The notes under the pieces are model-generated. The model did not search any database and was not told the origin of the DNA. It saw only the letters and a list, made by a program, of their open reading frames with translations. A stretch of 64,000 bases of DNA from Nocardioides marmoriginsengisoli (GTDB lineage Bacteria > Actinomycetota > Actinomycetes > Propionibacteriales > Nocardioidaceae). Location: positions 444,026 through 508,025 of the forward strand of contig NZ_RJSE01000003.1 of assembly GCF_003725695.1 (NCBI RefSeq), given 5' to 3'. Positions 1 to 64,000 of the stretch are shown here, piece by piece; the first letter of the stretch is position 1, and every line of letters starts with the position of its first letter. The position numbers were made by a program, and so were the translations under genes.

Positions 1-597
1 CACGGCCTTCTTCGCGGGGGCCTTCTTGGCCACGGCCTTCTTCGCCGGAGCCTTCTTCGCGGCCACCTTCTTGGCAGGAGCCTTCTTGGCAGCGGCCTTC
101 TTCGCCGGAGCCTTCTTGGCAGGAGCCTTCTTGGCAGGAGCCTTCTTGGCAGCGGCCTTCTTGGCGGGAGCCTTCTTGGCGGCCTTCTTCGCAGCAGCCT
201 TCTTGGCCGGAGCAGCCTTCTTGGCAGCAGCGGCCGTCTTGGTCGCAGTCTTCTTGGCAGCGGCAGCCGTCTTCGACGTCTGCTTCACCACGGTGGCCTG
301 CGCGAGAGCGGGCAGCTTCTTGGCGCCCGAGACGATCGCCTTCAGGTCAGCGCCGGCGCTGAACTTCGGAACGTTCGTCTTCTTCGACTTCATCTTCTCG
401 CCGGTCGCCGGGTTGCGCACCCAGCGAGCCTCGCGGACGCGCTTCTCGAACGAACCGAAACCGGTGATGGCGACCTTCTCGCCCTTCGCCACCTCACGGG
501 TGATGGTGTCGAGCACCGACTCCAGCGCGTGCGCCGCCGCCTTCTTGTTGCCCTCGAATCGAGCACTAAGAGCGTCGATCAACTGACTCTTGTTCAC
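1..597 (-). CDS. hupB: HU-family histone-like protein with Lys/Ala-rich tail (C-terminus off window)
   Basis: Nucleoid DNA-binding protein of the HU family, actinobacterial HupB/Hlp type. Residues 1 to about 92 are the HU fold (begins [10 protein letters not shown]; the DNA-arm motif RNPATGEKM is visible). From about residue 105 the protein becomes a Lys/Ala/Pro tail built on repeats like [10 protein letters not shown], known in this family to be histone-H1-like. The GTG start at 597 has GGGA upstream. 199 codons are visible with no stop, so the tail continues beyond base 1. It lies downstream of leuCD on the same strand but has its own candidate promoter. The tail length cannot be judged here. 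Confidence 0.95.
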
Positions 598-653
598 AAG
601 CTTCCCTTTCGTGAACGTCTGGTATCGAGCTCCGTGCTCGACTTTCTCTTTGC

Positions 654-682
654 ACGCTAGGCAAATCGGACCGTCGCAGCAA
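654..682 (-). promoter_or_regulatory. Candidate hupB promoter
   Basis: On the minus strand TTGCTG (677-682) and TAGCGT (654-659) are separated by exactly 17 bases, a good actinobacterial sigma-70-type arrangement. It would start transcription about 50 bases before the hupB GTG. It is predicted by eye only. Confidence 0.4.
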
Positions 683-775
683 TGCACACCTGCGCGTGTC
701 GGCGCAGAGAATTCGAAACGCAATTCGATCGCGGTCGACCGACGACGATCAACGACGTCGTGCACGAATGACGAA

Positions 776-817
776 GCGTCGGAGATTCCCCATACAGAGA
801 TGGGAATTCTCCGACGC
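776..817 (-). terminator. Hairpin between leuD and hupB
   Basis: A long stem, GCGTCGGAGATTCCC (776-790) pairing with 802-817 with a single bulged base and an 11-base loop, lies just past the leuD stop. There is no clear U tract, as is common in actinobacterial terminators. It probably ends the leuCD transcript before the hupB promoter. The rest of 598-831 holds no gene that I can see. Confidence 0.55.
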
Positions 818-831
818 GATGTCGAACCGGA

Positions 832-1434
832 TCAGCGCTGGGTCACCGGCTTCCACGACGGGCGTGCGGATTCGAACGAAGTGATCGACTCGGAATTTCC
901 CAACGTGATCCCGATGTCGTCGAGACCTTCGAGCAAGCGCCAACGCGTGTAGTCGTCGATGTCGAACGAGTCGACGATCGCGTCCGGTCCCTCGCCCGCC
1001 TTCACGGTGCGGCTCTCCAGGTCGACCGTCACGGTCGCACCCGGGTGCTCGTCGAGGTAGTCCCAGATCCGCTGCACGACCTTCTCGTCGACCTGCGCTG
1101 CGACGAGCCCGGCCTTGCCGGAGTTGCCGCGGAAGATGTCGGCGAACCGTGACGAGATGACGGCCTTGAACCCGTAGTTCTGCAGCGCCCACACGGCGTG
1201 CTCGCGCGACGAGCCGGTGCCGAAGTCGGGGCCGGCCACCAGCACCGACGAACCGGCGTACTCGGGCTTGTTCAGCACGAACTCGGGGTCGTTGCGCCAG
1301 GCCGCGAAGAGGCCGTCCTCGAACCCGCTGCGCGTCACCCGCTTGAGGTACACCGCAGGGATGATCTGGTCGGTGTCGACGTTGCTGCGCTTGAGCGGCA
1401 GGGCGACGCCGGTGTGGCTGGTGAACTTCTCCAT
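832..1434 (-). CDS. leuD: 3-isopropylmalate dehydratase small subunit
   Basis: Small (swivel) subunit of isopropylmalate isomerase, which with LeuC interconverts 2- and 3-isopropylmalate in leucine synthesis; in citramalate users the same enzyme handles citramalate. The 200-residue length is usual. The N-terminal VDTDQIIPA motif and the [12 protein letters not shown] loop characteristic of LeuD are visible. The start lies 2 bases after the leuC stop, so the two subunits form one transcription and translation unit. Nothing is unusual apart from a short Ser/Arg-rich C-terminus. Confidence 0.97.
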
Positions 1435-1436
1435 GA

Positions 1437-2849
<1,413 letters not shown>

Positions 2850-2916
2850 GGCTCCTCCTTCGTCTCCTCGATGACGGGCCCGCGCCTTCCGGGCCTCGTC
2901 GAACACCACTTCGGGT

Positions 2917-2964
2917 CAATACCGACCGTACACTTGCATCTCAGCGGGTGAGACGGCAGTATTG
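2917..2964. promoter_or_regulatory. Divergent leuC/ndgR control region with dyads
   Basis: This 119-base intergenic region carries two inverted repeats. The first is TCTCA-GCGGG-TGAGA (2939-2953), a perfect 5-5-5 dyad. The second is CAATAC (2917-2922) with GTATTG (2959-2964). NdgR/LtbR regulators are known to bind upstream of leuCD. The 5-5-5 dyad has the same form as one upstream of ilvB (41338-41352), which makes it the better operator candidate. Confidence 0.5.
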
Positions 2965-2968
2965 CTAT

Positions 2969-3691
2969 ATGGACAACTCTAGCGGAGTCGGCGTTCTCGA
3001 CAAAGCCGCCCTCGTTCTCGCTGCCCTCGAGTCCGGACCGGCGACGCTGGCCGGGCTGGTGGCCGGCACCGGCCTGGCCCGGCCCACCGCGCACCGGCTC
3101 GCGGTCGCTCTGGAACATCATCGCCTGGTTGCCCGTGACATGCAGGGCCGCTTCGTCCTCGGCCCGCGGCTGGCCGAGCTCTCCGCCGCCGCCGGCGAGG
3201 ACCGGCTGCTCGCCGCCGCCGGCCCGGTGCTGGCCCGGCTCCGCGACATCACCGGCGAGTCCGCCCAGCTGTGGCGCCGCCAGGGTGAGTACCGCGTCTG
3301 CGTCGCCGCCGCCGAGCGCCCGAGCGGCCTGCGCGACACCATCCCGGTCGGGTCGCAGCTCACCATGAGGGCCGGCTCCGCCGCCCAGATCCTGCTGGCC
3401 TGGGAGGACCCCGAGCGGATCCACCGCGGACTCCAGAACGCGGCGTACTCGGCCACCGCTCTGGCCGGCATCCGTCGCCGCGGCTGGGCCCAGTCGATCG
3501 GCGAGCGCGAGCAGGGCGTCGCCTCGGTCTCGGCGCCGGTGCGCTCCCCCAGCGGCAAGATCATCGCCGCGGTCTCGGTCTCCGGTCCGCTGGAGCGGCT
3601 CTCCCGCCAGCCCGGCCGGATGCACGCGCCGGCCGTGCTCGCCGCCGCCGACCGGCTCTCGGAGTCGTTGCGGCGCGCCGCCGCGGAATGA
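2969..3691 (+). CDS. ndgR: IclR-family regulator of amino acid metabolism (NdgR/LtbR type)
   Basis: One-component regulator with an N-terminal winged helix (about residues 1-65, with the LARPTAHRLAVALEHH recognition region) and a C-terminal IclR effector domain (about 80-240). Streptomyces NdgR and Corynebacterium LtbR are known to control leuCD and other branched-chain genes from this same divergent position. The ATG at 2969 gives the conserved N-terminus MDNSSGVGVLDKAALVLAAL; an upstream in-frame start would add seven residues inside the operator region. The length is 240 residues. Confidence 0.93.
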   Translation: MDNSSGVGVLDKAALVLAALESGPATLAGLVAGTGLARPTAHRLAVALEHHRLVARDMQGRFVLGPRLAELSAAAGEDRLLAAAGPVLARLRDITGESAQLWRRQGEYRVCVAAAERPSGLRDTIPVGSQLTMRAGSAAQILLAWEDPERIHRGLQNAAYSATALAGIRRRGWAQSIGEREQGVASVSAPVRSPSGKIIAAVSVSGPLERLSRQPGRMHAPAVLAAADRLSESLRRAAAE

Positions 3692-3739
3692 CCTCGGCAG
3701 GCGCGGTTAAAGTAAACTGATCCGCTAAACATTGCCTGC

Positions 3740-5419
3740 TTGATCGGACTCCTCGTGCCCTACGCCGTGACCGAGCACCACGTGCTCGTGCCCCGGAGCG
3801 GACGCGGAACGCTGGCAGTCACCTTCGACGACGCCTACGTCTGGTCGTTCAGCACGCCGCGCGACGGGACCTGGACCCCGCGGGGCTGGCGGGTGCGCTG
3901 GCCCGCCGCGCTGCGCGGGCGGCTGCACGGCACCACCCGGGTCGCCCTGGTCGGCACCGACGAGGTGCACCACGAGCAGACCGTCGCGTTCGGCGATTCC
4001 GACGAGCCGCTGGCGCTGCGCGACCGGCACGGCAACCCGCTCGCGGTCGACAGCGCCGGCCACCTGACCCGGGTGTTCTCCGAGACCGGCGACGACATCC
4101 GCGCCCAAGTCGTCGAGGGCACCCGGCAGGCGCTCGCGGACCTACGCTCGCTCGGGTACGACGCGCACCTCTCCTACGGCTGCCTGCTCGGCGCCGTCCG
4201 CGACGGCCGGATGATCGGACACGACTCGGACGCCGACCTGGCCTACCTGAGCCGCGCCGACACCCCTGCCCAGGTCGTCTACGAGTCCTACGCGATGGAG
4301 CGCGAGCTGCGCCGGCTCGGCTGGCGGGTGGTCCGGATGTCGGGCGCCGACCTCAAGCTCATGCACCGGCTCGCCGACGGCCGGGTGGTGCACATCGACA
4401 TCTTCGGCGGGTTCCACGTCGGCGGCACCTACTACCAGCTCGGCGGCCGGAGCGGCCCGCTGCCGGTCTCGGCACTCAGCCCTGCGGGAATCGTCACCCT
4501 CGAAGGCGTCGAGCTGCCCGCCCCCGCGGACCCGGAGGCCGTCCTCGCCTTCCTCTACGGGCCGTCCTGGCGGACGCCGGACCCGGCCTTCCAGAACGAC
4601 GACCCTCCGGGCGGCCTGCGCCGGATCGAGGGCTGGGTGCGCGGCGTCCGGCACGACGTGGTGCCGTGGAACGAGTACTACCGAGAGCACCGCAAGCAGG
4701 TGCCGTGGCAGCCGTCGTCGTTCGCGAAGTGGACAGCGAAGCGGATCCCGCCCGGGGCGCCGATCGCCGACCTCGGCTGCGGTACCGGCCGGGACGCGTC
4801 CTGGTTCACCCGCCAGGGCCGGCTGGTCCTCGCCTACGACGCGTCCGGTACGGCGCTGCGCCAGACCCGCCGCCGGATCGTCCGGTCAGGAGGCACCGAG
4901 GACCAGGCCCGGACCCTCGCCCTCAACGACCGCCGATCCGCCCTCGCCGCCGGCGCCGAGCTGGCCCGCATCCCCGACCCGGTGCACCTCTACGCCCGCG
5001 GCCTCGTCGGCTGCCTCAACCCCGAAGCCCTCGACCACCTCTTCCTGATCGCCTCGATGGCCCTGCGCCGCGGCGGCTCGCTGCTGCTCGAGTTCAGCAC
5101 CGACTGGTCGCACCCTTCCTCTCACCCCCGCCCCGTCGCCGAACATGCAAATGTTGCTCGTGGGGCTGGAGTGAGGTCCGGCGGCCACATGCGTCACATT
5201 CGCATGTTCGAACGCGGCGTTCGCCGACCGAAGCCGACCCCGGGGCACCTCGTCGAGCGGGTCGCCGTCGACCGCGTGATCGCCGGCATCACCGCGCGCG
5301 GTGGGATCGTCGACGAGGTCACCGTCGAACGCGGCACCGACCTGTTCGACCGGCCCGACCCGAAGGTCGCCCGGATCGTCGCGCACTGGAACCACCCGAA
5401 CCAGGAGGCATCAGCATGA
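3740..5419 (+). CDS. LicD-like nucleotidyltransferase / SAM methyltransferase fusion
   Basis: A 559-residue two-domain protein. Residues about 115-290 resemble the LicD family (GCLLGAVRDGRMIGHDSDAD), which attaches phosphocholine-like groups to surface polymers. Residues about 320-540 are a class I methyltransferase with motif I IADLGCGTG. Residues 1-110 are a beta-rich N-terminal part that I do not recognise. Substrates are unknown; cell-envelope glycopolymer decoration is an inference. Residues about 467-491 are encoded by a palindromic repeat (5140-5210) inserted in frame in the methyltransferase domain. The start is uncertain: TTG at 3740 or GTG at 3755, neither with a clear ribosome site. 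The stop overlaps the next gene by ATGA. Confidence 0.75.
   Translation: MIGLLVPYAVTEHHVLVPRSGRGTLAVTFDDAYVWSFSTPRDGTWTPRGWRVRWPAALRGRLHGTTRVALVGTDEVHHEQTVAFGDSDEPLALRDRHGNPLAVDSAGHLTRVFSETGDDIRAQVVEGTRQALADLRSLGYDAHLSYGCLLGAVRDGRMIGHDSDADLAYLSRADTPAQVVYESYAMERELRRLGWRVVRMSGADLKLMHRLADGRVVHIDIFGGFHVGGTYYQLGGRSGPLPVSALSPAGIVTLEGVELPAPADPEAVLAFLYGPSWRTPDPAFQNDDPPGGLRRIEGWVRGVRHDVVPWNEYYREHRKQVPWQPSSFAKWTAKRIPPGAPIADLGCGTGRDASWFTRQGRLVLAYDASGTALRQTRRRIVRSGGTEDQARTLALNDRRSALAAGAELARIPDPVHLYARGLVGCLNPEALDHLFLIASMALRRGGSLLLEFSTDWSHPSSHPRPVAEHANVARGAGVRSGGHMRHIRMFERGVRRPKPTPGHLVERVAVDRVIAGITARGGIVDEVTVERGTDLFDRPDPKVARIVAHWNHPNQEASA
5140..5210. repeat. Palindromic repeat, copy A, inside a coding sequence
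   Basis: A 71-base element. Its ends, GAACATGCAAATGT and ACATTCGCATGTTC, form a 14-base inverted repeat with one mismatch. Compared with the reverse complement of copy B (6849-6925) it matches at 60 of 70 positions with no gaps. It lies in frame in the LicD-methyltransferase gene without breaking it. Confidence 0.85.
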
Positions 5420-5643
5420 GCCGGAAGAAGTACGGCATCCGTCGGTACCTGTCGGAGACGGTCTACCTGCCGAAGCGGATCCTCGACCTGGAGGACGCGG
5501 TGATGGAGAACCGCCAGCTCAACCGGCAGCTGGCCGAGCTGACCGACATCCTCGCCGAGCTGCTGGTCCCCGCCACCGAGCGCGACGAGAAGAAGCTCGC
5601 CGAGTTACTCGCCAAGTTCCGCGAGGAGACGCTCGCAGGCTGA
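5416..5643 (+). CDS. Small coiled-coil protein coupled to the LicD-methyltransferase
   Basis: A 75-residue basic protein. Its ATG overlaps the upstream stop (ATGA), so it is translationally coupled to the fusion gene. Residues about 20-50 (LDLEDAVMENRQLNRQLAEL onward) show a heptad-like Leu pattern consistent with a coiled coil. There is no signal peptide or membrane segment. I do not recognise the family. The tight coupling suggests a partner or scaffold for the enzyme, which is inference. Confidence 0.75.
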   Translation: MSRKKYGIRRYLSETVYLPKRILDLEDAVMENRQLNRQLAELTDILAELLVPATERDEKKLAELLAKFREETLAG

Positions 5644-5707
5644 CGTCAGGCGTCAGCAACCGAAGACCGGGGCGGCGGTGTCGACCCCGGTGGGACACCG
5701 AGCATGG

Positions 5708-6109
5708 TCAGGCGATCAGCAGCCCGACGCCCAGCGTGGCCAGGCCGACCGCCATCACTCCGGCTCCCGCGAAGACCAGCCCGATGAACCCGTTCGGCGT
5801 AGTCCGGCCAGTGCCGGCCGACGCCGCGAAGAACCCGGCCGGCATCAGGATGGCCGCGATCGGCACCCCGGAGCGCGCGATCCACGCCCATCCGCCCTCG
5901 AGACCGGACTGGTCGACGTACAGCAGGCCGAGCAGCCCCAGTACGAGCAGCACCGCGGCGTGCGCGTGCCCGGCGCGGGCGAATCCGATCTGGAACGGCG
6001 TGGCGCCGGCGGCGTCCTTCCAGAGCTTGACCAGGTACAGGCCGCCGGTCTCGACCGTGACCAGCGACAGGAAGAGGATCCCCGCGAGGATCCGGGACTC
6101 GTCGGACAT
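5708..6109 (-). CDS. Four-segment integral membrane protein
   Basis: A 133-residue protein with about four hydrophobic segments (around residues 8-27, 48-65, 80-100 and 108-132) and a central FQIGFARAGHAHAAVLLVLG stretch with a His inside the membrane region. The family is not recognised. The ATG at 6109 has AAGGAG upstream. It is divergent from a MerR regulator, and a 42-base palindrome lies in the shared promoter region, so it is very probably that regulator's target. Confidence 0.75.
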   Translation of the reverse strand: MSDESRILAGILFLSLVTVETGGLYLVKLWKDAAGATPFQIGFARAGHAHAAVLLVLGLLGLLYVDQSGLEGGWAWIARSGVPIAAILMPAGFFAASAGTGRTTPNGFIGLVFAGAGVMAVGLATLGVGLLIA

Positions 6110-6119
6110 GCGAACTCCT

Positions 6120-6168
6120 TAGATAGTTCTACTCTCCAATATTGGACAGTAGAACTATCTAATGTCAA
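6120..6168. promoter_or_regulatory. 42-base palindrome, MerR operator / divergent promoter
   Basis: 6120-6161 reads as a near-perfect palindrome: TAGATAGTTCTACT and AGTAGAACTATCTA flank TCCAATATTGGA, with only one mismatched pair. On the minus strand a consensus TTGACA (-35) lies at 6163-6168 with an AT-rich candidate -10 (AATATT or CAATAT) 18-19 bases away inside the palindrome. The long spacer is what MerR activators are known to need. Confidence 0.7.
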
Positions 6169-6177
6169 GATCATTTC

Positions 6178-6804
6178 ATGTGGATGGCGGAGCTGGCCTC
6201 GCGCTCGGGACTCAGCGTGGCAACGGTCAAGTACTACCTGCGTGAGGGCCTGCTCCCGAGCGGCACCGCGACCGGGGCAACCCGGGCGGCGTACGACGAG
6301 ACCCACGTGCGGCGGCTCCGACTCATCCGGGCCCTGACCGACGTCGCCGGCCTCCGCCTGGAATCAGTCCGGCAGGTACTCGACGGGATCGAGGCGGCCG
6401 ACTCGTGGCACGACGCGGTCGGCGCCGCGCACACCCGCCTCGGAACCGCCGAGAGCACCCCGCCCACCCCCGGATCCCTGGCGCGCGTGGACGACATGCT
6501 GGAGGCGCAGGGCTGGCAGCTCGCCCCGGGACACCCCCAGGCAGCGGCTCTCGCGCACGCCCTCGACGTGCTCGACGACGTCGGCCACCCGATCAGCGAC
6601 GAGATGCTGTTCCTCTACGCCCACGCCCTGCGCCCGATCGTGATGCGCGAGGTCGCTTCCGTCCACCTCGACGAGCGCGGCGAGCTCATCGACGCCGACG
6701 TCGAAGCAGCCGTCATCGGCACCGTCCTCCAGGAGCCCGTGCTCCTGTCGATCCGGCGTATCGCCCAGGAGAACGTGTCCCGGAAGCTGACCGAGGGCAC
6801 CTAG
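6178..6804 (+). CDS. MerR-family transcriptional regulator
   Basis: Residues 1-70 form a MerR winged helix (MAELASRSGLSVATVKYYLR...). The remaining 140 residues are helical, with no metal-binding Cys cluster, so the ligand is probably an organic molecule. The length is 208. The ATG at 6178 has no ribosome site, but CAAGAT ends 7 bases upstream, consistent with a leaderless message. It is divergent from the small membrane protein and shares the palindromic operator, suggesting control of that gene and itself. Confidence 0.9.
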   Translation: MWMAELASRSGLSVATVKYYLREGLLPSGTATGATRAAYDETHVRRLRLIRALTDVAGLRLESVRQVLDGIEAADSWHDAVGAAHTRLGTAESTPPTPGSLARVDDMLEAQGWQLAPGHPQAAALAHALDVLDDVGHPISDEMLFLYAHALRPIVMREVASVHLDERGELIDADVEAAVIGTVLQEPVLLSIRRIAQENVSRKLTEGT

Positions 6805-6848
6805 CGCTCCCCCGCCCCGTCGTTCCCGCGCCCGCCCGCGCCGCCCGT

Positions 6849-6925
6849 CCCCGAACATGCGAATGTGACGCATGGGGCGGAACGAGCGCACTCCAGCACC
6901 AGGAGCAACATTCGCATGTTCGGGG
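6849..6925. repeat. Palindromic repeat, copy B, intergenic
   Basis: The ends form a perfect 18-base inverted repeat, CCCCGAACATGCGAATGT (6849-6866) with 6908-6925, around a 41-base centre. It is the inverted-orientation relative of copy A at 5140-5210. It occupies most of the gap between the MerR gene and ogt; nothing else is visible in 6805-6978. Confidence 0.85.
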
Positions 6926-6978
6926 AGGCGTGGGCGGGCCGGGTGCTGCTGGCCCGAGGCCGGACCACACCTCATCCC

Positions 6979-7524
6979 TCAGAACAGCGCGTCCTGCTCC
7001 AGCTCCAACAGCTGCTGCTTGCGTCCGAGGCCGCCGGCGTACCCGGTCAATGATCCGTTGGCGCCGATCACGCGGTGGCACGGGATCACGATCGGGATCG
7101 GGTTGCTGCCGTTCGCGGAGCCGACTGCGCGGGAGGCGGCGTTGGTGTGCCCGAGCCGGTGGGCGATCTCGCCGTACGACGCGGTCTCGCCCCACGGGAT
7201 CCGGGCCAGCTCCTGCCAGACGGCCTGCTGGAAGGAGGAGCCGAGGGGCGCCAGCGGCAGGTCGAAGACCCGGAGCTCGCGGGCGAAGTAGGCCTCGAGC
7301 TGTTCGACGGCACGGCGCAGCAGCGGCGCCTCGTCGTTGCGGTCCCCGATCGGCTTCCCGTCGGCGAGCCCGCGGAACGGTGAGAACTCGATCGCCAGGA
7401 TCGCGTGATCGTTCGCGATGATCCGCAGGTCGCCGAACGATTCCGCGCCCTTCGGCGACGGCATCACGGTCCACATGGTCGCTGCTCTTTCGATGGCCTG
7501 GTGCTGCTGGATGGTCGTCGTCAC
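6979..7524 (-). CDS. ogt: Methylated-DNA--[protein]-cysteine S-methyltransferase
   Basis: Suicide repair protein that removes O6-alkyl groups from guanine onto its own cysteine. The active-site motif IVIPCHRVIGANG and the helix-turn-helix region before it are visible. The GTG at 7524 gives 181 residues and has GGAG seven bases upstream, only 1 base after the stop of ada-alkA; an ATG at 7476 would give 165 residues. Together with ada-alkA it forms a two-gene alkylation-repair operon. Confidence 0.93.
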   Translation of the reverse strand: MTTTIQQHQAIERAATMWTVMPSPKGAESFGDLRIIANDHAILAIEFSPFRGLADGKPIGDRNDEAPLLRRAVEQLEAYFARELRVFDLPLAPLGSSFQQAVWQELARIPWGETASYGEIAHRLGHTNAASRAVGSANGSNPIPIVIPCHRVIGANGSLTGYAGGLGRKQQLLELEQDALF

Positions 7525-7525
7525 C

Positions 7526-8989
7526 TTATGACTCCTTGTTCGTCTGGCCGGAGAGGCCCGACCAGAGGTGGATGAGTGCGTACGAGCGCCACGGTCGCCA
7601 GCCCTCGCTGTGCCGGGCGATGTCGTCGATGCCGAGGTGCTCGGCCGCGTGCTTGACGCCGAGATCGGTCGGCAGGAACACGTCGGGGTCACCGAGGGCG
7701 CGGAGCGCGATGTAGTCCGCCGTCCACGGCCCGATCCCCGGTACGGCGAGCAGGGAGTCGCGGACCTCGCCGCGGTCGGCGCTGCGATCCAGCGCGACGG
7801 TCCCGTCGGCGACAGCGGCGGCCATGGCCGCGAGAGCGCGCCCCCGGGCCCGCGGCATCGCGATCTCCTCCGGGTCGATGCCGGCCAGTGCATCGGCGGC
7901 GGGAAAGAGACTGGTCACCTGGTGCTGCCCGGCGAGGTCCAGCTCGCGACCGTGCGAGTCGACCAGCCGGGCGGCCAGCGTGCGTGCGCCGGCGACGCTG
8001 ACCTGCTGCCCGAGGACGGCGCGGACCGCGACCTCGAAGCCGTCCACGTGGCCGGGGACGCGCAGTCCGGGGCGGCGTCGTACCAGCGGCGCGAGCCGGG
8101 GATCGTCGCCGAGCTGCTCGTCGACCGCGATTGGGTCGGCGTCGGCGTCGAGCAGGCGGCGGGTCCGCTCCAGGGCGGGCGCCAGGTCGCGCGCGTCGGC
8201 CAGCGCGAACCGGCACGGCACCTGACCCGCCGGTCGGTCGCGGAGATCGATCCGGACGACGCCGGGGCCGTGCGGCAGATCGAGGGAGCGCTCGTACCAG
8301 CCCGCCTCCAGGTCGACCGCCTCGATCCCCGGTACGGCGCGCAGCGCCAGGAAGCCGAGGAGCTCGGTCCCCGCGAACGGCTCGCGTACGCCGATCCGCG
8401 TGACGATCGAACCGGACGCACTGGTCCGGCCGCGTCGGCCGCGCAGCTCCGTCGGCGTCGCGGCGTACACCTCGCGGACGGTGTCGTTGAACTGCCGGAT
8501 GCTCGCGAAGCCGGAAGCGAACGCGACGTCCGCGAAGGAGAGCTCGGTGGTCTCGATCAGCACCCGCGCGGTCTGCGAGCGACGCGCCCTGGCCAGCGCG
8601 AGCGGCCCCGCCCCGAACGAGCTCGAGACGACCCGGTTGAGCTGCCGGGTGGAGTAGCCGAGCCGGGCCGCCAGCCCGTCGACGCCGTCGCGGTCCACGA
8701 TCCCGTCGGAGATCAGCCGCATCGCCCGGCCGGCGACGTCCGCGGCGAGGTCCCACTCGGGCGAGCCGGGTGTCGCATCGGGCAGGCAGCGCTTGCAGGC
8801 GCGGTAGCCGGCGAGCTGGGCCGCGGCGGCACTCGGGTGGAAGGTCACGTTCGCGAGCTTCGGGGTGATCGCCGGGCAGCTCGGGCGGCAGTAGATCCCG
8901 GTGGTGCGCACCGCCGTGTAGAAGACCCCGTCGAAGCGGCGGTCCTTGCTCTTCACGGCCCGGTAGCAGGCCTCCGTGTCCTGGTGCAT
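7526..8989 (-). CDS. Ada-type regulator fused to AlkA DNA-3-methyladenine glycosylase
   Basis: A 487-residue fusion. The N-terminal Ada Zn/methyl-acceptor domain has Cys34, 38, 65 and 68 (equivalent to the four E. coli Ada ligands). Then follow an AraC-type helix-turn-helix (about 85-185), an AlkA N-terminal domain (about 200-310) and an HhH-GPD glycosylase domain (about 320-470). The helix-hairpin-helix is VPGIGPWTADYIALRAL and the candidate catalytic Asp lies in FLPTDLGVK. By family, methyl phosphotriester repair at Cys34 would switch on transcription of the operon, and the C-terminal part excises alkylated bases. The methyl-accepting O6 activity is supplied by the downstream ogt. Confidence 0.93.
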   Translation of the reverse strand: MHQDTEACYRAVKSKDRRFDGVFYTAVRTTGIYCRPSCPAITPKLANVTFHPSAAAAQLAGYRACKRCLPDATPGSPEWDLAADVAGRAMRLISDGIVDRDGVDGLAARLGYSTRQLNRVVSSSFGAGPLALARARRSQTARVLIETTELSFADVAFASGFASIRQFNDTVREVYAATPTELRGRRGRTSASGSIVTRIGVREPFAGTELLGFLALRAVPGIEAVDLEAGWYERSLDLPHGPGVVRIDLRDRPAGQVPCRFALADARDLAPALERTRRLLDADADPIAVDEQLGDDPRLAPLVRRRPGLRVPGHVDGFEVAVRAVLGQQVSVAGARTLAARLVDSHGRELDLAGQHQVTSLFPAADALAGIDPEEIAMPRARGRALAAMAAAVADGTVALDRSADRGEVRDSLLAVPGIGPWTADYIALRALGDPDVFLPTDLGVKHAAEHLGIDDIARHSEGWRPWRSYALIHLWSGLSGQTNKES

Positions 8990-9078
8990 GCCGACGAGTC
9001 TTCCCGATGCCCACCGACAGTTCTAGCGGAAAACGGACGCGACCGTTCGATGACTGAACCGCACCGTCCTGACACACG

Positions 9079-9110
9079 CAAGAGCCCGGTCCGATGGGAC
9101 CGGGCTCTTG
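9079..9110. terminator. Strong hairpin downstream of tRNA-Glu
   Basis: A perfect 14-base stem, CAAGAGCCCGGTCC with GGACCGGGCTCTTG, with the 4-base loop GATG, lies 8 bases past the tRNA-Glu 3' end on the minus strand. It probably terminates the tRNA transcript before ada-alkA. There is no U tract. Confidence 0.75.
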
Positions 9111-9117
9111 CTCTGGG

Positions 9118-9190
9118 TACTCCGTACGGGATTTGAACCCGTGTTACCGCCGTGAGAGGGCGACGTCCTAGGCCACTAGACGAACGGAGC
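9118..9190 (-). tRNA. tRNA-Glu (CTC)
   Basis: A 73-base cloverleaf on the minus strand: acceptor GCTCCGT pairs with ACGGAGT (G-U at the end as in other tRNA-Glu), and the anticodon loop is CTCTCAC with anticodon CTC. The T arm is ACGGGTTCAAATCCCGT. CCA is not encoded exactly (CCCA follows). It is the substrate of the nearby GltX. Confidence 0.96.
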
Positions 9191-9246
9191 AGGTTTCTTC
9201 AGTTTTGTCGTGCACGGCCCTGCGCAGCAGCGCCTGAGCGAGGGTG

Positions 9247-9276
9247 ACTCTATCGGTTGCACGAGGCGCAAGCCAA
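9247..9276 (-). promoter_or_regulatory. Candidate tRNA-Glu promoter
   Basis: TTGGCT (9271-9276) and TAGAGT (9247-9252) on the minus strand are 18 bases apart, placing transcription start about 50 bases before tRNA-Glu. It lies between the two tRNA genes, so tRNA-Glu can be transcribed independently. Confidence 0.35.
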
Positions 9277-9300
9277 ATCGTGAGCCACTGACGTCACTCG

Positions 9301-9372
9301 CTGGGATACAAGGACTCGAACCTTGACTAACTGGACCAGAACCAGTCGTGCTGCCAATTACACCATATCCCA
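9301..9372 (-). tRNA. tRNA-Gln (CTG)
   Basis: A 72-base cloverleaf on the minus strand: acceptor TGGGATA pairs with TATCCCA, the anticodon loop is TTCTGGT with anticodon CTG, and the T arm is CAAGGTTCGAGTCCTTG. The same window carries gatCAB, which in organisms lacking GlnRS converts Glu-tRNA-Gln to Gln-tRNA-Gln. Confidence 0.96.
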
Positions 9373-9376
9373 CCAA

Positions 9377-9403
9377 TTCGGACACATACTGAGGCTGTCC
9401 GAA
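9377..9403. terminator. Hairpin between CPBP gene and tRNA-Gln
   Basis: TTCGGACA (9377-9384) and TGTCCGAA (9396-9403) form a perfect 8-base stem with an 11-base loop just past the stop of the CPBP protease gene. It could terminate the gltX operon. Confidence 0.45.
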
Positions 9404-9416
9404 CCGAGACGAAACC

Positions 9417-10373
9417 TTACACGCGTGGGCTTCCGGCCACCAAAACGGGGTGCGTTGTTCGCGATGTGATTCCCATCCTGTGGGCGACGAGCAGAACCAG
9501 GATCAGGTAAACGCCGTTCTGCGTGATGGTGAGCGGGAGGTTCGACCACCCGACTTCGGTCACGTTGAGGGTGTCGTCGATGTCGCCGATCGCCAGCGCT
9601 AGCCCGAACGCCACCAGGTTGTTCCAGACGTGCAGCGCGATCCCCGCCTCGAGCCCGCCCGTGCGCAGCACGACGTACCCGGCCATCAGCCCGAAGGCGA
9701 ACCGGTCCAGGAACAGCGGCGCATTCTGGACGCCGTGCGCGCACGCGAACAGGAATGCGCTCGCCACCACCGCGATCCACGGCCGCCGGGTGAGCGCGCC
9801 GAACGCCTGCATCAAGTAACCGCGGAAGACGTACTCCTCGCCGATCGCCTGGAGCGGCGTGCTGAACAGGACGACCGCGGCCAGGGCCAGGTACGTCGCG
9901 TCGACGTGGTTGAGCGAGCCGCCGAGGTCGTTCGGATCGCTGGGCATCAGAGCGCCGACGAGGATCTGGGCCAGGATCGCCACCACCGACAACCCGAAGC
10001 AGGCCCAGAAGAACCGCCACCGGAACCCCGGCGCTACCGAGGTCAGCCACCGCGGGCGGACACCGTGCACGAACCGGACGATCCCCCACGTCACCAGGGT
10101 CAGGCCGGCCAGGGACAGGTTGAGGTAGAGCAGGCCCTGCCAGCTGACCGGGTCCAGGCTCGCCGCCGCCTCGAAGGCCTTGCTGAAGGAGCCGGTGTGG
10201 TCTGCCGCCACCGTGGCCGCGAGCAGCGGAAGCAGGAGCAGCGGTACCACGATGAACATCGCGATCGGGAGCAGCACCAGACCCGCAGCCGGCTGCCACC
10301 ACGCGTACGTCGGCGTCCGCAGGACCAGTGGGTACGGCGTGCCCTCCGCGGAGGGCGCCGGCGTCGCGGTCAT
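9417..10373 (-). CDS. CPBP-family intramembrane metalloprotease
   Basis: A 318-residue membrane protein with about eight hydrophobic segments. It shows the CPBP (Abi/CAAX protease and bacteriocin-processing) motifs in order: EEYVFRGYLMQAFG, then FACAHGVQ, then ALHVWNN, supplying the Glu and His residues thought to bind the metal. The substrate is unknown. The ATG at 10373 follows the gltX stop by 2 bases, so it is the last gene of a FAH-gltX-CPBP operon. Confidence 0.9.
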   Translation of the reverse strand: MTATPAPSAEGTPYPLVLRTPTYAWWQPAAGLVLLPIAMFIVVPLLLLPLLAATVAADHTGSFSKAFEAAASLDPVSWQGLLYLNLSLAGLTLVTWGIVRFVHGVRPRWLTSVAPGFRWRFFWACFGLSVVAILAQILVGALMPSDPNDLGGSLNHVDATYLALAAVVLFSTPLQAIGEEYVFRGYLMQAFGALTRRPWIAVVASAFLFACAHGVQNAPLFLDRFAFGLMAGYVVLRTGGLEAGIALHVWNNLVAFGLALAIGDIDDTLNVTEVGWSNLPLTITQNGVYLILVLLVAHRMGITSRTTHPVLVAGSPRV

Positions 10374-10375
10374 CC

Positions 10376-11947
10376 TCAGCCGAGGACGGCGTCGAGCCGG
10401 GCCAGCGAGACGTCCCGGCCGAGCAGCTCGAGGGACTCGAACAGCGGCGGCGAGATCCGGCGACCCGTGATCGCGACCCGGACCGGTCCGAACGCGTTCT
10501 TCGGCTTGATCCCGAGCTCCTCGACCAGCTTGGCGCGCAGAGCAGCCTCGATGTCCGCGGTACTCCACGAGGTCAGCGCGGTCAGTGCCTCGCGGGAAGC
10601 CGCCACCACGGCGCGTCCGTCCTCGTCGAGCACGTTGGCCACGTCGTCGGCATCGAAGGCCACCTCGTCGGCGAACAGGAAGCCGAGCATCTCCGGCGCC
10701 TCGGTGAGCTTGTTGATCCGCTCGGCGATCAGCGGCATCGCCAGCTCGAGCAGCCTCGCGTCCGCATCGGAGACCGGGTCGCTGACGACGCCGGCGGCCT
10801 TCAGGAACGGCAGCACCCGATGGGTGATCTCGTCGAGCGACAGCAACCGCAGGTGCGAGGCGTTGATCGCCTCGGCCTTCTTGAGGTCGAAGCGCGCCGG
10901 GTTGGCGTTGACGTCGGCGATGTCGAACTTCTCGACCAGCTCCTCGACGCCGAAGACGTCCCGGTCGGCAGCGACCGACCAGCCGAGCAGGGCGAGGTAG
11001 TTGAGCAGGCCCTCGGCGACGAACCCGTCCTCGCGGTAGCCGAGCAGGCTGGCGCCCGGGTCGCGCTTGGAGAGCTTCTTGTTCCCCTCGCCCATCACGT
11101 ACGGCAGGTGCCCGAACCGCGGCGTCGTCCCGTTGCCGATCCCGACCGCGGCGAGCGCGTCGTACAGGGCGATCTGACGGGGCGTGGAGGACAGCAGGTC
11201 CTCCCCGCGCAGCACGTGGGTGATCTCCATCAGAGCGTCGTCGACGGGATTGACCAGCGTGTACAGCGGGTCGCCGTTGGGGCGCGCGAGCGCGTAGTCC
11301 GGCACGTGCTTGGTGTCGAAGGAGATCTCCTGGCGGACCAGGTCGTCCCAGCCGATCCGGCCCTCCGGCATCCGGAACCGGACCACGGCCGCACGGCCCG
11401 CGAATCCCGCGACCTGCTCTTCGGTCAGCGCGCGGCAGAAGCCGTCGTACCCGAGGACCTGGGACTTCAGAACGGTGACGGCCTCGTCGACCTTCGCCTT
11501 GAGCCCGGCGTCCTCCGGGTCGGCCGCGGCGGCCGCCTTCGCCGCGGTGATCGCGGCCTTGGCGGCCTCCTTGGCGACCTCGTGACGGGCGTCGAGCTCC
11601 TCGGTGGTGCAGTAGCAGTCGTAGGTGTAGCCGCCCGCACGCAGCCGGGCCAGCGCGTCGGCGTACAGGTCGCCGCGCTCGGACTGCTTGTACGGCGCGT
11701 AGGCGCCCCCGACCTCGGGGCCCTCGTCCCAGTCGAGGCCGAGCCACCGGAAGACCTCGATGATCGCGGTCAGCGACTCCTCGGTGCTGCGCTCCTTGTC
11801 GGTGTCCTCGACCCGGAACACGAAGGTGCCGCCGTGGTGGCGGGCGAACGCCCAGTTGAAGAGCGCCGTACGGGCCAGGCCGACGTGCGGCGATCCGGTC
11901 GGGCTGGGCGCCATCCGGACCCGGACGTTCTCGAGCTTCTCAGTCAC
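10376..11947 (-). CDS. gltX: Glutamyl-tRNA synthetase
   Basis: Class I aminoacyl-tRNA synthetase, 523 residues. The HIGH-type motif is in RMAPSPTGSPHVGLA and the KMSKS-type motif is KLSKRDP (near residue 292). GatCAB is present in the window, so this enzyme is probably non-discriminating and also charges tRNA-Gln with Glu. Residues about 124-164 hold an Ala/Lys-rich helical stretch (EAAKAAITAAKAAAA) that I do not expect in most GluRS. The GTG at 11947 overlaps the end of the FAH-family gene by 8 bases. Confidence 0.96.
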   Translation of the reverse strand: MTEKLENVRVRMAPSPTGSPHVGLARTALFNWAFARHHGGTFVFRVEDTDKERSTEESLTAIIEVFRWLGLDWDEGPEVGGAYAPYKQSERGDLYADALARLRAGGYTYDCYCTTEELDARHEVAKEAAKAAITAAKAAAAADPEDAGLKAKVDEAVTVLKSQVLGYDGFCRALTEEQVAGFAGRAAVVRFRMPEGRIGWDDLVRQEISFDTKHVPDYALARPNGDPLYTLVNPVDDALMEITHVLRGEDLLSSTPRQIALYDALAAVGIGNGTTPRFGHLPYVMGEGNKKLSKRDPGASLLGYREDGFVAEGLLNYLALLGWSVAADRDVFGVEELVEKFDIADVNANPARFDLKKAEAINASHLRLLSLDEITHRVLPFLKAAGVVSDPVSDADARLLELAMPLIAERINKLTEAPEMLGFLFADEVAFDADDVANVLDEDGRAVVAASREALTALTSWSTADIEAALRAKLVEELGIKPKNAFGPVRVAITGRRISPPLFESLELLGRDVSLARLDAVLG

Positions 11948-12740
11948 GCTTCTTCACCTTGTTGGTCAGGTTGCCGATGCCCTGGATGAAGATCTCGATC
12001 TCATCGTCGGGCTGGACGGGTCCGACACCCTCGGGGGTGCCGGTGAGGATGACGTCTCCGGGGAGCAGGGTCATCACGGACGAGACGTACTCGATCAGCT
12101 CCGGGACGCCGAAGATCATGTCGGCGGTGCGGCCGTCCTGCTTGAGCTCGCCGTTGACGTAGGTCTTCACGGCGAGGTCGGAGACGTCGAGCTCGGTCTC
12201 GATCCAGGGGCCGAGCGGGCAGAACGAGTCGAAGCCCTTGGCCCGGGTGAACTGGCCGTCCGAGCGCTGCAGGTCGCGGGCGGTGACGTCGTTGGCGACG
12301 GTGTAGCCCTGCACCACGTCGCGGAACGTGGCAGCCGGCACGTCCCGGCAAGGGCGCGAGATCACCACGGCGAGCTCGCCCTCGTAGTGCACCTCGTTGC
12401 TCTGCGACGGGTAGAAGATCGGGTCGTCCGGGCCGATCACGCTGGTGTTCGGCTTCATGAACATCAACGGCTCGGACGGCAGGTCGTGGCCCAGCTCGGC
12501 GGCGTGGGCGGCGTAGTTGCGGCCGATCCCGATCACCTTGCTGCGCGGGATCACCGGCGAGAGCAGGCGCACCTCGGAGAGCGGGTACTCCTTGTTCGCC
12601 AGGTGCAGCCCGACGTGGAGCGGGTCGCCGTTGAGCCCGACGATCACGCAGTCGTCATCGGGGATGCCGTTGTCGTCGACGTCCCCGGTGAGCACGCCGA
12701 ACAGGGGATCTTCTCCAGTGGTGAACCTCGCGATACGCAC
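11940..12740 (-). CDS. Fumarylacetoacetate hydrolase family protein
   Basis: A 266-residue FAH-fold protein (hydrolase, hydratase or decarboxylase of keto acids). The metal-binding acidic residues are in HYEGELAVVI and the conserved core includes GRNYAAHAAE and the C-terminal TGTPEGVG. The exact substrate cannot be read from sequence. The GTG at 12740 lacks a ribosome site, but TAGAGT (12747-12752) ends 7 bases upstream, so it is probably a leaderless first gene of the FAH-gltX-CPBP unit. Confidence 0.9.
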   Translation of the reverse strand: MRIARFTTGEDPLFGVLTGDVDDNGIPDDDCVIVGLNGDPLHVGLHLANKEYPLSEVRLLSPVIPRSKVIGIGRNYAAHAAELGHDLPSEPLMFMKPNTSVIGPDDPIFYPSQSNEVHYEGELAVVISRPCRDVPAATFRDVVQGYTVANDVTARDLQRSDGQFTRAKGFDSFCPLGPWIETELDVSDLAVKTYVNGELKQDGRTADMIFGVPELIEYVSSVMTLLPGDVILTGTPEGVGPVQPDDEIEIFIQGIGNLTNKVKKRD

Positions 12741-12771
12741 TACTCGACTCTACCGACGTACCCTCCTTGGC

Positions 12772-13668
12772 GTGTCATCGACCGTGCTCGCCCGTTCCGC
12801 CTGGGCGGAGCGCGCCCGGGCGCACGAGGACCGGGTCGACCTCCGGGTGCAACCGCACCTGGAGCGCCGGTACCGCGGCGAGGCCCACCCGGTCCACGAC
12901 TTCCTCTTCACCTACTACGCGCAACGACCGGCGGCGCTCCGCCGCTGGCACCCCGGGTACGGCGTCACGCTGGCCGAGGCGCCGGAGTACGACGGCCTCA
13001 AGGGGTACGCCGGCGGCACCGTCACCGCGGCCCACCTCGCCTCGCAGCGCCCGATGATCGAGAACCTGCACGCCCTGTTGACCGCCACCGCCTCGCGGCC
13101 GCCGACCCTCGGCTGCTTCGGCCTGCATGAGTGGGCGATGGTGTACCGCAGCGACGCCCCGGGCAACGAGGTCCGGCACCCGGCTCCCCTGCGCCTCGGT
13201 GCGACCGGCACGGACGCCGTGGTCGAGGAGAGCCGGATCGGCTGCTCGCACTTCGACGCGTTTCGATTCTTCACCCCGCAGGCACGCCCGCTGAACGTCC
13301 TGCAGCCGGGGCGGGACGACCGGGCCGCGTTCGAGCAGCCGGGATGCCTGCACGCGGGTATGGACCTCTACAAGCACGCCTTCCGCCTGACCCCGCTGAT
13401 CCCGTCGGAACTGGTCGCCGATGCATTCGAACTGGCGTGGGACATCCGCATCCTCGACATGCGCGCGGCTCCCTACGACTTCACCGGCCTGGCGCTCGAG
13501 CCCAACGGTGAGCCGTGGAGCCAGGTCGCGATCGAGACGCCCGAGGGCCGGGCCGAGTACGTCGCGGCACAACGCGGGTTCAGCGAGCGAGGGGCGCCGA
13601 TCCGGCAAAGGTTGGTCGCGGAGTGCGAACGCCTGATCGCCACCGCCGACGCCGACGCACGCCCCTGA
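12772..13668 (+). CDS. Conserved actinobacterial protein, often labelled 3-methyladenine DNA glycosylase
   Basis: A 298-residue protein with conserved blocks HDFLFTYYAQRPAALRRWHPGYG, CFGLHEWAMVYR, CSHFDAFRFF and QPGCLHAGMDLYKHA, split here only for naming. Homologues in Streptomyces and relatives often carry the glycosylase label, but I see neither a helix-hairpin-helix nor other glycosylase signatures, so the function is unproven. The many conserved His, Cys and Asp residues suggest a metal enzyme. The GTG at 12772 has TACCCT 8 bases upstream; a second GTG follows at 12784. Confidence 0.8.
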   Translation: MSSTVLARSAWAERARAHEDRVDLRVQPHLERRYRGEAHPVHDFLFTYYAQRPAALRRWHPGYGVTLAEAPEYDGLKGYAGGTVTAAHLASQRPMIENLHALLTATASRPPTLGCFGLHEWAMVYRSDAPGNEVRHPAPLRLGATGTDAVVEESRIGCSHFDAFRFFTPQARPLNVLQPGRDDRAAFEQPGCLHAGMDLYKHAFRLTPLIPSELVADAFELAWDIRILDMRAAPYDFTGLALEPNGEPWSQVAIETPEGRAEYVAAQRGFSERGAPIRQRLVAECERLIATADADARP

Positions 13669-13700
13669 ACCCGTAGGCTCGACGCACCTACGAGAAGGGC

Positions 13701-14096
13701 ATGTCGATGCGAGTTCGAGCGATGCTGACGGCGTCGATCATGGTCGCCGGCCTGGCCGGCGGTGCGGTGGCTGCGCCGGCCGAGGCAAGGACCGGGTACG
13801 TGGTGACCGTGAAGACGTCGGCACGGACGGCCACTCCTGGCGCCACGATCAAGGTGACAGGCAGCGTACGTCCCGGGGCTGCGGGCAGGTCGGTCTCCCT
13901 GCAGGCCTACGTGCGGGGTGCCTGGAAGACGATCAGGACGCAGAAGCTCAGCGCGCGGTCACGGTTCGGCTTCACGCCGACGGTCGCCGGGAGCGGCACG
14001 CTCAAGCTGCGGGTGCTCAAGCCCCGGGGCCGTACCCACGCCCGTGGCGTCAGCCGGGTCGTCACCATCACCCTGGTGAAGCCGGCACCGCAGTAG
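13701..14096 (+). CDS. Small secreted beta-sandwich protein
   Basis: A 131-residue protein with a Sec signal peptide (residues 1 to about 29, with a hydrophobic core AMLTASIMVAGLAGGAVAA and likely cleavage near AEA). The mature part is a single Ig/fibronectin-like domain (VTVKTSARTATPGATIKVTG... GTLKLRVLK), a type common in actinobacterial surface proteins. GAGAAGGG precedes the ATG. The function is unknown; it stands alone between unrelated genes. Confidence 0.75.
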   Translation: MSMRVRAMLTASIMVAGLAGGAVAAPAEARTGYVVTVKTSARTATPGATIKVTGSVRPGAAGRSVSLQAYVRGAWKTIRTQKLSARSRFGFTPTVAGSGTLKLRVLKPRGRTHARGVSRVVTITLVKPAPQ

Positions 14097-14167
14097 TCGA
14101 TTCCGGGCGGGCGGTACGTCAAGGAGTTCCGGAACTACGTGTCGGGGGTTGGTTCTAGGGTCGTCGC

Positions 14168-15439
14168 ATGAGTTCGGGATCCGTCGACGACCAGCCTCCG
14201 ACGCACCCTCATGCGCGGATGCTCGACGCTCTGGACGCGGCCCTGGCCGAAGGCACCGATGTGCCGGCGTGGACGCACTCCCCGGACGATCTCCGCGATC
14301 TGCTCAGCAGAGCCGCCCGCTTCAAGAACCAGTACGACGCCTTCGAGCTGCAGCTGCTGCGCGCGGCGGACCGGCACCAGGTCGGTGACGCCGTCGGCTC
14401 GGCGAACACCGCGGGCTGGTGGGCCACCACCACCCGGACGACCAAGCCGGCCGCGCACCGGGCGGTCGCGCTTGCGGAGCAGCTCGACGACAGCGCCCAC
14501 GAACCCACCGCCGCGGCGATGTCCGCGGGGGCCGTCTCGGTGGACCAGGCGGCGGTCATCCTCAGCTCCGTCGAAGCACTCCCCCACGACCTGGTCCCCC
14601 ACCAGCTCCGTGCCGACGCCGAGCGCCACATGGTCGCGCTTGCCGAGCACCACGACCCGCGGGAGCTGCGCGTCCTCGGCCGCAAGATCCTCGACGTGAT
14701 CGCTCCAGAGGTCGCCGAGGCGCACGAGCAGGCGGTTCTCGAGCGCGAGGAGCAGGTCGCCGCGGCAGCTGCGACCTTCGTGATGCACCCCGACGGACAG
14801 GGGTCGATGGTCGGCCGATTCAAGATCCCCGTCCTCGCCGGCGAGATCCTGGAGAAGCACCTGACCGCCATCGCAGCGCCACGGCACCAGGCTTCCCGGG
14901 CGACTTCCGCGACCCGTCCCCGGGTTGCCCGGCCATTGCGGCTCGGCCAGGCCTTCACCGAGTACGTCGAGACCCGCTCGCCCGACGACACCCCGCAGGC
15001 CGGCGGTCTCGCCGCCACCGTCGTGGTCACGATGAGCATGGAGAACCTGATCGGCGGAAGCCAGCGGGCCGCGGTTCTCGACACCGGTGCCGCGATCTCG
15101 GCGTCCGAGGCCCGCCGACTCGCCTGCGAAGCAGGGCTGATCCCGGCAGTGCTCGGCTCGCCGTCCCAGCCCCTCGATCTCGGCCGCAAGACCCGGTTCC
15201 ACACCGGAGCACAACGGCACGCTCTCGCGCTCCGCGACAAGGGCTGCAACGCCGCCGGGTGCGACTGGCCGCCCGGGATGTGCCATGCGCACCACCCGAC
15301 GCCCTGGGCGAAGGGCGGTTGCACCAGCGTGCGCAACGGGATGCTGCTCTGTCCGCGGCACCACACCCTCGCGCACGACGGTCGCTACCAGCTCAAGAGC
15401 GATCCCTCCGGGAGGGTCACCTTCAGCCGGCGGACCTAG
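14168..15439 (+). CDS. DUF222 / HNH endonuclease domain protein (13E12 repeat type)
   Basis: A 423-residue protein. The N-terminal DUF222 region (about 30-300) is followed by a C-terminal HNH fold: RDKGCNAAGCDWPPGMCHAHH, then NGMLLCPRHHTLAHD, with the Cys pairs and His residues expected for zinc and the active site. The family is expanded in Actinobacteria and often near mobile DNA, but its biological role is unknown. TAGGGT (14156-14161) ends 7 bases before the ATG and there is no ribosome site, so it is probably leaderless. Confidence 0.9.
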   Translation: MSSGSVDDQPPTHPHARMLDALDAALAEGTDVPAWTHSPDDLRDLLSRAARFKNQYDAFELQLLRAADRHQVGDAVGSANTAGWWATTTRTTKPAAHRAVALAEQLDDSAHEPTAAAMSAGAVSVDQAAVILSSVEALPHDLVPHQLRADAERHMVALAEHHDPRELRVLGRKILDVIAPEVAEAHEQAVLEREEQVAAAAATFVMHPDGQGSMVGRFKIPVLAGEILEKHLTAIAAPRHQASRATSATRPRVARPLRLGQAFTEYVETRSPDDTPQAGGLAATVVVTMSMENLIGGSQRAAVLDTGAAISASEARRLACEAGLIPAVLGSPSQPLDLGRKTRFHTGAQRHALALRDKGCNAAGCDWPPGMCHAHHPTPWAKGGCTSVRNGMLLCPRHHTLAHDGRYQLKSDPSGRVTFSRRT

Positions 15440-15558
15440 GCCGGCTCAGGAGAGCCCGCCAGCACGCCGCTCATCAAGCGAGACGATCTCGTCGATCACC
15501 GGCGGCCCGATCGTGGCCCCACTCTGCTCTCGACCACGTGGCCGACCCGGAGCCTGCC

Positions 15559-16956
15559 TCACCAGACCGGCGGGACCCGACCGATCCAGGGATCCGCCGC
15601 TTCGACCTGGGCCGCCAGCGCGAGCAGCAGCGCCTCACGTCCCGGCGCCGCGGCCAGCATCACGCCGACCGGCAGTCCGCCGGCGCTCTGGTGCAGCGGC
15701 AACGACACGGCGGTGCTGCCGGTGACGTTCCACATCGACGTCCACGGAGTGAACCGCTTCTGCGCCTCGAAGTCCGCGGCCGGGTCCTCGTCGTTGCGCA
15801 ACGCTCCGACCGGCAACGGCAGCTGGGCCAGCGTGGGCGTCAGCACCACGTCGTACGACGCCAACGCCGTCAGCGTCCGGGCGGCGATCCGGCGCAGCTC
15901 CCCCAGCGCCAAGCCGAACTCGGGTCCGGAGACTCGTTCACCGCGCTCACCGAGCCACCGAGTCAGCGGCTGCAACCGCGACCGGGCCTCCTCGTCCAGA
16001 CCGACGGTAGAGAGACCGGTCAGGACCGCCCAGCAGGTCTCGAACGTCGGCACCGCGTCTCGTGGCATCGGCGGCTCGATGTCGACGACCTCGTGCCCCA
16101 GCGACTCCAGCAACCGGCTTGCGTCCTCCCAGGCGGCCACGCACTCCGGGTCCACCTCGGCGTCGGCGATCACCGGCGCGCTGAACCGGGCCACCCGCAG
16201 CCGGCCGGGGTCGTCCTCGCACGCGGCCAGGAAGGAGCGCTGCTCGGCGGGAGCCCAGAACGGGTCGCCGACGGCACGCCCGGCCATCACGTCCAGCAGC
16301 GCCGCCGCGTCCCGCACCGTGCGCGCCAGCGGACCCGCCGTCGCCAGCCCGGTGATCTCGCCGTACAGCGGAGCTCCGGAGATCCGGCCGCGGGTCGGCT
16401 TCAGTCCGACCAGGCCGCAGCAGCTCGCCGGGATCCTGATCGACCCGCCACCGTCCGATCCCTGGGCGACCGGTACCAGCCCGCCGGCCACCGCCGACGC
16501 CGCTCCACCGCTGGACCCGCCGGCCATCCGGGTCGGGTCCCACGGGGTGACCGCCGGGGGTGCGACCGCCGACTCGGTGTAGCAAGGCGATCCGAACTCC
16601 GGGGTGTTCGTCTTGCCGAGGCTGACCAGGCCGGCCGCCTCGATCCGCAGCACCACTTCGTCGCTCACCTCGGGGACGTTGTCGGCGAGCAGGACCGACC
16701 CGAACATGGTGCGCACCCCGGCGGTGGCGTTGAGGTCCTTGATCGCCGTCGGCACCCCCGCCAGCGGTCCGTCACCGCCGCCCGCACGGGCCTGGTCACG
16801 GGCGCGCTCGGGGGTGAGCGTGACGAACGCGCCGAGCGACCCGTTGAGTCGCTCGGCGCGTTCGAGGTAGTGCTCGACCAGCTCGGCCGACGAGGTGTCG
16901 CCGGCCTTGACGGCCGCGCCCTGCTCGAGGGCGGTCAGGTCGTGGAGCTCGCTCAC
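15559..16956 (-). CDS. Amidase (amidase-signature family)
   Basis: A 465-residue hydrolase of C-N amide bonds. The Ser-cisSer-Lys triad is visible: Lys in PTAIKDLNATAG, Ser in MAGGSSGGAASAVAGG and Ser in GSDGGGSIRIPAS. The physiological amide is unknown; relatives act on aryl or alkyl amides. The GTG at 16956 has no ribosome site, but TAGCGT (16963-16968) ends 7 bases upstream, so it is leaderless. GatA in this window is a distant paralogue. Confidence 0.9.
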   Translation of the reverse strand: MSELHDLTALEQGAAVKAGDTSSAELVEHYLERAERLNGSLGAFVTLTPERARDQARAGGGDGPLAGVPTAIKDLNATAGVRTMFGSVLLADNVPEVSDEVVLRIEAAGLVSLGKTNTPEFGSPCYTESAVAPPAVTPWDPTRMAGGSSGGAASAVAGGLVPVAQGSDGGGSIRIPASCCGLVGLKPTRGRISGAPLYGEITGLATAGPLARTVRDAAALLDVMAGRAVGDPFWAPAEQRSFLAACEDDPGRLRVARFSAPVIADAEVDPECVAAWEDASRLLESLGHEVVDIEPPMPRDAVPTFETCWAVLTGLSTVGLDEEARSRLQPLTRWLGERGERVSGPEFGLALGELRRIAARTLTALASYDVVLTPTLAQLPLPVGALRNDEDPAADFEAQKRFTPWTSMWNVTGSTAVSLPLHQSAGGLPVGVMLAAAPGREALLLALAAQVEAADPWIGRVPPVW

Positions 16957-16995
16957 GGGTCGACGCTAGCGCGTCGCCGCTTCCGCGAGCAGGCC

Positions 16996-17538
16996 TCAGG
17001 CCGCCGACGGCTCCGGCACGTAGGCGACCAGGGTCTCCAGCGCTCCGCGCAGCCGCCCCTGCACCTCGGCGTCGTTCAGCACGTCGACGTCGATCGAGGT
17101 CTGCGAGACGGTGACGTCCTCGACCACCACGGCCCCGGCGATGGTCGCCGACAGCCGGGCGTGCTCGTGCGCCCACTTGCCGCCGTACGGCGTCGGGGTG
17201 ACACCGAGTACGCCGAACGGCTTGCCCACCAGGGCACCGGCGCCGTACGGGCGGGAGAGCCAGTCGATCGCGTTGTTCAGCACGGCCGGCATGGTGGCGT
17301 TGTACTCCGGGGTGACGACGAGCACGCGGTCGGCAGCAGCGACCTGCTCGCGGACGGACGTGGCGGCGGCCGGGGGTGCGTCGGCGTCGATGTCTTCGTT
17401 GTAGAACGGGACGTCGCCGAGACCTTCGACGATGTCGATCTGGACGTCGGCCGGGGCCTGCGCCCGCAGCGACTCGGCGATCTGGCGGTTCACGCTGTCG
17501 GTGCGAAGGCTCCCGACGAGGACGGCTACACGGGTCAT
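16996..17538 (-). CDS. NADPH-dependent FMN reductase / NAD(P)H quinone reductase
   Basis: A 180-residue flavodoxin-fold reductase. The FMN-binding loop VGSLRTDSVNRQIA and the TPEYNATMPAVLNNAIDWLS motif place it in the NADPH-dependent FMN reductase family (azo/quinone/chromate reductase type). The ATG at 17538 is chosen because GGAG lies 8 bases upstream. It is divergent from a TetR regulator, and a TetR-like dyad (17582-17601) lies close to its start, so induction by electrophiles is plausible. Confidence 0.9.
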   Translation of the reverse strand: MTRVAVLVGSLRTDSVNRQIAESLRAQAPADVQIDIVEGLGDVPFYNEDIDADAPPAAATSVREQVAAADRVLVVTPEYNATMPAVLNNAIDWLSRPYGAGALVGKPFGVLGVTPTPYGGKWAHEHARLSATIAGAVVVEDVTVSQTSIDVDVLNDAEVQGRLRGALETLVAYVPEPSAA

Positions 17539-17581
17539 GACTGGCTCCTGGTGGTGTGAGGGGACGAGCATCAGGAGTCAT

Positions 17582-17601
17582 AACCGGACCAGGGTCCGTT
17601 T
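17582..17601. promoter_or_regulatory. TetR-type operator candidate
   Basis: CGGACC-AG-GGTCCG (17585-17598) is a perfect dyad, extended on both sides by AA/TT pairs. It lies 44 bases before the FMN-reductase start in the 254-base gap shared with the divergent TetR gene. Confidence 0.5.
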
Positions 17602-17778
17602 CTATTCCGCGGCTATTCCGGACATTTCGAGACCCGCGGCAGAGCCGGCCTGCACCCGGGCGCGGAGGAACGCCTCCGGCTGGTCCTCGGGGACGACGGT
17701 GCGGCCGCCCGGCAGCACCGCCAGGCACCTGTTCGGCAGCTCGCACGGAATCCTGGCTGCGCTGGCGGCGGAGTCGGC
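17602..17778 (-). pseudogene. Possible C-terminal remnant of a hydrolase-like gene
   Basis: A stop-to-stop frame of 58 codons without a plausible start reads ...LPNRCLAVLPGGRTVVPEDQ..., which resembles the C-terminal His region of alpha/beta hydrolases (LPG.GHVVPEDQPEAF). The His is replaced by Arg. This may be a decayed gene end, or chance in GC-rich DNA. Confidence 0.25.
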
Positions 17779-17792
17779 CTAGGGTGTCGGCC

Positions 17793-18404
17793 ATGACCGA
17801 GCCGGAGCTGCTACCGATCCTCGGCCAGCCCGTGCCGGAGCGCCGGGACGCCGCCCGCAACCGGGACGCGCTGATGTGCGCGGCCGCGCGGCTGGTCGAC
17901 AGCTGCGGCGTCGAGGCCGTGACGATGGACGCCGTGGCCGAGGCCGCCGGCGTCGGCAAGGGCACCGTCTTCCGGCGGTTCGGCAACCGAGCCGGCCTGA
18001 TGGCGCGCCTGCTCGACGAGTCCGAGGCGGCGTTCCAGGCGTCGGTGATCAGCGGGCCGCCGCCGCTCGGACCGGACGCACCGCCGTACGAGCGGCTGAT
18101 CGCGTTCGGACGCGCTCGGCTGACCTCGAACCTGGCCAACGCGGACCTGCTGCTCGCGGCCTCCGGGGCGGATACCGGTCGCAGCTATGCGGCGTACTCG
18201 TTCACCGCAACGCACGTGCGCTACCTGCTCGGTCAGCTCGGCGTGCGCGGCGACATCGCGCTGCTTGCGACCGCGCTGCTGGCGCCGCTGGAGGTCCCGA
18301 TCCTGCGGCAGCAGGTGAACATCGAGCAGATGGACGTCGAGCGGATCGTCGCCGGCTGGGAGGACCTGGTCGGCCGGGTCGTCTCAGGCCCCGTGACGCC
18401 GTAG
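17793..18404 (+). CDS. TetR-family transcriptional regulator
   Basis: A 203-residue regulator with an N-terminal TetR helix-turn-helix (about residues 20-70: VTMDAVAEAAGVGKGTVFRR) and a helical ligand domain. It is divergent from the FMN reductase, its likely target. TAGGGT lies 8 bases before the ATG, and there is no ribosome site. Its last 21 bases overlap the end of the convergent cimA gene. Confidence 0.9.
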   Translation: MTEPELLPILGQPVPERRDAARNRDALMCAAARLVDSCGVEAVTMDAVAEAAGVGKGTVFRRFGNRAGLMARLLDESEAAFQASVISGPPPLGPDAPPYERLIAFGRARLTSNLANADLLLAASGADTGRSYAAYSFTATHVRYLLGQLGVRGDIALLATALLAPLEVPILRQQVNIEQMDVERIVAGWEDLVGRVVSGPVTP

Positions 18405-19958
18405 CCCGAACGCCAACCCGTCGACCAGCGCCTCCCAGGACGCCTCGATCACGTTGTGGCCGACGCCGACGGTGACCCACGACGACTCGCCGTCCGAGGT
18501 CTCGATCAGCACCCGGGTGATCGCGTCGGTGCCGTGGCCCTGGTCCACGATCCGCACCTTGTAGTCGATCAGCTCGAACTTCACGATCTCCGGGTACAGC
18601 TGCTGGATCGCCCGGCGCAGCGCGTGGTCGAGGGCGTTGACCGGGCCGTTGCCCTCACCGGTCACGACCAGGCGGTCTCCGCCGGCCATCAGCTTCACGG
18701 TGGCCTCGGACCCGGCCTCCTCCCCCGGCGCCGAATCGGTGATCACCCGCCAGGACTCGACCTCGAAGTACGACGGCCGGGAACCCTCGACGGCCTCGGC
18801 GAGCAGCAGCTCGAACGACGCGTCGGCCGCGTCGAAGGTGTAGCCGCGCTGCTCCAGCTCCTTGACCTTCGCGGTGACCTCGACGATCACGTCCTTGCCC
18901 AGCTCGAAGCCGAGCTCGCGCCCCTTCAGCTCGATCGAGGCCCGGCCGGCCATGTCCGAGACCAGCAGTCGCATGTCGTTGCCGATGCCCTCCGGATCCA
19001 TGTGCTGGTAGAGGTTCGGGTCCACCTTGATCGCGCTCGCGTGCAGGCCCGCCTTGTGCGCGAAGGCCGAGACGCCGACGTACGGCTGGCGCGAGGACGG
19101 CGGCACGTTGGTGACCTCGGCGACGGCGTGCGCGATCCGGGTCGCGTCGCGGAGCAGCCCGGCCGGGAGCACCTGACGGTCCAGCTTGAGCTCCAGGTTG
19201 GCGACGACGTTGATCAGGTCCGCGTTGCCGGTGCGCTCGCCGTACCCGTTGATGCAGCCCTGGACGTGCGACGCGCCCGCCTCCACCGCGGCCAGGCTGT
19301 TCGCGACCGCGCACCCGGTGTCGTTGTGGGCGTGGATGCCGATCCGTCCCGAGGTGCTGGACAGCACGTCGTCGACCACGTCGCTGACCCAGTTCGGCAG
19401 CATGCCGCCGTTGGTGTCGCAGAGCGCGACCACGTCGGCGCCGGCCTCGAACGCCACGTTCAGCACCTCGAGCGCGTACGCCCGGTTCTCCCGGTAGCCG
19501 TTGAAGAAGTGCTCAGCGTCCACGAAGACCCGCTGCCCTTCCGCGCGGAGGTGGCTGACGGTGTCGCGGACCATCGCGAGGTTCTCCTCCAGCGTGGTCC
19601 GCAGCGCGAGCTCGACGTGCCGGTCGTGCGACTTCGCCACCAGGGTGACCACCCCCGCGCCGGAGTCGCGCAGCGCGGCGATCAGCGGGTCGTCCGCGGC
19701 CTTGATCCCCGCCCGGCGGGTGGCCCCGAATGCGGCCAGCTGCGCGTTCTGCAGCTTCAGCTCCTCGCGCGCCTTGGCGAAGAACTCGGTGTCCTTGGGG
19801 TTGGCGCCCGGCCAGCCGCCCTCGATGAAGCCGACGCCGAGCCCGTCGATGTGCCGCGCGATCGCCAGCTTGTCCGCCACCGACAGGTTCAGGCCCTCCT
19901 GCTGCGCGCCGTCGCGCAGGGTGGTGTCGTAGACGTGGAAGGTGTCCGGGGTGCTCAT
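18384..19958 (-). CDS. cimA: Citramalate synthase
   Basis: A 524-residue HMGL-family enzyme that condenses acetyl-CoA with pyruvate to (R)-citramalate, the threonine-independent route to isoleucine; leuCD and leuB then carry the product to 2-ketobutyrate. The DTTLRDGAQQEGLNL active-site start, HAHNDTGCAVANSLAAVEAG and GERTGNADL are visible, plus a C-terminal LeuA-type regulatory domain (about 390-520) where isoleucine feedback is expected. AGTGAGGACCC-like purine-rich sequence precedes the ATG. It is controlled by a leader-peptide attenuator upstream (19981-20081). Confidence 0.95.
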   Translation of the reverse strand: MSTPDTFHVYDTTLRDGAQQEGLNLSVADKLAIARHIDGLGVGFIEGGWPGANPKDTEFFAKAREELKLQNAQLAAFGATRRAGIKAADDPLIAALRDSGAGVVTLVAKSHDRHVELALRTTLEENLAMVRDTVSHLRAEGQRVFVDAEHFFNGYRENRAYALEVLNVAFEAGADVVALCDTNGGMLPNWVSDVVDDVLSSTSGRIGIHAHNDTGCAVANSLAAVEAGASHVQGCINGYGERTGNADLINVVANLELKLDRQVLPAGLLRDATRIAHAVAEVTNVPPSSRQPYVGVSAFAHKAGLHASAIKVDPNLYQHMDPEGIGNDMRLLVSDMAGRASIELKGRELGFELGKDVIVEVTAKVKELEQRGYTFDAADASFELLLAEAVEGSRPSYFEVESWRVITDSAPGEEAGSEATVKLMAGGDRLVVTGEGNGPVNALDHALRRAIQQLYPEIVKFELIDYKVRIVDQGHGTDAITRVLIETSDGESSWVTVGVGHNVIEASWEALVDGLAFGLRRHGA

Positions 19959-19980
19959 CTTCGGGTCCTCTGTGTGGTGA

Positions 19981-20013
19981 CAAACAAAAAACCTCCCGCG
20001 GGGACGAGAGGTT
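19981..20013 (-). terminator. Attenuator terminator in the cimA leader
   Basis: On the minus strand AACCTCTCG and CGGGAGGTT (one wobble) form a stem of about nine pairs around TCCCCG, followed directly by a run of six T and then TGTTTGT. It lies 23 bases before the cimA ATG, so it must be read through for cimA expression. A competing hairpin is formed by 20015-20026 and 20041-20052 (12 bases, one mismatch). Confidence 0.85.
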
Positions 20014-20051
20014 GGCGCGACAGGCCTGGTTTCTGAGTGCGGCCTGACGCG

Positions 20052-20081
20052 CTAGACGATAATGATGCTTGCTGCGTGCAC
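20052..20081 (-). CDS. cimA leader peptide (MHAASIIIV)
   Basis: A nine-codon frame starting GTG at 20081 and ending TAG reads MHAASIIIV: three consecutive isoleucine codons (ATC ATT ATC) then valine, just before the paired hairpins and terminator. This is the pattern of translational attenuation, with isoleucine the end product of the citramalate route. CAGACT ends 7 bases upstream, fitting a leaderless start; an ATG at 20099 in the same frame would extend it to 15 residues. Confidence 0.75.
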   Translation of the reverse strand: MHAASIIIV

Positions 20082-20149
20082 GCTTCGAGTCTGCCACATC
20101 CTCGAGCGGCGCGGACACGAAGCCCGCCGATCTGAGAAGGACACCCCAC

Positions 20150-20974
20150 GTGATGCGAGCACTCGTCCTCGGCGGGGGTGGCGTTACCGGCGTCGCCTGG
20201 GAGCTCGGCGTCCTTGAGGGCCTGCGACGCTCGGGCGTCGACCTGACCGCGGCCGATCTGGTGATCGGTACGTCGGCCGGATCGGTCGTCGGCACCCGGA
20301 TCACCACCGGCCCCCTGGACGCGGCGTACGACGACCAGTTGCGACCCGCCGACGGCGAGCTGGCCGCCAAGCTCGGCCCGACGACGCTGCTCAAGCTCGG
20401 CGTGATGCTGGCCCGGCGCGGCGAGCAGTCAGCGAAGTGGCGGAAGGTCGGCAAGGCGGCGCTGGCCGCGCACCCGGAGCCGGCCGATGCCCGCCTCGCG
20501 GTGATCCGGTCGCGGATCGGCGAGCCGGAGTGGCCGGAGCGCGACCTGCGGATCACCGCGGTCGACGTCGACCGGGGCGAGTTCACCGTCTTCGACCGCA
20601 CCTCGGGCGTCAGCGTCCTGGACGCCGTGGCCGCCAGCTGCGCGGTGCCGCTGGTGTGGCCGCCGGTGCGGATCGGCGGGACGACGTACGTCGACGGCGG
20701 CGCCCGGTCCGCGACCAACGCCGACCTCGCGGAGGGTGCCGACACGGTCGTCGTCCTGGCTCCCACGACGCTGGCGGTCTCCCGCGACCAGTCCGTCGCC
20801 CGGCAGCTCGAGCGCACCGGCGCGAGCCGGACGCACGTGATCAGCCCGGACGCGATCGCCGGCAAGGCGATGGGGACCAATGCCCTGGACCCGTCCCGGC
20901 GCCGCGCCAGCGCGGAGACCGGGTTGCGGCAGGGAACCCTGATCGCCGAAGAGCTCGCCCCGATCTGGGCCTAG
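20150..20974 (+). CDS. Patatin-like phospholipase (RssA type)
   Basis: A 274-residue serine lipase-fold protein. The oxyanion motif LGGGGVTGVAWELG, nucleophile GTSAGS and catalytic DGGA (Ser-Asp dyad) are present. The substrate is unknown; membrane lipid turnover is typical. GAGAAGGA lies 8 bases before the GTG at 20150 and 11 before the ATG at 20153, so I prefer the GTG. It is divergent from the cimA leader, with only about 70 bases between the two starts. Confidence 0.88.
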   Translation: MMRALVLGGGGVTGVAWELGVLEGLRRSGVDLTAADLVIGTSAGSVVGTRITTGPLDAAYDDQLRPADGELAAKLGPTTLLKLGVMLARRGEQSAKWRKVGKAALAAHPEPADARLAVIRSRIGEPEWPERDLRITAVDVDRGEFTVFDRTSGVSVLDAVAASCAVPLVWPPVRIGGTTYVDGGARSATNADLAEGADTVVVLAPTTLAVSRDQSVARQLERTGASRTHVISPDAIAGKAMGTNALDPSRRRASAETGLRQGTLIAEELAPIWA

Positions 20975-21031
20975 TCGCCGACTCGGCGCACCAACGCCCG
21001 CCTCAATCGACAGCTAGGGCCTGTTCAACGA

Positions 21032-22114
21032 CTACAGGACGCGGTGCATCCAGTGGAACTCATCGGCGGAGCGGCCGTACTGGATGTCGATGAGGCTCTG
21101 GCGGATCTGCTGGGTGAGCGGGCCGGTCTCGGTGGAGCCCTGGACCTCGCCGCCCTCCCATTTCAGGGTGCCGACCGGGGTCACCACGGCCGCGGTGCCG
21201 CAGGCGAAGACCTCGGTGATCTCCCCGGACGCGACGCCCTCGCGCCACTCGTCGATCGAGAAGAGCCGCTCCTCGACCTTGTGACCGGACTGGTGGGCGA
21301 GCTCGATGATCGCGGACCGGGTGATGCCCTCGAGGATGGTCCCGGTCGCCGGGGTGACGATCCGGCCGTCGGCGAACACGAAGTACATGTTCATCCCGCC
21401 GAGCTCCTCGACGTACTTGCCCTCGGCACCGTCGAGGAAGACCACCTGGTCGCAGCCCTGGGCGGTCGCCTCCTGCTGCGCCACCAGCGAGCTGGCGTAG
21501 TTGCCGCCGGTCTTGGCGGCCCCCATCCCGCCGCGGCCCGCCCGGGTGTACTCCTCGGTGAGCCAGAGCGTGAGCGGCTTGATCCCGCCCTTGAAGTAGG
21601 CGCCGGCGGGCGAGGCGATCACCATGAAGGTGACGTGCTGCGAGGGCCGCACGCCCAGGAACGCCTCGGTGGCGATCATGAACGGGCGGATGTAGAGGCT
21701 CTTCTCGGACCCGGCCTCCGGCACCCAGCGCTGGTCGACCGCGACGAGCGCGTCCACCGCCTGCACGAAGTCCTCGGGCTCGAGGACCGGCAGCGCGAGC
21801 CGGTGCGAGGACCGCTTCATCCGCTCGGCGTTCTGGTCGGGCCGGAACGTCCAGACCGAGCCGTCCTCGTGCCGGTAGGCCTTCATCCCCTCGAAGGTCT
21901 CCTGCGCGTAGTGCAGGACCGCGGTCGCGGGGTCGAGGGTGAGCGGCCCGTACGCAGTGATCCGGGCGTCGTGCCAGCCCTTCTCGGGCGTCCACTCGAC
22001 GGTGAACATGTGATCGGTGAAGTACGTCCCGAAGCCGGGGTCGGCCAGGATCTCAGCCACCTGCGCGGCGGTGCGCGGGTTCGCCGAGGGGACGATCGAG
22101 ATGTCGAGGGTCAT
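21032..22114 (-). CDS. ilvE: Branched-chain amino acid aminotransferase
   Basis: A 360-residue fold-type IV PLP enzyme that performs the last step of valine, isoleucine and leucine synthesis. The PLP lysine is in GAAKTGGNYASS; FEGMKAYRHEDG and ITRSAIIELA are family signatures. The ATG at 22114 lacks a ribosome site but has TAACGT (22121-22126) ending 7 bases upstream, so it has its own leaderless promoter 122 bases after the leuB stop. Confidence 0.96.
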   Translation of the reverse strand: MTLDISIVPSANPRTAAQVAEILADPGFGTYFTDHMFTVEWTPEKGWHDARITAYGPLTLDPATAVLHYAQETFEGMKAYRHEDGSVWTFRPDQNAERMKRSSHRLALPVLEPEDFVQAVDALVAVDQRWVPEAGSEKSLYIRPFMIATEAFLGVRPSQHVTFMVIASPAGAYFKGGIKPLTLWLTEEYTRAGRGGMGAAKTGGNYASSLVAQQEATAQGCDQVVFLDGAEGKYVEELGGMNMYFVFADGRIVTPATGTILEGITRSAIIELAHQSGHKVEERLFSIDEWREGVASGEITEVFACGTAAVVTPVGTLKWEGGEVQGSTETGPLTQQIRQSLIDIQYGRSADEFHWMHRVL

Positions 22115-22236
22115 GAGTTCACGTTATCTCTCTGGATCGGAATTGCAGAACAGGGGTGAGTGGCTGTTAACCGCCGAGAAAGCTCCCTGAGCTGCGTCCC
22201 GGGCCCGGCCTGGTCAGGCAGGTGCCGCCGCGCAGC

Positions 22237-23328
22237 TCAGCCGGCTACTCGGGCGGCGATCCGGTCGCCGATCTCGGGCGTGCTCAGCGCCGCACCGGGC
22301 TCGCGGGAGGCGAGGTCGGCGATCACCGCGTCCTCGACCGTCCGCGCCGCCTCGGTCAGGCCGAGGTGGTCGAGCATCAGCGAGACCGAGAGGATCGCCG
22401 CGGTCGGGTCGGCCTTGGCCTGACCCGCGATGTCGGGCGCCGAACCGTGCACCGGCTCGAACATCGACGGCGCGGTCCGGTCCGGGTTCACGTTGCCGCT
22501 CGCCGCCAGGCCGATACCACCAGTCACGGCGGCAGCGAGGTCGGTGATGATGTCGCCGAACAGGTTGTCGGTGACGATCACGTCGAAACGGCCCGGGTCG
22601 GTCGTCATGTGGATCATCGCGGCGTCGATGTGCATGTAGTCGGTGGTCACCTCGGGGTACTCCGCGGCGACCTCCTGGAACAGCCGCCACCAGACCGAGC
22701 CGGCGTTGACCAGCACGTTGGTCTTGTGGACCAGGGTGAGCTTCTGGCGCGGGCGGCGCTGGGCCCGCGCGAACGCGTCCCGGACGACCCGCTCGACACC
22801 GAACGCGGTGTTCACCGAGACCTCGGTGGCGACCTCGGCCGGCGTACCGACGCGGAGCGCGCCGCCGTTGCCGGTGTACGGACCCTCGGTGCCCTCGCGG
22901 ACGACGACGAAGTCGACCTCGCCCTTCTCGAGGATGTGCGGGGCCAGCGGGGAGACCGATCCCGGGAAGATCCGGGACGGGCGCAGGTTCACGTAGTGGT
23001 CGAGCTCGAACCGCAGGCGCAGCAGCAGGCCGCGCTCGAGGATGCCCGGCGGCAGGTTCGGGTCGTTCGGCTTGCCGCCGACAGCACCGAGCAGGATCAC
23101 GTCGTGGTTGCGGATCTCCGCCAGCACCGAGTCCGGAAGCACCTCGCCGGTGGCCAGGTAGCGCTCGGCCCCCAGGTCGTAGCGGGTCGGCTCGAACTTC
23201 GCACCGCCGGCGACGCTGGACGCGGTCACCTGCTCGAGCACCTTGAGGGCTTCGGCAGTCACTTCGGTGCCGATCCCGTCTCCGGGGATGACGGCGAGCT
23301 TCAGCGACTGGTTCTCTTCGGTAGGCAT
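22237..23328 (-). CDS. leuB: 3-isopropylmalate dehydrogenase
   Basis: A 363-residue NAD-dependent beta-decarboxylating dehydrogenase that acts on 3-isopropylmalate (and on methylmalate in the citramalate route). The N-terminus [14 protein letters not shown], the metal-binding region [16 protein letters not shown] and the cofactor loop [12 protein letters not shown] are visible. The ATG at 23328 begins [11 protein letters not shown]. There is no ribosome site; the start is 10 bases after the stop of a 47-codon frame, so coupling is likely. Confidence 0.96.
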
Positions 23329-23338
23329 GGCGACGAGG

Positions 23339-23482
23339 TTAGTTGTCGTCGGGGCGCGGGCCGCCGTTGTCTCGCAGGTCAAGAGCGGCTTGCAGCGCCG
23401 CCAGCGAGGCGGGGCTGTCGGGGTCGTGCTTCGCAGGTCCCCATTCGGGTGCCGTGCCGTGCTGGAAATGCATCTCGTACAT
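23339..23482 (-). CDS. Small hypothetical protein upstream of leuB
   Basis: A 47-residue frame, [20 protein letters not shown]... ending ...RPDDN, stops 10 bases before the leuB ATG. The composition (Trp, His, Tyr, acidic C-terminus) looks like protein rather than chance GC-rich translation. The family is not recognised and there is no strong ribosome site. leuB lacks its own, so this gene may deliver ribosomes to leuB. Confidence 0.45.
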
Positions 23483-23567
23483 GGTGGTGCTCGATTCGCT
23501 CGCGGAGTGGAAGTCGTAGGCCTGGTGGCACGGGTACGCCGAACTCCGCGGCGAGGTGGCCTACGAG

Positions 23568-23612
23568 TTAGGCCCCGCCACGGCGGCGAATGGATACGAA
23601 CAGGCTCCGCAT
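23568..23612 (-). CDS. Candidate leaderless leader peptide of the leuB unit
   Basis: A 14-residue frame ([14 protein letters not shown]) starts about 10 bases after a candidate -10. Its end abuts the inverted repeat GGCCTA-N5-TAGGCC. It contains Leu, Val and Ile but no run of them, so a role in attenuation is only a possibility. Confidence 0.25.
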
Positions 23613-23621
23613 GGTGAATCG

Positions 23622-23649
23622 AGGATAGATCGACTGGCGCCGGGGTGAA
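23622..23649 (-). promoter_or_regulatory. Candidate promoter of the leuB unit
   Basis: TTCACC (23644-23649) and TATCCT (23622-23627) on the minus strand are separated by 16 bases. Transcription would begin almost at the ATG of the 14-codon frame, about 290 bases before leuB. Confidence 0.4.
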
Positions 23650-23731
23650 CGGGAATTAACCAGGACGTCCCACGATTCGAGACTTCGGGCCGCGATGTGG
23701 AATGCGACGGTGCTTTTGAAAGACTTCCGGC

Positions 23732-24298
23732 ATGAGCGCTCCCCCCGACGTACCGGCCATCGTGGCGCGCGCGTTCGACGTCTCCCGCCGGGCCGGCTAC
23801 GTCTCCTTCTGCCGCAACGAGACCGGGCGGCTGCTGGCCGCGCTCGCCGCCACCCGCAACGGCACGATGGCGGAGTTCGGCACCGGTTGCGGGGTCGGGA
23901 CCGCCTGGCTCCGCTCGGGCGCGCGCCCCGGCTCGATGATCCTCTCCGCCGAGCTGGACGAGAAGCTCGCCGTGGCCGCTCAGGTGATCTTCGACGACGA
24001 CCCGCAGGTCGAGGTGCTCGCCGCGAACTGGTCGACGCTGCTCAACAAGGGCCCGTACTCGCTGCTCTTCCTGGACCCGTCCTCCCCCGAGGACGCCGGC
24101 GTCGACGCGGTGGCCGACCTGGTCGAACCCGGCGGCATCGTGGTGATGGACGACTTCACGCCGTGCGACACCTGGCCGCCGGTCACGATGGGGCGGGTCG
24201 ACACGCTCCGGGAGACCTGGCTCTCCGACGACCGGTTCACCGCCGTCGAGGTGATGGTCGCGCCGGACGCCTCCGTGCTGATCGCTACGAAGAACTAG
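23732..24298 (+). CDS. Class I SAM-dependent methyltransferase
   Basis: A 188-residue Rossmann-fold methyltransferase of the O-methyltransferase/caffeoyl-CoA type by architecture: motif I AEFGTGCGVGTAWL, an acidic loop at the end of strand 2 (SAELDEKLAVAA) and VMDDFTP. The substrate cannot be read. AAGACT lies 8 bases upstream of the ATG and there is no ribosome site. Its TAG stop shares four bases with the convergent yczE stop. Confidence 0.85.
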   Translation: MSAPPDVPAIVARAFDVSRRAGYVSFCRNETGRLLAALAATRNGTMAEFGTGCGVGTAWLRSGARPGSMILSAELDEKLAVAAQVIFDDDPQVEVLAANWSTLLNKGPYSLLFLDPSSPEDAGVDAVADLVEPGGIVVMDDFTPCDTWPPVTMGRVDTLRETWLSDDRFTAVEVMVAPDASVLIATKN

Positions 24299-24990
24299 TC
24301 GCTCGGCACCGCACGCAGGACGGGACCGGTGTCCCGGGCCGGCAGCTCGACGATCGCGTACGGCAGCATCGCCTGCACCATCGGCCCGATCGCCAGGGTG
24401 TAGATCAGCGTCCCGACGCCGACGACGCCGCCCATCAGGAACCCGATCACGACGACGCTCACCTCCAGCCCGGTGCGCACCAGCCGGATCGAGACGCCGG
24501 TACGGCGGTGCAGCCCGGTCATCAGGCCGTCCCGGGGACCGGGGCCGAACTGCGAGCCGATGTACAGCGCCGTCGCCACGCCGTTGAGCAGGACGCCGGC
24601 GAGCAGCATCACGATCCGGACGACGTACGAGTCCGGGGTGCTGAGCAGGCTCAGCGCTACGTCGGCGGAGAGGCCGACCAGGAACGCGTTCGCGATCGTG
24701 CCGAGGCCGGGCAGCTCCTTGATCGGGATCCAGAGGAGCAGCACCACCAGGCTCATCACGATCACCGCCTCGCCGATCGAGAGCGGCAGGTGCTTCGCCA
24801 TGCCCTGGTGCAGGACGTCCCACGGCGCGTTCCCGATCGCGGCGCGCAGGATCATCGCCAGGGTCAAGCCGTAGAGCGCCAGGCCGAGGGCGAGCTGGAC
24901 GAGCCGACGGGTCAGCCGGCCCGCGCGGAGCTGCTCGATCGGGCCGAGCCGGGCCAGCTGGCGCGGGGTCGCGTCAGCGGAGACCGGCAC
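24295..24990 (-). CDS. YczE/YitT-type integral membrane protein
   Basis: A polytopic protein of about 231 residues with roughly five to six hydrophobic segments (starting LVQLALGLALYGLTLAMILR) and the conserved loops APWDVLHQG and GPGPRDGLM typical of the YczE family. It is divergent from a MocR regulator, the known genomic partner of YczE proteins. The role is unknown. The start is unclear: the frame stays open into the promoter region, and GTG at 24990 is the only reasonable codon. It overlaps a 34-codon frame with a good ribosome site. Confidence 0.82.
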   Translation of the reverse strand: MPVSADATPRQLARLGPIEQLRAGRLTRRLVQLALGLALYGLTLAMILRAAIGNAPWDVLHQGMAKHLPLSIGEAVIVMSLVVLLLWIPIKELPGLGTIANAFLVGLSADVALSLLSTPDSYVVRIVMLLAGVLLNGVATALYIGSQFGPGPRDGLMTGLHRRTGVSIRLVRTGLEVSVVVIGFLMGGVVGVGTLIYTLAIGPMVQAMLPYAIVELPARDTGPVLRAVPSD

Positions 24991-25078
24991 GGCGCAGCAG
25001 CGAGTCGAGGGTGAGACGACGACGTGGCCGGCGGCCGAGGGGCGGGGTTCCCATCCGGGAGTAGTCAAAGGCGGGCAT
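24974..25078 (-). CDS. Small Arg-rich frame overlapping the yczE start
   Basis: A 34-residue frame from ATG 25078 (MPAFDYSRMGTPPLG...) preceded by GGGAGAG at proper spacing. It ends 17 bases inside the chosen yczE start. It could be a coupling peptide or the true N-terminus joined by a frameshift, which would explain why yczE itself has no ribosome site. It is not recognised. Confidence 0.35.
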   Translation of the reverse strand: MPAFDYSRMGTPPLGRRPRRRLTLDSLLRRAGLR

Positions 25079-25098
25079 GGAAGTACTCTCCCGCTAAT

Positions 25099-25138
25099 TG
25101 GTCTGGTTCTAAATAGCCAATCGTGCTTCACTGGTCTG
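25099..25138. promoter_or_regulatory. MocR direct-repeat operator candidate
   Basis: TGGTCTG occurs at 25099-25105 and again at 25132-25138, 33 bases apart (about three helical turns), in the gap between yczE and the MocR gene. Direct repeats are the usual operator form for MocR proteins. ATTGG/CCAAT also forms an inverted pair between them. Confidence 0.5.
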
Positions 25139-25139
25139 T

Positions 25140-26573
25140 ATGAGCCAGGTCATAGCCGCCGCCCGCGTCGCCGCCCTGGTCGGCGACTTCGACCGCGAAC
25201 CGGCCTACCGCGGACTGGCCGAGGGCCTCCGGGTGCTGATCACCGATGGTCGGCTCCCGGTCGGCGTCCGGCTGCCCAGCGAGCGCGAGCTCACCGATGC
25301 CCTCGGCGTCAGCCGGACCACCGTCACGCGCGCGTACGCCGAGCTCCGCGACCACGGCTTCCTGACCTCCCGCCAGGGCTCCGGCAGCGTCGCCAGCCTG
25401 CCGGCCTCTCGCGGGCTGCGCAGCGACCACCTGCTGCCGCCCGGCGACCTGCCCGCCGGGAAGATCGACCTGACCTGCGCCTCCCCGGTGCCGGGCCCGG
25501 GGATCCTGGCCGCCTACGAGCGCGCCGTCGCGGACCTGCCCGGCTACCTGGCCAGCACCGGCTACTACCCCTCCGGCCTGCAGGTGCTCCGGGAGGCGGT
25601 CGCCGACCGGTTCACCGAGCGCGGCCTGGCGACCGCGCCGGAGCAGATCATGATCGTGCCGGGCGCCCAGTCCGGGATGGCGATCGCCTCCCGCGCCCTG
25701 ATCGGACGCGGTACCCGGACGCTGGTCGAGAACCCGACGTACCCGAACGCGATCGCCGCGCTCCAGCACACCGGGGCCCGGCTGGCCTGCAGCCCGGTGG
25801 GCCGCGAGGACCCGGACGCCGAGGACCTGCTCGCCACCATCCGGCAGACCCGTCCGCAGGTCGCCTACCTGATCCCCGACTTCCACAACCCCACCGGGCA
25901 CCTGCTTTCCGACGAGAGCCGGGCCAAGGTCGCCGCCGCCTTCGCGGCCGTCGGCACCACCCCGATCATCGACGAGTCCATGGTCGAGCTGCCGCTCGAC
26001 GGCCAGTCGATGCCGGCACCGTTCGGCTCCTACCTGCCCGGATCGATCACCGTCGGGTCGCTCAGCAAGCCGTTCTGGGGCGGGATCCGGGTCGGCTGGC
26101 TGCGCGCGCCCCGGGCACTGATGGACGACGTGTTCCGCGCCCGGCTCAGCCTCGACCTGGGCGCCCCGCTCCTCGAGCAGCTCGTCGGCACCGACCTGCT
26201 GCGGAACCACGCCGGCCTGATCGAGCACCGCCGCGCCCAGCTGCGCGCCTCGCGGGACGCGGCACTGGAGGCGCTCCGCGAGCACCTGCCGGACTGGAAG
26301 GTGCGGCCCCCGTCAGGCGGCCTGAACCTGTGGTGCGAGCTGCCCGCTCCGCACTCCTCCGCGCTGGTGCCGCGGGCGGCCGCCCAGGACGTGCTGCTGG
26401 CGCCCGGCCCGAGCTTCGCCCCCGAGGGCGGGCTCGACCGGTTCCTGCGCCTCCCCTACACCCAGCCGGCGCACGTGCTGACCGACGCCATCTCCCGGCT
26501 GGCGGTCGCCTGGGAGCAGACGCTCGCCGACCCGGGCACCCTCCGCCGGAAGGCGCCGTCGCTGGTGGCCTAG
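25140..26573 (+). CDS. MocR-family regulator (GntR HTH fused to aminotransferase-like domain), YczR type
   Basis: A 477-residue fusion: a GntR winged helix (about 20-90, LPSERELTDALGVSRTTVTR) and a fold-type I aminotransferase-like domain (about 110-465) with the PLP lysine in VGSLSKPFWGGIRVGW and the DFHNPTG motif. Such proteins sense PLP or a ligand bound to it. The divergent pairing with a YczE membrane protein is a recognised arrangement, so yczE is the likely target. Confidence 0.92.
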   Translation: MSQVIAAARVAALVGDFDREPAYRGLAEGLRVLITDGRLPVGVRLPSERELTDALGVSRTTVTRAYAELRDHGFLTSRQGSGSVASLPASRGLRSDHLLPPGDLPAGKIDLTCASPVPGPGILAAYERAVADLPGYLASTGYYPSGLQVLREAVADRFTERGLATAPEQIMIVPGAQSGMAIASRALIGRGTRTLVENPTYPNAIAALQHTGARLACSPVGREDPDAEDLLATIRQTRPQVAYLIPDFHNPTGHLLSDESRAKVAAAFAAVGTTPIIDESMVELPLDGQSMPAPFGSYLPGSITVGSLSKPFWGGIRVGWLRAPRALMDDVFRARLSLDLGAPLLEQLVGTDLLRNHAGLIEHRRAQLRASRDAALEALREHLPDWKVRPPSGGLNLWCELPAPHSSALVPRAAAQDVLLAPGPSFAPEGGLDRFLRLPYTQPAHVLTDAISRLAVAWEQTLADPGTLRRKAPSLVA

Positions 26574-26589
26574 ATCCCTAGATCCGGGC

Positions 26590-27486
26590 CTACTGCCAGA
26601 CGCGCACGTAGTCGATCTGCGTCGTCGCCGGCAATTGGGTGCGCGAGGTCACCGCGTTGGACCCGGTGCCGAGCATCTGGCTGAGCACCAGCATGTAGGC
26701 CTTGTTGAACGGGTACTGGCCGGCGACCGCGGTGTTGGTCAGGCAGACCTTGCCGTCGTAGCTGATCTTGATCGCCTGCGGCGTCCACTCCAGCAGGTAG
26801 GTGTGCCAGGCGCCGCTGACGTTGGCGACCTTGCAGTTGGTGTTGGTCGCGTTCGGGTCCATGTAGGACGAGCCGTAGTGCAGGAACGGGATCACCCGGT
26901 CCGGGTACTGGCTGTACCACTCGGCGATGTCGATCTCACCGTTGTACGGCCACGGCTGGGTGTTCTCCTGCGGGTACATCCAGATCGCCGACTGCAGGCC
27001 GGGGAGTCGGCCCGAGGGGAACTTCGCCCGCACCTCGAACCGGCCGTACGCCTGGGCGAAGCGGTTGAAGGTGCTGACGGTGCCGGCGGTGTAGTTGGTG
27101 AGATAGCTGCCGGTCGGGCTGGCGCAGACGAAGGCCTTGAAGACCTTGCGCGCGACCAGCTTCAGGCTGCCCATCGACTGGGTGACGTTCTGCTTGGTGT
27201 CGGTGTAGCAGGCGCCGCCGGAGTTGTACGCGCTGTTCGCGGTGGTCTGGATGAACCACTTCGAGGTATCCAGCGTGGACCCGGTGAAGTCGTCGCCGAA
27301 GGTGCAGGTCCACGGCGTTCCGTCGGCCTTGAGCACCACCGCCGTACCGCAGGGACCGGCAACCGCCTTGGCGGGAAGCTTGGCCTCCGCCGGAGACAGC
27401 TGGGCGGTCGCCAGCAGCGCCGTTCCGAGCCCCAGGACCACCACTGCCGCCAGACCACGAACCCGCTTCAGGACGCGAGCATGCAT
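26590..27486 (-). CDS. Secreted glycoside hydrolase family 16 protein (copy 1)
   Basis: A 298-residue secreted beta-glucanase-like enzyme. The signal peptide is residues 1 to about 35 (VRGLAAVVVLGLGTALLATA). The GH16 jelly roll follows, with the catalytic E-x-D-x-x-E motif in NGEIDIAEWYSQ, preceded by the FEVRAKFPSG region. The likely polymer is a beta-1,3- or mixed-linked glucan, not determinable here. The ATG at 27486 has GGGGAGG 8 bases upstream. It is a tandem paralogue of the next gene, sharing EIDxAEWYSQxPDRVIPFLHY. Confidence 0.92.
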   Translation of the reverse strand: MHARVLKRVRGLAAVVVLGLGTALLATAQLSPAEAKLPAKAVAGPCGTAVVLKADGTPWTCTFGDDFTGSTLDTSKWFIQTTANSAYNSGGACYTDTKQNVTQSMGSLKLVARKVFKAFVCASPTGSYLTNYTAGTVSTFNRFAQAYGRFEVRAKFPSGRLPGLQSAIWMYPQENTQPWPYNGEIDIAEWYSQYPDRVIPFLHYGSSYMDPNATNTNCKVANVSGAWHTYLLEWTPQAIKISYDGKVCLTNTAVAGQYPFNKAYMLVLSQMLGTGSNAVTSRTQLPATTQIDYVRVWQ

Positions 27487-27572
27487 GAGCCGTTCCTCCC
27501 CACTCAGCGACGCGAGTCGACCCGGGTGCAACCGGTCCGATCCCACAATTAGGGTAAAAAGTAGCGCAAATC

Positions 27573-27612
27573 AGTCAGATTGCATAGCCATACGGCCAAC
27601 GGAAATCTGACT
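27573..27612 (-). terminator. Hairpin after GH16 copy 2
   Basis: AGTCAGATT (27573-27581) and AATCTGACT (27604-27612) form a perfect 9-base stem that begins within the stop of GH16 copy 2. It probably terminates that transcript before the copy 1 promoter. Confidence 0.5.
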
Positions 27613-28859
27613 CAGGACCAGGCGCGGACCCAGGCGAACTGCGACCGGTTGACGGCCGGGGTGGCCGCGGTGGGCGCGTTCCTGGCCAGGCCGAAGCCGC
27701 CGAACATCGCCATGAAGAACGGCTTGTCGAACGGCGACGAGAGCGTGTCGTTCAGCAGGCAGGTCTGGCCGTCGTAGCTGATCCTGATGGTGCCCGGGTA
27801 CCACTCCAGCAGGTAGGTGTGCCAGTCCTGGACCCGGTCGACGTAGCACTCCTTGTTGGTCGCCTTGCTGTCGTTCAGGCCGACGTAGTGCAGGAACGGG
27901 ATCACCCGGTCCGGCCACTGGCTGTACCACTCGGCCACGTCGATCTCGCCGGTGATCGGCCAGACCGCGCCGGAGGCATCGGCGGGCCAGAGCCACAGCG
28001 AGGTCTGCACGCCGCGTTCCTCGGTGTAGGGGAACTTGGCCCGGAACTCGAAGCGGCCGAAGGCCTGCTCCCACTTCTGGTAGGTGCTGACCATGCCGGA
28101 GCTGTACGGCGTCACGAAGGTGCCGCGGCCGCGGGCGCAGCTCACCGGGCTCGACTCCCGGCGGGCAACCAGGTTCAGCACGCCGCCGGAGACGGAGACG
28201 TTCTTCGGGCTGTTCATGAAGCAGTCCTTGCGGACGCCGAACGCGAACTCGTCGCTGGTCATCACGCGCCACAGCCTGGTGTCCAGGGAGTCACCGCTGA
28301 AGTTGTCGGCGAACGTGCACTTCCAGGGAGTGCCGTCCGGCTTGCGGTAGGTGTTCACGCCGCAGTTGGGGGTATTCGCGGCGGCAGCCTTCCCGGCCCG
28401 GTGCCCGGCCGCCGCGCCCGCCTTGGCACCGGCCTTCCGGCCGACCTTCCGGCCCGCCTTGGTGCCCGCCTTGGTGCCGGCCTTCACGCCGAGGCTGGAG
28501 CTGAGCTTCGCACCCGCCTTGCGACCCGCCTTCGCGCCGGCGAGAGCACCAGCCTTCCGGCCGGCGGCCTCACCCGCCTTCGCGCCGCGCGCTCCGCCCG
28601 CCTTGGCACCGGCTGCCCGGCCCGCCTTGGCGCCGGCGGCGGCGCCCGCCTTGCGACCGGCGGCCTGGCCGGCCTTCGTGGCCGGCCGCAGCGCGGCGAC
28701 CCGCGCCGGCGAGGTGCTGCTGCTCGCGCTGGTGGTGGTGTCACGCATGGTCACGACCGGCTGCGCCGAGGCGACCGGTGCGATGGTCGCGAGGCTGGCG
28801 ACGACGGCTGCGGCTGCCCCGAAGGCTGCCCCGGCTTGGATGCGCGTGCGTAGTGACAC
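27612..28859 (-). CDS. Secreted GH16 protein with Lys/Ala/Gly-rich repeat segment (copy 2)
   Basis: A 415-residue protein. The signal peptide is about residues 1-33. Residues about 55-155 are a low-complexity tract of short units such as GAKAGRKAG, strongly basic. A GH16 domain (about 165-415) follows, with the catalytic motif TGEIDVAEWYSQWPDR. The basic tract resembles the tail of histone-like proteins and could anchor the enzyme to anionic wall polymers or to DNA/polyphosphate; this is inference. The GTG at 28859 has GGGGGA close upstream; an ATG 30 bases earlier is an alternative. Confidence 0.88.
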   Translation of the reverse strand: MSLRTRIQAGAAFGAAAAVVASLATIAPVASAQPVVTMRDTTTSASSSTSPARVAALRPATKAGQAAGRKAGAAAGAKAGRAAGAKAGGARGAKAGEAAGRKAGALAGAKAGRKAGAKLSSSLGVKAGTKAGTKAGRKVGRKAGAKAGAAAGHRAGKAAAANTPNCGVNTYRKPDGTPWKCTFADNFSGDSLDTRLWRVMTSDEFAFGVRKDCFMNSPKNVSVSGGVLNLVARRESSPVSCARGRGTFVTPYSSGMVSTYQKWEQAFGRFEFRAKFPYTEERGVQTSLWLWPADASGAVWPITGEIDVAEWYSQWPDRVIPFLHYVGLNDSKATNKECYVDRVQDWHTYLLEWYPGTIRISYDGQTCLLNDTLSSPFDKPFFMAMFGGFGLARNAPTAATPAVNRSQFAWVRAWS

Positions 28860-28960
28860 AGGTCCCCCACGGGTCGTTGGTGGCATCGATCCGGGGTGCA
28901 GCCGGGCCGATCCCGAGAGAAGGTGCATCAAACGTGTATTCCGGACAGTCCGGGACAACG

Positions 28961-29013
28961 ATTCGGGGCAATGTATCCCAGTCCATGACGGCCCGGGAGA
29001 CATTGCCCCGAAT
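28961..29013. terminator. Long-armed inverted repeat downstream of serA
   Basis: ATTCGGGGCAATGT (28961-28974) and ACATTGCCCCGAAT (29000-29013) are a perfect 14-base inverted repeat with a 25-base centre, 15 bases past the serA stop. Another palindrome, CCGGACAGTCCGG, follows at 28941-28953. It is probably the serA terminator; a repeat element is the alternative. Confidence 0.5.
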
Positions 29014-29027
29014 TCGATGCGACCGGT

Positions 29028-30617
29028 CTACTCGGTGAGATCCACCCCGCGAACGGTCTCGGCGTCGATCGCCGAACGGATCTGCTCCAGGACGTCGCCG
29101 GGCACCGCGGAGTCGACCGAGAGCGCGACCAGCGCCTTGCCGCCCTTGGCGTCCCGGGCCACCTGCATGCCCGCGATGTTCACACCGGCGTCGCCGAGGA
29201 TCTGGCCGACCGTGCCGACCATCCCGGGACGGTCCTCGTAGCGGAAGAAGGCCAGGTGGTCGGTCGGCTCCAGGTCGACCAGGAAGCCGTTGACCTCGAC
29301 CAGGCGCTCGCGCTGGTTGATGCCGACCAGGGTGCCGGAGACCGAGAACTGGGTGCCGTCCGCGAGCGTGCCGCGGATGGTGATCAGGTTGCGGTGGTCC
29401 GGGCTCTCCGGGTCGGTGACCAGGCGGACGGCCGTGCCGCGCTCGGCAGCGAGCAGCGGCGCGTTCACGTAGGACACCTGCTCCTCGACGATGTCCGCGA
29501 AGACGCCCTTGAGGGCCGCGAGCTCGAGGACCTTGACGTCGAACTCGGTGATCTCACCGCGCACCTCGACGTCGATCGACTGGGCGACCTCGCCGGCCAG
29601 CGAGGTGAAGATCCGGCCGAGCTTCTCGGTCAGCGGGATGCCCGGGCGGACGTCCTCGGCGATCACGCCGCCCTGGACGTTGACCGCGTCGGGGACGAGC
29701 TCGCCGCTCAGGGCGAGCCGGACCGACTTGGCGACGGCGATGCCGGCCTTCTCCTGGGCCTCGTCGGTGGAGGCGCCCAGGTGCGGGGTGGCGACCACGT
29801 TCTCCAGCTCGAAGAGCGGCGAGTCGGTGCAGGGCTCCTTCGCGAAGACGTCCAGCCCGGCCGCGGCGATCTCCCCGGTCTTCAGGGCGTCGTACAGGGC
29901 GGCCTCGTCGACGATGCCGCCGCGGGCGGCGTTGACGAGCACCAGGCTCGACTTGGCGGCCTTGAGCTGCTCGGCGCCGATCAGGCCCACCGTCTCGGGG
30001 GTCTTCGGCAGGTGCACGCTCATGAAGTCCGCCTCGGCGAGCAGCTCCTCCAGCGAGACCATCCGGACACCCATCTGGGCGGCCCGGCCGGCCTGCACGT
30101 AGGGGTCGTAGGCGATCACGTTCATGCCGAAGGCGGAGAGCCGCTGGGCGACCAGGACGCCGATCCGGCCGAGGCCGACGATGCCGGCGGTCTTCTCGTA
30201 GAGCTCGATGCCGGTGTACTTGGAGCGCTTCCACTCGCCGTTGCGCAGGGCGGCGTGCGCCGGCGAGACGTGCCGCGCGGCGGCGAGCATCAGGGCGACC
30301 GCGAGCTCGGCGGCGCTGACGATGTTGGAGGTCGGGGCGTTCACGACCATCACGCCGGCCTGGGTCGCCGCCTTGACGTCGACGTTGTCGAGACCGACAC
30401 CGGCGCGCGCGACGATCTTGAGCCGGGTGGCCGCGGCCAGCGCCTCGGCGTCGATCTGGGTGGCCGATCGGACCAGGACGGCGTCCACGTCGGCGATCGC
30501 CGGCAGCAGCTCGGCGCGGTCCGCCCCGTTGCAGTTCCGGATCTCGAAGTCGGGCCCGAGAGCCTCGACGGTGGCGGGGCTGAGCTCTTCAGCGATGAGG
30601 ACGACGGGCTTGCTCAC
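29028..30617 (-). CDS. serA: D-3-phosphoglycerate dehydrogenase
   Basis: First enzyme of phosphorylated serine synthesis, long actinobacterial type (529 residues). The NAD-binding GLGRIG is at 148-153, the substrate Arg in NAARGGIVDEAAL and the catalytic His in TPHLGAST. An intervening regulatory domain (about 320-450) and a C-terminal ACT domain (about 455-529) follow, the latter expected to bind serine. The GTG at 30617 is preceded by AAGGAT. The 236-base upstream gap contains a GCGACC/GGTCGC hairpin but no leader peptide I would defend. Confidence 0.96.
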   Translation of the reverse strand: MSKPVVLIAEELSPATVEALGPDFEIRNCNGADRAELLPAIADVDAVLVRSATQIDAEALAAATRLKIVARAGVGLDNVDVKAATQAGVMVVNAPTSNIVSAAELAVALMLAAARHVSPAHAALRNGEWKRSKYTGIELYEKTAGIVGLGRIGVLVAQRLSAFGMNVIAYDPYVQAGRAAQMGVRMVSLEELLAEADFMSVHLPKTPETVGLIGAEQLKAAKSSLVLVNAARGGIVDEAALYDALKTGEIAAAGLDVFAKEPCTDSPLFELENVVATPHLGASTDEAQEKAGIAVAKSVRLALSGELVPDAVNVQGGVIAEDVRPGIPLTEKLGRIFTSLAGEVAQSIDVEVRGEITEFDVKVLELAALKGVFADIVEEQVSYVNAPLLAAERGTAVRLVTDPESPDHRNLITIRGTLADGTQFSVSGTLVGINQRERLVEVNGFLVDLEPTDHLAFFRYEDRPGMVGTVGQILGDAGVNIAGMQVARDAKGGKALVALSVDSAVPGDVLEQIRSAIDAETVRGVDLTE

Positions 30618-30853
30618 GATGATCCTTGGGTTCGAGATGCCGGCAGGTGAGGGGCGACCGACCTGCCCCGGTCGCGTTGCTGCCGGGTGCTGTCGAGAGG
30701 TCGCCGTGCACGACGCTGTGCCCAGACCTCCACCTTACCCGAATCGGTGCCGCGCCTCGCGGTCGCCTTGGCAGCCGAAGAACCTCGTAGGAGCGCGCTG
30801 AAAATACGCTGAACGGTGCCGATCCGGGCCGGTGCCGGTGCGAAGGTGCTGGG

Positions 30854-31417
30854 GTGGAAGAACACCTGTGCGCCCACTGCGGCGCCACCCTCCCCCGTAC
30901 CGGCACCTTCTGCCTGGCCTGCGACACCCCGGTCACCGAGCCGGCCAGCGGCCTCTCGGTCGGGGACACCCAGGTCGTCGCCTTCGGGCGTCCGCTGGTG
31001 GCAGCGGCCGCCGTCGCCGGGGTGGTGCTCCTGGTCGGCGTCCTGGCCTACGGGAGCGTCGCGATCTACCAGCGGCACCTGAACGGCAGCGTCGCGAAGG
31101 CCGCCAAGCAGGCGGTCACCCTCCTGGTCCGGGCCGAGGCCGGACATGCCGGCGCCTGTACGCCGGCGGCCTTGCTGACGACCGGCGTCCGGCACGACCA
31201 GGCGTGCGTCGCCATGGTCGACGACGACCCGGGAGCGCGGATCCGCCGGCTGCACGTCTCCGCCGTCCACCGCCACGGGCGCGAGGCCACGGCGTACCTG
31301 CGCGGGACCCTGGTCGACCAGGACGGCCGGCGCCCGTACGCCGCCCAGGTCGCGATGGTCCGGGTCGACAACGCCTGGGCCCTGCGCTGGGACGGCACCC
31401 CGATCGCCGCCCGGTAG
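30854..31417 (+). CDS. Zinc-ribbon membrane protein
   Basis: A 187-residue protein with an N-terminal zinc ribbon (CAHCG at 6-10, CLACD at 20-24), a single transmembrane helix (about 47-68, LVAAAAVAGVVLLVGVLAYG) and an outside domain of about 115 residues with two Cys. The family is not recognised. The topology places the ribbon in the cytoplasm. The GTG at 30854 has GAAGGT ending 7 bases upstream and no ribosome site. It ends 4 bases from the convergent argG stop. Confidence 0.75.
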   Translation: MEEHLCAHCGATLPRTGTFCLACDTPVTEPASGLSVGDTQVVAFGRPLVAAAAVAGVVLLVGVLAYGSVAIYQRHLNGSVAKAAKQAVTLLVRAEAGHAGACTPAALLTTGVRHDQACVAMVDDDPGARIRRLHVSAVHRHGREATAYLRGTLVDQDGRRPYAAQVAMVRVDNAWALRWDGTPIAAR

Positions 31418-31421
31418 GGGT

Positions 31422-33612
<2,191 letters not shown>

Positions 33613-33648
33613 GCCGGGTCAACCACCGGCCCGCCCGGAATGTTCCGA

Positions 33649-33677
33649 CCCTGAGGTCCCCCGGGGTGATCTCAGGG
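33649..33677. promoter_or_regulatory. Inverted repeat upstream of ABC operon
   Basis: CCCTGAG (33649-33655) and CTCAGGG (33671-33677) flank the inner palindrome CCCCCGGGG. It sits about 60 bases before the ABC ATPase start and 37 bases before the DsbA-like start on the other strand. It could be an operator or a divergent-region hairpin. Confidence 0.35.
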
Positions 33678-33735
33678 GCGTCTCGGGTGTTCTCCCCGAT
33701 GTGCGGGCAGGGCTCCGGGAACGAGAGTTCGGGTC

Positions 33736-34656
33736 ATGATCACCGTCGAAGCACTCACGAAGACCTACAGCGGCTTCACCGCCGTCCACGACGTCTCGTT
33801 CACCGCACGGGCCGGACGAGTCACCGGGTTCCTCGGGCCGAACGGCGCCGGGAAGTCCACCACGATGCGGATGATGGTCGGGCTCACCCAGCCGACGACC
33901 GGTTCCGCGACGATCAAGGGGCGGCCGTTCGCCGACCTGCCGAACCCCGGCCTCGAGGTCGGCGTCCTGCTGGACGCCTCGGCACAGCACGCCGGGCGCA
34001 CCGGCCGGGAGATCCTCGGCATCGCCCAGCGCACGATGGGCCTGCCGAAGGGCCGGGTCGACGAGCTGCTGCACCGGGTCAGCCTCACCGATGACGAGGC
34101 CGAGCGCCGGGTCCGGAACTACTCGCTCGGCATGCGTCAGCGGCTGGGCATCGCCACCGCGCTGATCGGCGACCCCGAGGTCCTGATCCTCGACGAGCCG
34201 GCCAACGGACTGGACCCGGCCGGCATCCGCTGGATGCGCGACCTGCTCCGCGACTACGCGGACCAGGGCGGCACGGTGCTGCTCTCCTCGCACCTGCTGC
34301 ACGAGATCGAGGTCGTCGCGGACGACCTGGTGGTGATCGGCAACGGCCGGATCGTCGCCCAGGGCACCAAGAGCGAGCTGCTCGCGGCCGCCGGGACCGT
34401 CGTACGGACGCCGCGGGCGCGGGATCTCGCGCACGCCCTCGAGGTCGCCGGCGTGGCCTGCACGCTCGGCACCGACGGCACGATCCGCACCGACGCCGAT
34501 CCGGGCCAGGTCGGCGAGGTCGCCCTGGCGGCCGGCGTCCCGCTGGTCGAGCTCCGGTCCGCCGACGGCGCCGGGCTGGAGGAGATGTTCCTCGAGCTCA
34601 CCGCCGCCACCCAACGAGAGTCCGGCACCGCCCCCACAGAGAAGAGCGCAGCATGA
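33736..34656 (+). CDS. ABC transporter ATP-binding protein
   Basis: A 306-residue ATPase of the drug/antibiotic-export (CcmA/DrrA) class. Walker A is GPNGAGKST (about 35-43), the signature is NYSLGMRQRLG and Walker B is VLILDEPANGLDP, with the switch His in LLSSHLLHE. The C-terminal 80 residues are the extension usual in this class. The cargo is unknown. It is coupled to the permease by a 4-base ATGA overlap. Confidence 0.93.
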   Translation: MITVEALTKTYSGFTAVHDVSFTARAGRVTGFLGPNGAGKSTTMRMMVGLTQPTTGSATIKGRPFADLPNPGLEVGVLLDASAQHAGRTGREILGIAQRTMGLPKGRVDELLHRVSLTDDEAERRVRNYSLGMRQRLGIATALIGDPEVLILDEPANGLDPAGIRWMRDLLRDYADQGGTVLLSSHLLHEIEVVADDLVVIGNGRIVAQGTKSELLAAAGTVVRTPRARDLAHALEVAGVACTLGTDGTIRTDADPGQVGEVALAAGVPLVELRSADGAGLEEMFLELTAATQRESGTAPTEKSAA

Positions 34657-35459
34657 GCACCGCAACCCTGGAGCGCCCGGCCCACGCGGCCCACGCGCCG
34701 CACACGGTCGACCCGATCCCGATGTCGAGGATCGTCGGCGTCGAGATCTCCAAGATGTTCAACACCCGGTCCGGGTTCTGGCTGATGGCCAGCATCGGTA
34801 TCGCCGCCGTGCTCGCCACCGGCGCGACGCTGCTGTTCGCACCGAACGACGAGCTGACCCAGGAGGCCTTCTCCGCGGCGATCGGCTTCCCGATGGCCGT
34901 GATCCTGCCGATGGTGGCGATCCTGTCGGTCACCAGCGAGTGGAGCCAGCGCAGCGGATTGACCACGTTCACCCTCGTTCCGCACCGCGGCCGGGTGATC
35001 GGCGCGAAGGTGCTCGCCACCCTGACGGTCGCGGTCACCTCGATGCTGCTGGCGCTCGCCGTCGGCGCGATCGGCAACGTGATCGGCTCGGCGATCGCCG
35101 GCGTGGACACGGTCTGGGACCTGTCGCTGCTGGACTTCGCCCTGATCGTGCTCGCCAACGCCCTCGGGATGCTCGCCGGGTTCATGCTCGGCGTGGTGCT
35201 GCGCAACTCGCCCGCGGCGATCGTCGGCTACTTCGTGATCTCGTTCGTGCTGCCGACGCTGTTCATGGTGCTCGCGAATGCCCAGTCCTGGTTCGAGGAC
35301 GTCTGGCCGTGGGTCGACTTCAACTACGCCCAGGGCGCGCTCTTCAACGGAGACCCGAGTGCCGCCGAGTGGGCGCACCTGGGAGTGACCGGCCTGATCT
35401 GGCTGGCGATCCCGCTGGCCCTGGGCCTCCGGGTCGTGACCCGCTCCGAGGTCAAGTAG
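34653..35459 (+). CDS. ABC-2 type permease
   Basis: A 268-residue permease with six hydrophobic segments spaced as in ABC-2 exporters. The N-terminal 30 residues are soluble and His-rich (AHAAHAPHT). It partners the preceding ATPase, giving a two-gene half-exporter. Nothing shows the substrate. A strong hairpin ends the unit at 35465. Confidence 0.92.
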   Translation: MSTATLERPAHAAHAPHTVDPIPMSRIVGVEISKMFNTRSGFWLMASIGIAAVLATGATLLFAPNDELTQEAFSAAIGFPMAVILPMVAILSVTSEWSQRSGLTTFTLVPHRGRVIGAKVLATLTVAVTSMLLALAVGAIGNVIGSAIAGVDTVWDLSLLDFALIVLANALGMLAGFMLGVVLRNSPAAIVGYFVISFVLPTLFMVLANAQSWFEDVWPWVDFNYAQGALFNGDPSAAEWAHLGVTGLIWLAIPLALGLRVVTRSEVK

Positions 35460-35464
35460 CCGAT

Positions 35465-35506
35465 CGTGTGCCTGGGCGCGTCACTCGTGACGCGCTCAGG
35501 CACACG
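35465..35506. terminator. Bidirectional terminator after the ABC operon
   Basis: CGTGTGCCTG-G-GCGCGTCA, loop CTCG, then TGACGCGC-T-CAGGCACACG: an 18-pair stem with one mismatch. It lies between convergent genes and can serve both. Confidence 0.85.
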
Positions 35507-35512
35507 TCTGCG

Positions 35513-35995
35513 TCAGTGCTGGAGGGACGGGTCCCAGCGGTTCGCGATCAGCTTGAAGCTGGGGGTGTCCTCGAGCGAGGTCATCGACTCGTAGATCCGC
35601 TCGTACTTCGTCGCGCTGATCCGCCACGATCCGTCGGCGTCCCGGCGGTACTCGTCCAGGTAGTAGCCGCCGCCGCGGATCGTCATCTTGAAGTCGGGGA
35701 CGATCACGGTGTCCTCGAAGGCCCACGATCCGGTGGCGGTGTCCCCGTCGACGTCGATCTCGGGGTGGTTGGCGATGTGGATGGTGACGATCCCGGGGCC
35801 GAGGTTCTCGGACATGAAGGCCACCACGTCGGCGCGGTTGTCGTAGTGCAGCGGCTTGTCCATCGCCTGGGTCCCGTACCGGGCGCTGACGTCCTCGGCC
35901 AGGCAGTCGCCGAACTCGTCCCACATCTTCAGGTCGAGGGTGCGGAAGTAGCGGTACTTGAGGCGCTTGATCTCTTCGATCGCGATGAGGTCCAT
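35513..35995 (-). CDS. NTF2-like (SnoaL/ketosteroid-isomerase fold) protein
   Basis: A 160-residue cone-shaped alpha+beta fold protein of the SnoaL type (LIAIEEIKRLKYRYFRTLD... GSWAFEDT... SWRISATKYERIY). Members are isomerases, hydrolases or binding proteins for polycyclic and steroid-like ligands. TAGAGT (36002-36007) ends 7 bases before the ATG, so it is leaderless, and a KstR-type palindrome overlaps that promoter. This suggests a role in sterol or related lipid catabolism, which is inference. Confidence 0.85.
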   Translation of the reverse strand: MDLIAIEEIKRLKYRYFRTLDLKMWDEFGDCLAEDVSARYGTQAMDKPLHYDNRADVVAFMSENLGPGIVTIHIANHPEIDVDGDTATGSWAFEDTVIVPDFKMTIRGGGYYLDEYRRDADGSWRISATKYERIYESMTSLEDTPSFKLIANRWDPSLQH

Positions 35996-36004
35996 GGAGT
36001 GACT

Positions 36005-36020
36005 CTAGAACTTGTTCTAG
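36005..36020. promoter_or_regulatory. KstR-like operator (CTAGAACTTGTTCTAG)
   Basis: A perfect 16-base palindrome. It matches the TnnAACnnGTTnnA consensus known for KstR, the TetR-family repressor of cholesterol degradation in Mycobacterium and Rhodococcus. It overlaps the -10 of the NTF2-like gene, so binding would repress it. Confidence 0.65.
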
Positions 36021-36070
36021 TTCTGGGGCCAGTGTTCGCGCAGGATTGAAGGCCCCTTCAGTCAGGGCGG

Positions 36071-37567
36071 TCAGAGCCCGGTGGAGGTCCCGATCTGCCG
36101 GGCGCTGAGCTCGTCGAGCGATCGGATCACCTTGGCGAAGGTGCGGACCTGACCCAGCATCAGGTGCTTGTCGAGCTTCTCGATGGCACCGTTGCGCGGC
36201 GCCGCGACCAGGTACGACGGGGCCGGGATCAACGACATCGTGGCGATCCGCTTCTTGTAGAAGTCGTGCCCCTCACCGAAGTACAGCGCCGGCGGCGGTG
36301 CCACCGTGAAGGTACGCCGGTTCGCGGTGCCGGCGGCGTTGCGCAGGTAGAGCCGCCGCATCCGGTTGTTGCTGGTGTAGCAGAACCCGACGTCGTTCAG
36401 CCCGGTCGCCCGGTACCGGTTCAGGCGCGGGTCGTCGGCCCACTCCCGACAGCCGAGGTGCTCCAGCGTGAGGGCGGCGACCGTCTTCCGGGACCGGCCG
36501 TCGAGCAGCTCCGGGTGGTCGGCGATCCAGCGGCTCGCGGACTGGGCGAGGAGGGCCCCGGTGCTCAGCTGCGGGATCTGGAAGTGCCCGGTCGTCGCCA
36601 CGAAGATCAGTGACCGGCGGCGACGCGACCGCGGCACCCGGGAGAACTCGCGCGCCAGCGCCAGCAGGCCGAGCCCGCCGTTCTCCTCGGCCACGTTGGG
36701 CCCGTCGGTGTGGGTGTTCACCACGACCGCCTCCCGGGGATCGCTGCCCGGGAGCACCGCCCAGATCGTGTCGGTGGCGGCGTTCGGGATCAGCTGGGCG
36801 TCGAGGGTGAGCGTGGCCCTCGCCCCGGCACGGGCCAGCGTCCGGAGCCGCTTCCCCGCGGTCGGCCCGACCCAGAGCGCCGGGCAGCCCTGGTGGCCGG
36901 TCGTGAACGGGCTGTACTGGTCCTTGGCCAGGGCGTCGCTGACGCCGGTCCGGATGCAGACCACGCCGAGGACGCCCGCCCGGTGGGCGAGCTCCAGCAG
37001 CGGGGCCACCGCGATGTCGGTGATCGACGGTGCCGGCGCCAGCAGCGGCTGCTTCGCGGCCGGCGGGAAGTGTCCCGTGGAGGGGAAGGCGGCGCCGATC
37101 GGCAGCTGCGGCGAGGCGACCTCGACGACGGCGATCTTGCCCCGGGCGACGCCCCATGCCACCGCGTTCGTCGGGCTCAGTCCGAGGTGGACGAGCTTGC
37201 CGGTGACTCCCCCGGGCGGGGTCTCGCCGGAGTACGGGAAGTAGTAGGCGACGTCGATGGGCTCGCCGGCGACGGTCAGGCTCCAGCGCCGCGGCGCCCA
37301 CCGGGTGAAGGTGTGCCGGTCCCGGTGCACCTTGAGCCCGGTCCGGGCGAACTTCGCCGCCAGCCAGTCGACGAAGTGCCGGTGCGCGGCGTTCCCGGTG
37401 AGCCGCGGTCCGCCGTCGGCCAGCAGGTGGTTCCACCGCCAGAGCGTGTCGGCGTCCACCGCCGCCGAGCGGGCGGCGTCGGCCATCCAGGCCGGGGTCA
37501 GGGCGACGCCGGCGCCGAGGCCGGCCGCGGTGATCAGGCCGCGACGGGAGAGGGAGGGAGAGGTCAC
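36071..37567 (-). CDS. Tat-exported M28-like peptidase-fold protein
   Basis: A 498-residue protein with a Tat signal (SRRGLITAAGLGAGVAL). The body resembles M28 aminopeptidases with an inserted PA-like domain: VVNTHTDGPNVAEENGG matches the first metal ligands, and GEGHDFYKK the last His region. The Glu-Glu catalytic pair expected after FVA is replaced by ATTGHFQIPQ, so activity may be altered or lost. The GTG at 37567 has TAGGGT (37574-37579) ending 7 bases upstream, so it is leaderless. Confidence 0.72.
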   Translation of the reverse strand: MTSPSLSRRGLITAAGLGAGVALTPAWMADAARSAAVDADTLWRWNHLLADGGPRLTGNAAHRHFVDWLAAKFARTGLKVHRDRHTFTRWAPRRWSLTVAGEPIDVAYYFPYSGETPPGGVTGKLVHLGLSPTNAVAWGVARGKIAVVEVASPQLPIGAAFPSTGHFPPAAKQPLLAPAPSITDIAVAPLLELAHRAGVLGVVCIRTGVSDALAKDQYSPFTTGHQGCPALWVGPTAGKRLRTLARAGARATLTLDAQLIPNAATDTIWAVLPGSDPREAVVVNTHTDGPNVAEENGGLGLLALAREFSRVPRSRRRRSLIFVATTGHFQIPQLSTGALLAQSASRWIADHPELLDGRSRKTVAALTLEHLGCREWADDPRLNRYRATGLNDVGFCYTSNNRMRRLYLRNAAGTANRRTFTVAPPPALYFGEGHDFYKKRIATMSLIPAPSYLVAAPRNGAIEKLDKHLMLGQVRTFAKVIRSLDELSARQIGTSTGL

Positions 37568-37588
37568 GGGCCCACCCTAGGGAAAGCA

Positions 37589-37624
37589 CCGCGGCCCCGG
37601 ACCGTTTCCGGTCCGGGGCCGCGG
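37589..37624. terminator. Strong hairpin between the M28-like gene and ilvC
   Basis: CCGCGGCCCCGGACC and GGTCCGGGGCCGCGG form a perfect 15-base stem with loop GTTTCC. It lies 22 bases upstream of the M28-like start and about 125 bases past the ilvC stop, so it most likely ends the ilvBNC transcript. The rest of 37625-37750 holds no gene; it contains two GTCAGCGTGC direct repeats. Confidence 0.7.
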
Positions 37625-37750
37625 GATGAGCTTGCGGGGGTCAGCGTGCCCGCACGTTGACAGCGCGTGCGGCCGCAAGGCGGAGGCCCGAATGCGGCCT
37701 TAGAGCGAAGCGGCCGTCGAGGGCCGAACAACGCCGCGGACGCTCCGCTG

Positions 37751-38776
37751 TCAGCGTGCGGCCGAGCCCTCGGTGTAGTCCTTGTCTTCCTGCTTCCACG
37801 AGAAGTGCGAGCGCAGCGCGCGGCCGGTGGCCTCGATGGAGTGCTGCGCCTCCTCCTCGCGGAGCTTGAGGAACTCGGCACCGCCGTTGTCCTGGTCGGC
37901 GATGAACCGGGTCGCGAACGCACCGCTCTGGATGTCATCGAGGATCGACTTCATGCTGGCCTTGACCTCGGGGGTCACCACGCGCGGGCCGGAGACGTAG
38001 TCGCCGTACTCGGCGGTGTCGGAGACCGACCAGCGCTGCTTGGCGATGCCGCCCTCCCACATCAGGTCGACGATCAGCTTCAGCTCGTGGAGGACCTCGA
38101 AGTAGGCGATCTCCGGCTGGTAGCCGGCCTCGGTCAGGGTCTCGAACCCGGCCTGGACGAGGTGCGAGACACCACCGCAGAGGACGGCCTGCTCACCGAA
38201 CAGGTCGGTCTCGGTCTCCTCGGTGAAGGTGGTCTTGATGACGCCGGCGCGGGTGCCGCCGATGGCCTTGGCGTAGGACTTCGCGAGCTCCCAGGCGTTG
38301 CCCGAGGCGTCCTGCTCGACGGCGATGATGTCCGGGATGCCGCGGCCGGCGACGTACTCGCGACGGACCGTGTGACCCGGGGCCTTCGGGGCGACCAGGA
38401 TGACGTCGACGCCCTCGGGGGCCTGGATGTAGCCGAAGCGCACGTTGAAGCCGTGGCCGAAGACGAGGGTGTCGCCGGCCGCGATGTGCGGCTCGATCGA
38501 CTCGGCGTAGATGTGCCGCTGGAACTGGTCGGGGGCGAGGATGACGACGACGTCGGCCTCCTGGACCGCCTCGGCGACGGGGAGGACGCGCAGGCCCTCC
38601 TCCTCGGCCTTGGCGATGCTCTTGGAGCCTTCCTTCAGGCCGACCCGGACGTCGACGCCGGAGTCACGGAGGTTCAGCGCGTGGGCGTGGCCCTGGCTGC
38701 CGTACCCGATCACTGCGACCTGCTTGCCCTGGATCAGGGCGAGGTCGGCGTCGTCGTCGTAGAAAATTTCAGCCAC
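37751..38776 (-). CDS. ilvC: Ketol-acid reductoisomerase
   Basis: Second common step of valine and isoleucine synthesis: isomerises and reduces acetohydroxy acids. It is the 341-residue short (class I) form. The Rossmann motif [12 protein letters not shown] is at about 23-34, and the C-terminal helical domain with [17 protein letters not shown] carries the Mg-binding acidic residues. The GTG at 38776 has GGAGAG upstream. It is the third gene of ilvB-ilvN-ilvC. Confidence 0.97.
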
Positions 38777-38801
38777 GGGGGCTCTCCTTCTGATTGATTC
38801 T

Positions 38802-38826
38802 CGGTGGTTGAGCTTGTCGAAGCCCG
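38802..38826. repeat. Dispersed repeat relative, ilvN-ilvC gap
   Basis: CGGTGGTTGAGCTTGTCGAAG followed by CCCG is close to the widespread actinobacterial TGGTTGAGCCTGTCGAAACCA-type repeat. It is related to the copies at 53747-53772 and 57647-57672. It lies between ilvN and ilvC. Confidence 0.5.
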
Positions 38827-38835
38827 TCGTGCGCG

Positions 38836-39375
38836 TCAGGCGCCGAAGGCAGTGACCGGAACAGGAACCGGGCGCAGGGTGCGCTCGGTGATGGAGCGTC
38901 CGCCGCGGCCGATGGCGACCAGGCCGGACTGGACGAGCTCCCGGATGCCGAACGGCTCGAGGACCCGCAGGAAGTCGGTGAGCTTGTCGGAGTTGCCGGT
39001 GACCTCGATGGTGATCGCGTCCGGGGACACGTCCACGACGCGCGCCTTGAACAGCTGCACCACGTCGAGGATCTGCGAACGGGTCTCCAGGTCGGCCTTG
39101 ACCTTGACCAGCAGCAGCTCCCGCTCGATCGACTCGCGGTCCTCCAGCTCGACGATCTTGATCACCTCGATCAGCTTGTTCAGCTGCTTGGTGACCTGCT
39201 CGAGCGGGGACTCCTCGACGTTGACCACGATCGTCATCCGGGAGATCTCCGGGTGCTCGGTCGGGCCGACGGCCAGGGAGTCGATGTTGAAGCCGCGGCG
39301 GCTGAACAGGCCGGCGATCCGGGCCAGGACGCCGGGCTTGTTCTCCACCAGAACGCTCAACGTATGAACAGTCAT
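38836..39375 (-). CDS. ilvN: Acetolactate synthase small (regulatory) subunit
   Basis: A 179-residue ACT-domain subunit that binds valine and confers feedback inhibition on IlvB. The N-terminal ACT domain shows [20 protein letters not shown] and the [10 protein letters not shown] motif; the C-terminal ACT-like domain is complete. The start overlaps the ilvB stop by one base (TGATG), ensuring coupled synthesis. Confidence 0.97.
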
Positions 39376-41141
39376 CAGAGCTCGTCCTCCTCGAAGTCGG
39401 GCGCCAGGTCGCGGGCGTACTTGATGTCGTCGTTGGACGTGCCGGCGGCGACCATCGGCCAGACCATCGCGTCCCGGAAGACCCGGAAGTCCACGACCAC
39501 CGGGACGTCGTCGATCTCCATCGCCTTCTTGATCGTCGCGTCCACGTCACCGGCGTTGTCGCAGGAGAGTCCCACGGCGCCGTACGCGTCGGCGAGCTTG
39601 ACGAAGTCCGGGATCCGGCGCTTCGGCCCGGTGTGCAGGTCGGTGTTGGAGTAGCGGCCCTCGTAGAACAGGGTCTGCCACTGCCGCACCATGCCGAGCG
39701 ACTCGTTGTTGATGATCGCCACCTTGATCGGGATGCCCTCGATCGTGCAGGTGGCGAGCTCCTGGTTGGTCATCTGGAAGCAGCCGTCGCCGTCGATCGC
39801 CCAGACGGTGGCGTCGGGTCGGCCGACCTTCGCCCCCATCGCGGCCGGGACCGCGAAGCCCATCGTGCCGGCACCACCGGAGTTGATCCAGGTGTTGGGG
39901 TTCTCGAAGCCCAGGTAGTGGGTGGCCCACATCTGGTGCTGGCCGACACCTGCGCAGTAGATCGACTCCGGGCCGCTGATCGCACCGAGGCGCTCGAGCA
40001 CGTACTGCGGCGCCAGGCCGTCGGCGGGAGTGTCGTAGCCGAGCGGGTACTGCGCCTTGATGCCGGCGACGAACTTGACCCAGCCCTCGAAGTCTCCCGT
40101 GTTGCCGGCGTCCTGCTCGGCCTGCAGCGCGACGATCAGGTCGGCGATCACCTCGCGGCAGTCACCGACGATCGGCACGTCGACGTACCGGTTCTTGCCG
40201 ATCTCGGCCGGGTCGATGTCGGCGTGGATGACCTTCGCGCCGGGCGCGAAGGAGTCCAGGTTGCCGGTCACCCGGTCGTCGAACCGTGCTCCGAGGCTGA
40301 TGATCAGGTCGCTCTTCTGCAGACCCGCCACCGCGGCGACCGTGCCGTGCATGCCGGGCATGCCCAGGTGCTGCGGGTGGCTGTCCGGGAACGCGCCGCG
40401 GGCCATCAGCGTGGTGACCACAGGGATGCCGGTCATCTCGGCGAGCACCCGGAGCTCCTGCGCCGCCTTCGCCCGGATCACGCCGCCGCCGACGTAGAGG
40501 ACCGGCTTGCTGGCCTCCAGGATCAGCTTGGTCGCCTCGCGGATCTGCTTCGAGTGCGGCCGCGCCACCGGGCGGTAGCCGGGCAGGTTGATCTCGGCCG
40601 GCCAGTCGAAGGTCGTCATCGCCTGCAGCGCCGACTTGGCCACGTCGACCAGGACCGGGCCCGGGCGGCCGGTCGAGGCCAGGTAGAACGCCTCGGCGAC
40701 GGTGCGCGGGATCTCGGCCGGGTCGGTGACCAGGAAGTTGTGCTTGGTGATCGGCATCGTGATGCCGCGGATGTCCGCTTCCTGGAACGCGTCCGTGCCG
40801 ATCGCCGCGGCCGGGACCTGGCCGGTGACGGCGACCATCGGGACCGAGTCCATGTAGGCGTCCGCGATCGGGGTGACCAGGTTGGTCGCGCCCGGGCCGC
40901 TGGTGGCCATGCAGACCCCCACCTTGCCCGTCGCCGCGGCGTACCCCTGGGCAGCGTGCCCGGCACCCTGCTCGTGGCGTACGAGGATGTGCCGGATCTT
41001 GGAGTCGTACAGCGGGTCGTACGCCGGGAGGATGGCTCCGCCGGGGATGCCGAAGATGTTCTCGGCGCCGGCGCTCTCCAGCGACATGATCAGACTCTGG
41101 GCACCGGTCACCTGCGTCCCGGTCGTGCCCTGCTCGGTCAT
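39375..41141 (-). CDS. ilvB: Acetolactate synthase large (catalytic) subunit
   Basis: TPP- and FAD-dependent condensation of pyruvate with pyruvate or 2-ketobutyrate, 588 residues. The catalytic Glu is in [16 protein letters not shown] and the TPP/Mg motif is [14 protein letters not shown]...NN. The ATG at 41141 has AGGAA five bases upstream; the frame is open 19 codons further into the attenuator, which is not translated as IlvB. It is first of ilvBNC and preceded by a leader-peptide attenuator. Confidence 0.97.
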
Positions 41142-41180
41142 CGCATTCCTTCGGTGGTCTCTCGTGGGCTTCTCTGCATC

Positions 41181-41214
41181 AAAAAACCCCCCGGCCAATG
41201 ATGGCAGCGAGGGG
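41181..41214 (-). terminator. ilvB attenuator terminator
   Basis: On the minus strand CCCCTCGCTGCC pairs imperfectly with GGCCGGGGGG, followed by six T. It ends 40 bases before the ilvB ATG. An upstream competing pair, GACGCGTG/CACGCGTC (41250-41257 with 41217-41224), begins in the leader-peptide end. Confidence 0.85.
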
Positions 41215-41243
41215 TCGACGCGTGGGCGTTGGGGCTGGTGGCC

Positions 41244-41285
41244 TCAGCTCACGCGTCGCGTGCGTACAAGAATCTCAAAACGCAT
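41244..41285 (-). CDS. ilvB leader peptide (MRFEILVRTRRVS)
   Basis: A 13-codon frame with consecutive Ile-Leu-Val codons (ATT CTT GTA) sits in front of a competing hairpin and U-tailed terminator. This is the classical branched-chain attenuator, described for ilvB in other Actinobacteria. The promoter places +1 on the A of its ATG, so it is leaderless. Confidence 0.88.
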   Translation of the reverse strand: MRFEILVRTRRVS

Positions 41286-41291
41286 GGACAC

Positions 41292-41321
41292 ATAGTGCCC
41301 CTCGTGCCGTACGGCGCTCAA
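41292..41321 (-). promoter_or_regulatory. ilvB leader promoter
   Basis: TTGAGC (41316-41321), an 18-base spacer and CACTAT (41292-41297) on the minus strand place transcription start at 41285, the first base of the leader peptide. Confidence 0.55.
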
Positions 41322-41337
41322 CTCACTATGCCAGTCA

Positions 41338-41352
41338 TCCCATCATTTGGGA
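41338..41352. promoter_or_regulatory. Candidate NdgR operator upstream of ilvB
   Basis: TCCCA-TCATT-TGGGA is a perfect 5-5-5 dyad 17 bases upstream of the -35. It has the same half-site pattern (TCYCA/TGRGA) and spacing as 2939-2953 in the leuC-ndgR gap. Confidence 0.5.
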
Positions 41353-41387
41353 CACGCGTCTCGACTACTGGTTCTCCTTTCGCTCGC

Positions 41388-42404
41388 TCACTGGAAGCTG
41401 ACGAACGAGATCCGCGGCCGGATCCGCAGGACCCGCTCCGGGCGCATCCGCGGGACGTCCTCGTCGTAGAAGAGCTTGAAGCCGAGCGCGAACTGCGACG
41501 GCCTGATCACCGCGCGGAAGGTCGCCAGCTTCGCCCGCGGCGGACCGAACCCGTCGACGTGCTGCACCATCGCCAGGTGCGGTCGCGGCCGCACCCGCTC
41601 GATGCCGCGGATCATCGAGGTCCGGAACTGGTGGAGCAGGAAGACCTTCTCCGGGAGCCCCTCGCGCACGGTCAGGTCCTCCAGCCAGGCCGAGACCCGG
41701 TTGACCTCGGCGGCCGCCACCGAGCCGATCACCCGGCCGGGGACCTGCCGGGGACGCATCCGCCACTCCGGATCCAGCGCGAGGCCGACCCACGGGTCCT
41801 TCAGCGCCCACTCCCAGCGCTTGGCGACCGACAGGAAGTCCGCGCGCCCGGGCTGGAGGTCCAGGATCAGCAGCGCGCCGTGGTGGTGCGCGGCGTCGAT
41901 GTAGCGCTGGACCTGCGCCCGCGGGATGTCGGCATTGAAGTCGCGGTCCTTGCCGGGACTTCCGTGCACCACCGTGGCGATCAGCTCGAAGACCGGTTGG
42001 ACGGGGCGGCCGCCGCGCGCGAACGGGGCGGCCGCCCTGATCAGCCGCGGCATGATCTGCTCCGGCGAACCCTCGCCCAGCACCCCGAGCGAGCCGGTGC
42101 CGGCGGTGCCGTAGTAGGCGACCAGCACCCGGTCGCCGGTGAAGATCCGGGCCGCTCCCCCGGGAAGGGTCCGGGGGACCTCGGGGCCCGCCGGCGTCGG
42201 GGCGGACGACGCGGGCGGAGCCGGCCTGATCGCCCGTGGCGCCGGCTTCCCGCTGCTCGGACCGGGATCTGCCGGCGCGGCCGGCGCCTGCTGCCCGACG
42301 GCGGCGATCACCAGCAGGAACGCGGCGAGCAGCAGCGAGACCAGGTACAGCGGCACCCAGTCGACGGAGTCCTCGGAGGTCGGCACGCCTCCATTCGACA
42401 CCAC
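41388..42404 (-). CDS. Membrane-anchored hypothetical protein, possibly TIM-barrel-like
   Basis: A 338-residue protein with one N-terminal membrane helix (about 17-37, VPLYLVSLLLAAFLLVIAAV), a Pro/Ala/Ser linker (about 40-80) and an outside domain of 255 residues. Stretches such as VLVAYYGTAGTGSLGVLGEG, HHHGALLILDLQPG and VGLALDPEWR suggest a TIM barrel of the glycosidase-like type. The function is not known. The start is uncertain: GTG 42404, or GTG 42386, which has GGAGG too close upstream. Confidence 0.7.
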   Translation of the reverse strand: MVSNGGVPTSEDSVDWVPLYLVSLLLAAFLLVIAAVGQQAPAAPADPGPSSGKPAPRAIRPAPPASSAPTPAGPEVPRTLPGGAARIFTGDRVLVAYYGTAGTGSLGVLGEGSPEQIMPRLIRAAAPFARGGRPVQPVFELIATVVHGSPGKDRDFNADIPRAQVQRYIDAAHHHGALLILDLQPGRADFLSVAKRWEWALKDPWVGLALDPEWRMRPRQVPGRVIGSVAAAEVNRVSAWLEDLTVREGLPEKVFLLHQFRTSMIRGIERVRPRPHLAMVQHVDGFGPPRAKLATFRAVIRPSQFALGFKLFYDEDVPRMRPERVLRIRPRISFVSFQ

Positions 42405-42447
42405 CGGTGGTGATCGCGGACAGCGGCCGGCGACGGCGAGCCCTCGA

Positions 42448-43332
42448 TCAGGCCGCCGAGGACGCCCGCAGCGCCGCGAACTCGCGGATCACGTCGAGGA
42501 GCAGCAGCATCGCCGGCGCGTCGTCGGCGCCGCGGTGGACCACCGAGAGCTCCTGGAACATCGGCGGGTCGAACTTGCGCACCGAGAACTCGCGCAGCGG
42601 CGCGCGCAGCGAGTCCACGCTGTGCCAGATGCAGGAGGCCAGTCCGGAGAGCACCGCCTCCAGCCAGACGCTGCGCTCGTCGCTCTCGATCGCGACCTCG
42701 GGCACGCAGCCGCAGGCCTCGAAGAAGCGGTCGAACGCGGCCCGGCGGTCGGTTCCGCTGGTCGGCAGCACCAGCGGAAGACCGCTCAGCTGCGCCACCG
42801 TGATCGGGTCGGGAGCCTCCAGCTCCGGCGGCGAGACCAGCAGGATCTCGGCGACCCCGAGCGGCACCGCCACCAGGTCGCTCTCGATCGCCTGGTCGCA
42901 GATCCCGAGGTCCGCCCGGCCGGTACCGACCAGCTCGTGCACCTCGCGGGCGTCCCCCGCCCCGATCAGCCGGGTGGGCACGGCGATCCCTTGCTGCTGG
43001 AGCAGCGCCAGGATCGGGACCGCCATCGAGGCCTGCAGGGTCGGCGTCGCGGCGATCACCAGCTGGGCGTCGCGGCTGGTGGCCTCGCCGACCCCGCGCA
43101 GCTCGTCGAGCGTGCGCAGCACCTTGCGCGCGCCGACCAGGAAGGCCTCGCCGTCGACCGTCAGCACGACCCCGCGCCCGGAGCGCGCGAACAGGACCAC
43201 GTCGAGCTCGCGCTCGAGCAGCCGGATCGCGCGGCTCAACGCCGGCTGAGCGACGTACAGGGCGGCCGCGGCAGCGGTCATGCTGCCCCGGTCCGCGGTC
43301 ATGACGACGTAGCGGAGCTGCTGGATGTTCAA
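42448..43332 (-). CDS. LysR-family transcriptional regulator
   Basis: A 294-residue regulator with an N-terminal winged helix (1-60, AAAALYVAQPALSRAIRLLE) and a periplasmic-binding-like effector domain (about 90-290). The TTG at 43332 has GAGGGGA seven bases upstream. It is divergent from the secreted SurE-like gene, with a 7-5-7 dyad between them, so that gene is the likely target. The ligand is unknown. Confidence 0.92.
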   Translation of the reverse strand: MNIQQLRYVVMTADRGSMTAAAAALYVAQPALSRAIRLLERELDVVLFARSGRGVVLTVDGEAFLVGARKVLRTLDELRGVGEATSRDAQLVIAATPTLQASMAVPILALLQQQGIAVPTRLIGAGDAREVHELVGTGRADLGICDQAIESDLVAVPLGVAEILLVSPPELEAPDPITVAQLSGLPLVLPTSGTDRRAAFDRFFEACGCVPEVAIESDERSVWLEAVLSGLASCIWHSVDSLRAPLREFSVRKFDPPMFQELSVVHRGADDAPAMLLLLDVIREFAALRASSAA

Positions 43333-43367
43333 CGCTGCCGTCCCCTCGTTACTCGTCGGTCATGCCC

Positions 43368-43386
43368 AACCGGTCTTGGACCGGTT
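43368..43386. promoter_or_regulatory. Dyad in the lysR-surE gap
   Basis: AACCGGT-CTTGG-ACCGGTT is a perfect inverted repeat in the 106-base divergent gap. It is a candidate binding site for the LysR protein. Confidence 0.5.
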
Positions 43387-43438
43387 CACCCGCACGGCCC
43401 GAATGTAAGGGCACTTGCACCCTTCCACGAGGAGAACC

Positions 43439-44476
43439 ATGCGATCCATCAGCTCACCCGCGCGACTCGTCGCCATCGGCGCCGCGCTGCTCACCGCCCT
43501 GGTCGGCACGATCGGCATCGCCCCGGCCCAGGCCGCTCCCCCGGCGCCGAGCCTGAACGGCCTCAAGGTCCTGATCACCAACGACGACAGCGCCCGCGGG
43601 CTGGACGCCGGCTTCGGCACCGACGGCAAGGGCCTGTACGAGCTCCGCAAGGCCTTCTGCGCCGCCGGCGCGGACGTCCTGGTGGTGGCCCCGTGGTCGC
43701 AGCAGAGCGGCGCCGCTGCCCGGATCGCCTCGCCCGGTTTCGCTCCGGTGCCGCTGACCGTCCAGGCGGTCACCCCGCCCGCGGCGTACACCAGCGACTG
43801 CGCGGGCTCCTCGACCGGCGGAGCCGTCTTCGGCGTCTGCATGACCGCCGGGCCGTGCGCCTCCGGCGTCCCGTCCGCCTCGCCCGCCGACACGGTGAAC
43901 ATCGCGCTGAGCCGGTTCGCGAAGAACTACTGGCCCGAGGGGCCGGACGTGGTCCTCTCCGGCATCAACTTCGGCCAGAACGTCGGCGCGACGCTGAACC
44001 ACTCCGGCACCGTCGGCGCCGCCGTGACCGCCCGCGAGTACGGCGTCCCGGCCTTCGCGTTCAGCGCCGAGGTGCCCCGCAACCTGGCCCAGATCCCGTT
44101 CGTTCCGTTCGCCCAGACTGCCGCGTTCGCGACCGATCTGGTGCTGAAGACGATCAAGAGCAAGCAGCTCAAGCCCGGCCTGGTGCTCAACGCGAACTAC
44201 CCGTTCGTGGACACCGCTGCCGGAGAGAAGCTCGGCAAGACCGTCACCACCGTGGCCGGGACGTCCAACGACATCGGATTCGACTTCACCGGCTCGGTGC
44301 CGGCCACCGGCGGCACCTACCTGCTGAACCCGGGCGTCCCGCCGGCGGAGACCCGGAAGAAGGCGGACACGACCGCGCTCGCGGCCAACAACATCCCGGT
44401 CACCCCGCTGGACGGCGACTGGACGCTGCCGAACCAGGGCGGCCTGCTGACCGCCCTGCTGGCGATCTTCGGCTGA
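43439..44476 (+). CDS. Secreted SurE-like 5'/3'-nucleotidase
   Basis: A 345-residue exported protein. The signal peptide is residues 1 to about 34 (LVAIGAALLTALVGTIGIA...AQA). The SurE fold follows: the metal-binding start VLITNDDSARG, then SGINFGQNVG and HSGTVGAAV, giving the Asp-Asp, Ser and Asn ligands. Usual SurE is cytosolic, so secretion implies scavenging of phosphate from nucleotides outside the cell. The ATG at 43439 has AGGAG six bases upstream. Confidence 0.88.
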   Translation: MRSISSPARLVAIGAALLTALVGTIGIAPAQAAPPAPSLNGLKVLITNDDSARGLDAGFGTDGKGLYELRKAFCAAGADVLVVAPWSQQSGAAARIASPGFAPVPLTVQAVTPPAAYTSDCAGSSTGGAVFGVCMTAGPCASGVPSASPADTVNIALSRFAKNYWPEGPDVVLSGINFGQNVGATLNHSGTVGAAVTAREYGVPAFAFSAEVPRNLAQIPFVPFAQTAAFATDLVLKTIKSKQLKPGLVLNANYPFVDTAAGEKLGKTVTTVAGTSNDIGFDFTGSVPATGGTYLLNPGVPPAETRKKADTTALAANNIPVTPLDGDWTLPNQGGLLTALLAIFG

Positions 44477-44487
44477 GCGGATCGTCA

Positions 44488-44522
44488 CGACAGGCCCGGC
44501 GTCTCGTACGCCGGGCCTGTCG
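44488..44522. terminator. Bidirectional terminator after surE-like gene
   Basis: CGACAGGCCCGGCGT and ACGCCGGGCCTGTCG form a perfect 15-base stem with a 5-base loop between convergent genes. Confidence 0.85.
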
Positions 44523-44537
44523 CGGCGCCCGGAGCTG

Positions 44538-44954
44538 TCAGTCCGGGATGACCAGGTGCTCCATCGCGGTGTTGACGGCGATCTCCCAGCGGAATCCGTC
44601 GGGGTCCGCGAAGTAGCCGGTGTAGCCGCCCCAGTCCCGGCGCTCGCCGCGGGCGACCGGGTCGGCGCCGATGCTCGCCGCGAGCGCCAGGATCTCGTCG
44701 ACCTCGGCCTCGGTGCGGACGTTGTGCGCCAGCGTGATCGGGACGATCCCCTCGCCGCGCCGGATGGCCCCGACCTCGCCCTCGAAGCCGGACTCGGCCC
44801 AGAGCGAGAGCATCAGGTGCTCACCGGCGCGGATCATCAGCACCTCGCCCGGGACGTAGAGCTCCGGGGTCCAGCCGAGGCCGTCGACGTAGAAGGCGTG
44901 CGTCCGTCCGAGGTCGGCGACGGCCAGGGTGATGAAGCTGATCCTCTGATCCAT
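44538..44954 (-). CDS. VOC-superfamily (glyoxalase/bleomycin-resistance fold) protein
   Basis: A 138-residue protein with two beta-alpha-beta-beta-beta modules (ISFITLAVADLGRTHAFYVDG... and GYFADPDGFRWEIAV). The family includes metal-dependent glyoxalases, dioxygenases and drug-binding proteins; the exact role is not readable. The ATG at 44954 has CAGGCT ending 7 bases upstream and no ribosome site. Confidence 0.88.
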   Translation of the reverse strand: MDQRISFITLAVADLGRTHAFYVDGLGWTPELYVPGEVLMIRAGEHLMLSLWAESGFEGEVGAIRRGEGIVPITLAHNVRTEAEVDEILALAASIGADPVARGERRDWGGYTGYFADPDGFRWEIAVNTAMEHLVIPD

Positions 44955-44993
44955 GCGGCCAGCCTGCCGCACGGCACCGACAAACGGCTGCCG

Positions 44994-46682
44994 TCAGCCG
45001 CAGACCGCCCCGTGCGCGGCGGACTGGACGACCTTGGCGTACTTGCCGAGGACCCCGCGGGTGTACTTCGGCGGGTTCGGCTCCCAGCCCTCCTTGCGGG
45101 ACTCGAGATCGTCCATCGTGACCTCGAGGGTCTTGTTGGCGACGTCGAGGGTGATCGGGTCGCCGTCCTTGATGAACGCGATCGGGCCGCCGTCGACCGC
45201 TTCCGGGGCGATGTGGCCGACGCAGAGGCCGGTGGTGCCGCCGGAGAACCGGCCGTCGGTGACCAGCAGGACGTCCTTGCCCAGACCGGCGCCCTTGATG
45301 GCGCCGGTGATGGCGAGCATCTCGCGCATGCCCGGTCCGCCCTTGGGGCCCTCGTAGCGGATCACGACGACGTCGTTCGCGACGATCTTGCCCTCGGCCA
45401 GGGCGTCGAGCGCGGCCCGCTCCCCGTCGAAGACACGGGCCGTCCCGGTGAACGTGGTGTCGTCGAAGCCGGCGCTCTTGACCACGGCACCCTCGGGGGC
45501 CAGCGAGCCCTTGAGGATGGTGATGCCTCCGGTGGCATGGATCGGCTCGTTGATCTGCCGCAGCACGTCGCCGTCGAGCGGCTTCGGGTTCAGCGCCTCC
45601 AGGTTCTCCCGCATCGTCCGGCCCGTCACGGTCAGGCAGTCGCCGTGCATCAGGCCGGCGTCGAGCAGCGCCTTCATCACGACCGGGATGCCGCCGATCT
45701 TGTCGACGTCGTTCATCACGTACTTGCCGAACGGCTTCAGGTCGCCGAGGTGCGGGACCTTGTCGCCGATCCGGTTGAAGTCGTCGATGGTCAGGTCGAC
45801 CTCGGCCTCGCGGGCGATCGCCAGCAGGTGCAGGACGGCGTTCGTCGAACCGCCCAGCGCCATCACGACCGCGATGGCGTTCTCGAAGGCCGGCTTGGTC
45901 ATGATCTGGCGCGCGGTGATGCCCTGGCGCAGCATCTCGACGACGGCCTCGCCGGAGCGGTGCGCGAAGCCGTCACGGCGGCGGTCGACCGCCGGCGGCG
46001 CGGCGCTGCCGGGCAGCGACATGCCCAGGGCCTCGGCCACCGAGGCCATCGTGTTCGCGGTGTACATCCCGCCGCAGGCGCCCTCGCCCGGACAGATCGC
46101 CTTCTCGATCCGGTCCACCTCGTCGCGGGTGATCTTGCCGGCCAGGCACGCGCCGACCGCCTCGAACGCGTCGATGATGGTGACGTCGTGGCCGTCGACC
46201 GAGCCGGGCATCGTCGAACCGGCGTACAGGAAGACGCTGGCCAGGTCGAGACGGGCCGCGGCCATCAGCATCCCGGGGAGCGACTTGTCGCAGCCGGCCA
46301 GCAGCACCGAGCCGTCGAGCCGCTCGGCCATCATCACGGTCTCGACCGAGTCGGCGATCACCTCACGGCTGACCAGCGAGAAGTGCATCCCCTCGTGGCC
46401 CATCGAGATGCCGTCGGAGACCGAGATCGTGCCGAACTCGAGCGGGTAGCCGCCGGCGGCGTGCACGCCGTTCTTCACGGCCTTCGCGAGCCGGTCCAGC
46501 GACAGGTTGCAGGGGGTGATCTCGTTCCAGCTGGACGCGACCCCGATCTGCGGCTTGACCCAGTCGTCGTCGCCCATCCCTACCGCCCGGAGCATCCCTC
46601 GCGCGGCGGCCTTCTCGAGGCCGTCGGTGACGTCGCGGGAGCGGGGCTTCATGTCGGGCGCCGAGGAAGGTGTCTGCGTCAT
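44994..46682 (-). CDS. ilvD: Dihydroxy-acid dehydratase
   Basis: Third common step of valine and isoleucine synthesis; an Fe-S dehydratase of 562 residues. The three cluster cysteines are visible in [19 protein letters not shown] and [14 protein letters not shown]. The ATG at 46682 has GGGGAGA upstream; the in-frame extension of 12 codons lacks support. It stands apart from ilvBNC, 4 kb away on the same strand, downstream of a BNR-repeat gene. Confidence 0.97.
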
Positions 46683-46755
46683 GGGCCCATTCTCCCCGAC
46701 GGGACCAGCGGTTCGCACAGGTGTTCCGCAGAACGGCCCTCCGCCGCCGCTCCGG

Positions 46756-47835
46756 TCAGTACGCCGCGGCCCGGACCGCCATCACGTCGGGCAGGTTGGC
46801 GACCACCTGGTCCCAGGTCTCGCCGCCGTCCGGCGAACCCCAGACCGCTCCGTTCCGGGCACCCAGGTAGATGCCGGGCTGGTCGTGCGTGTCGACGCAG
46901 AGGGCGTCCCGCATCACCGCGACGTAGAAGTCGTCGGGCAGCCCCCGGTCGAGCGGCTGCCAGGACTCCCCCGCGTCCCGGGAACGCCAGACCTTCGCGT
47001 GCGCCTCGGGCGGGTAGCGCCGGTCCCCGCCGTTGATCGGGAACACGTACACCGTCTCCGGCTCGTGCGGGTGCACCACGATCGGGAAGCCGAAATCGGC
47101 CGGCAGCCCGTCGGCGATCGAGGTCCAGGTCGCGGCGTGGTCGTCGGAGCGGTAGACACCGCCGTGGTTCTGCAGGAAGAGCCGCTCCGGGCGGTCCGGG
47201 TGCCGGGCGATCTTGTGCACGCACTGGCCGTACTCGGGGTACTGCTCCCCCTCGGGGAGGAACTCCGCCCGGACGCCGACGTTGCGGGGCTCCCACGAGG
47301 CGCCGCCGTCCGCGGTCTGGTAGCAGCCGCCGGTCGAGATCGCCACGGTCACCGAGTCCGGATCGGTCGGGTGCGGAAGGATCGTGTGGAACGCCTGGCC
47401 GCCGAAGCCCTCGCCCCACTCCTGACGGTGCGGGTGCTCCCAGAGCCCGCGCTCGAGAGCGAAGCTCTCACCGCCGTCGGTGGACCGGAACACCGCACCG
47501 GGTTCGGTACCGGCGAAGACGACCCCTGGTTCCGAGCCCGCGACGAGCTGCCAGACCCGTTCGACCGACGCGTCCAGGTCACCGGGGAAGTGCGCGCCGG
47601 AGGTGGCCCGCCAGGTCTCGCCGAGGTCGTCGGAGATCTGGATCTGCGGTCCGGTCCACGGCGACGAGGCGCCGGCGTACAGGCGAGGCCGGCCGTCGCG
47701 CACGTCGACCATGCAGGAGTAGACCTCCATCATGTCGAAGTGCGGACCCGACCAGGTCCACGCCGTACGACGCTCGTCGGACCGGCCGACCCACAGGCCC
47801 TTGCGGGTGCCGACCAGGAGAATCGTTGCGTTCAT
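46756..47835 (-). CDS. BNR/sialidase-like beta-propeller protein
   Basis: A 359-residue predicted beta-propeller without signal peptide. Repeated S-x-D-G-G-x-[ST]-[WF] (Asp-box) motifs are visible, for example [26 protein letters not shown] and SPDGGETWD. Relatives are annotated as exo-alpha-sialidase or glycosyl hydrolase-like, but a catalytic set cannot be confirmed. CATGCT ends 7 bases before the ATG, suggesting a leaderless message. Confidence 0.82.
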
Positions 47836-47892
47836 CGGTCGAGCATGCGCCTCCTCCCCGGTCGACCTCAAGGGGTGGACGTGCAGACCTGT

Positions 47893-47917
47893 TCACACAC
47901 TTGTCACGTGGGTGTGA
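47893..47917. promoter_or_regulatory. Inverted repeat upstream of the 70-residue protein
   Basis: TCACAC (47893-47898) and GTGTGA (47912-47917) form a dyad in the 141-base gap between the BNR gene and the small gene. It is a possible operator. Confidence 0.3.
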
Positions 47918-47976
47918 CCGTGGCGTCCCCTCCGGTCCGTAAGTTCGCCGGTACCAACACAGGGAGGAGAGTCCGG

Positions 47977-48189
47977 ATGAGCTTGATCGAAGCATCACCT
48001 CTGGGCCTCGTGGCACGTTGGTCGACCCGCAGCCAGGAACAGGCACGCCGCAACGCGATGGCGGCCTGCACGGTCCTGACTGCCCGCCGCCTTGAACGTG
48101 TCGAGGTCGAGGAGTTCGTGGCCGGCTACCTGGCCGGCCGTACCGCCAGCACCGAGGAGCAGGCCGCACCGGTCAGCCACGTCGGCTGA
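47977..48189 (+). CDS. Small hypothetical protein (70 residues)
   Basis: A helical, Arg/Glu/Ala-rich protein starting MSLIEASPLGLVARWSTRSQ. The strong ribosome site GGGAGGAGAG, 6-7 bases before the ATG, supports translation at high level. There is no signal peptide or membrane segment. It is not recognised. It is isolated between a divergent BNR gene and a downstream hydrolase with its own leaderless start. Confidence 0.7.
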   Translation: MSLIEASPLGLVARWSTRSQEQARRNAMAACTVLTARRLERVEVEEFVAGYLAGRTASTEEQAAPVSHVG

Positions 48190-48258
48190 GTTCCGCCACG
48201 CGGTGATTTGAGCCACGAACAGCCCCCTTACGCAGCGGGGCTGGGGCACACTCAGCGC

Positions 48259-49179
48259 ATGTCAGCTTCTGCGGTCCCGTTGCACGTCGTCCCCGAGCCG
48301 GAGGACGGCCTCGCCCTGCGCTACTACGACGTGATCGCGGCCGACGGGACCAGGCTTCGCGCCTGGACCAACGACGTGGAGGGGCCGACGGTCCTGCTCT
48401 GCAACGGCCTGGGCACCAACCCGTACGCCTGGCCGGCACTGCTGGACCCCGACTGCGGCGTCCGGGTGATCTCGTGGAACCACCGCGGCACCGGAGGTTC
48501 GGACCGTCCCGAGGACGGCACCCGCGTCGGCATCGACGCCTTCGTCGAGGACGCCCTCGCGGTCCTGGACGACGCCGGCATCGACGCCTGCCCGGTGATG
48601 GGCTGGTCCATGGGCGTCAACACCGCCTTCGAGCTCGCCTTCCTGCACCCGGAGCGGGTCAGCGGGCTCTTCGCCGTCGCCGGCGTGCCCGGCGGCACGT
48701 TCTCCTCGATGCTGGCGCCGCTGCACGTCCCGCGCTTCCTCCGGGCCGCGATCACCGTGAACGCCGCCCGGCTGATGCGGCTCGTCGGCAAGCCGGCCTC
48801 GCTGGTGACCACCCGGCTGCCGATCGGCCCGCGGACCGTCGGCGTGCTGAGCCACAGCGGGTTCATGCTCCCGGTCGCCGACCCCGAGCTGACCGCGATG
48901 ACCGTGCACGGGATGCTGCAGACCCCGGTCGACTGGTACATGCACCTGGCCGTGGAGACCTCCAAGCACGTCCGGGTCTCGCTGCGCTCGATCAACGTAC
49001 CGACGTCGTTCGTGGCCGGACGCTGGGACGTGCTCGCCTCCGCGGCGGACATGCGCACCGCCGCGGAGCGGATCGAGGACGCCGAGTACCACGAGTTCGA
49101 GGCGACCCACTTCGTCGCGATGGAGCACCCCGGTGAGGTGCACGAGCTGCTGCTCGACCTGCTCGATCGCGTGGAGTAG
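48259..49179 (+). CDS. Alpha/beta hydrolase
   Basis: A 306-residue alpha/beta-hydrolase. The nucleophile elbow is GWSMGVN, the oxyanion region LLCNGLGTNPYAW, the acid in AGRWDVLAS and the His in EATHFVAMEHPGE. The substrate is unknown. The ATG at 48259 has CACACT ending 7 bases upstream and no ribosome site (leaderless). An earlier in-frame start 51 bases upstream is not supported. Confidence 0.9.
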   Translation: MSASAVPLHVVPEPEDGLALRYYDVIAADGTRLRAWTNDVEGPTVLLCNGLGTNPYAWPALLDPDCGVRVISWNHRGTGGSDRPEDGTRVGIDAFVEDALAVLDDAGIDACPVMGWSMGVNTAFELAFLHPERVSGLFAVAGVPGGTFSSMLAPLHVPRFLRAAITVNAARLMRLVGKPASLVTTRLPIGPRTVGVLSHSGFMLPVADPELTAMTVHGMLQTPVDWYMHLAVETSKHVRVSLRSINVPTSFVAGRWDVLASAADMRTAAERIEDAEYHEFEATHFVAMEHPGEVHELLLDLLDRVE

Positions 49180-49205
49180 CGGGGTTCCTCGGCTACGTTC
49201 GGGGT

Positions 49206-50321
49206 GTGAAGCCCGTCCTGAGCCTGGTGCCCGCGCTCGCCCTGGTCGCCGCCTGCGGTGGTGGGACCGACGAACCCGACGCGACGCCGAGCCCGACCAG
49301 GGCCTCCACCGGCAGCACGTCCCCGACGACCCCGCCGGCCCCCGCGGCACGCGCCCCGAAGGTGATCGGCACCGTCGCGACCGGCCTCGAGGCGCCCTGG
49401 GGCATCGACTTCCTCCCGGACGGCTCCGCCCTGGTCACCGAGCGCGACAGCGGCCGGATCCTCCGCGTCCACGACGGGAAGGCCGACGAGGTCGGCCGGA
49501 TCGACGAGACCGTGTCCGGGGTCGAGGCCGGGTTGCTCGGCCTGGTCGTCTCGCCGTCGTACGCGCAGGACCGCCGGATCTTCGTCTACACCTCGACCGA
49601 CGACGACAACCGGGTGCTGCGGATGACGTACGCCGACGGGCGGCTGGGAGCTCCGCGAGCCATTCTGACCGGGATCCCGCGCGGCCAGATCCACGACGGC
49701 GGCCGGATGGAGTTCGGGCCGGACGGCGCCTTGTACGTCGCTACCGGCGAGACCGGCGACGGCCCGCTCGCCCAGGACCCCGGTACGACGGCAGGGAAGA
49801 TCCTCCGGATCACCCAGGACGGCGATCCTGCCCCCGGGAACCCGGACCCGTCCTCGCCGGTCTGGACGCTCGGGCACCGCAACGTCCAGGGCCTCGCCTT
49901 CGACCAGGGCGGCAACCTGTGGGCCTCGGAGTTCGGCCAGAACACCTGGGACGAGCTCAACCTGATCGAGAAGGGCACCAACTACGGCTGGCCGGAGGTC
50001 GAAGGCCGCGGCCAGCAGGACCGGTACCGCAACCCGCAGCAGGTCTGGGAGACCTCGAAGGCGTCCCCGTCCGGGCTGGCCTTCGCCGAGGGCCGGCTCT
50101 GGATGGCGTCGCTGCGCGGGGAGCGGCTGTGGCGGATCGACGTGACCGGTGCTCGCGCGACGAACCCGAAGGGCTTCTTCGTCGGCAAGTACGGGCGGAT
50201 GCGCACCGTGGTGGTCGCACCGGACCGGAACCTGTGGGTCACCACGTCCAACACCGATGGACGTGGTGACCCGCAGGCCGGGGACGACCGGATCCTGCTG
50301 GTCGACCCCGGCACGTCATGA
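49206..50321 (+). CDS. PQQ-dependent sugar dehydrogenase-like lipoprotein
   Basis: A 371-residue six-bladed propeller of the soluble glucose/sorbosone dehydrogenase family (PWGIDFLPDGSALVTER, HDGGRMEFGPDGALYVATGE, LGHRNVQGLAFD, EFGQNTWDELNLI). The N-terminus is a lipoprotein signal with lipobox LVAAC, followed by a Thr/Ser/Pro linker, so it is anchored outside the membrane. PQQ may be imported; no pqq genes are in the window. TACGTT ends 7 bases before the GTG, so it is leaderless. Confidence 0.9.
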   Translation: MKPVLSLVPALALVAACGGGTDEPDATPSPTRASTGSTSPTTPPAPAARAPKVIGTVATGLEAPWGIDFLPDGSALVTERDSGRILRVHDGKADEVGRIDETVSGVEAGLLGLVVSPSYAQDRRIFVYTSTDDDNRVLRMTYADGRLGAPRAILTGIPRGQIHDGGRMEFGPDGALYVATGETGDGPLAQDPGTTAGKILRITQDGDPAPGNPDPSSPVWTLGHRNVQGLAFDQGGNLWASEFGQNTWDELNLIEKGTNYGWPEVEGRGQQDRYRNPQQVWETSKASPSGLAFAEGRLWMASLRGERLWRIDVTGARATNPKGFFVGKYGRMRTVVVAPDRNLWVTTSNTDGRGDPQAGDDRILLVDPGTS

Positions 50322-50325
50322 GGAG

Positions 50326-52008
50326 CTAGCGGACGACCCTGAGCACGTCCGAACCCTTGCGGATGTCGGCGAACTGGCCGTACGCCCGCACTGCTGCCTT
50401 GCCGACCTTGCGGCCGACCGGGAACCGCGCCACGAAGACGCCGTTCGGGTTCGCGATGCCGGCCCGGACCTTGACGCCCTTGTAGGTCACCCGGACCCGC
50501 TCGGCCGGCTTGAGCCCGCGGACCGTGACCGTGACCTTCTTGCCGCGCTTGACCTTCGCCGGAGCGACGACGCCGAGGGTCCTCGCCCCGAGCACGTCGG
50601 TCTGCACCGCGGCCGAGCTACCCGACTGGACCCGGGTGGTCAGCACCCGGTTGGCGGTCCCGGCCGGAAGCACCACCGGCACCACGACGGAGCCGGACGG
50701 ACCGGCCACGACCCGCCGGGCGGCACCGATACCGCTGACGCAGACCTTCTCTCCGGGAGCGACGCCCGAGACCGTGTACTTCACGGTGGATCCGGCCTTG
50801 GCGTAGCCGCTGGCGTTGTCGTCGACCTTGTAGGTGCCGACCTTGGCCGGGGCGTACTGCAGGGACGCGAGGCTCCCCGCGGTCGCCCGCTGCCACTGCG
50901 CGGCTGCCGGACCGGTGATGCCGTTCGCACGGGCGGTGGTCACCGCACCGTCGTTCAGGCCGATCGCGCCGGTCGCACCGGTCAGCTGGTTCGCGCAGCC
51001 GGTGACCTCGTCGGCCTGGTGCTGGCGCACCCAGACCGCCGCCTTGGCCGCGGCGGCTGCCGCGGCGGTGTCACCGAGCGCACCGAGCTCGCCGAGCGCC
51101 CAGCCGGCCACGCCGGTGCTGTTGGTGTTCGAGTCCGGGTTGAACTGTCCGCCGCCGAACGAACCGTCGGCGCGCTGCTGCGCGATCAGCCAGTTCTTGG
51201 CGTCGGTGATGGCGCCGCCGACCGCAGGGGTTGCGCGCTGCGGAAGCAGCAGCCGGATCACCGTCGAGGTGGTGTCCTCGTCGGGAGCGCTCTGACCGGC
51301 GGCGACGCCGGACTGGCAGTCCTGCGGCCCGGTCTTGTCCGGCGCGAAGTTCTCGTCGGACTTGTAGAACAACCGGAAGAACCCGTCGTCGCACTGCTGG
51401 GTAAGCAGGAAGTCCCGGACCGAGATCGCCTCCGCGGAGGCGGGGTTGTCGGTGAAGAGGGCCGCGGCGGCGAACGCCTGGCCGACCACGTTGGCGTAGT
51501 CGCCGGACGGGTCCGGGTTGCCGCCGACGACGGCCTTGTCCTCGATGCGACCGGCGATGTTCGGCGCGACCGAGACCAGGCTCTTGAGCCGCGCCACCAG
51601 GTCGACGCCGTCGAAGGTGGTCTTGGGGGTCCCGAGCGACTGGCCGAAGGCGAGCGTCTTCGCCGTGGCACCGGCCGAGTAGCTGCCGGTGGTGGTGATG
51701 TCCCCGGGCTGGAAGTAGCCCTTGGCGACGGCGTCGAAGCCGGACCCGATCCCGTTCACCACCGAGGCCGGCGCGCCGGCCTCGATCAGCGCGGATCCGG
51801 CGTCCAGGGTGACGCCGCAGGTGTACTGGTCGCAGGTCCCGCCGAGGACGCCGTTGACCAGCTGACCGGTGAGCCAGGTGGCCCCGACGGCGAGAGGCCG
51901 GGGGTCGGGGGTGGCGGCCTGTGCCGGGCTGCCGAGGAGCGTGGCTCCGGAGACGGCCAGGGCGGCGGACGCGATCACCGCGGAGACGCGACGAACAAGG
52001 GGCTTCAT
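50326..52008 (-). CDS. Secreted alpha/alpha-toroid (prenyltransferase/transcobalamin-like) protein under B12 control
   Basis: A 560-residue exported protein. The signal peptide is residues 1 to about 32 (VSAVIASAALAVSGATLLG). Residues about 40-380 contain repeats of the prenyltransferase/squalene-cyclase toroid kind (WLIAQQRADGSFGGGQF). Two Ig-like domains follow to the C-terminus. A cobalamin riboswitch precedes it. The same toroid fold is used by animal B12-binding proteins, so extracellular corrinoid capture is an attractive but unproven role. AAGGAAA precedes the ATG. Confidence 0.82.
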   Translation of the reverse strand: MKPLVRRVSAVIASAALAVSGATLLGSPAQAATPDPRPLAVGATWLTGQLVNGVLGGTCDQYTCGVTLDAGSALIEAGAPASVVNGIGSGFDAVAKGYFQPGDITTTGSYSAGATAKTLAFGQSLGTPKTTFDGVDLVARLKSLVSVAPNIAGRIEDKAVVGGNPDPSGDYANVVGQAFAAAALFTDNPASAEAISVRDFLLTQQCDDGFFRLFYKSDENFAPDKTGPQDCQSGVAAGQSAPDEDTTSTVIRLLLPQRATPAVGGAITDAKNWLIAQQRADGSFGGGQFNPDSNTNSTGVAGWALGELGALGDTAAAAAAAKAAVWVRQHQADEVTGCANQLTGATGAIGLNDGAVTTARANGITGPAAAQWQRATAGSLASLQYAPAKVGTYKVDDNASGYAKAGSTVKYTVSGVAPGEKVCVSGIGAARRVVAGPSGSVVVPVVLPAGTANRVLTTRVQSGSSAAVQTDVLGARTLGVVAPAKVKRGKKVTVTVRGLKPAERVRVTYKGVKVRAGIANPNGVFVARFPVGRKVGKAAVRAYGQFADIRKGSDVLRVVR

Positions 52009-52018
52009 GGGTTTCCTT

Positions 52019-52035
52019 CCCGCTGCATGAGCGGG
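52019..52035 (-). promoter_or_regulatory. Hairpin occluding the ribosome site (riboswitch expression platform)
   Basis: CCCGCT-CATGC-AGCGGG forms a 6-pair stem whose 3' end includes the first two G of the GGAAGGAAA ribosome site of the toroid gene. It is consistent with translational control by the riboswitch. Confidence 0.5.
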
Positions 52036-52069
52036 AGGCCGACGCCGCCCGCTGCTTTCCACGACAGCG

Positions 52070-52215
52070 ACTGTTACGAGGGACGTCGAGTGGCGGGTGC
52101 TCCGGCTCGCCGGCCCGGTGCTGCTGGGCCGGCCTACGGTTGCGGGTCAGCGCCGGACTCGGACCGGCTTTCCCCGACCACCGACGCGTGGTCTGCTCCC
52201 CGAGGGAACGCTTGA
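52070..52215 (-). ncRNA. Cobalamin riboswitch
   Basis: On the minus strand the B12-box core GCCGGTCCGAGTCCGGC, then GCTGACCCGCAACCGT, and the 3' element AGCCGGAGCACCCGCC match the conserved cobalamin aptamer in order and spacing. A GC-rich variable stem (GGCCGGCCC...GGGCCGGC) lies between them. The outer ends are approximate. It fills most of the 232-base gap between gatB and the toroid gene and should reduce expression when B12 is abundant. Confidence 0.92.
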
Positions 52216-52240
52216 CCTTACCCCAGCCTCGATTCCGGGC

Positions 52241-53734
52241 TCAGGCCAACTTCTCCAGGATCAGCTCGCGGACCCGGCCGGCGTCGGCCTGACCCTTCAT
52301 GTCCTTCATCACGGCGCCGATCAGAGCACCCGCGGCGGCGTGCTTGCCGTCCCGGATCTTCTCGGCGACGTCCGGGTTGGCCTCGATCGCGCGGTCGATC
52401 GCCTCGCCCAGCGCGCCGTCGTCGGAGACCACGGCCAGCCCTCGGGCCGCCACCACGGCGTCCGGCTCGCCCTCGCCGGCGAGGACGCCGTCGAAGACCT
52501 GGCGGGCCAGCTTGTCGTTCAGGGTGCCGGCGTCGACCAGGGCCTGGATCGCAGCCACCTGCGCCGGGGTGATCGGCAGCTCGGTGAGCTCGACGCCGTC
52601 CTCGTTGGCCCGTCGGGTCAGCTCGGCCACCCACCACTTGCGGGCGGCCTGCGGCGGTGCACCGGCGGCGACGGTCTCGGCGATCAGGCCGACCGCCTCG
52701 GCGGCGACGACGTCGCGCATCTCCAGGTCGGTGAAACCCCAGTCCGCCTGGAGCTGGGCGCGCTGCTCGCGCAGCGGCACCGGCAGGGCGGCCTTCAGCT
52801 CGGCGACCCACTCCCGGCTCGGCGCCACCGGCACCAGGTCGGGCTCCGGGAAGTACCGGTAGTCGTCGGCGTCGGACTTCTCGCGACCCGAGGTGGTCGA
52901 CCCGGTGTCCTCGTGGAAGTGCCGGGTCTCCTGGAGGATCGACTCCCCGGCCTGCAGCAGCGCGGCCTGCCGGGAGACCTCGAAGCGGGCGGCCCGCTCG
53001 ACCGAGCGCAGCGAGTTGACGTTCTTGGTCTCGGTCCGGGTGCCCAGCTCGTCCGAGCCCTTGGGCGCGAGCGACAGGTTGACGTCGCAGCGCATCGAAC
53101 CCTGCTCCATCCGTACGTCGGAGACGTCCAGGCCGAGCAGCAGGTCGCGCAACGTCGCCACGTAGGCGCGGGCGACGGCCGGGGCCTTCTCCCCCGCTCC
53201 GAGGATCGGGCGGGTGACGATCTCGATCAGCGGGATCCCGGCGCGGTTGTAGTCGACCAGCGAGTAGTCAGCGCCCTGGATGCGACCGGTGGCGCCGCCG
53301 ACGTGCAGCGACTTCCCGGTGTCCTCCTCCATGTGCGCGCGCTCGATCTCGACCCGGTACGTCTCCCCGTCAACCTCGACGTCGAGGTACCCGTCGAAGG
53401 CGATCGGCTCGTCGTACTGGGAGGTCTGGAAGTTCTTCGGCATGTCCGGGTAGAAGTAGTTCTTCCGGGCCATCCGGCACCACTCGGCGATCTCGCAGTT
53501 CAGCGCGAGACCGATCCGGATCGCCGACTCGACCGCCTTGCCGTTGATCACCGGCAGCGAGCCGGGCAGGCCGAGGCAGGTCGGGCAGGTCTGGGTGTTC
53601 GGCTCGGCGCCGAACTCCACCGAGCAGCCGCAGAACATCTTGGTGTTCGTGCTCAGCTCGACGTGCACCTCCAGGCCCATGGCCGGGTCGAAGGCGGCGA
53701 TCGCGTCGTCGTACGGCATCAGGGTCTCGGTCAT
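52241..53734 (-). CDS. gatB: Asp-tRNA(Asn)/Glu-tRNA(Gln) amidotransferase subunit B
   Basis: A 497-residue subunit that phosphorylates and amidates the mischarged aminoacyl-tRNA. The [18 protein letters not shown] and [10 protein letters not shown] zinc-site region and the [16 protein letters not shown] motif are visible; the C-terminal YqeY-like tail binds tRNA. The start overlaps the gatA stop by ATGA. It is third in gatC-gatA-gatB. Confidence 0.97.
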
Positions 53735-55296
53735 GCTGCGCCTCCAGGCGTCTCGACAGGCTCGACGTCCGACAACGACGGGGCCTGGTCCAGCAACGGA
53801 CCTCCCCACTCCGCTTCCAGCAGGGCTTCCAGCGCCGCGCCGACCCGGTAGAGCCGGTCGTCGGCCAGGGCCGGGGCCAGGATCTGGAACCCGACCGGCA
53901 GGCCGTCCTCCGGCGCCAGGCCGGCCGGCAGCGAGAGGCCCGGGACTCCGGCCAGGTTCGCCGGAATGGTCGCGATGTCGTTGAGGTACATCGAGACCGG
54001 GTCGTCGAGCTTCTCGCCGAGCTTGAACGCCGTCGTCGGCGCGGTCGGCGAGACCAGGACGTCGGCCTTCTCGAACGCGGCCTCGAAGTCCCGGCTGATC
54101 AGGGTGCGGATCTTCTGCGCCTGGCCGTAGTACGCGTCGTAGTAGCCGCTGGAGAGGGCGTAGGTGCCCAGGATGATCCGGCGCTTCACCTCGTCGCCGA
54201 AGCCGGCGTCGCGGCTCGCCCGCATCACGTCCTCGGCGCTCGGGTCGCCGTCGGGGAGCACCCGCAGGCCGTAGCGCATCGCGTCGAAGCGGGCCAGGTT
54301 CGAGGAGGCCTCGCTCGGCATGATCAGGTAGTAGGCGGCCAGCGCGTGCACGAAGTTCGGGCAGGACACCTCGACGACCTCGGCGCCCGCCTTCACCAGC
54401 AGCGCGACGGACTCGTCGAACCGCTGCTGGACGCCGGCCTGGTAGCCCTCGCCGCCGAGCTCGGTGATCACGCCGACGCGGACGCCGCTCAGGTCACCGG
54501 CGGCACCGGTCCGGGCGGCCTCGGCGAACGAGGCCCACGGGTGGTCGATGCTGGTGGAGTCCCTCGGGTCGTGGCCGCCGATCACGTCGTGCAGCAGCGC
54601 CGAGTCCAGCACCGTCCGGGTCACCGGACCGACCTGGTCGAGCGAGTTGGCCATCGCGACCAGGCCGTAGCGGGAGATGCCGCCGTACGTCGGCTTCAGG
54701 CCGACCGTGCCGGTGACGGCACCCGGCTGGCGGATCGAGCCGCCGGTGTCGGTGCCGATCGCCAGCGGAGCCTCGAACGCGGCCACCGCGGCGGCCGAGC
54801 CGCCGCCGGAGCCGCCGGGGATCCGGTCGAGGTCCCAGGGGTTGTGCGTGGGCCCGTACGCCGAGTGCTCGGTCGAGGAGCCCATCGCGAACTCGTCCAT
54901 GTTGGTCTTGCCGAGGATGGGCAGGCCGGCGTCCTTGAGGCGCTCGACCACGGTCGCGTCGTACGGCGGGATCCAGCCCTCCAGGATCTTCGAGCCGCAG
55001 GTGGTCGGCAGGCCCTCGGTCGCGAGCACGTCCTTGACCGCGATCGGGACGCCGTCGAGCGGGGAGGCGGGCTCACCGGCGGAGCGGCGCGCGTCGGAGG
55101 CGGCCGCCTGAGCCAGGGCGCCTTCGGCGTCGACGTGCAGGAACGCGTGGATGTCGGTGTCCACAGCGGCGATCCGGTCCAGGCAGGCCTGGGTGATCGC
55201 GACGCTGGTGGTCTCGCCGGCGGCGAGCAGGTCGGCCAGCTCGGCGGCGGACTTGTCGAGGAGGCTGGTGCCTCGTTCCTTCCCCTGCTCAGTCAC
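53731..55296 (-). CDS. gatA: Asp-tRNA(Asn)/Glu-tRNA(Gln) amidotransferase subunit A
   Basis: Glutaminase subunit (521 residues) that supplies ammonia. The amidase triad is seen in [10 protein letters not shown] (Lys), [14 protein letters not shown] (Ser) and [12 protein letters not shown] (Ser). The GTG at 55296 overlaps the gatC stop by four bases. The last residues ([11 protein letters not shown]) are encoded by a dispersed repeat (53747-53772). Confidence 0.97.
53747..53772. repeat. Dispersed repeat forming the gatA 3' end
   Basis: On the minus strand TCGGACGTCGAGCCTGTCG followed by AGACGCC differs at one of 26 bases from 57647-57672. It encodes the residues SDVEPVETP near the GatA C-terminus. 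Confidence 0.7.
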
Positions 55297-55592
55297 TGCT
55301 CATCACCCAGGATCCGCGGGACCGAGAAACGCTGCTGCTCCGACGCCGGGGCACCGGAGAGCGCCTGCTCGGCGGTCAGGCTCGGACGGACGACGTCCTC
55401 GCGGAACACGTTCGTCAGCGGGATCGCGTGCGAGGTCGGCGGGATGTCCGCGGCGGCCACGTCGGCGATCGACGCGATGCTCTCCAGGATCACGGAGAGC
55501 TGGGGCGCGAGGTGGTCGAGCTCGGCGTCGTCGAGGTCGATCCGGGCGAGGTTCGCCAGGTGGGCGACCTCGTCTCGGGTGATGTCAGGCAT
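55293..55592 (-). CDS. gatC: Asp-tRNA(Asn)/Glu-tRNA(Gln) amidotransferase subunit C
   Basis: A 99-residue belt subunit that holds GatA and GatB together ([21 protein letters not shown]-terminal LRED-like [12 protein letters not shown]). I chose the ATG at 55592 by this conserved N-terminus; TAGGAT lies 8 bases upstream. It is the first gene of the amidotransferase operon. Confidence 0.96.
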
Positions 55593-55692
55593 GCGGGCAA
55601 TCCTAGTGGCGTCCGGAACGCCGCCGCGCCCTCCCCCGGCCCCGGGGGAAACCGGTCGCCCGGCACCCGGTCCGCGTCGTAGGTTCGCTCGC

Positions 55693-56052
55693 ATGAGCGA
55701 GCTCCACGACACCCTCCGTACCGACCTCACGACCGCGATGCGCGCCCGTGACACCGACCGGGTGCGGGTGCTGCGGACCGTGCTCGCCGCGATCGCCAAC
55801 GCCGAGGCGCAGCCGGCGGCTGACGCCGGCCCGGTGAGCGCGCGAACCTCCGGCCCGATCGCCGGGGCGGTTTCCGGCCTCGGCGCCACCGAGACCGACC
55901 GGCGGGACCTGAGCGAGGACGAGGTGCGCGCGATCGTGCGCGCCGAGCACGACGAGCGGATCGACGCGGCGGGAGCCCTTCCCGCGCAGGCAGCCGCGCA
56001 GGCGGACGTGCTGCGTGCGGAGGCAGCGCTGCTCGCGGAGTACCTGTCCTAG
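55693..56052 (+). CDS. GatB/YqeY-domain protein
   Basis: A 119-residue helical protein similar to YqeY and to the C-terminal tail of GatB (MSELHDTLRTDLTTAMRARD, VRVLRTVLAAIANAE). It is divergent from gatCAB. The role is unknown; tRNA binding is likely by family. TAGGTT lies 8 bases before the ATG, so the message is almost leaderless. The middle (about 50-70) is an Ala/Gly/Ser loop. Confidence 0.85.
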   Translation: MSELHDTLRTDLTTAMRARDTDRVRVLRTVLAAIANAEAQPAADAGPVSARTSGPIAGAVSGLGATETDRRDLSEDEVRAIVRAEHDERIDAAGALPAQAAAQADVLRAEAALLAEYLS

Positions 56053-56060
56053 GGCTCGCC

Positions 56061-57113
56061 CTAACCCCGGACCAATCCGTCGTCGATCATCTGCTGGAAG
56101 TGCTCGACGACCGACTCGGCGCCCGGACGGAAGGTGATGCCGAGGTCGGCCACCGTCCGGCTGTTGTCGAAGCGCAGCGGGTAGCCGACGTTCAGGTCGA
56201 CGAACTTGCGGGTCAGGCCCGCCACCGGGGCGGCGAGCTTGATCAGCGCCTTGGGGGCCTCGATCAGCGGGAACGACGGCCGGTAGCCGAACTCCGCGCG
56301 CAGCGCCTTGCCGATGTCCAGCATGCTCATCGTCTCGGCGTTCGTGATGTACCGCCCGTGCGCGGCCGGGGTGTAGCCGGCGGCGATGTGCGCCCTGGCC
56401 ACGTCCCGGACGTCGACCACGCCCATCTCCAGCGCCGGGGCGCCGGTGGCGAGCGAGAAGTCGGTGAAGCTGCCCATCGTCCGGAACGTCCCGGACTTGC
56501 TCGCCGTGGTGAGCGAGGGGCCGACCACCAGACCGGGGTGGATGGTGACCAGGTCCCAGCGGTCCTGCGCCCCGGCGATGTCCCAGGCCTCCCGCTCGGC
56601 GACGGTCTTGGAGTACGGGTACGGCTGGTGCTCCAGGGTGCTGGTGGTGTTCCAGTCGTCCTCGGTGAAGCAGTCCTTGCCGCGCATGTCGATGTTGTCG
56701 CCGCAGATCGCGACCACGCTGCTGGTCAGCACCACCCGCTTGACCGTCGCGGACTCCTCAACGCTCCCCAGCACGTTCCGGGTCCCCTCGAGTGCCGGCG
56801 CGACCAGCTGCTTCTGCGGATCGCGGACCTTGCCGAGCAGGAACGGCGACGCCGTGTGCATGACGAGCTCGCAACCCGCCATCGCCTCGGCGTAGCTGCC
56901 CGGCTCGAGCAGCTCGGCCCGGTGCAGGGTCAGCCGGCCCGGGTGCGCCTCGGCGAGCGCGTGCAGGTGCTCCAGCCCCTTCTTCTTCCGGGGGTCGCGC
57001 ACGGTCGCCCGGACGGTGCGGCCGTCCTCGAGCAGGTAGCGGACCAGCCAGCTCGCGACGTACCCGCTGCCGCCGGTGACCAGGACCGGGGACTGGGGGT
57101 CGATGTTCGTCAT
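56061..57113 (-). CDS. Extended SDR / NAD-dependent epimerase-reductase
   Basis: A 350-residue Rossmann enzyme of the dihydroflavonol-4-reductase-like extended SDR group: VTGGSGYVASWLV cofactor loop, catalytic YPYSK and the SSVVAICG strand. It probably reduces an aldehyde or ketone; the substrate is not readable. TACGCT (57120-57125) ends 7 bases before the ATG, so it is leaderless. It is divergent from the DinB-like gene. Confidence 0.9.
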   Translation of the reverse strand: MTNIDPQSPVLVTGGSGYVASWLVRYLLEDGRTVRATVRDPRKKKGLEHLHALAEAHPGRLTLHRAELLEPGSYAEAMAGCELVMHTASPFLLGKVRDPQKQLVAPALEGTRNVLGSVEESATVKRVVLTSSVVAICGDNIDMRGKDCFTEDDWNTTSTLEHQPYPYSKTVAEREAWDIAGAQDRWDLVTIHPGLVVGPSLTTASKSGTFRTMGSFTDFSLATGAPALEMGVVDVRDVARAHIAAGYTPAAHGRYITNAETMSMLDIGKALRAEFGYRPSFPLIEAPKALIKLAAPVAGLTRKFVDLNVGYPLRFDNSRTVADLGITFRPGAESVVEHFQQMIDDGLVRG

Positions 57114-57178
57114 GACGAGAGCGTAGGGCCGCGAAACCGCGGCGCGACAGCGTTTCGAACCGTGAATAGGCTCACCCC

Positions 57179-57676
57179 ATGGCGTCCCACCTGACCGCGG
57201 CAGAACGTGCCCAGCTCGACCGCTTCCTCGACGACGGCCGGCTCGAGGTCGTGAAGACCCTGGCCGGACTCAGCGAGGAGCAGGCCCGGCGCCGCCTGGT
57301 CCCGTCGCTGACCACGCCCCTGGGCCTGGTGAAGCACCTGACGTTCGTGGAGAGGATCTGGTTCCAGGTCGTGCTCCTCGGCCGGACCCGGGCCGAGCTC
57401 GGGCTCCCGGAGGAGGTGGATCCGACCTTCGTCCCGGACCCGGGCGACACCGTCGCGTCGGTGATCGCCGACTACGAGCAGGTCTGCACCGAGTCCCGCC
57501 TGATCGCTGCGGACTTCGACCTCGACCACGAGGCCGTGCACCGCCGGTTCGGCACGTTGAACCTGCGCTGGATCTACCTGCACCTGCTCCGCGAGATCAA
57601 CCGGCACGCCGGGCACGCCGACATCCTCCGCGAGCAGCTGCTCGCGTCGGACGGCGAGCCTGTCGAGACGCCGTGA
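57179..57676 (+). CDS. DinB-family (DUF664) protein
   Basis: A 165-residue four-helix-bundle protein with the metal-binding His triad typical of DinB-like and thiol-transferase proteins: His in LGLVKHLTFVERIWF and the pair in NRHAGHADILREQL. The function is unknown; thiol (mycothiol or bacillithiol)-dependent chemistry is known for some relatives. TAGGCT (57167-57172) ends 7 bases before the ATG, so it is leaderless. The C-terminus SDGEPVETP is encoded by a dispersed repeat. Confidence 0.87.
   Translation: MASHLTAAERAQLDRFLDDGRLEVVKTLAGLSEEQARRRLVPSLTTPLGLVKHLTFVERIWFQVVLLGRTRAELGLPEEVDPTFVPDPGDTVASVIADYEQVCTESRLIAADFDLDHEAVHRRFGTLNLRWIYLHLLREINRHAGHADILREQLLASDGEPVETP
57647..57672. repeat. 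Dispersed repeat forming the dinB 3' end
   Basis: TCGGACGGCGAGCCTGTCG followed by AGACGCC, directly before the stop, matches 25 of 26 bases of the gatA-end copy. It is in the same reading frame, giving SDGEPVETP. Confidence 0.7.
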
Positions 57677-57685
57677 GCTGGTCGG

Positions 57686-59782
<2,097 letters not shown>

Positions 59783-59896
59783 TTACCGAGAAGCACGGAC
59801 ACCGGCGCTCCTCCGGCACTCCTCCGGCGCCCGCCAATCCGGAGATCGGCCGGCACCGAATGGCGGGTGCCACCACCGCCACGAGAGGATGGCCGC

Positions 59897-60580
59897 ATGC
59901 CTGACCGCCTGACGATGAGCCCGCTGCCGGACCGGCACCGCGGCACCGTGCTGATGCTGCACGGCGGCGCCGAGCACGGCGACCGGCCGGTCGACCACCG
60001 GAGCCTGGCGCTGCGTCGTACCCGGTCGATGTTCGAGGCGGTCTCCCCCGCGTTCGCCGCGGCCGGGTTCGCCGTCGGTCTGCTCCGGTTCAGCGTGAAG
60101 GGCTGGCAGGCCGCCGACGGCGGGACGCCCAGCCCGGTCCGGGACGCCCGGCTTGCGGTCCGGGACCTGCGCCAGGAGCGCCCGGACGTCCCGATCGTGC
60201 TGCTGGGCCACTCGATGGGCGCCCGGACCGCGGCCTGGGTGGCCGACGAGGACGGCGTGCTCGGCGTGGTCGGGCTGGCGCCGTGGTTCCCCTCCGACGA
60301 CCCGGTCGAGCCGCTCACCGGCAAACGCCTGGTGGCCGTGCACGGCAGCCGCGACCGGATCACCAGCCCGAAGGCGACCAGGATCTTCGTCGAGCGCGCC
60401 GCCGCGGTCGCGGACGAGGCCCGGTACGTCGAGCTGCGCGGACGCGGCCACTACATGCTCGCCGGGATCGCCGCCTGGAACAGGACGGCGGTCCGCGAAA
60501 CCCTCGGCATCTTCGACGCGTCGGGCGTCCGGGAGCCGGACGTGCGCGGTATCACGTCCCAGGAGTGCAACCAGGGCTGA
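59897..60580 (+). CDS. Alpha/beta hydrolase (dienelactone-hydrolase-like)
   Basis: A 227-residue hydrolase: nucleophile GHSMGAR, acid in VHGSRDRITS and His in LRGRGHYML; oxyanion region MLHGGAEHGDRP. The substrate is unknown. GAGGAT ends 7 bases before the ATG at 59897 and there is no ribosome site. It is divergent from ligA. Confidence 0.88.
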   Translation: MPDRLTMSPLPDRHRGTVLMLHGGAEHGDRPVDHRSLALRRTRSMFEAVSPAFAAAGFAVGLLRFSVKGWQAADGGTPSPVRDARLAVRDLRQERPDVPIVLLGHSMGARTAAWVADEDGVLGVVGLAPWFPSDDPVEPLTGKRLVAVHGSRDRITSPKATRIFVERAAAVADEARYVELRGRGHYMLAGIAAWNRTAVRETLGIFDASGVREPDVRGITSQECNQG

Positions 60581-60602
60581 GGCCGGTGCGTTCCATCAGG
60601 GA

Positions 60603-60617
60603 GACCCGAATCGGGTC
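60603..60617. promoter_or_regulatory. Palindrome in the gap before the Pro/Thr-tail protein
   Basis: GACCCGA-A-TCGGGTC is a perfect 7-base dyad 52 bases before the next ATG; a possible operator. Confidence 0.3.
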
Positions 60618-60668
60618 CGTACCGCCCTGACGAACGCCGCCCGAGAAAGCTGCCCGAGAAAAGCCGCC

Positions 60669-61421
60669 ATGTCCTCCCCGAAGTCCCCGCTCAGCCTCAG
60701 CCACATCGCCGCCAGCGCCCTGGCGGCCTCCTCCGCCGCGTTCGCCGCCTCGTACCTGGGGGTGGCCGGCACGATCATCGGCGCCGCCCTGGCGAGCGTG
60801 ATCGCCACCGTCGCGGGCGCCATGTACGGCGCGTCCCTGCAGCGCAGCAGCGAGGCCGTCCGCCGTACGGCGAACCAGCTGGCGCGCTCGCCCCGCACCG
60901 TCGCGGAGCCCCCGGCGCCTCCTCAGGCATCCCCTCTGGCCGACCAGGCGCCGACCACCACGGTGCTGGAGCCGACCGACGCCGACGCGACCCAGGTGCT
61001 CCTGATCGCGCCCGAGCCGCCGCGCCCGGCCGGTCGCAGCGGTCGTGCCCGGGTCTCGCCGGTGCAGATCGGGATCGGCGCGGCCGCCGCCCTGGCGATC
61101 ACCCTCGGGGCGCTCACCGGCCTCGAAGGGATCCTGGGCAAGCCGCTCTCCTCCGTGCTCGGCGGCTCGGACGCCGACGGCACCTCGCTCGGGTCGGCGG
61201 TCACCGGCAGGACCGGAGCAACGGACCGGACGCCGTCGCGGCCGAAGCAGCCGGTCGTGACGCCGGCACCCACGCCGACGCCCACCCCGACTCCCGACCC
61301 GACCGTCACGCCGACGCCCACGCCGGAGCCGACCGTCACCCCGACGCCCACCCCGACCCCCGAGCCGACCGATCCCCCGACGCCGGACCCGACCGCGGAG
61401 CCGACCCCGGCCACTCCCTGA
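60669..61421 (+). CDS. Membrane protein with Pro/Thr-rich C-terminal tail
   Basis: A 250-residue protein. A hydrophobic region (about 9-50, SHIAASALAASSAAFAASYL onward) is followed by a cytoplasmic-type linker, a second membrane helix (about 136-160, VQIGIGAAAALAITLGALTG) and a long tail of PTPTPDPT-like repeats (about 200-250), probably exposed and spanning the wall. It is not recognised. GAGAAAAG precedes the ATG. Confidence 0.75.
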   Translation: MSSPKSPLSLSHIAASALAASSAAFAASYLGVAGTIIGAALASVIATVAGAMYGASLQRSSEAVRRTANQLARSPRTVAEPPAPPQASPLADQAPTTTVLEPTDADATQVLLIAPEPPRPAGRSGRARVSPVQIGIGAAAALAITLGALTGLEGILGKPLSSVLGGSDADGTSLGSAVTGRTGATDRTPSRPKQPVVTPAPTPTPTPTPDPTVTPTPTPEPTVTPTPTPTPEPTDPPTPDPTAEPTPATP

Positions 61422-61430
61422 TCGACAGAC

Positions 61431-61469
61431 GCAACGAGCCCCTCGGTCGGTGACCGGGGGGCTCGTTGC
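61431..61469. terminator. Bidirectional terminator
   Basis: GCAACGAGCCCC and GGGGCTCGTTGC plus inner CGGT/ACCG pairs give a long stem between two convergent genes, 9 bases past one stop and 28 from the other. Confidence 0.85.
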
Positions 61470-61497
61470 TAGACCAGCGGGGTGCTGGCGGTGGAGC

Positions 61498-64000
61498 TCA
61501 GTACTCGTGACCCCGAGCCGTGGACCCGATGGTGTCCGCGTCCCCGACGTAGGTCACGTCGTAGGTGCCGTGGATGTCCAGCAGGGCCTCGTTGCCGAGG
61601 TCGAGCCCGATGTCGATGCTGATCACCTGGTCGTTGCACTCCGCGATGCCCTGGGCGTTGGTCACGGCGGTGCACAGGTTGCGCATCGGACGTGCCGGGC
61701 CCGGGGGCGCCGTGAACTTGATCGTGCGACCAGCCATCGGGTTGCCGTAGCGGTCCGTCAGCTTCGCCCGGATCCAGCCGCTCCGCGGAGCCAGCGGGCC
61801 CGGGTTGTTCACGTCCGCCGCGACGATGGTCGTCGGGGCCTTCGTGATCACCTGGTCGTACGCAGCCGAGGTGCTGGCCGCGAAGGACACGTCACCGGAG
61901 TACACCGCCTTGACGGCGTGCGTCCCCGAGCTCAGACCCGGGACCGCGAGCGACGCCTGGCCGGTGGTGACCGGAGCGGTGCCGAGCACGGTGCTGCCCT
62001 CCTTGAAGGTGACCGTGCCGGTCGGCGACCCGGTGCCGGATCCGACGGTCGCGGTGAAGGTCACCACGTCGCCGAAGACGGCCGGGTTGGCCGAGGACTC
62101 GATCCCGGTGACGGTGGGCGCCTGCCCGACCTCCTGGGTGACCGACTTCGAGTTGCTGTTGAAGTTGAAGTTACCCACGTAGACCGCGGTCAGCGAGTGC
62201 GCACCGGCGGTGAGTCCGGTGGTCACGAGCGTCGTCTCCGAGGAGTTCGTCGCCGCGGCCGGAGCCAGGCTGGTGGCGCCGACGAGCTCGTCACCCTCCC
62301 AGATCTGGACGACACCGGTGGGCTTGCGCTGCGCCGGGGCGACCGCGCTGACCGTGGTCTTGATCGAGACCGGAGCGCCGTACGACGACGGGCTGGGACC
62401 GGAGGTCACCACCATCGACGTGTTGCCCTTGGTCACGTTCTGACCGGTGCCCTGGTCCAGGTACCCGGTGCTGGCGACGAAGTTCCCGTCGCCGGAGTAC
62501 GTGGCCGTGATCTTGTAGACACCCGGGGTGAGCGACGCGAAGTTGGGGCTGGTCGCGACGCCGTTGGAGATCGCGACCGGGCCACCGAGGTTGGCGCCGT
62601 TCACGAAGAACCGGACGGTGCCGGACGGGTCTCCCGCGCCCGGGGCGACCGGGCTGACCGTGGCGGTGTACTGGACACCCTCACCCGACGCCGCCGGGTT
62701 GGCCGAGGAGGCCACCACCGTCGTCGTCTGGGCCCGGGTCACCGCCTGCGCGGTGTTGCCGGCACTGCCGTTGAAGCTCGCGTCGCCGCTGTAGGTCGCG
62801 GAGATCGCGTGCTGGCCCACGGACAGGTTGCTGACCGTGATCGAGGCCTGCTCACCGGTCCCGGAGTTGACCGGCTCGGTGCCGATCGTGGTAGCGCCGT
62901 CCTTGAAGACGATGGTGCCGGACGGCGCGCCCGCTCCCGGAGCCGTCGGAGCGACGGTGGCCGTGAACGTCACCGGCTGGCCGAAGACGGCCGTCGGTGC
63001 GGAGCTGACCAGCGAGGTGCTGGTCGACGCCTTGTTCACCTGCTGGCTGATCGTCGTCGACGAGCTGGTGAAGAAGTTCAGGTCGTCACTCAGGTAGACG
63101 GCCTTGATCGAGTGCGGTCCGACGCCCAGACCGGTCAGGGTGGTCTCGGCCACCTGACCGCTCAGCTCGACGAAGTCGTAGTTCGCACCGTCCACGATGA
63201 ACCGGACGAAGCCGGTCGGGTTGCCGGTGGCCGGGGCGTTCGGGACGACCTCGGCGTGCAGGGTGACCGACTGGCCGAAGACCGACGGGTTCGGGCTGCT
63301 GGTGACCGTGGTCGTGGTCTGGGCCGCGACGACGGTCTGGGTCAGCGAGTCCGACTGACCGGCGAAGTTGGCGTCACCGGTGTAGTTGGCGACGACGTTG
63401 TGCGAGCCGACCTGGAGGTTCGTGGTCGGCGAGACCGCCTGACCGCCGGAGACCGCGACCGGTCCGCCGATGTCGTTGCCGTCGACGCTGAACTGGACCG
63501 TGCCGGTCGGGTTGCCCGCGCCCGGGGAGACCGGGGCGATGACCGCGGTGAAGCTCAGCGGCTGGCCCGAGAACGCCGGGTTGGCCGAGGTGCTCAGGTC
63601 CAGGGTGGTGTCCGCACGGTTGACGCCGTGGGTGATCTCCGCCGAGGAGCTGGAGGCGAAGTCGGCGTTGCCGTTGTAGACGGCCACCACGTCGTGGTTG
63701 CCCGTCGACAGGTTCGAGATCGTCAGGGTGGCGTTGTCACCGGCGCCCAGCGGAACGGCGGTGCCGAACGGGTTGCCGTCGACGTTGAACTGGACGGCGC
63801 CGCCCAGGGTGCCGACGCCCGGGGACACGACGTCCACGTGCGCGGTGAAGGTGACTGCCTGCCCGCTGACCGTCGGCGACGGGGCCGCGCTCAGCGAGGT
63901 GGTGGTGTCGGCCTTGTTGACGTCCTGGGTCTTGGCCGCGGAGGTGCTGCCGAAGAAGTTGGCGTCGCCGAGGTACTCCGCCGTGACCGTGTGGTTGCCG
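61498..64000 (-). CDS. Large surface protein with tandem Ig-like (Big_3-type) repeats, N-terminus off window
   Basis: 834 codons are visible; the start lies beyond base 64000. Seven complete repeats and one partial, each about 95 residues, share ...SSANPAVFGQPVTFTATV..., GxPTGTVxFxxDG and AxYxGDxxFxxSxS. This is the bacterial Ig-like type 3 pattern. A different C-terminal domain of about 110 residues (GWIRAKLTDRYGNPMAG..., two Cys) ends the protein. No sorting signal or membrane anchor is seen at the C-terminus. It is probably an adhesin or wall-associated stalk; repeats are diverged, so not a recent amplification. Confidence 0.88.
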   Translation of the reverse strand, partial: GNHTVTAEYLGDANFFGSTSAAKTQDVNKADTTTSLSAAPSPTVSGQAVTFTAHVDVVSPGVGTLGGAVQFNVDGNPFGTAVPLGAGDNATLTISNLSTGNHDVVAVYNGNADFASSSSAEITHGVNRADTTLDLSTSANPAFSGQPLSFTAVIAPVSPGAGNPTGTVQFSVDGNDIGGPVAVSGGQAVSPTTNLQVGSHNVVANYTGDANFAGQSDSLTQTVVAAQTTTTVTSSPNPSVFGQSVTLHAEVVPNAPATGNPTGFVRFIVDGANYDFVELSGQVAETTLTGLGVGPHSIKAVYLSDDLNFFTSSSTTISQQVNKASTSTSLVSSAPTAVFGQPVTFTATVAPTAPGAGAPSGTIVFKDGATTIGTEPVNSGTGEQASITVSNLSVGQHAISATYSGDASFNGSAGNTAQAVTRAQTTTVVASSANPAASGEGVQYTATVSPVAPGAGDPSGTVRFFVNGANLGGPVAISNGVATSPNFASLTPGVYKITATYSGDGNFVASTGYLDQGTGQNVTKGNTSMVVTSGPSPSSYGAPVSIKTTVSAVAPAQRKPTGVVQIWEGDELVGATSLAPAAATNSSETTLVTTGLTAGAHSLTAVYVGNFNFNSNSKSVTQEVGQAPTVTGIESSANPAVFGDVVTFTATVGSGTGSPTGTVTFKEGSTVLGTAPVTTGQASLAVPGLSSGTHAVKAVYSGDVSFAASTSAAYDQVITKAPTTIVAADVNNPGPLAPRSGWIRAKLTDRYGNPMAGRTIKFTAPPGPARPMRNLCTAVTNAQGIAECNDQVISIDIGLDLGNEALLDIHGTYDVTYVGDADTIGSTARGHEY

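Follow-up and report, generated by a model that had tools for sequence, protein, structure and literature searches.

Within the 64,000-nt window of the Nocardioides marmoriginsengisoli genome analysed here, two palindromic sequences of about 71 nt lie in opposite orientation, one of them inside the reading frame of an enzyme gene. This raises the question whether they belong to a family that moves between genomic sites and, if so, which protein moves it.

A dispersed palindrome family with in-frame copies

The inverted pair originally predicted from the window is real (Table 1). The two copies are 85% identical over 75 nt, or 81% when the comparison is extended to 86 nt, and a 22-nt arm pattern occurs four times in the window against 0.03 occurrences expected from shuffles. 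Copy B is located between a convergent MerR-type gene and a DNA methylguanine methyltransferase gene.

Table 1. Palindrome copies in the window and the gene harbouring copy A.
Feature	Position (nt)	Strand	Description
Solo palindrome copy A	5140..5210	+	Type 1, arms ACATGCRAATGT / ACATTCGCATGT; in frame within the LicD-methyltransferase gene
Solo palindrome copy B	6849..6925 (core 6852-6922)	-	Inverted relative to copy A
Host gene of copy A	3740..5419	+	LicD-like / methyltransferase fusion, 559 aa; reading frame open across the palindrome
Whole insert relative to LicD-methyltransferase orthologues	5102..5215	+	About 114 nt, residues D455-R492 (about 38)

The prediction of a family hinged on further copies elsewhere in the genome. 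Using a sequence-only profile made from 41 gapless copies (type 1), we found 14 places in the home genome (28 strand-wise matches), all carrying one gapless palindrome of about 71 nt. In all two-arm matches listed by a family-wide pattern search the arm cores were exactly 41 nt apart, with spacings of 25-55 permitted, and a control pattern gave zero matches in the same search.

Several other elements of the window were considered. The 14-mer CCCCCGCCCCGTCG, present near both copies, was judged probably to be a chance occurrence in GC-rich DNA. As for a known RNA family, Rfam returned two tRNAs only in the window; two neighbouring tRNA genes lie at 9118-9190 and 9301-9372, both on the minus strand. 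A near-perfect 22-bp inverted repeat at 6119-6162, within the divergent promoter that precedes the MerR-type gene, is probably the operator of that gene and unrelated to the palindrome family.

Copy A is in frame in its host gene, as predicted, but the added segment is larger than the approximately 25 residues (467-491) first assigned to it. The insert consists of copy A and about 37 nt upstream, and its exact borders are uncertain because the adjoining residues vary. Alignment showed that the segment is absent from ten same-genus LicD-methyltransferase orthologues that read through the region (those of genomes G017, G012, G019, G010, G013, G008, G015, G002, G009 and G004) and from a paralogue in G020. 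Orthologues free of the palindrome are thus free of the segment as well, and none of the ten carries a homologous stretch in its place.

A second in-frame copy in the same genome was found in cobF, encoding precorrin-6A synthase (G000:C4:519684), where residues 72-107 of the product span residues 72-75 of the solved CobF 2npn in the alignment. Genome G010 holds an apparent third capture. The arm is read in the same frame (ANVA) in the LicD fusion, in cobF, in the apparent G010 capture and at the C-terminus of the nuclease described below. The cobF copy is one of three located within 19 kb of contig C4 in what is apparently a cobalamin gene region (500990, 507425 and 519684; L380, L379 and L374), and another of these perhaps lies in the tail of a CobB-like protein. 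In-frame copies represent a route by which proteins may gain short internal segments.

A palindrome-flanked gene for an AbiEi-like/nuclease protein

On contig C5 of the home genome (G000), a 309-residue open reading frame between pit and pstB is flanked by two palindrome copies about 1 kb apart, the downstream one containing its stop codon. Homologues with at least 54% identity (clade A) have palindromes on both sides at every locus complete enough to see, and the pit-pstB position is common to eight genomes. In G012, G016 and G021 the pit-pstB site is free of the gene, with a short intergenic region. The pit-pstB region of G012 and G016 (L116, L118) harbours another long palindrome of about 64 nt with GTAGTCCGGAGC... 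arms, which may be a terminator or belong to another repeat type. With respect to pit, the clade-A gene of G008 (G008:C9:187426-190180; L037) has the reverse orientation to that seen in the remaining genomes, which would be in keeping with an inversion of the palindrome-bounded unit or with its independent insertion.

The encoded protein of about 300 residues has an N-terminal AbiEi-like region with a winged helix and a C-terminal Vsr-like domain in which the EDxHD-type residues are intact. Single partner proteins gave only weak Pfam/NCBIfam matches. In family-wide scans of 44 relatives, however, the PADLOC AbiEi profiles matched 42, MTES_1575 matched all 44 and DUF559 matched 42. An AlphaFold2 model of a protein of the nuclease family had a mean pLDDT of 92.5; its predicted residues 189-294 resemble 3hrl (Z 12.8), I-Bth0305I (3r3p, Z 12.6) and Vsr (1cw0, Z 10.6), and residues 5-185 resemble the AbiEi structure 6y8q (Z 9.3). 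The Foldseek/VIA comparison was used for these nuclease and AbiEi matches only. E193, D225, H243 and D252 (N. pocheonensis numbering) are invariant across the 44 relatives. Predicted fold and the conserved E, D, H and D place the C-terminal part in the EDxHD/Vsr-like nuclease superfamily, while profile and predicted fold give the N-terminal region an AbiEi-like antitoxin fold. The original prediction had asked after a dedicated transposase. A candidate enzyme is probably present, but it is of the AbiEi/EDxHD nuclease type and not of a known transposase class. A search of the genus for the Y1 family (PF01797) gave no match in any of 24 genomes, with 5 of 14 controls matched.

If this protein acts on the palindromes, each gene clade would be expected to have a palindrome of its own. 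At least three type-1 copies were found in 9 of 10 genus genomes with a clade-A gene versus 2 of 14 without one, with a p value of 4e-4 that serves as a guide only, since the genomes are related and kinship inflates the counts. The exceptions without a visible clade-A gene are G013, with about 12 copies, and G009, with three type-1 copies; in G013 the gene may have been lost in assembly, because the pit gene is at a contig end. A second palindrome (type 2), read from the gene flanks in G007 and G009, was located at 7 and 10 places there, respectively, whereas the 22 other genus genomes had none. The variant arm of the G010 gene flanks was found at five places in G010, one of them a gene flank, and two copies are also present in G000. 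We also searched the palindromes of 12 further genomes against those 12, which yielded dispersed copies matching the type of the resident gene; 28 of 42 full-length dispersed places fell on the genome's own block. In that test a Janibacter genome had paired arm matches only, counted as two dispersed copies. The places on other blocks are mostly look-alikes (L218/L230 and L191/L195), and most look-alike matches come from N. pini, whose genome also has an L218-type second gene enclosed by such a pair. At the level of sequence comparison, gene clade is matched by palindrome type.

Related loci are found well beyond the genus. A conserved-pattern scan gave 80 loci in Nocardioides, Marmoricola, Terrabacter, Phycicoccus, Knoellia, Janibacter, Quadrisphaera and others. 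For paired palindromic similarity between the flanks, 38 of 78 genes reached a score of 16, compared with 1.9% of the 743 shifted controls, and 27 genes reached a score of 18, compared with 0.1% of the controls; about half of these 78 related genes have no clear paired palindrome. In the examples read, the flanking palindromes are roughly 56-113 nt long and differ in sequence between gene clades.

Insertion sites, recognition and possible mechanism

Joining the flanks of type-2 copies led to orthologous sites in G002 and other genomes where that palindrome is missing. At two compared sites G002 has a different palindrome at the same place. For target-site duplications, which the original prediction had proposed to look for, none was clear at the compared sites, where the flanks are disturbed and the borders of the inserts untidy. 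At one of the two sites with a different palindrome in G002, beside a tRNA (L263 versus L300; G009:C6:599446 and G002:C1:2826117-2826536), the palindrome of each of the two related genomes has the core of the one adjoining its genome's own nuclease gene, in G002 at the end of the gene; this site is either a hot spot or a case of replacement. Comparison of the genomes shows solo copies of a genome's own type to be dispersed, to occur in some species but not in related ones and, in some cases, to be captured in frame.

Among 38 solo copies, a heuristic gene call placed 31 between genes (17 convergent, 13 co-oriented and 1 divergent) and 7 'inside' genes, some of the latter being doubtful. This distribution bears on the idea that an AbiEi-like regulator binds to the palindromes, with the flanking copies autoregulating the gene, the dispersed copies forming its regulon and the protein not moving them. 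The promoters of AbiEi antitoxins do contain inverted repeats to which these proteins bind (PMC7319586), and the fold and profile match of the partner protein as well as the duplex-type conservation of the palindromes would suit such a role. However, by the same heuristic call solo copies are only once found between divergent genes, some copies lie inside coding genes, and copies are present or absent at the same sites between species, so that we consider a regulon unlikely.

The preference for convergent intergenic sites would also suit transcription terminators or structured RNA elements spread by gene conversion. This is very improbable given the copies inside genes, the tracking of nuclease clade by palindrome type and the lack of an Rfam match or of covariation in the palindrome middle. 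There, conserved positions are placed symmetrically, but pairing of partner bases showed no excess over halves taken from different copies (permutation p 0.90); this test covers the middle, as the arms vary too little for it. Symmetric conservation without a pairing excess is easier to reconcile with dyad contacts on the duplex than with a hairpin, and a hairpin or RNA function is less favoured. Type-2 palindromes are 73-75 nt (9 places) or 84-85 nt (8 places) long, about one helical turn apart. The fixed spacing, the length step of one helical turn and the missing covariation between paired positions suggest that the palindromes are recognised in duplex form.

Solo copies might also be scars, left when a palindrome-gene-palindrome unit inserts and then loses its gene by recombination between the palindromes. 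Solo LTRs arise by a comparable recombination between flanking repeats. Units and solos have common ends, and the distance between the two flanking copies is short enough to be in keeping with this route. Yet the flanking copies match at only 20-25 of 41 middle bases, which makes recombination between them unlikely, and the middles of the solos show no clear resemblance to either; descent of the solo middles from one particular gene-flanking copy was unsupported. Moreover, solo copies are numerous, whereas each clade has one gene, which sits at a conserved site. Scar formation is hence a rather remote explanation.

In size and ends the palindromes are MITE-like, and the transposase search was limited to the Y1 family, which leaves room for ordinary MITEs moved by an unrelated transposase (e.g. 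of the DDE type) with the nuclease gene hitch-hiking. Against this, palindrome type tracks the nuclease gene clade in many genomes, no target duplication was seen at the compared sites with their disturbed flanks, and no Y1-family match was found in the genus. We regard hitch-hiking as improbable to a similar degree.

From evidence that is comparative throughout, we infer that the nuclease moves the palindromes. The window copies are probably solo, non-autonomous members of the dispersed family, with the C5 AbiEi/nuclease protein as their partner. In the proposed mechanism, the AbiEi-like part, probably as a dimer, would bind the two arms on duplex DNA, and the nuclease part would cut at the palindrome or close to it, or else at target sites. 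As the break is repaired, the palindrome could be copied or joined into new sites without target duplication, mostly beyond the 3′ ends of genes.

Comparison with known systems

In-frame capture in protein genes is shared with the Rickettsia palindromic elements (RPE). The likeness, noted in the original prediction, holds for this behaviour, on which alone the two were compared. To our knowledge, no enzyme has so far been found for in-frame palindromic repeats such as RPE. CGTC repeats are likewise apparently without a dedicated transposase (PMC3733652). Unlike for both, a candidate enzyme is identified here.

The predicted catalytic fold and the invariant E, D, H and D are shared with the EDxHD/Vsr homing endonuclease I-Bth0305I, and EDxHD/Vsr homing nucleases occur fused to DNA-binding domains (PMC12350094). 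In contrast to homing endonucleases of this type, we found no intron or intein but a palindrome-flanked gene and solo copies at non-homologous sites. With the AbiEi antitoxins of type IV toxin-antitoxin systems, members of a group that binds inverted repeats (PMC7319586), the protein shares its N-terminal region by profile and predicted fold; it differs from them in the fused nuclease domain. No AbiEii partner was seen in the gene flanks read, the neighbours in G000 being pit and pstB. In the open-access papers searched (subscription papers and most preprints lie outside this range), no account linking DUF559/AbiEi proteins to dispersed palindromes was found, and the palindrome-nuclease system is apparently undescribed.

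More broadly, and with about even confidence, we propose that dispersed repeats of this kind form a nuclease-driven class, related neither to RAYT/IS200 nor to known transposase classes. Its AbiEi/EDxHD proteins would recognise phased duplex palindromes, spread them in actinomycete genomes and thereby add short in-frame peptides to enzymes, in many clades with a palindrome each of its own. This would give a possible role to DUF559/MTES_1575, a domain annotated as of unknown function and here joined to AbiEi-like regions, and it brings the question of what spreads palindromes within reach of tests on a single protein and short DNA molecules.

The defining feature of REPIN-RAYT systems is the Y1 (HUH) transposase partner. 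The layout described here, with a single enzyme gene per clade that adjoins its cognate palindromes or lies between them and with short copies of the same type dispersed, is also that of REPIN/REP-RAYT (TnpA-REP; REPtron) (PMC3116915, PMC3733652). In both, types differ between genomes, and several gene types may coexist in one genome. The REP-RAYT logic would thus be shown by an unrelated nuclease family across Actinomycetota. Because the Y1 transposase was not found in the genus, we did not file the system under REPIN-RAYT. Instead of an IS200/IS605-like transposase the partner is an AbiEi-like region joined to an EDxHD nuclease, and instead of hairpin recognition the conservation seems to fit recognition of the duplex. 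If layout were given more weight, the system would count as a variant of REPIN-RAYT; we regard it as a kind of its own, since its enzyme, its repeat and the way in which the repeat is likely recognised each depart from those of REPIN-RAYT.
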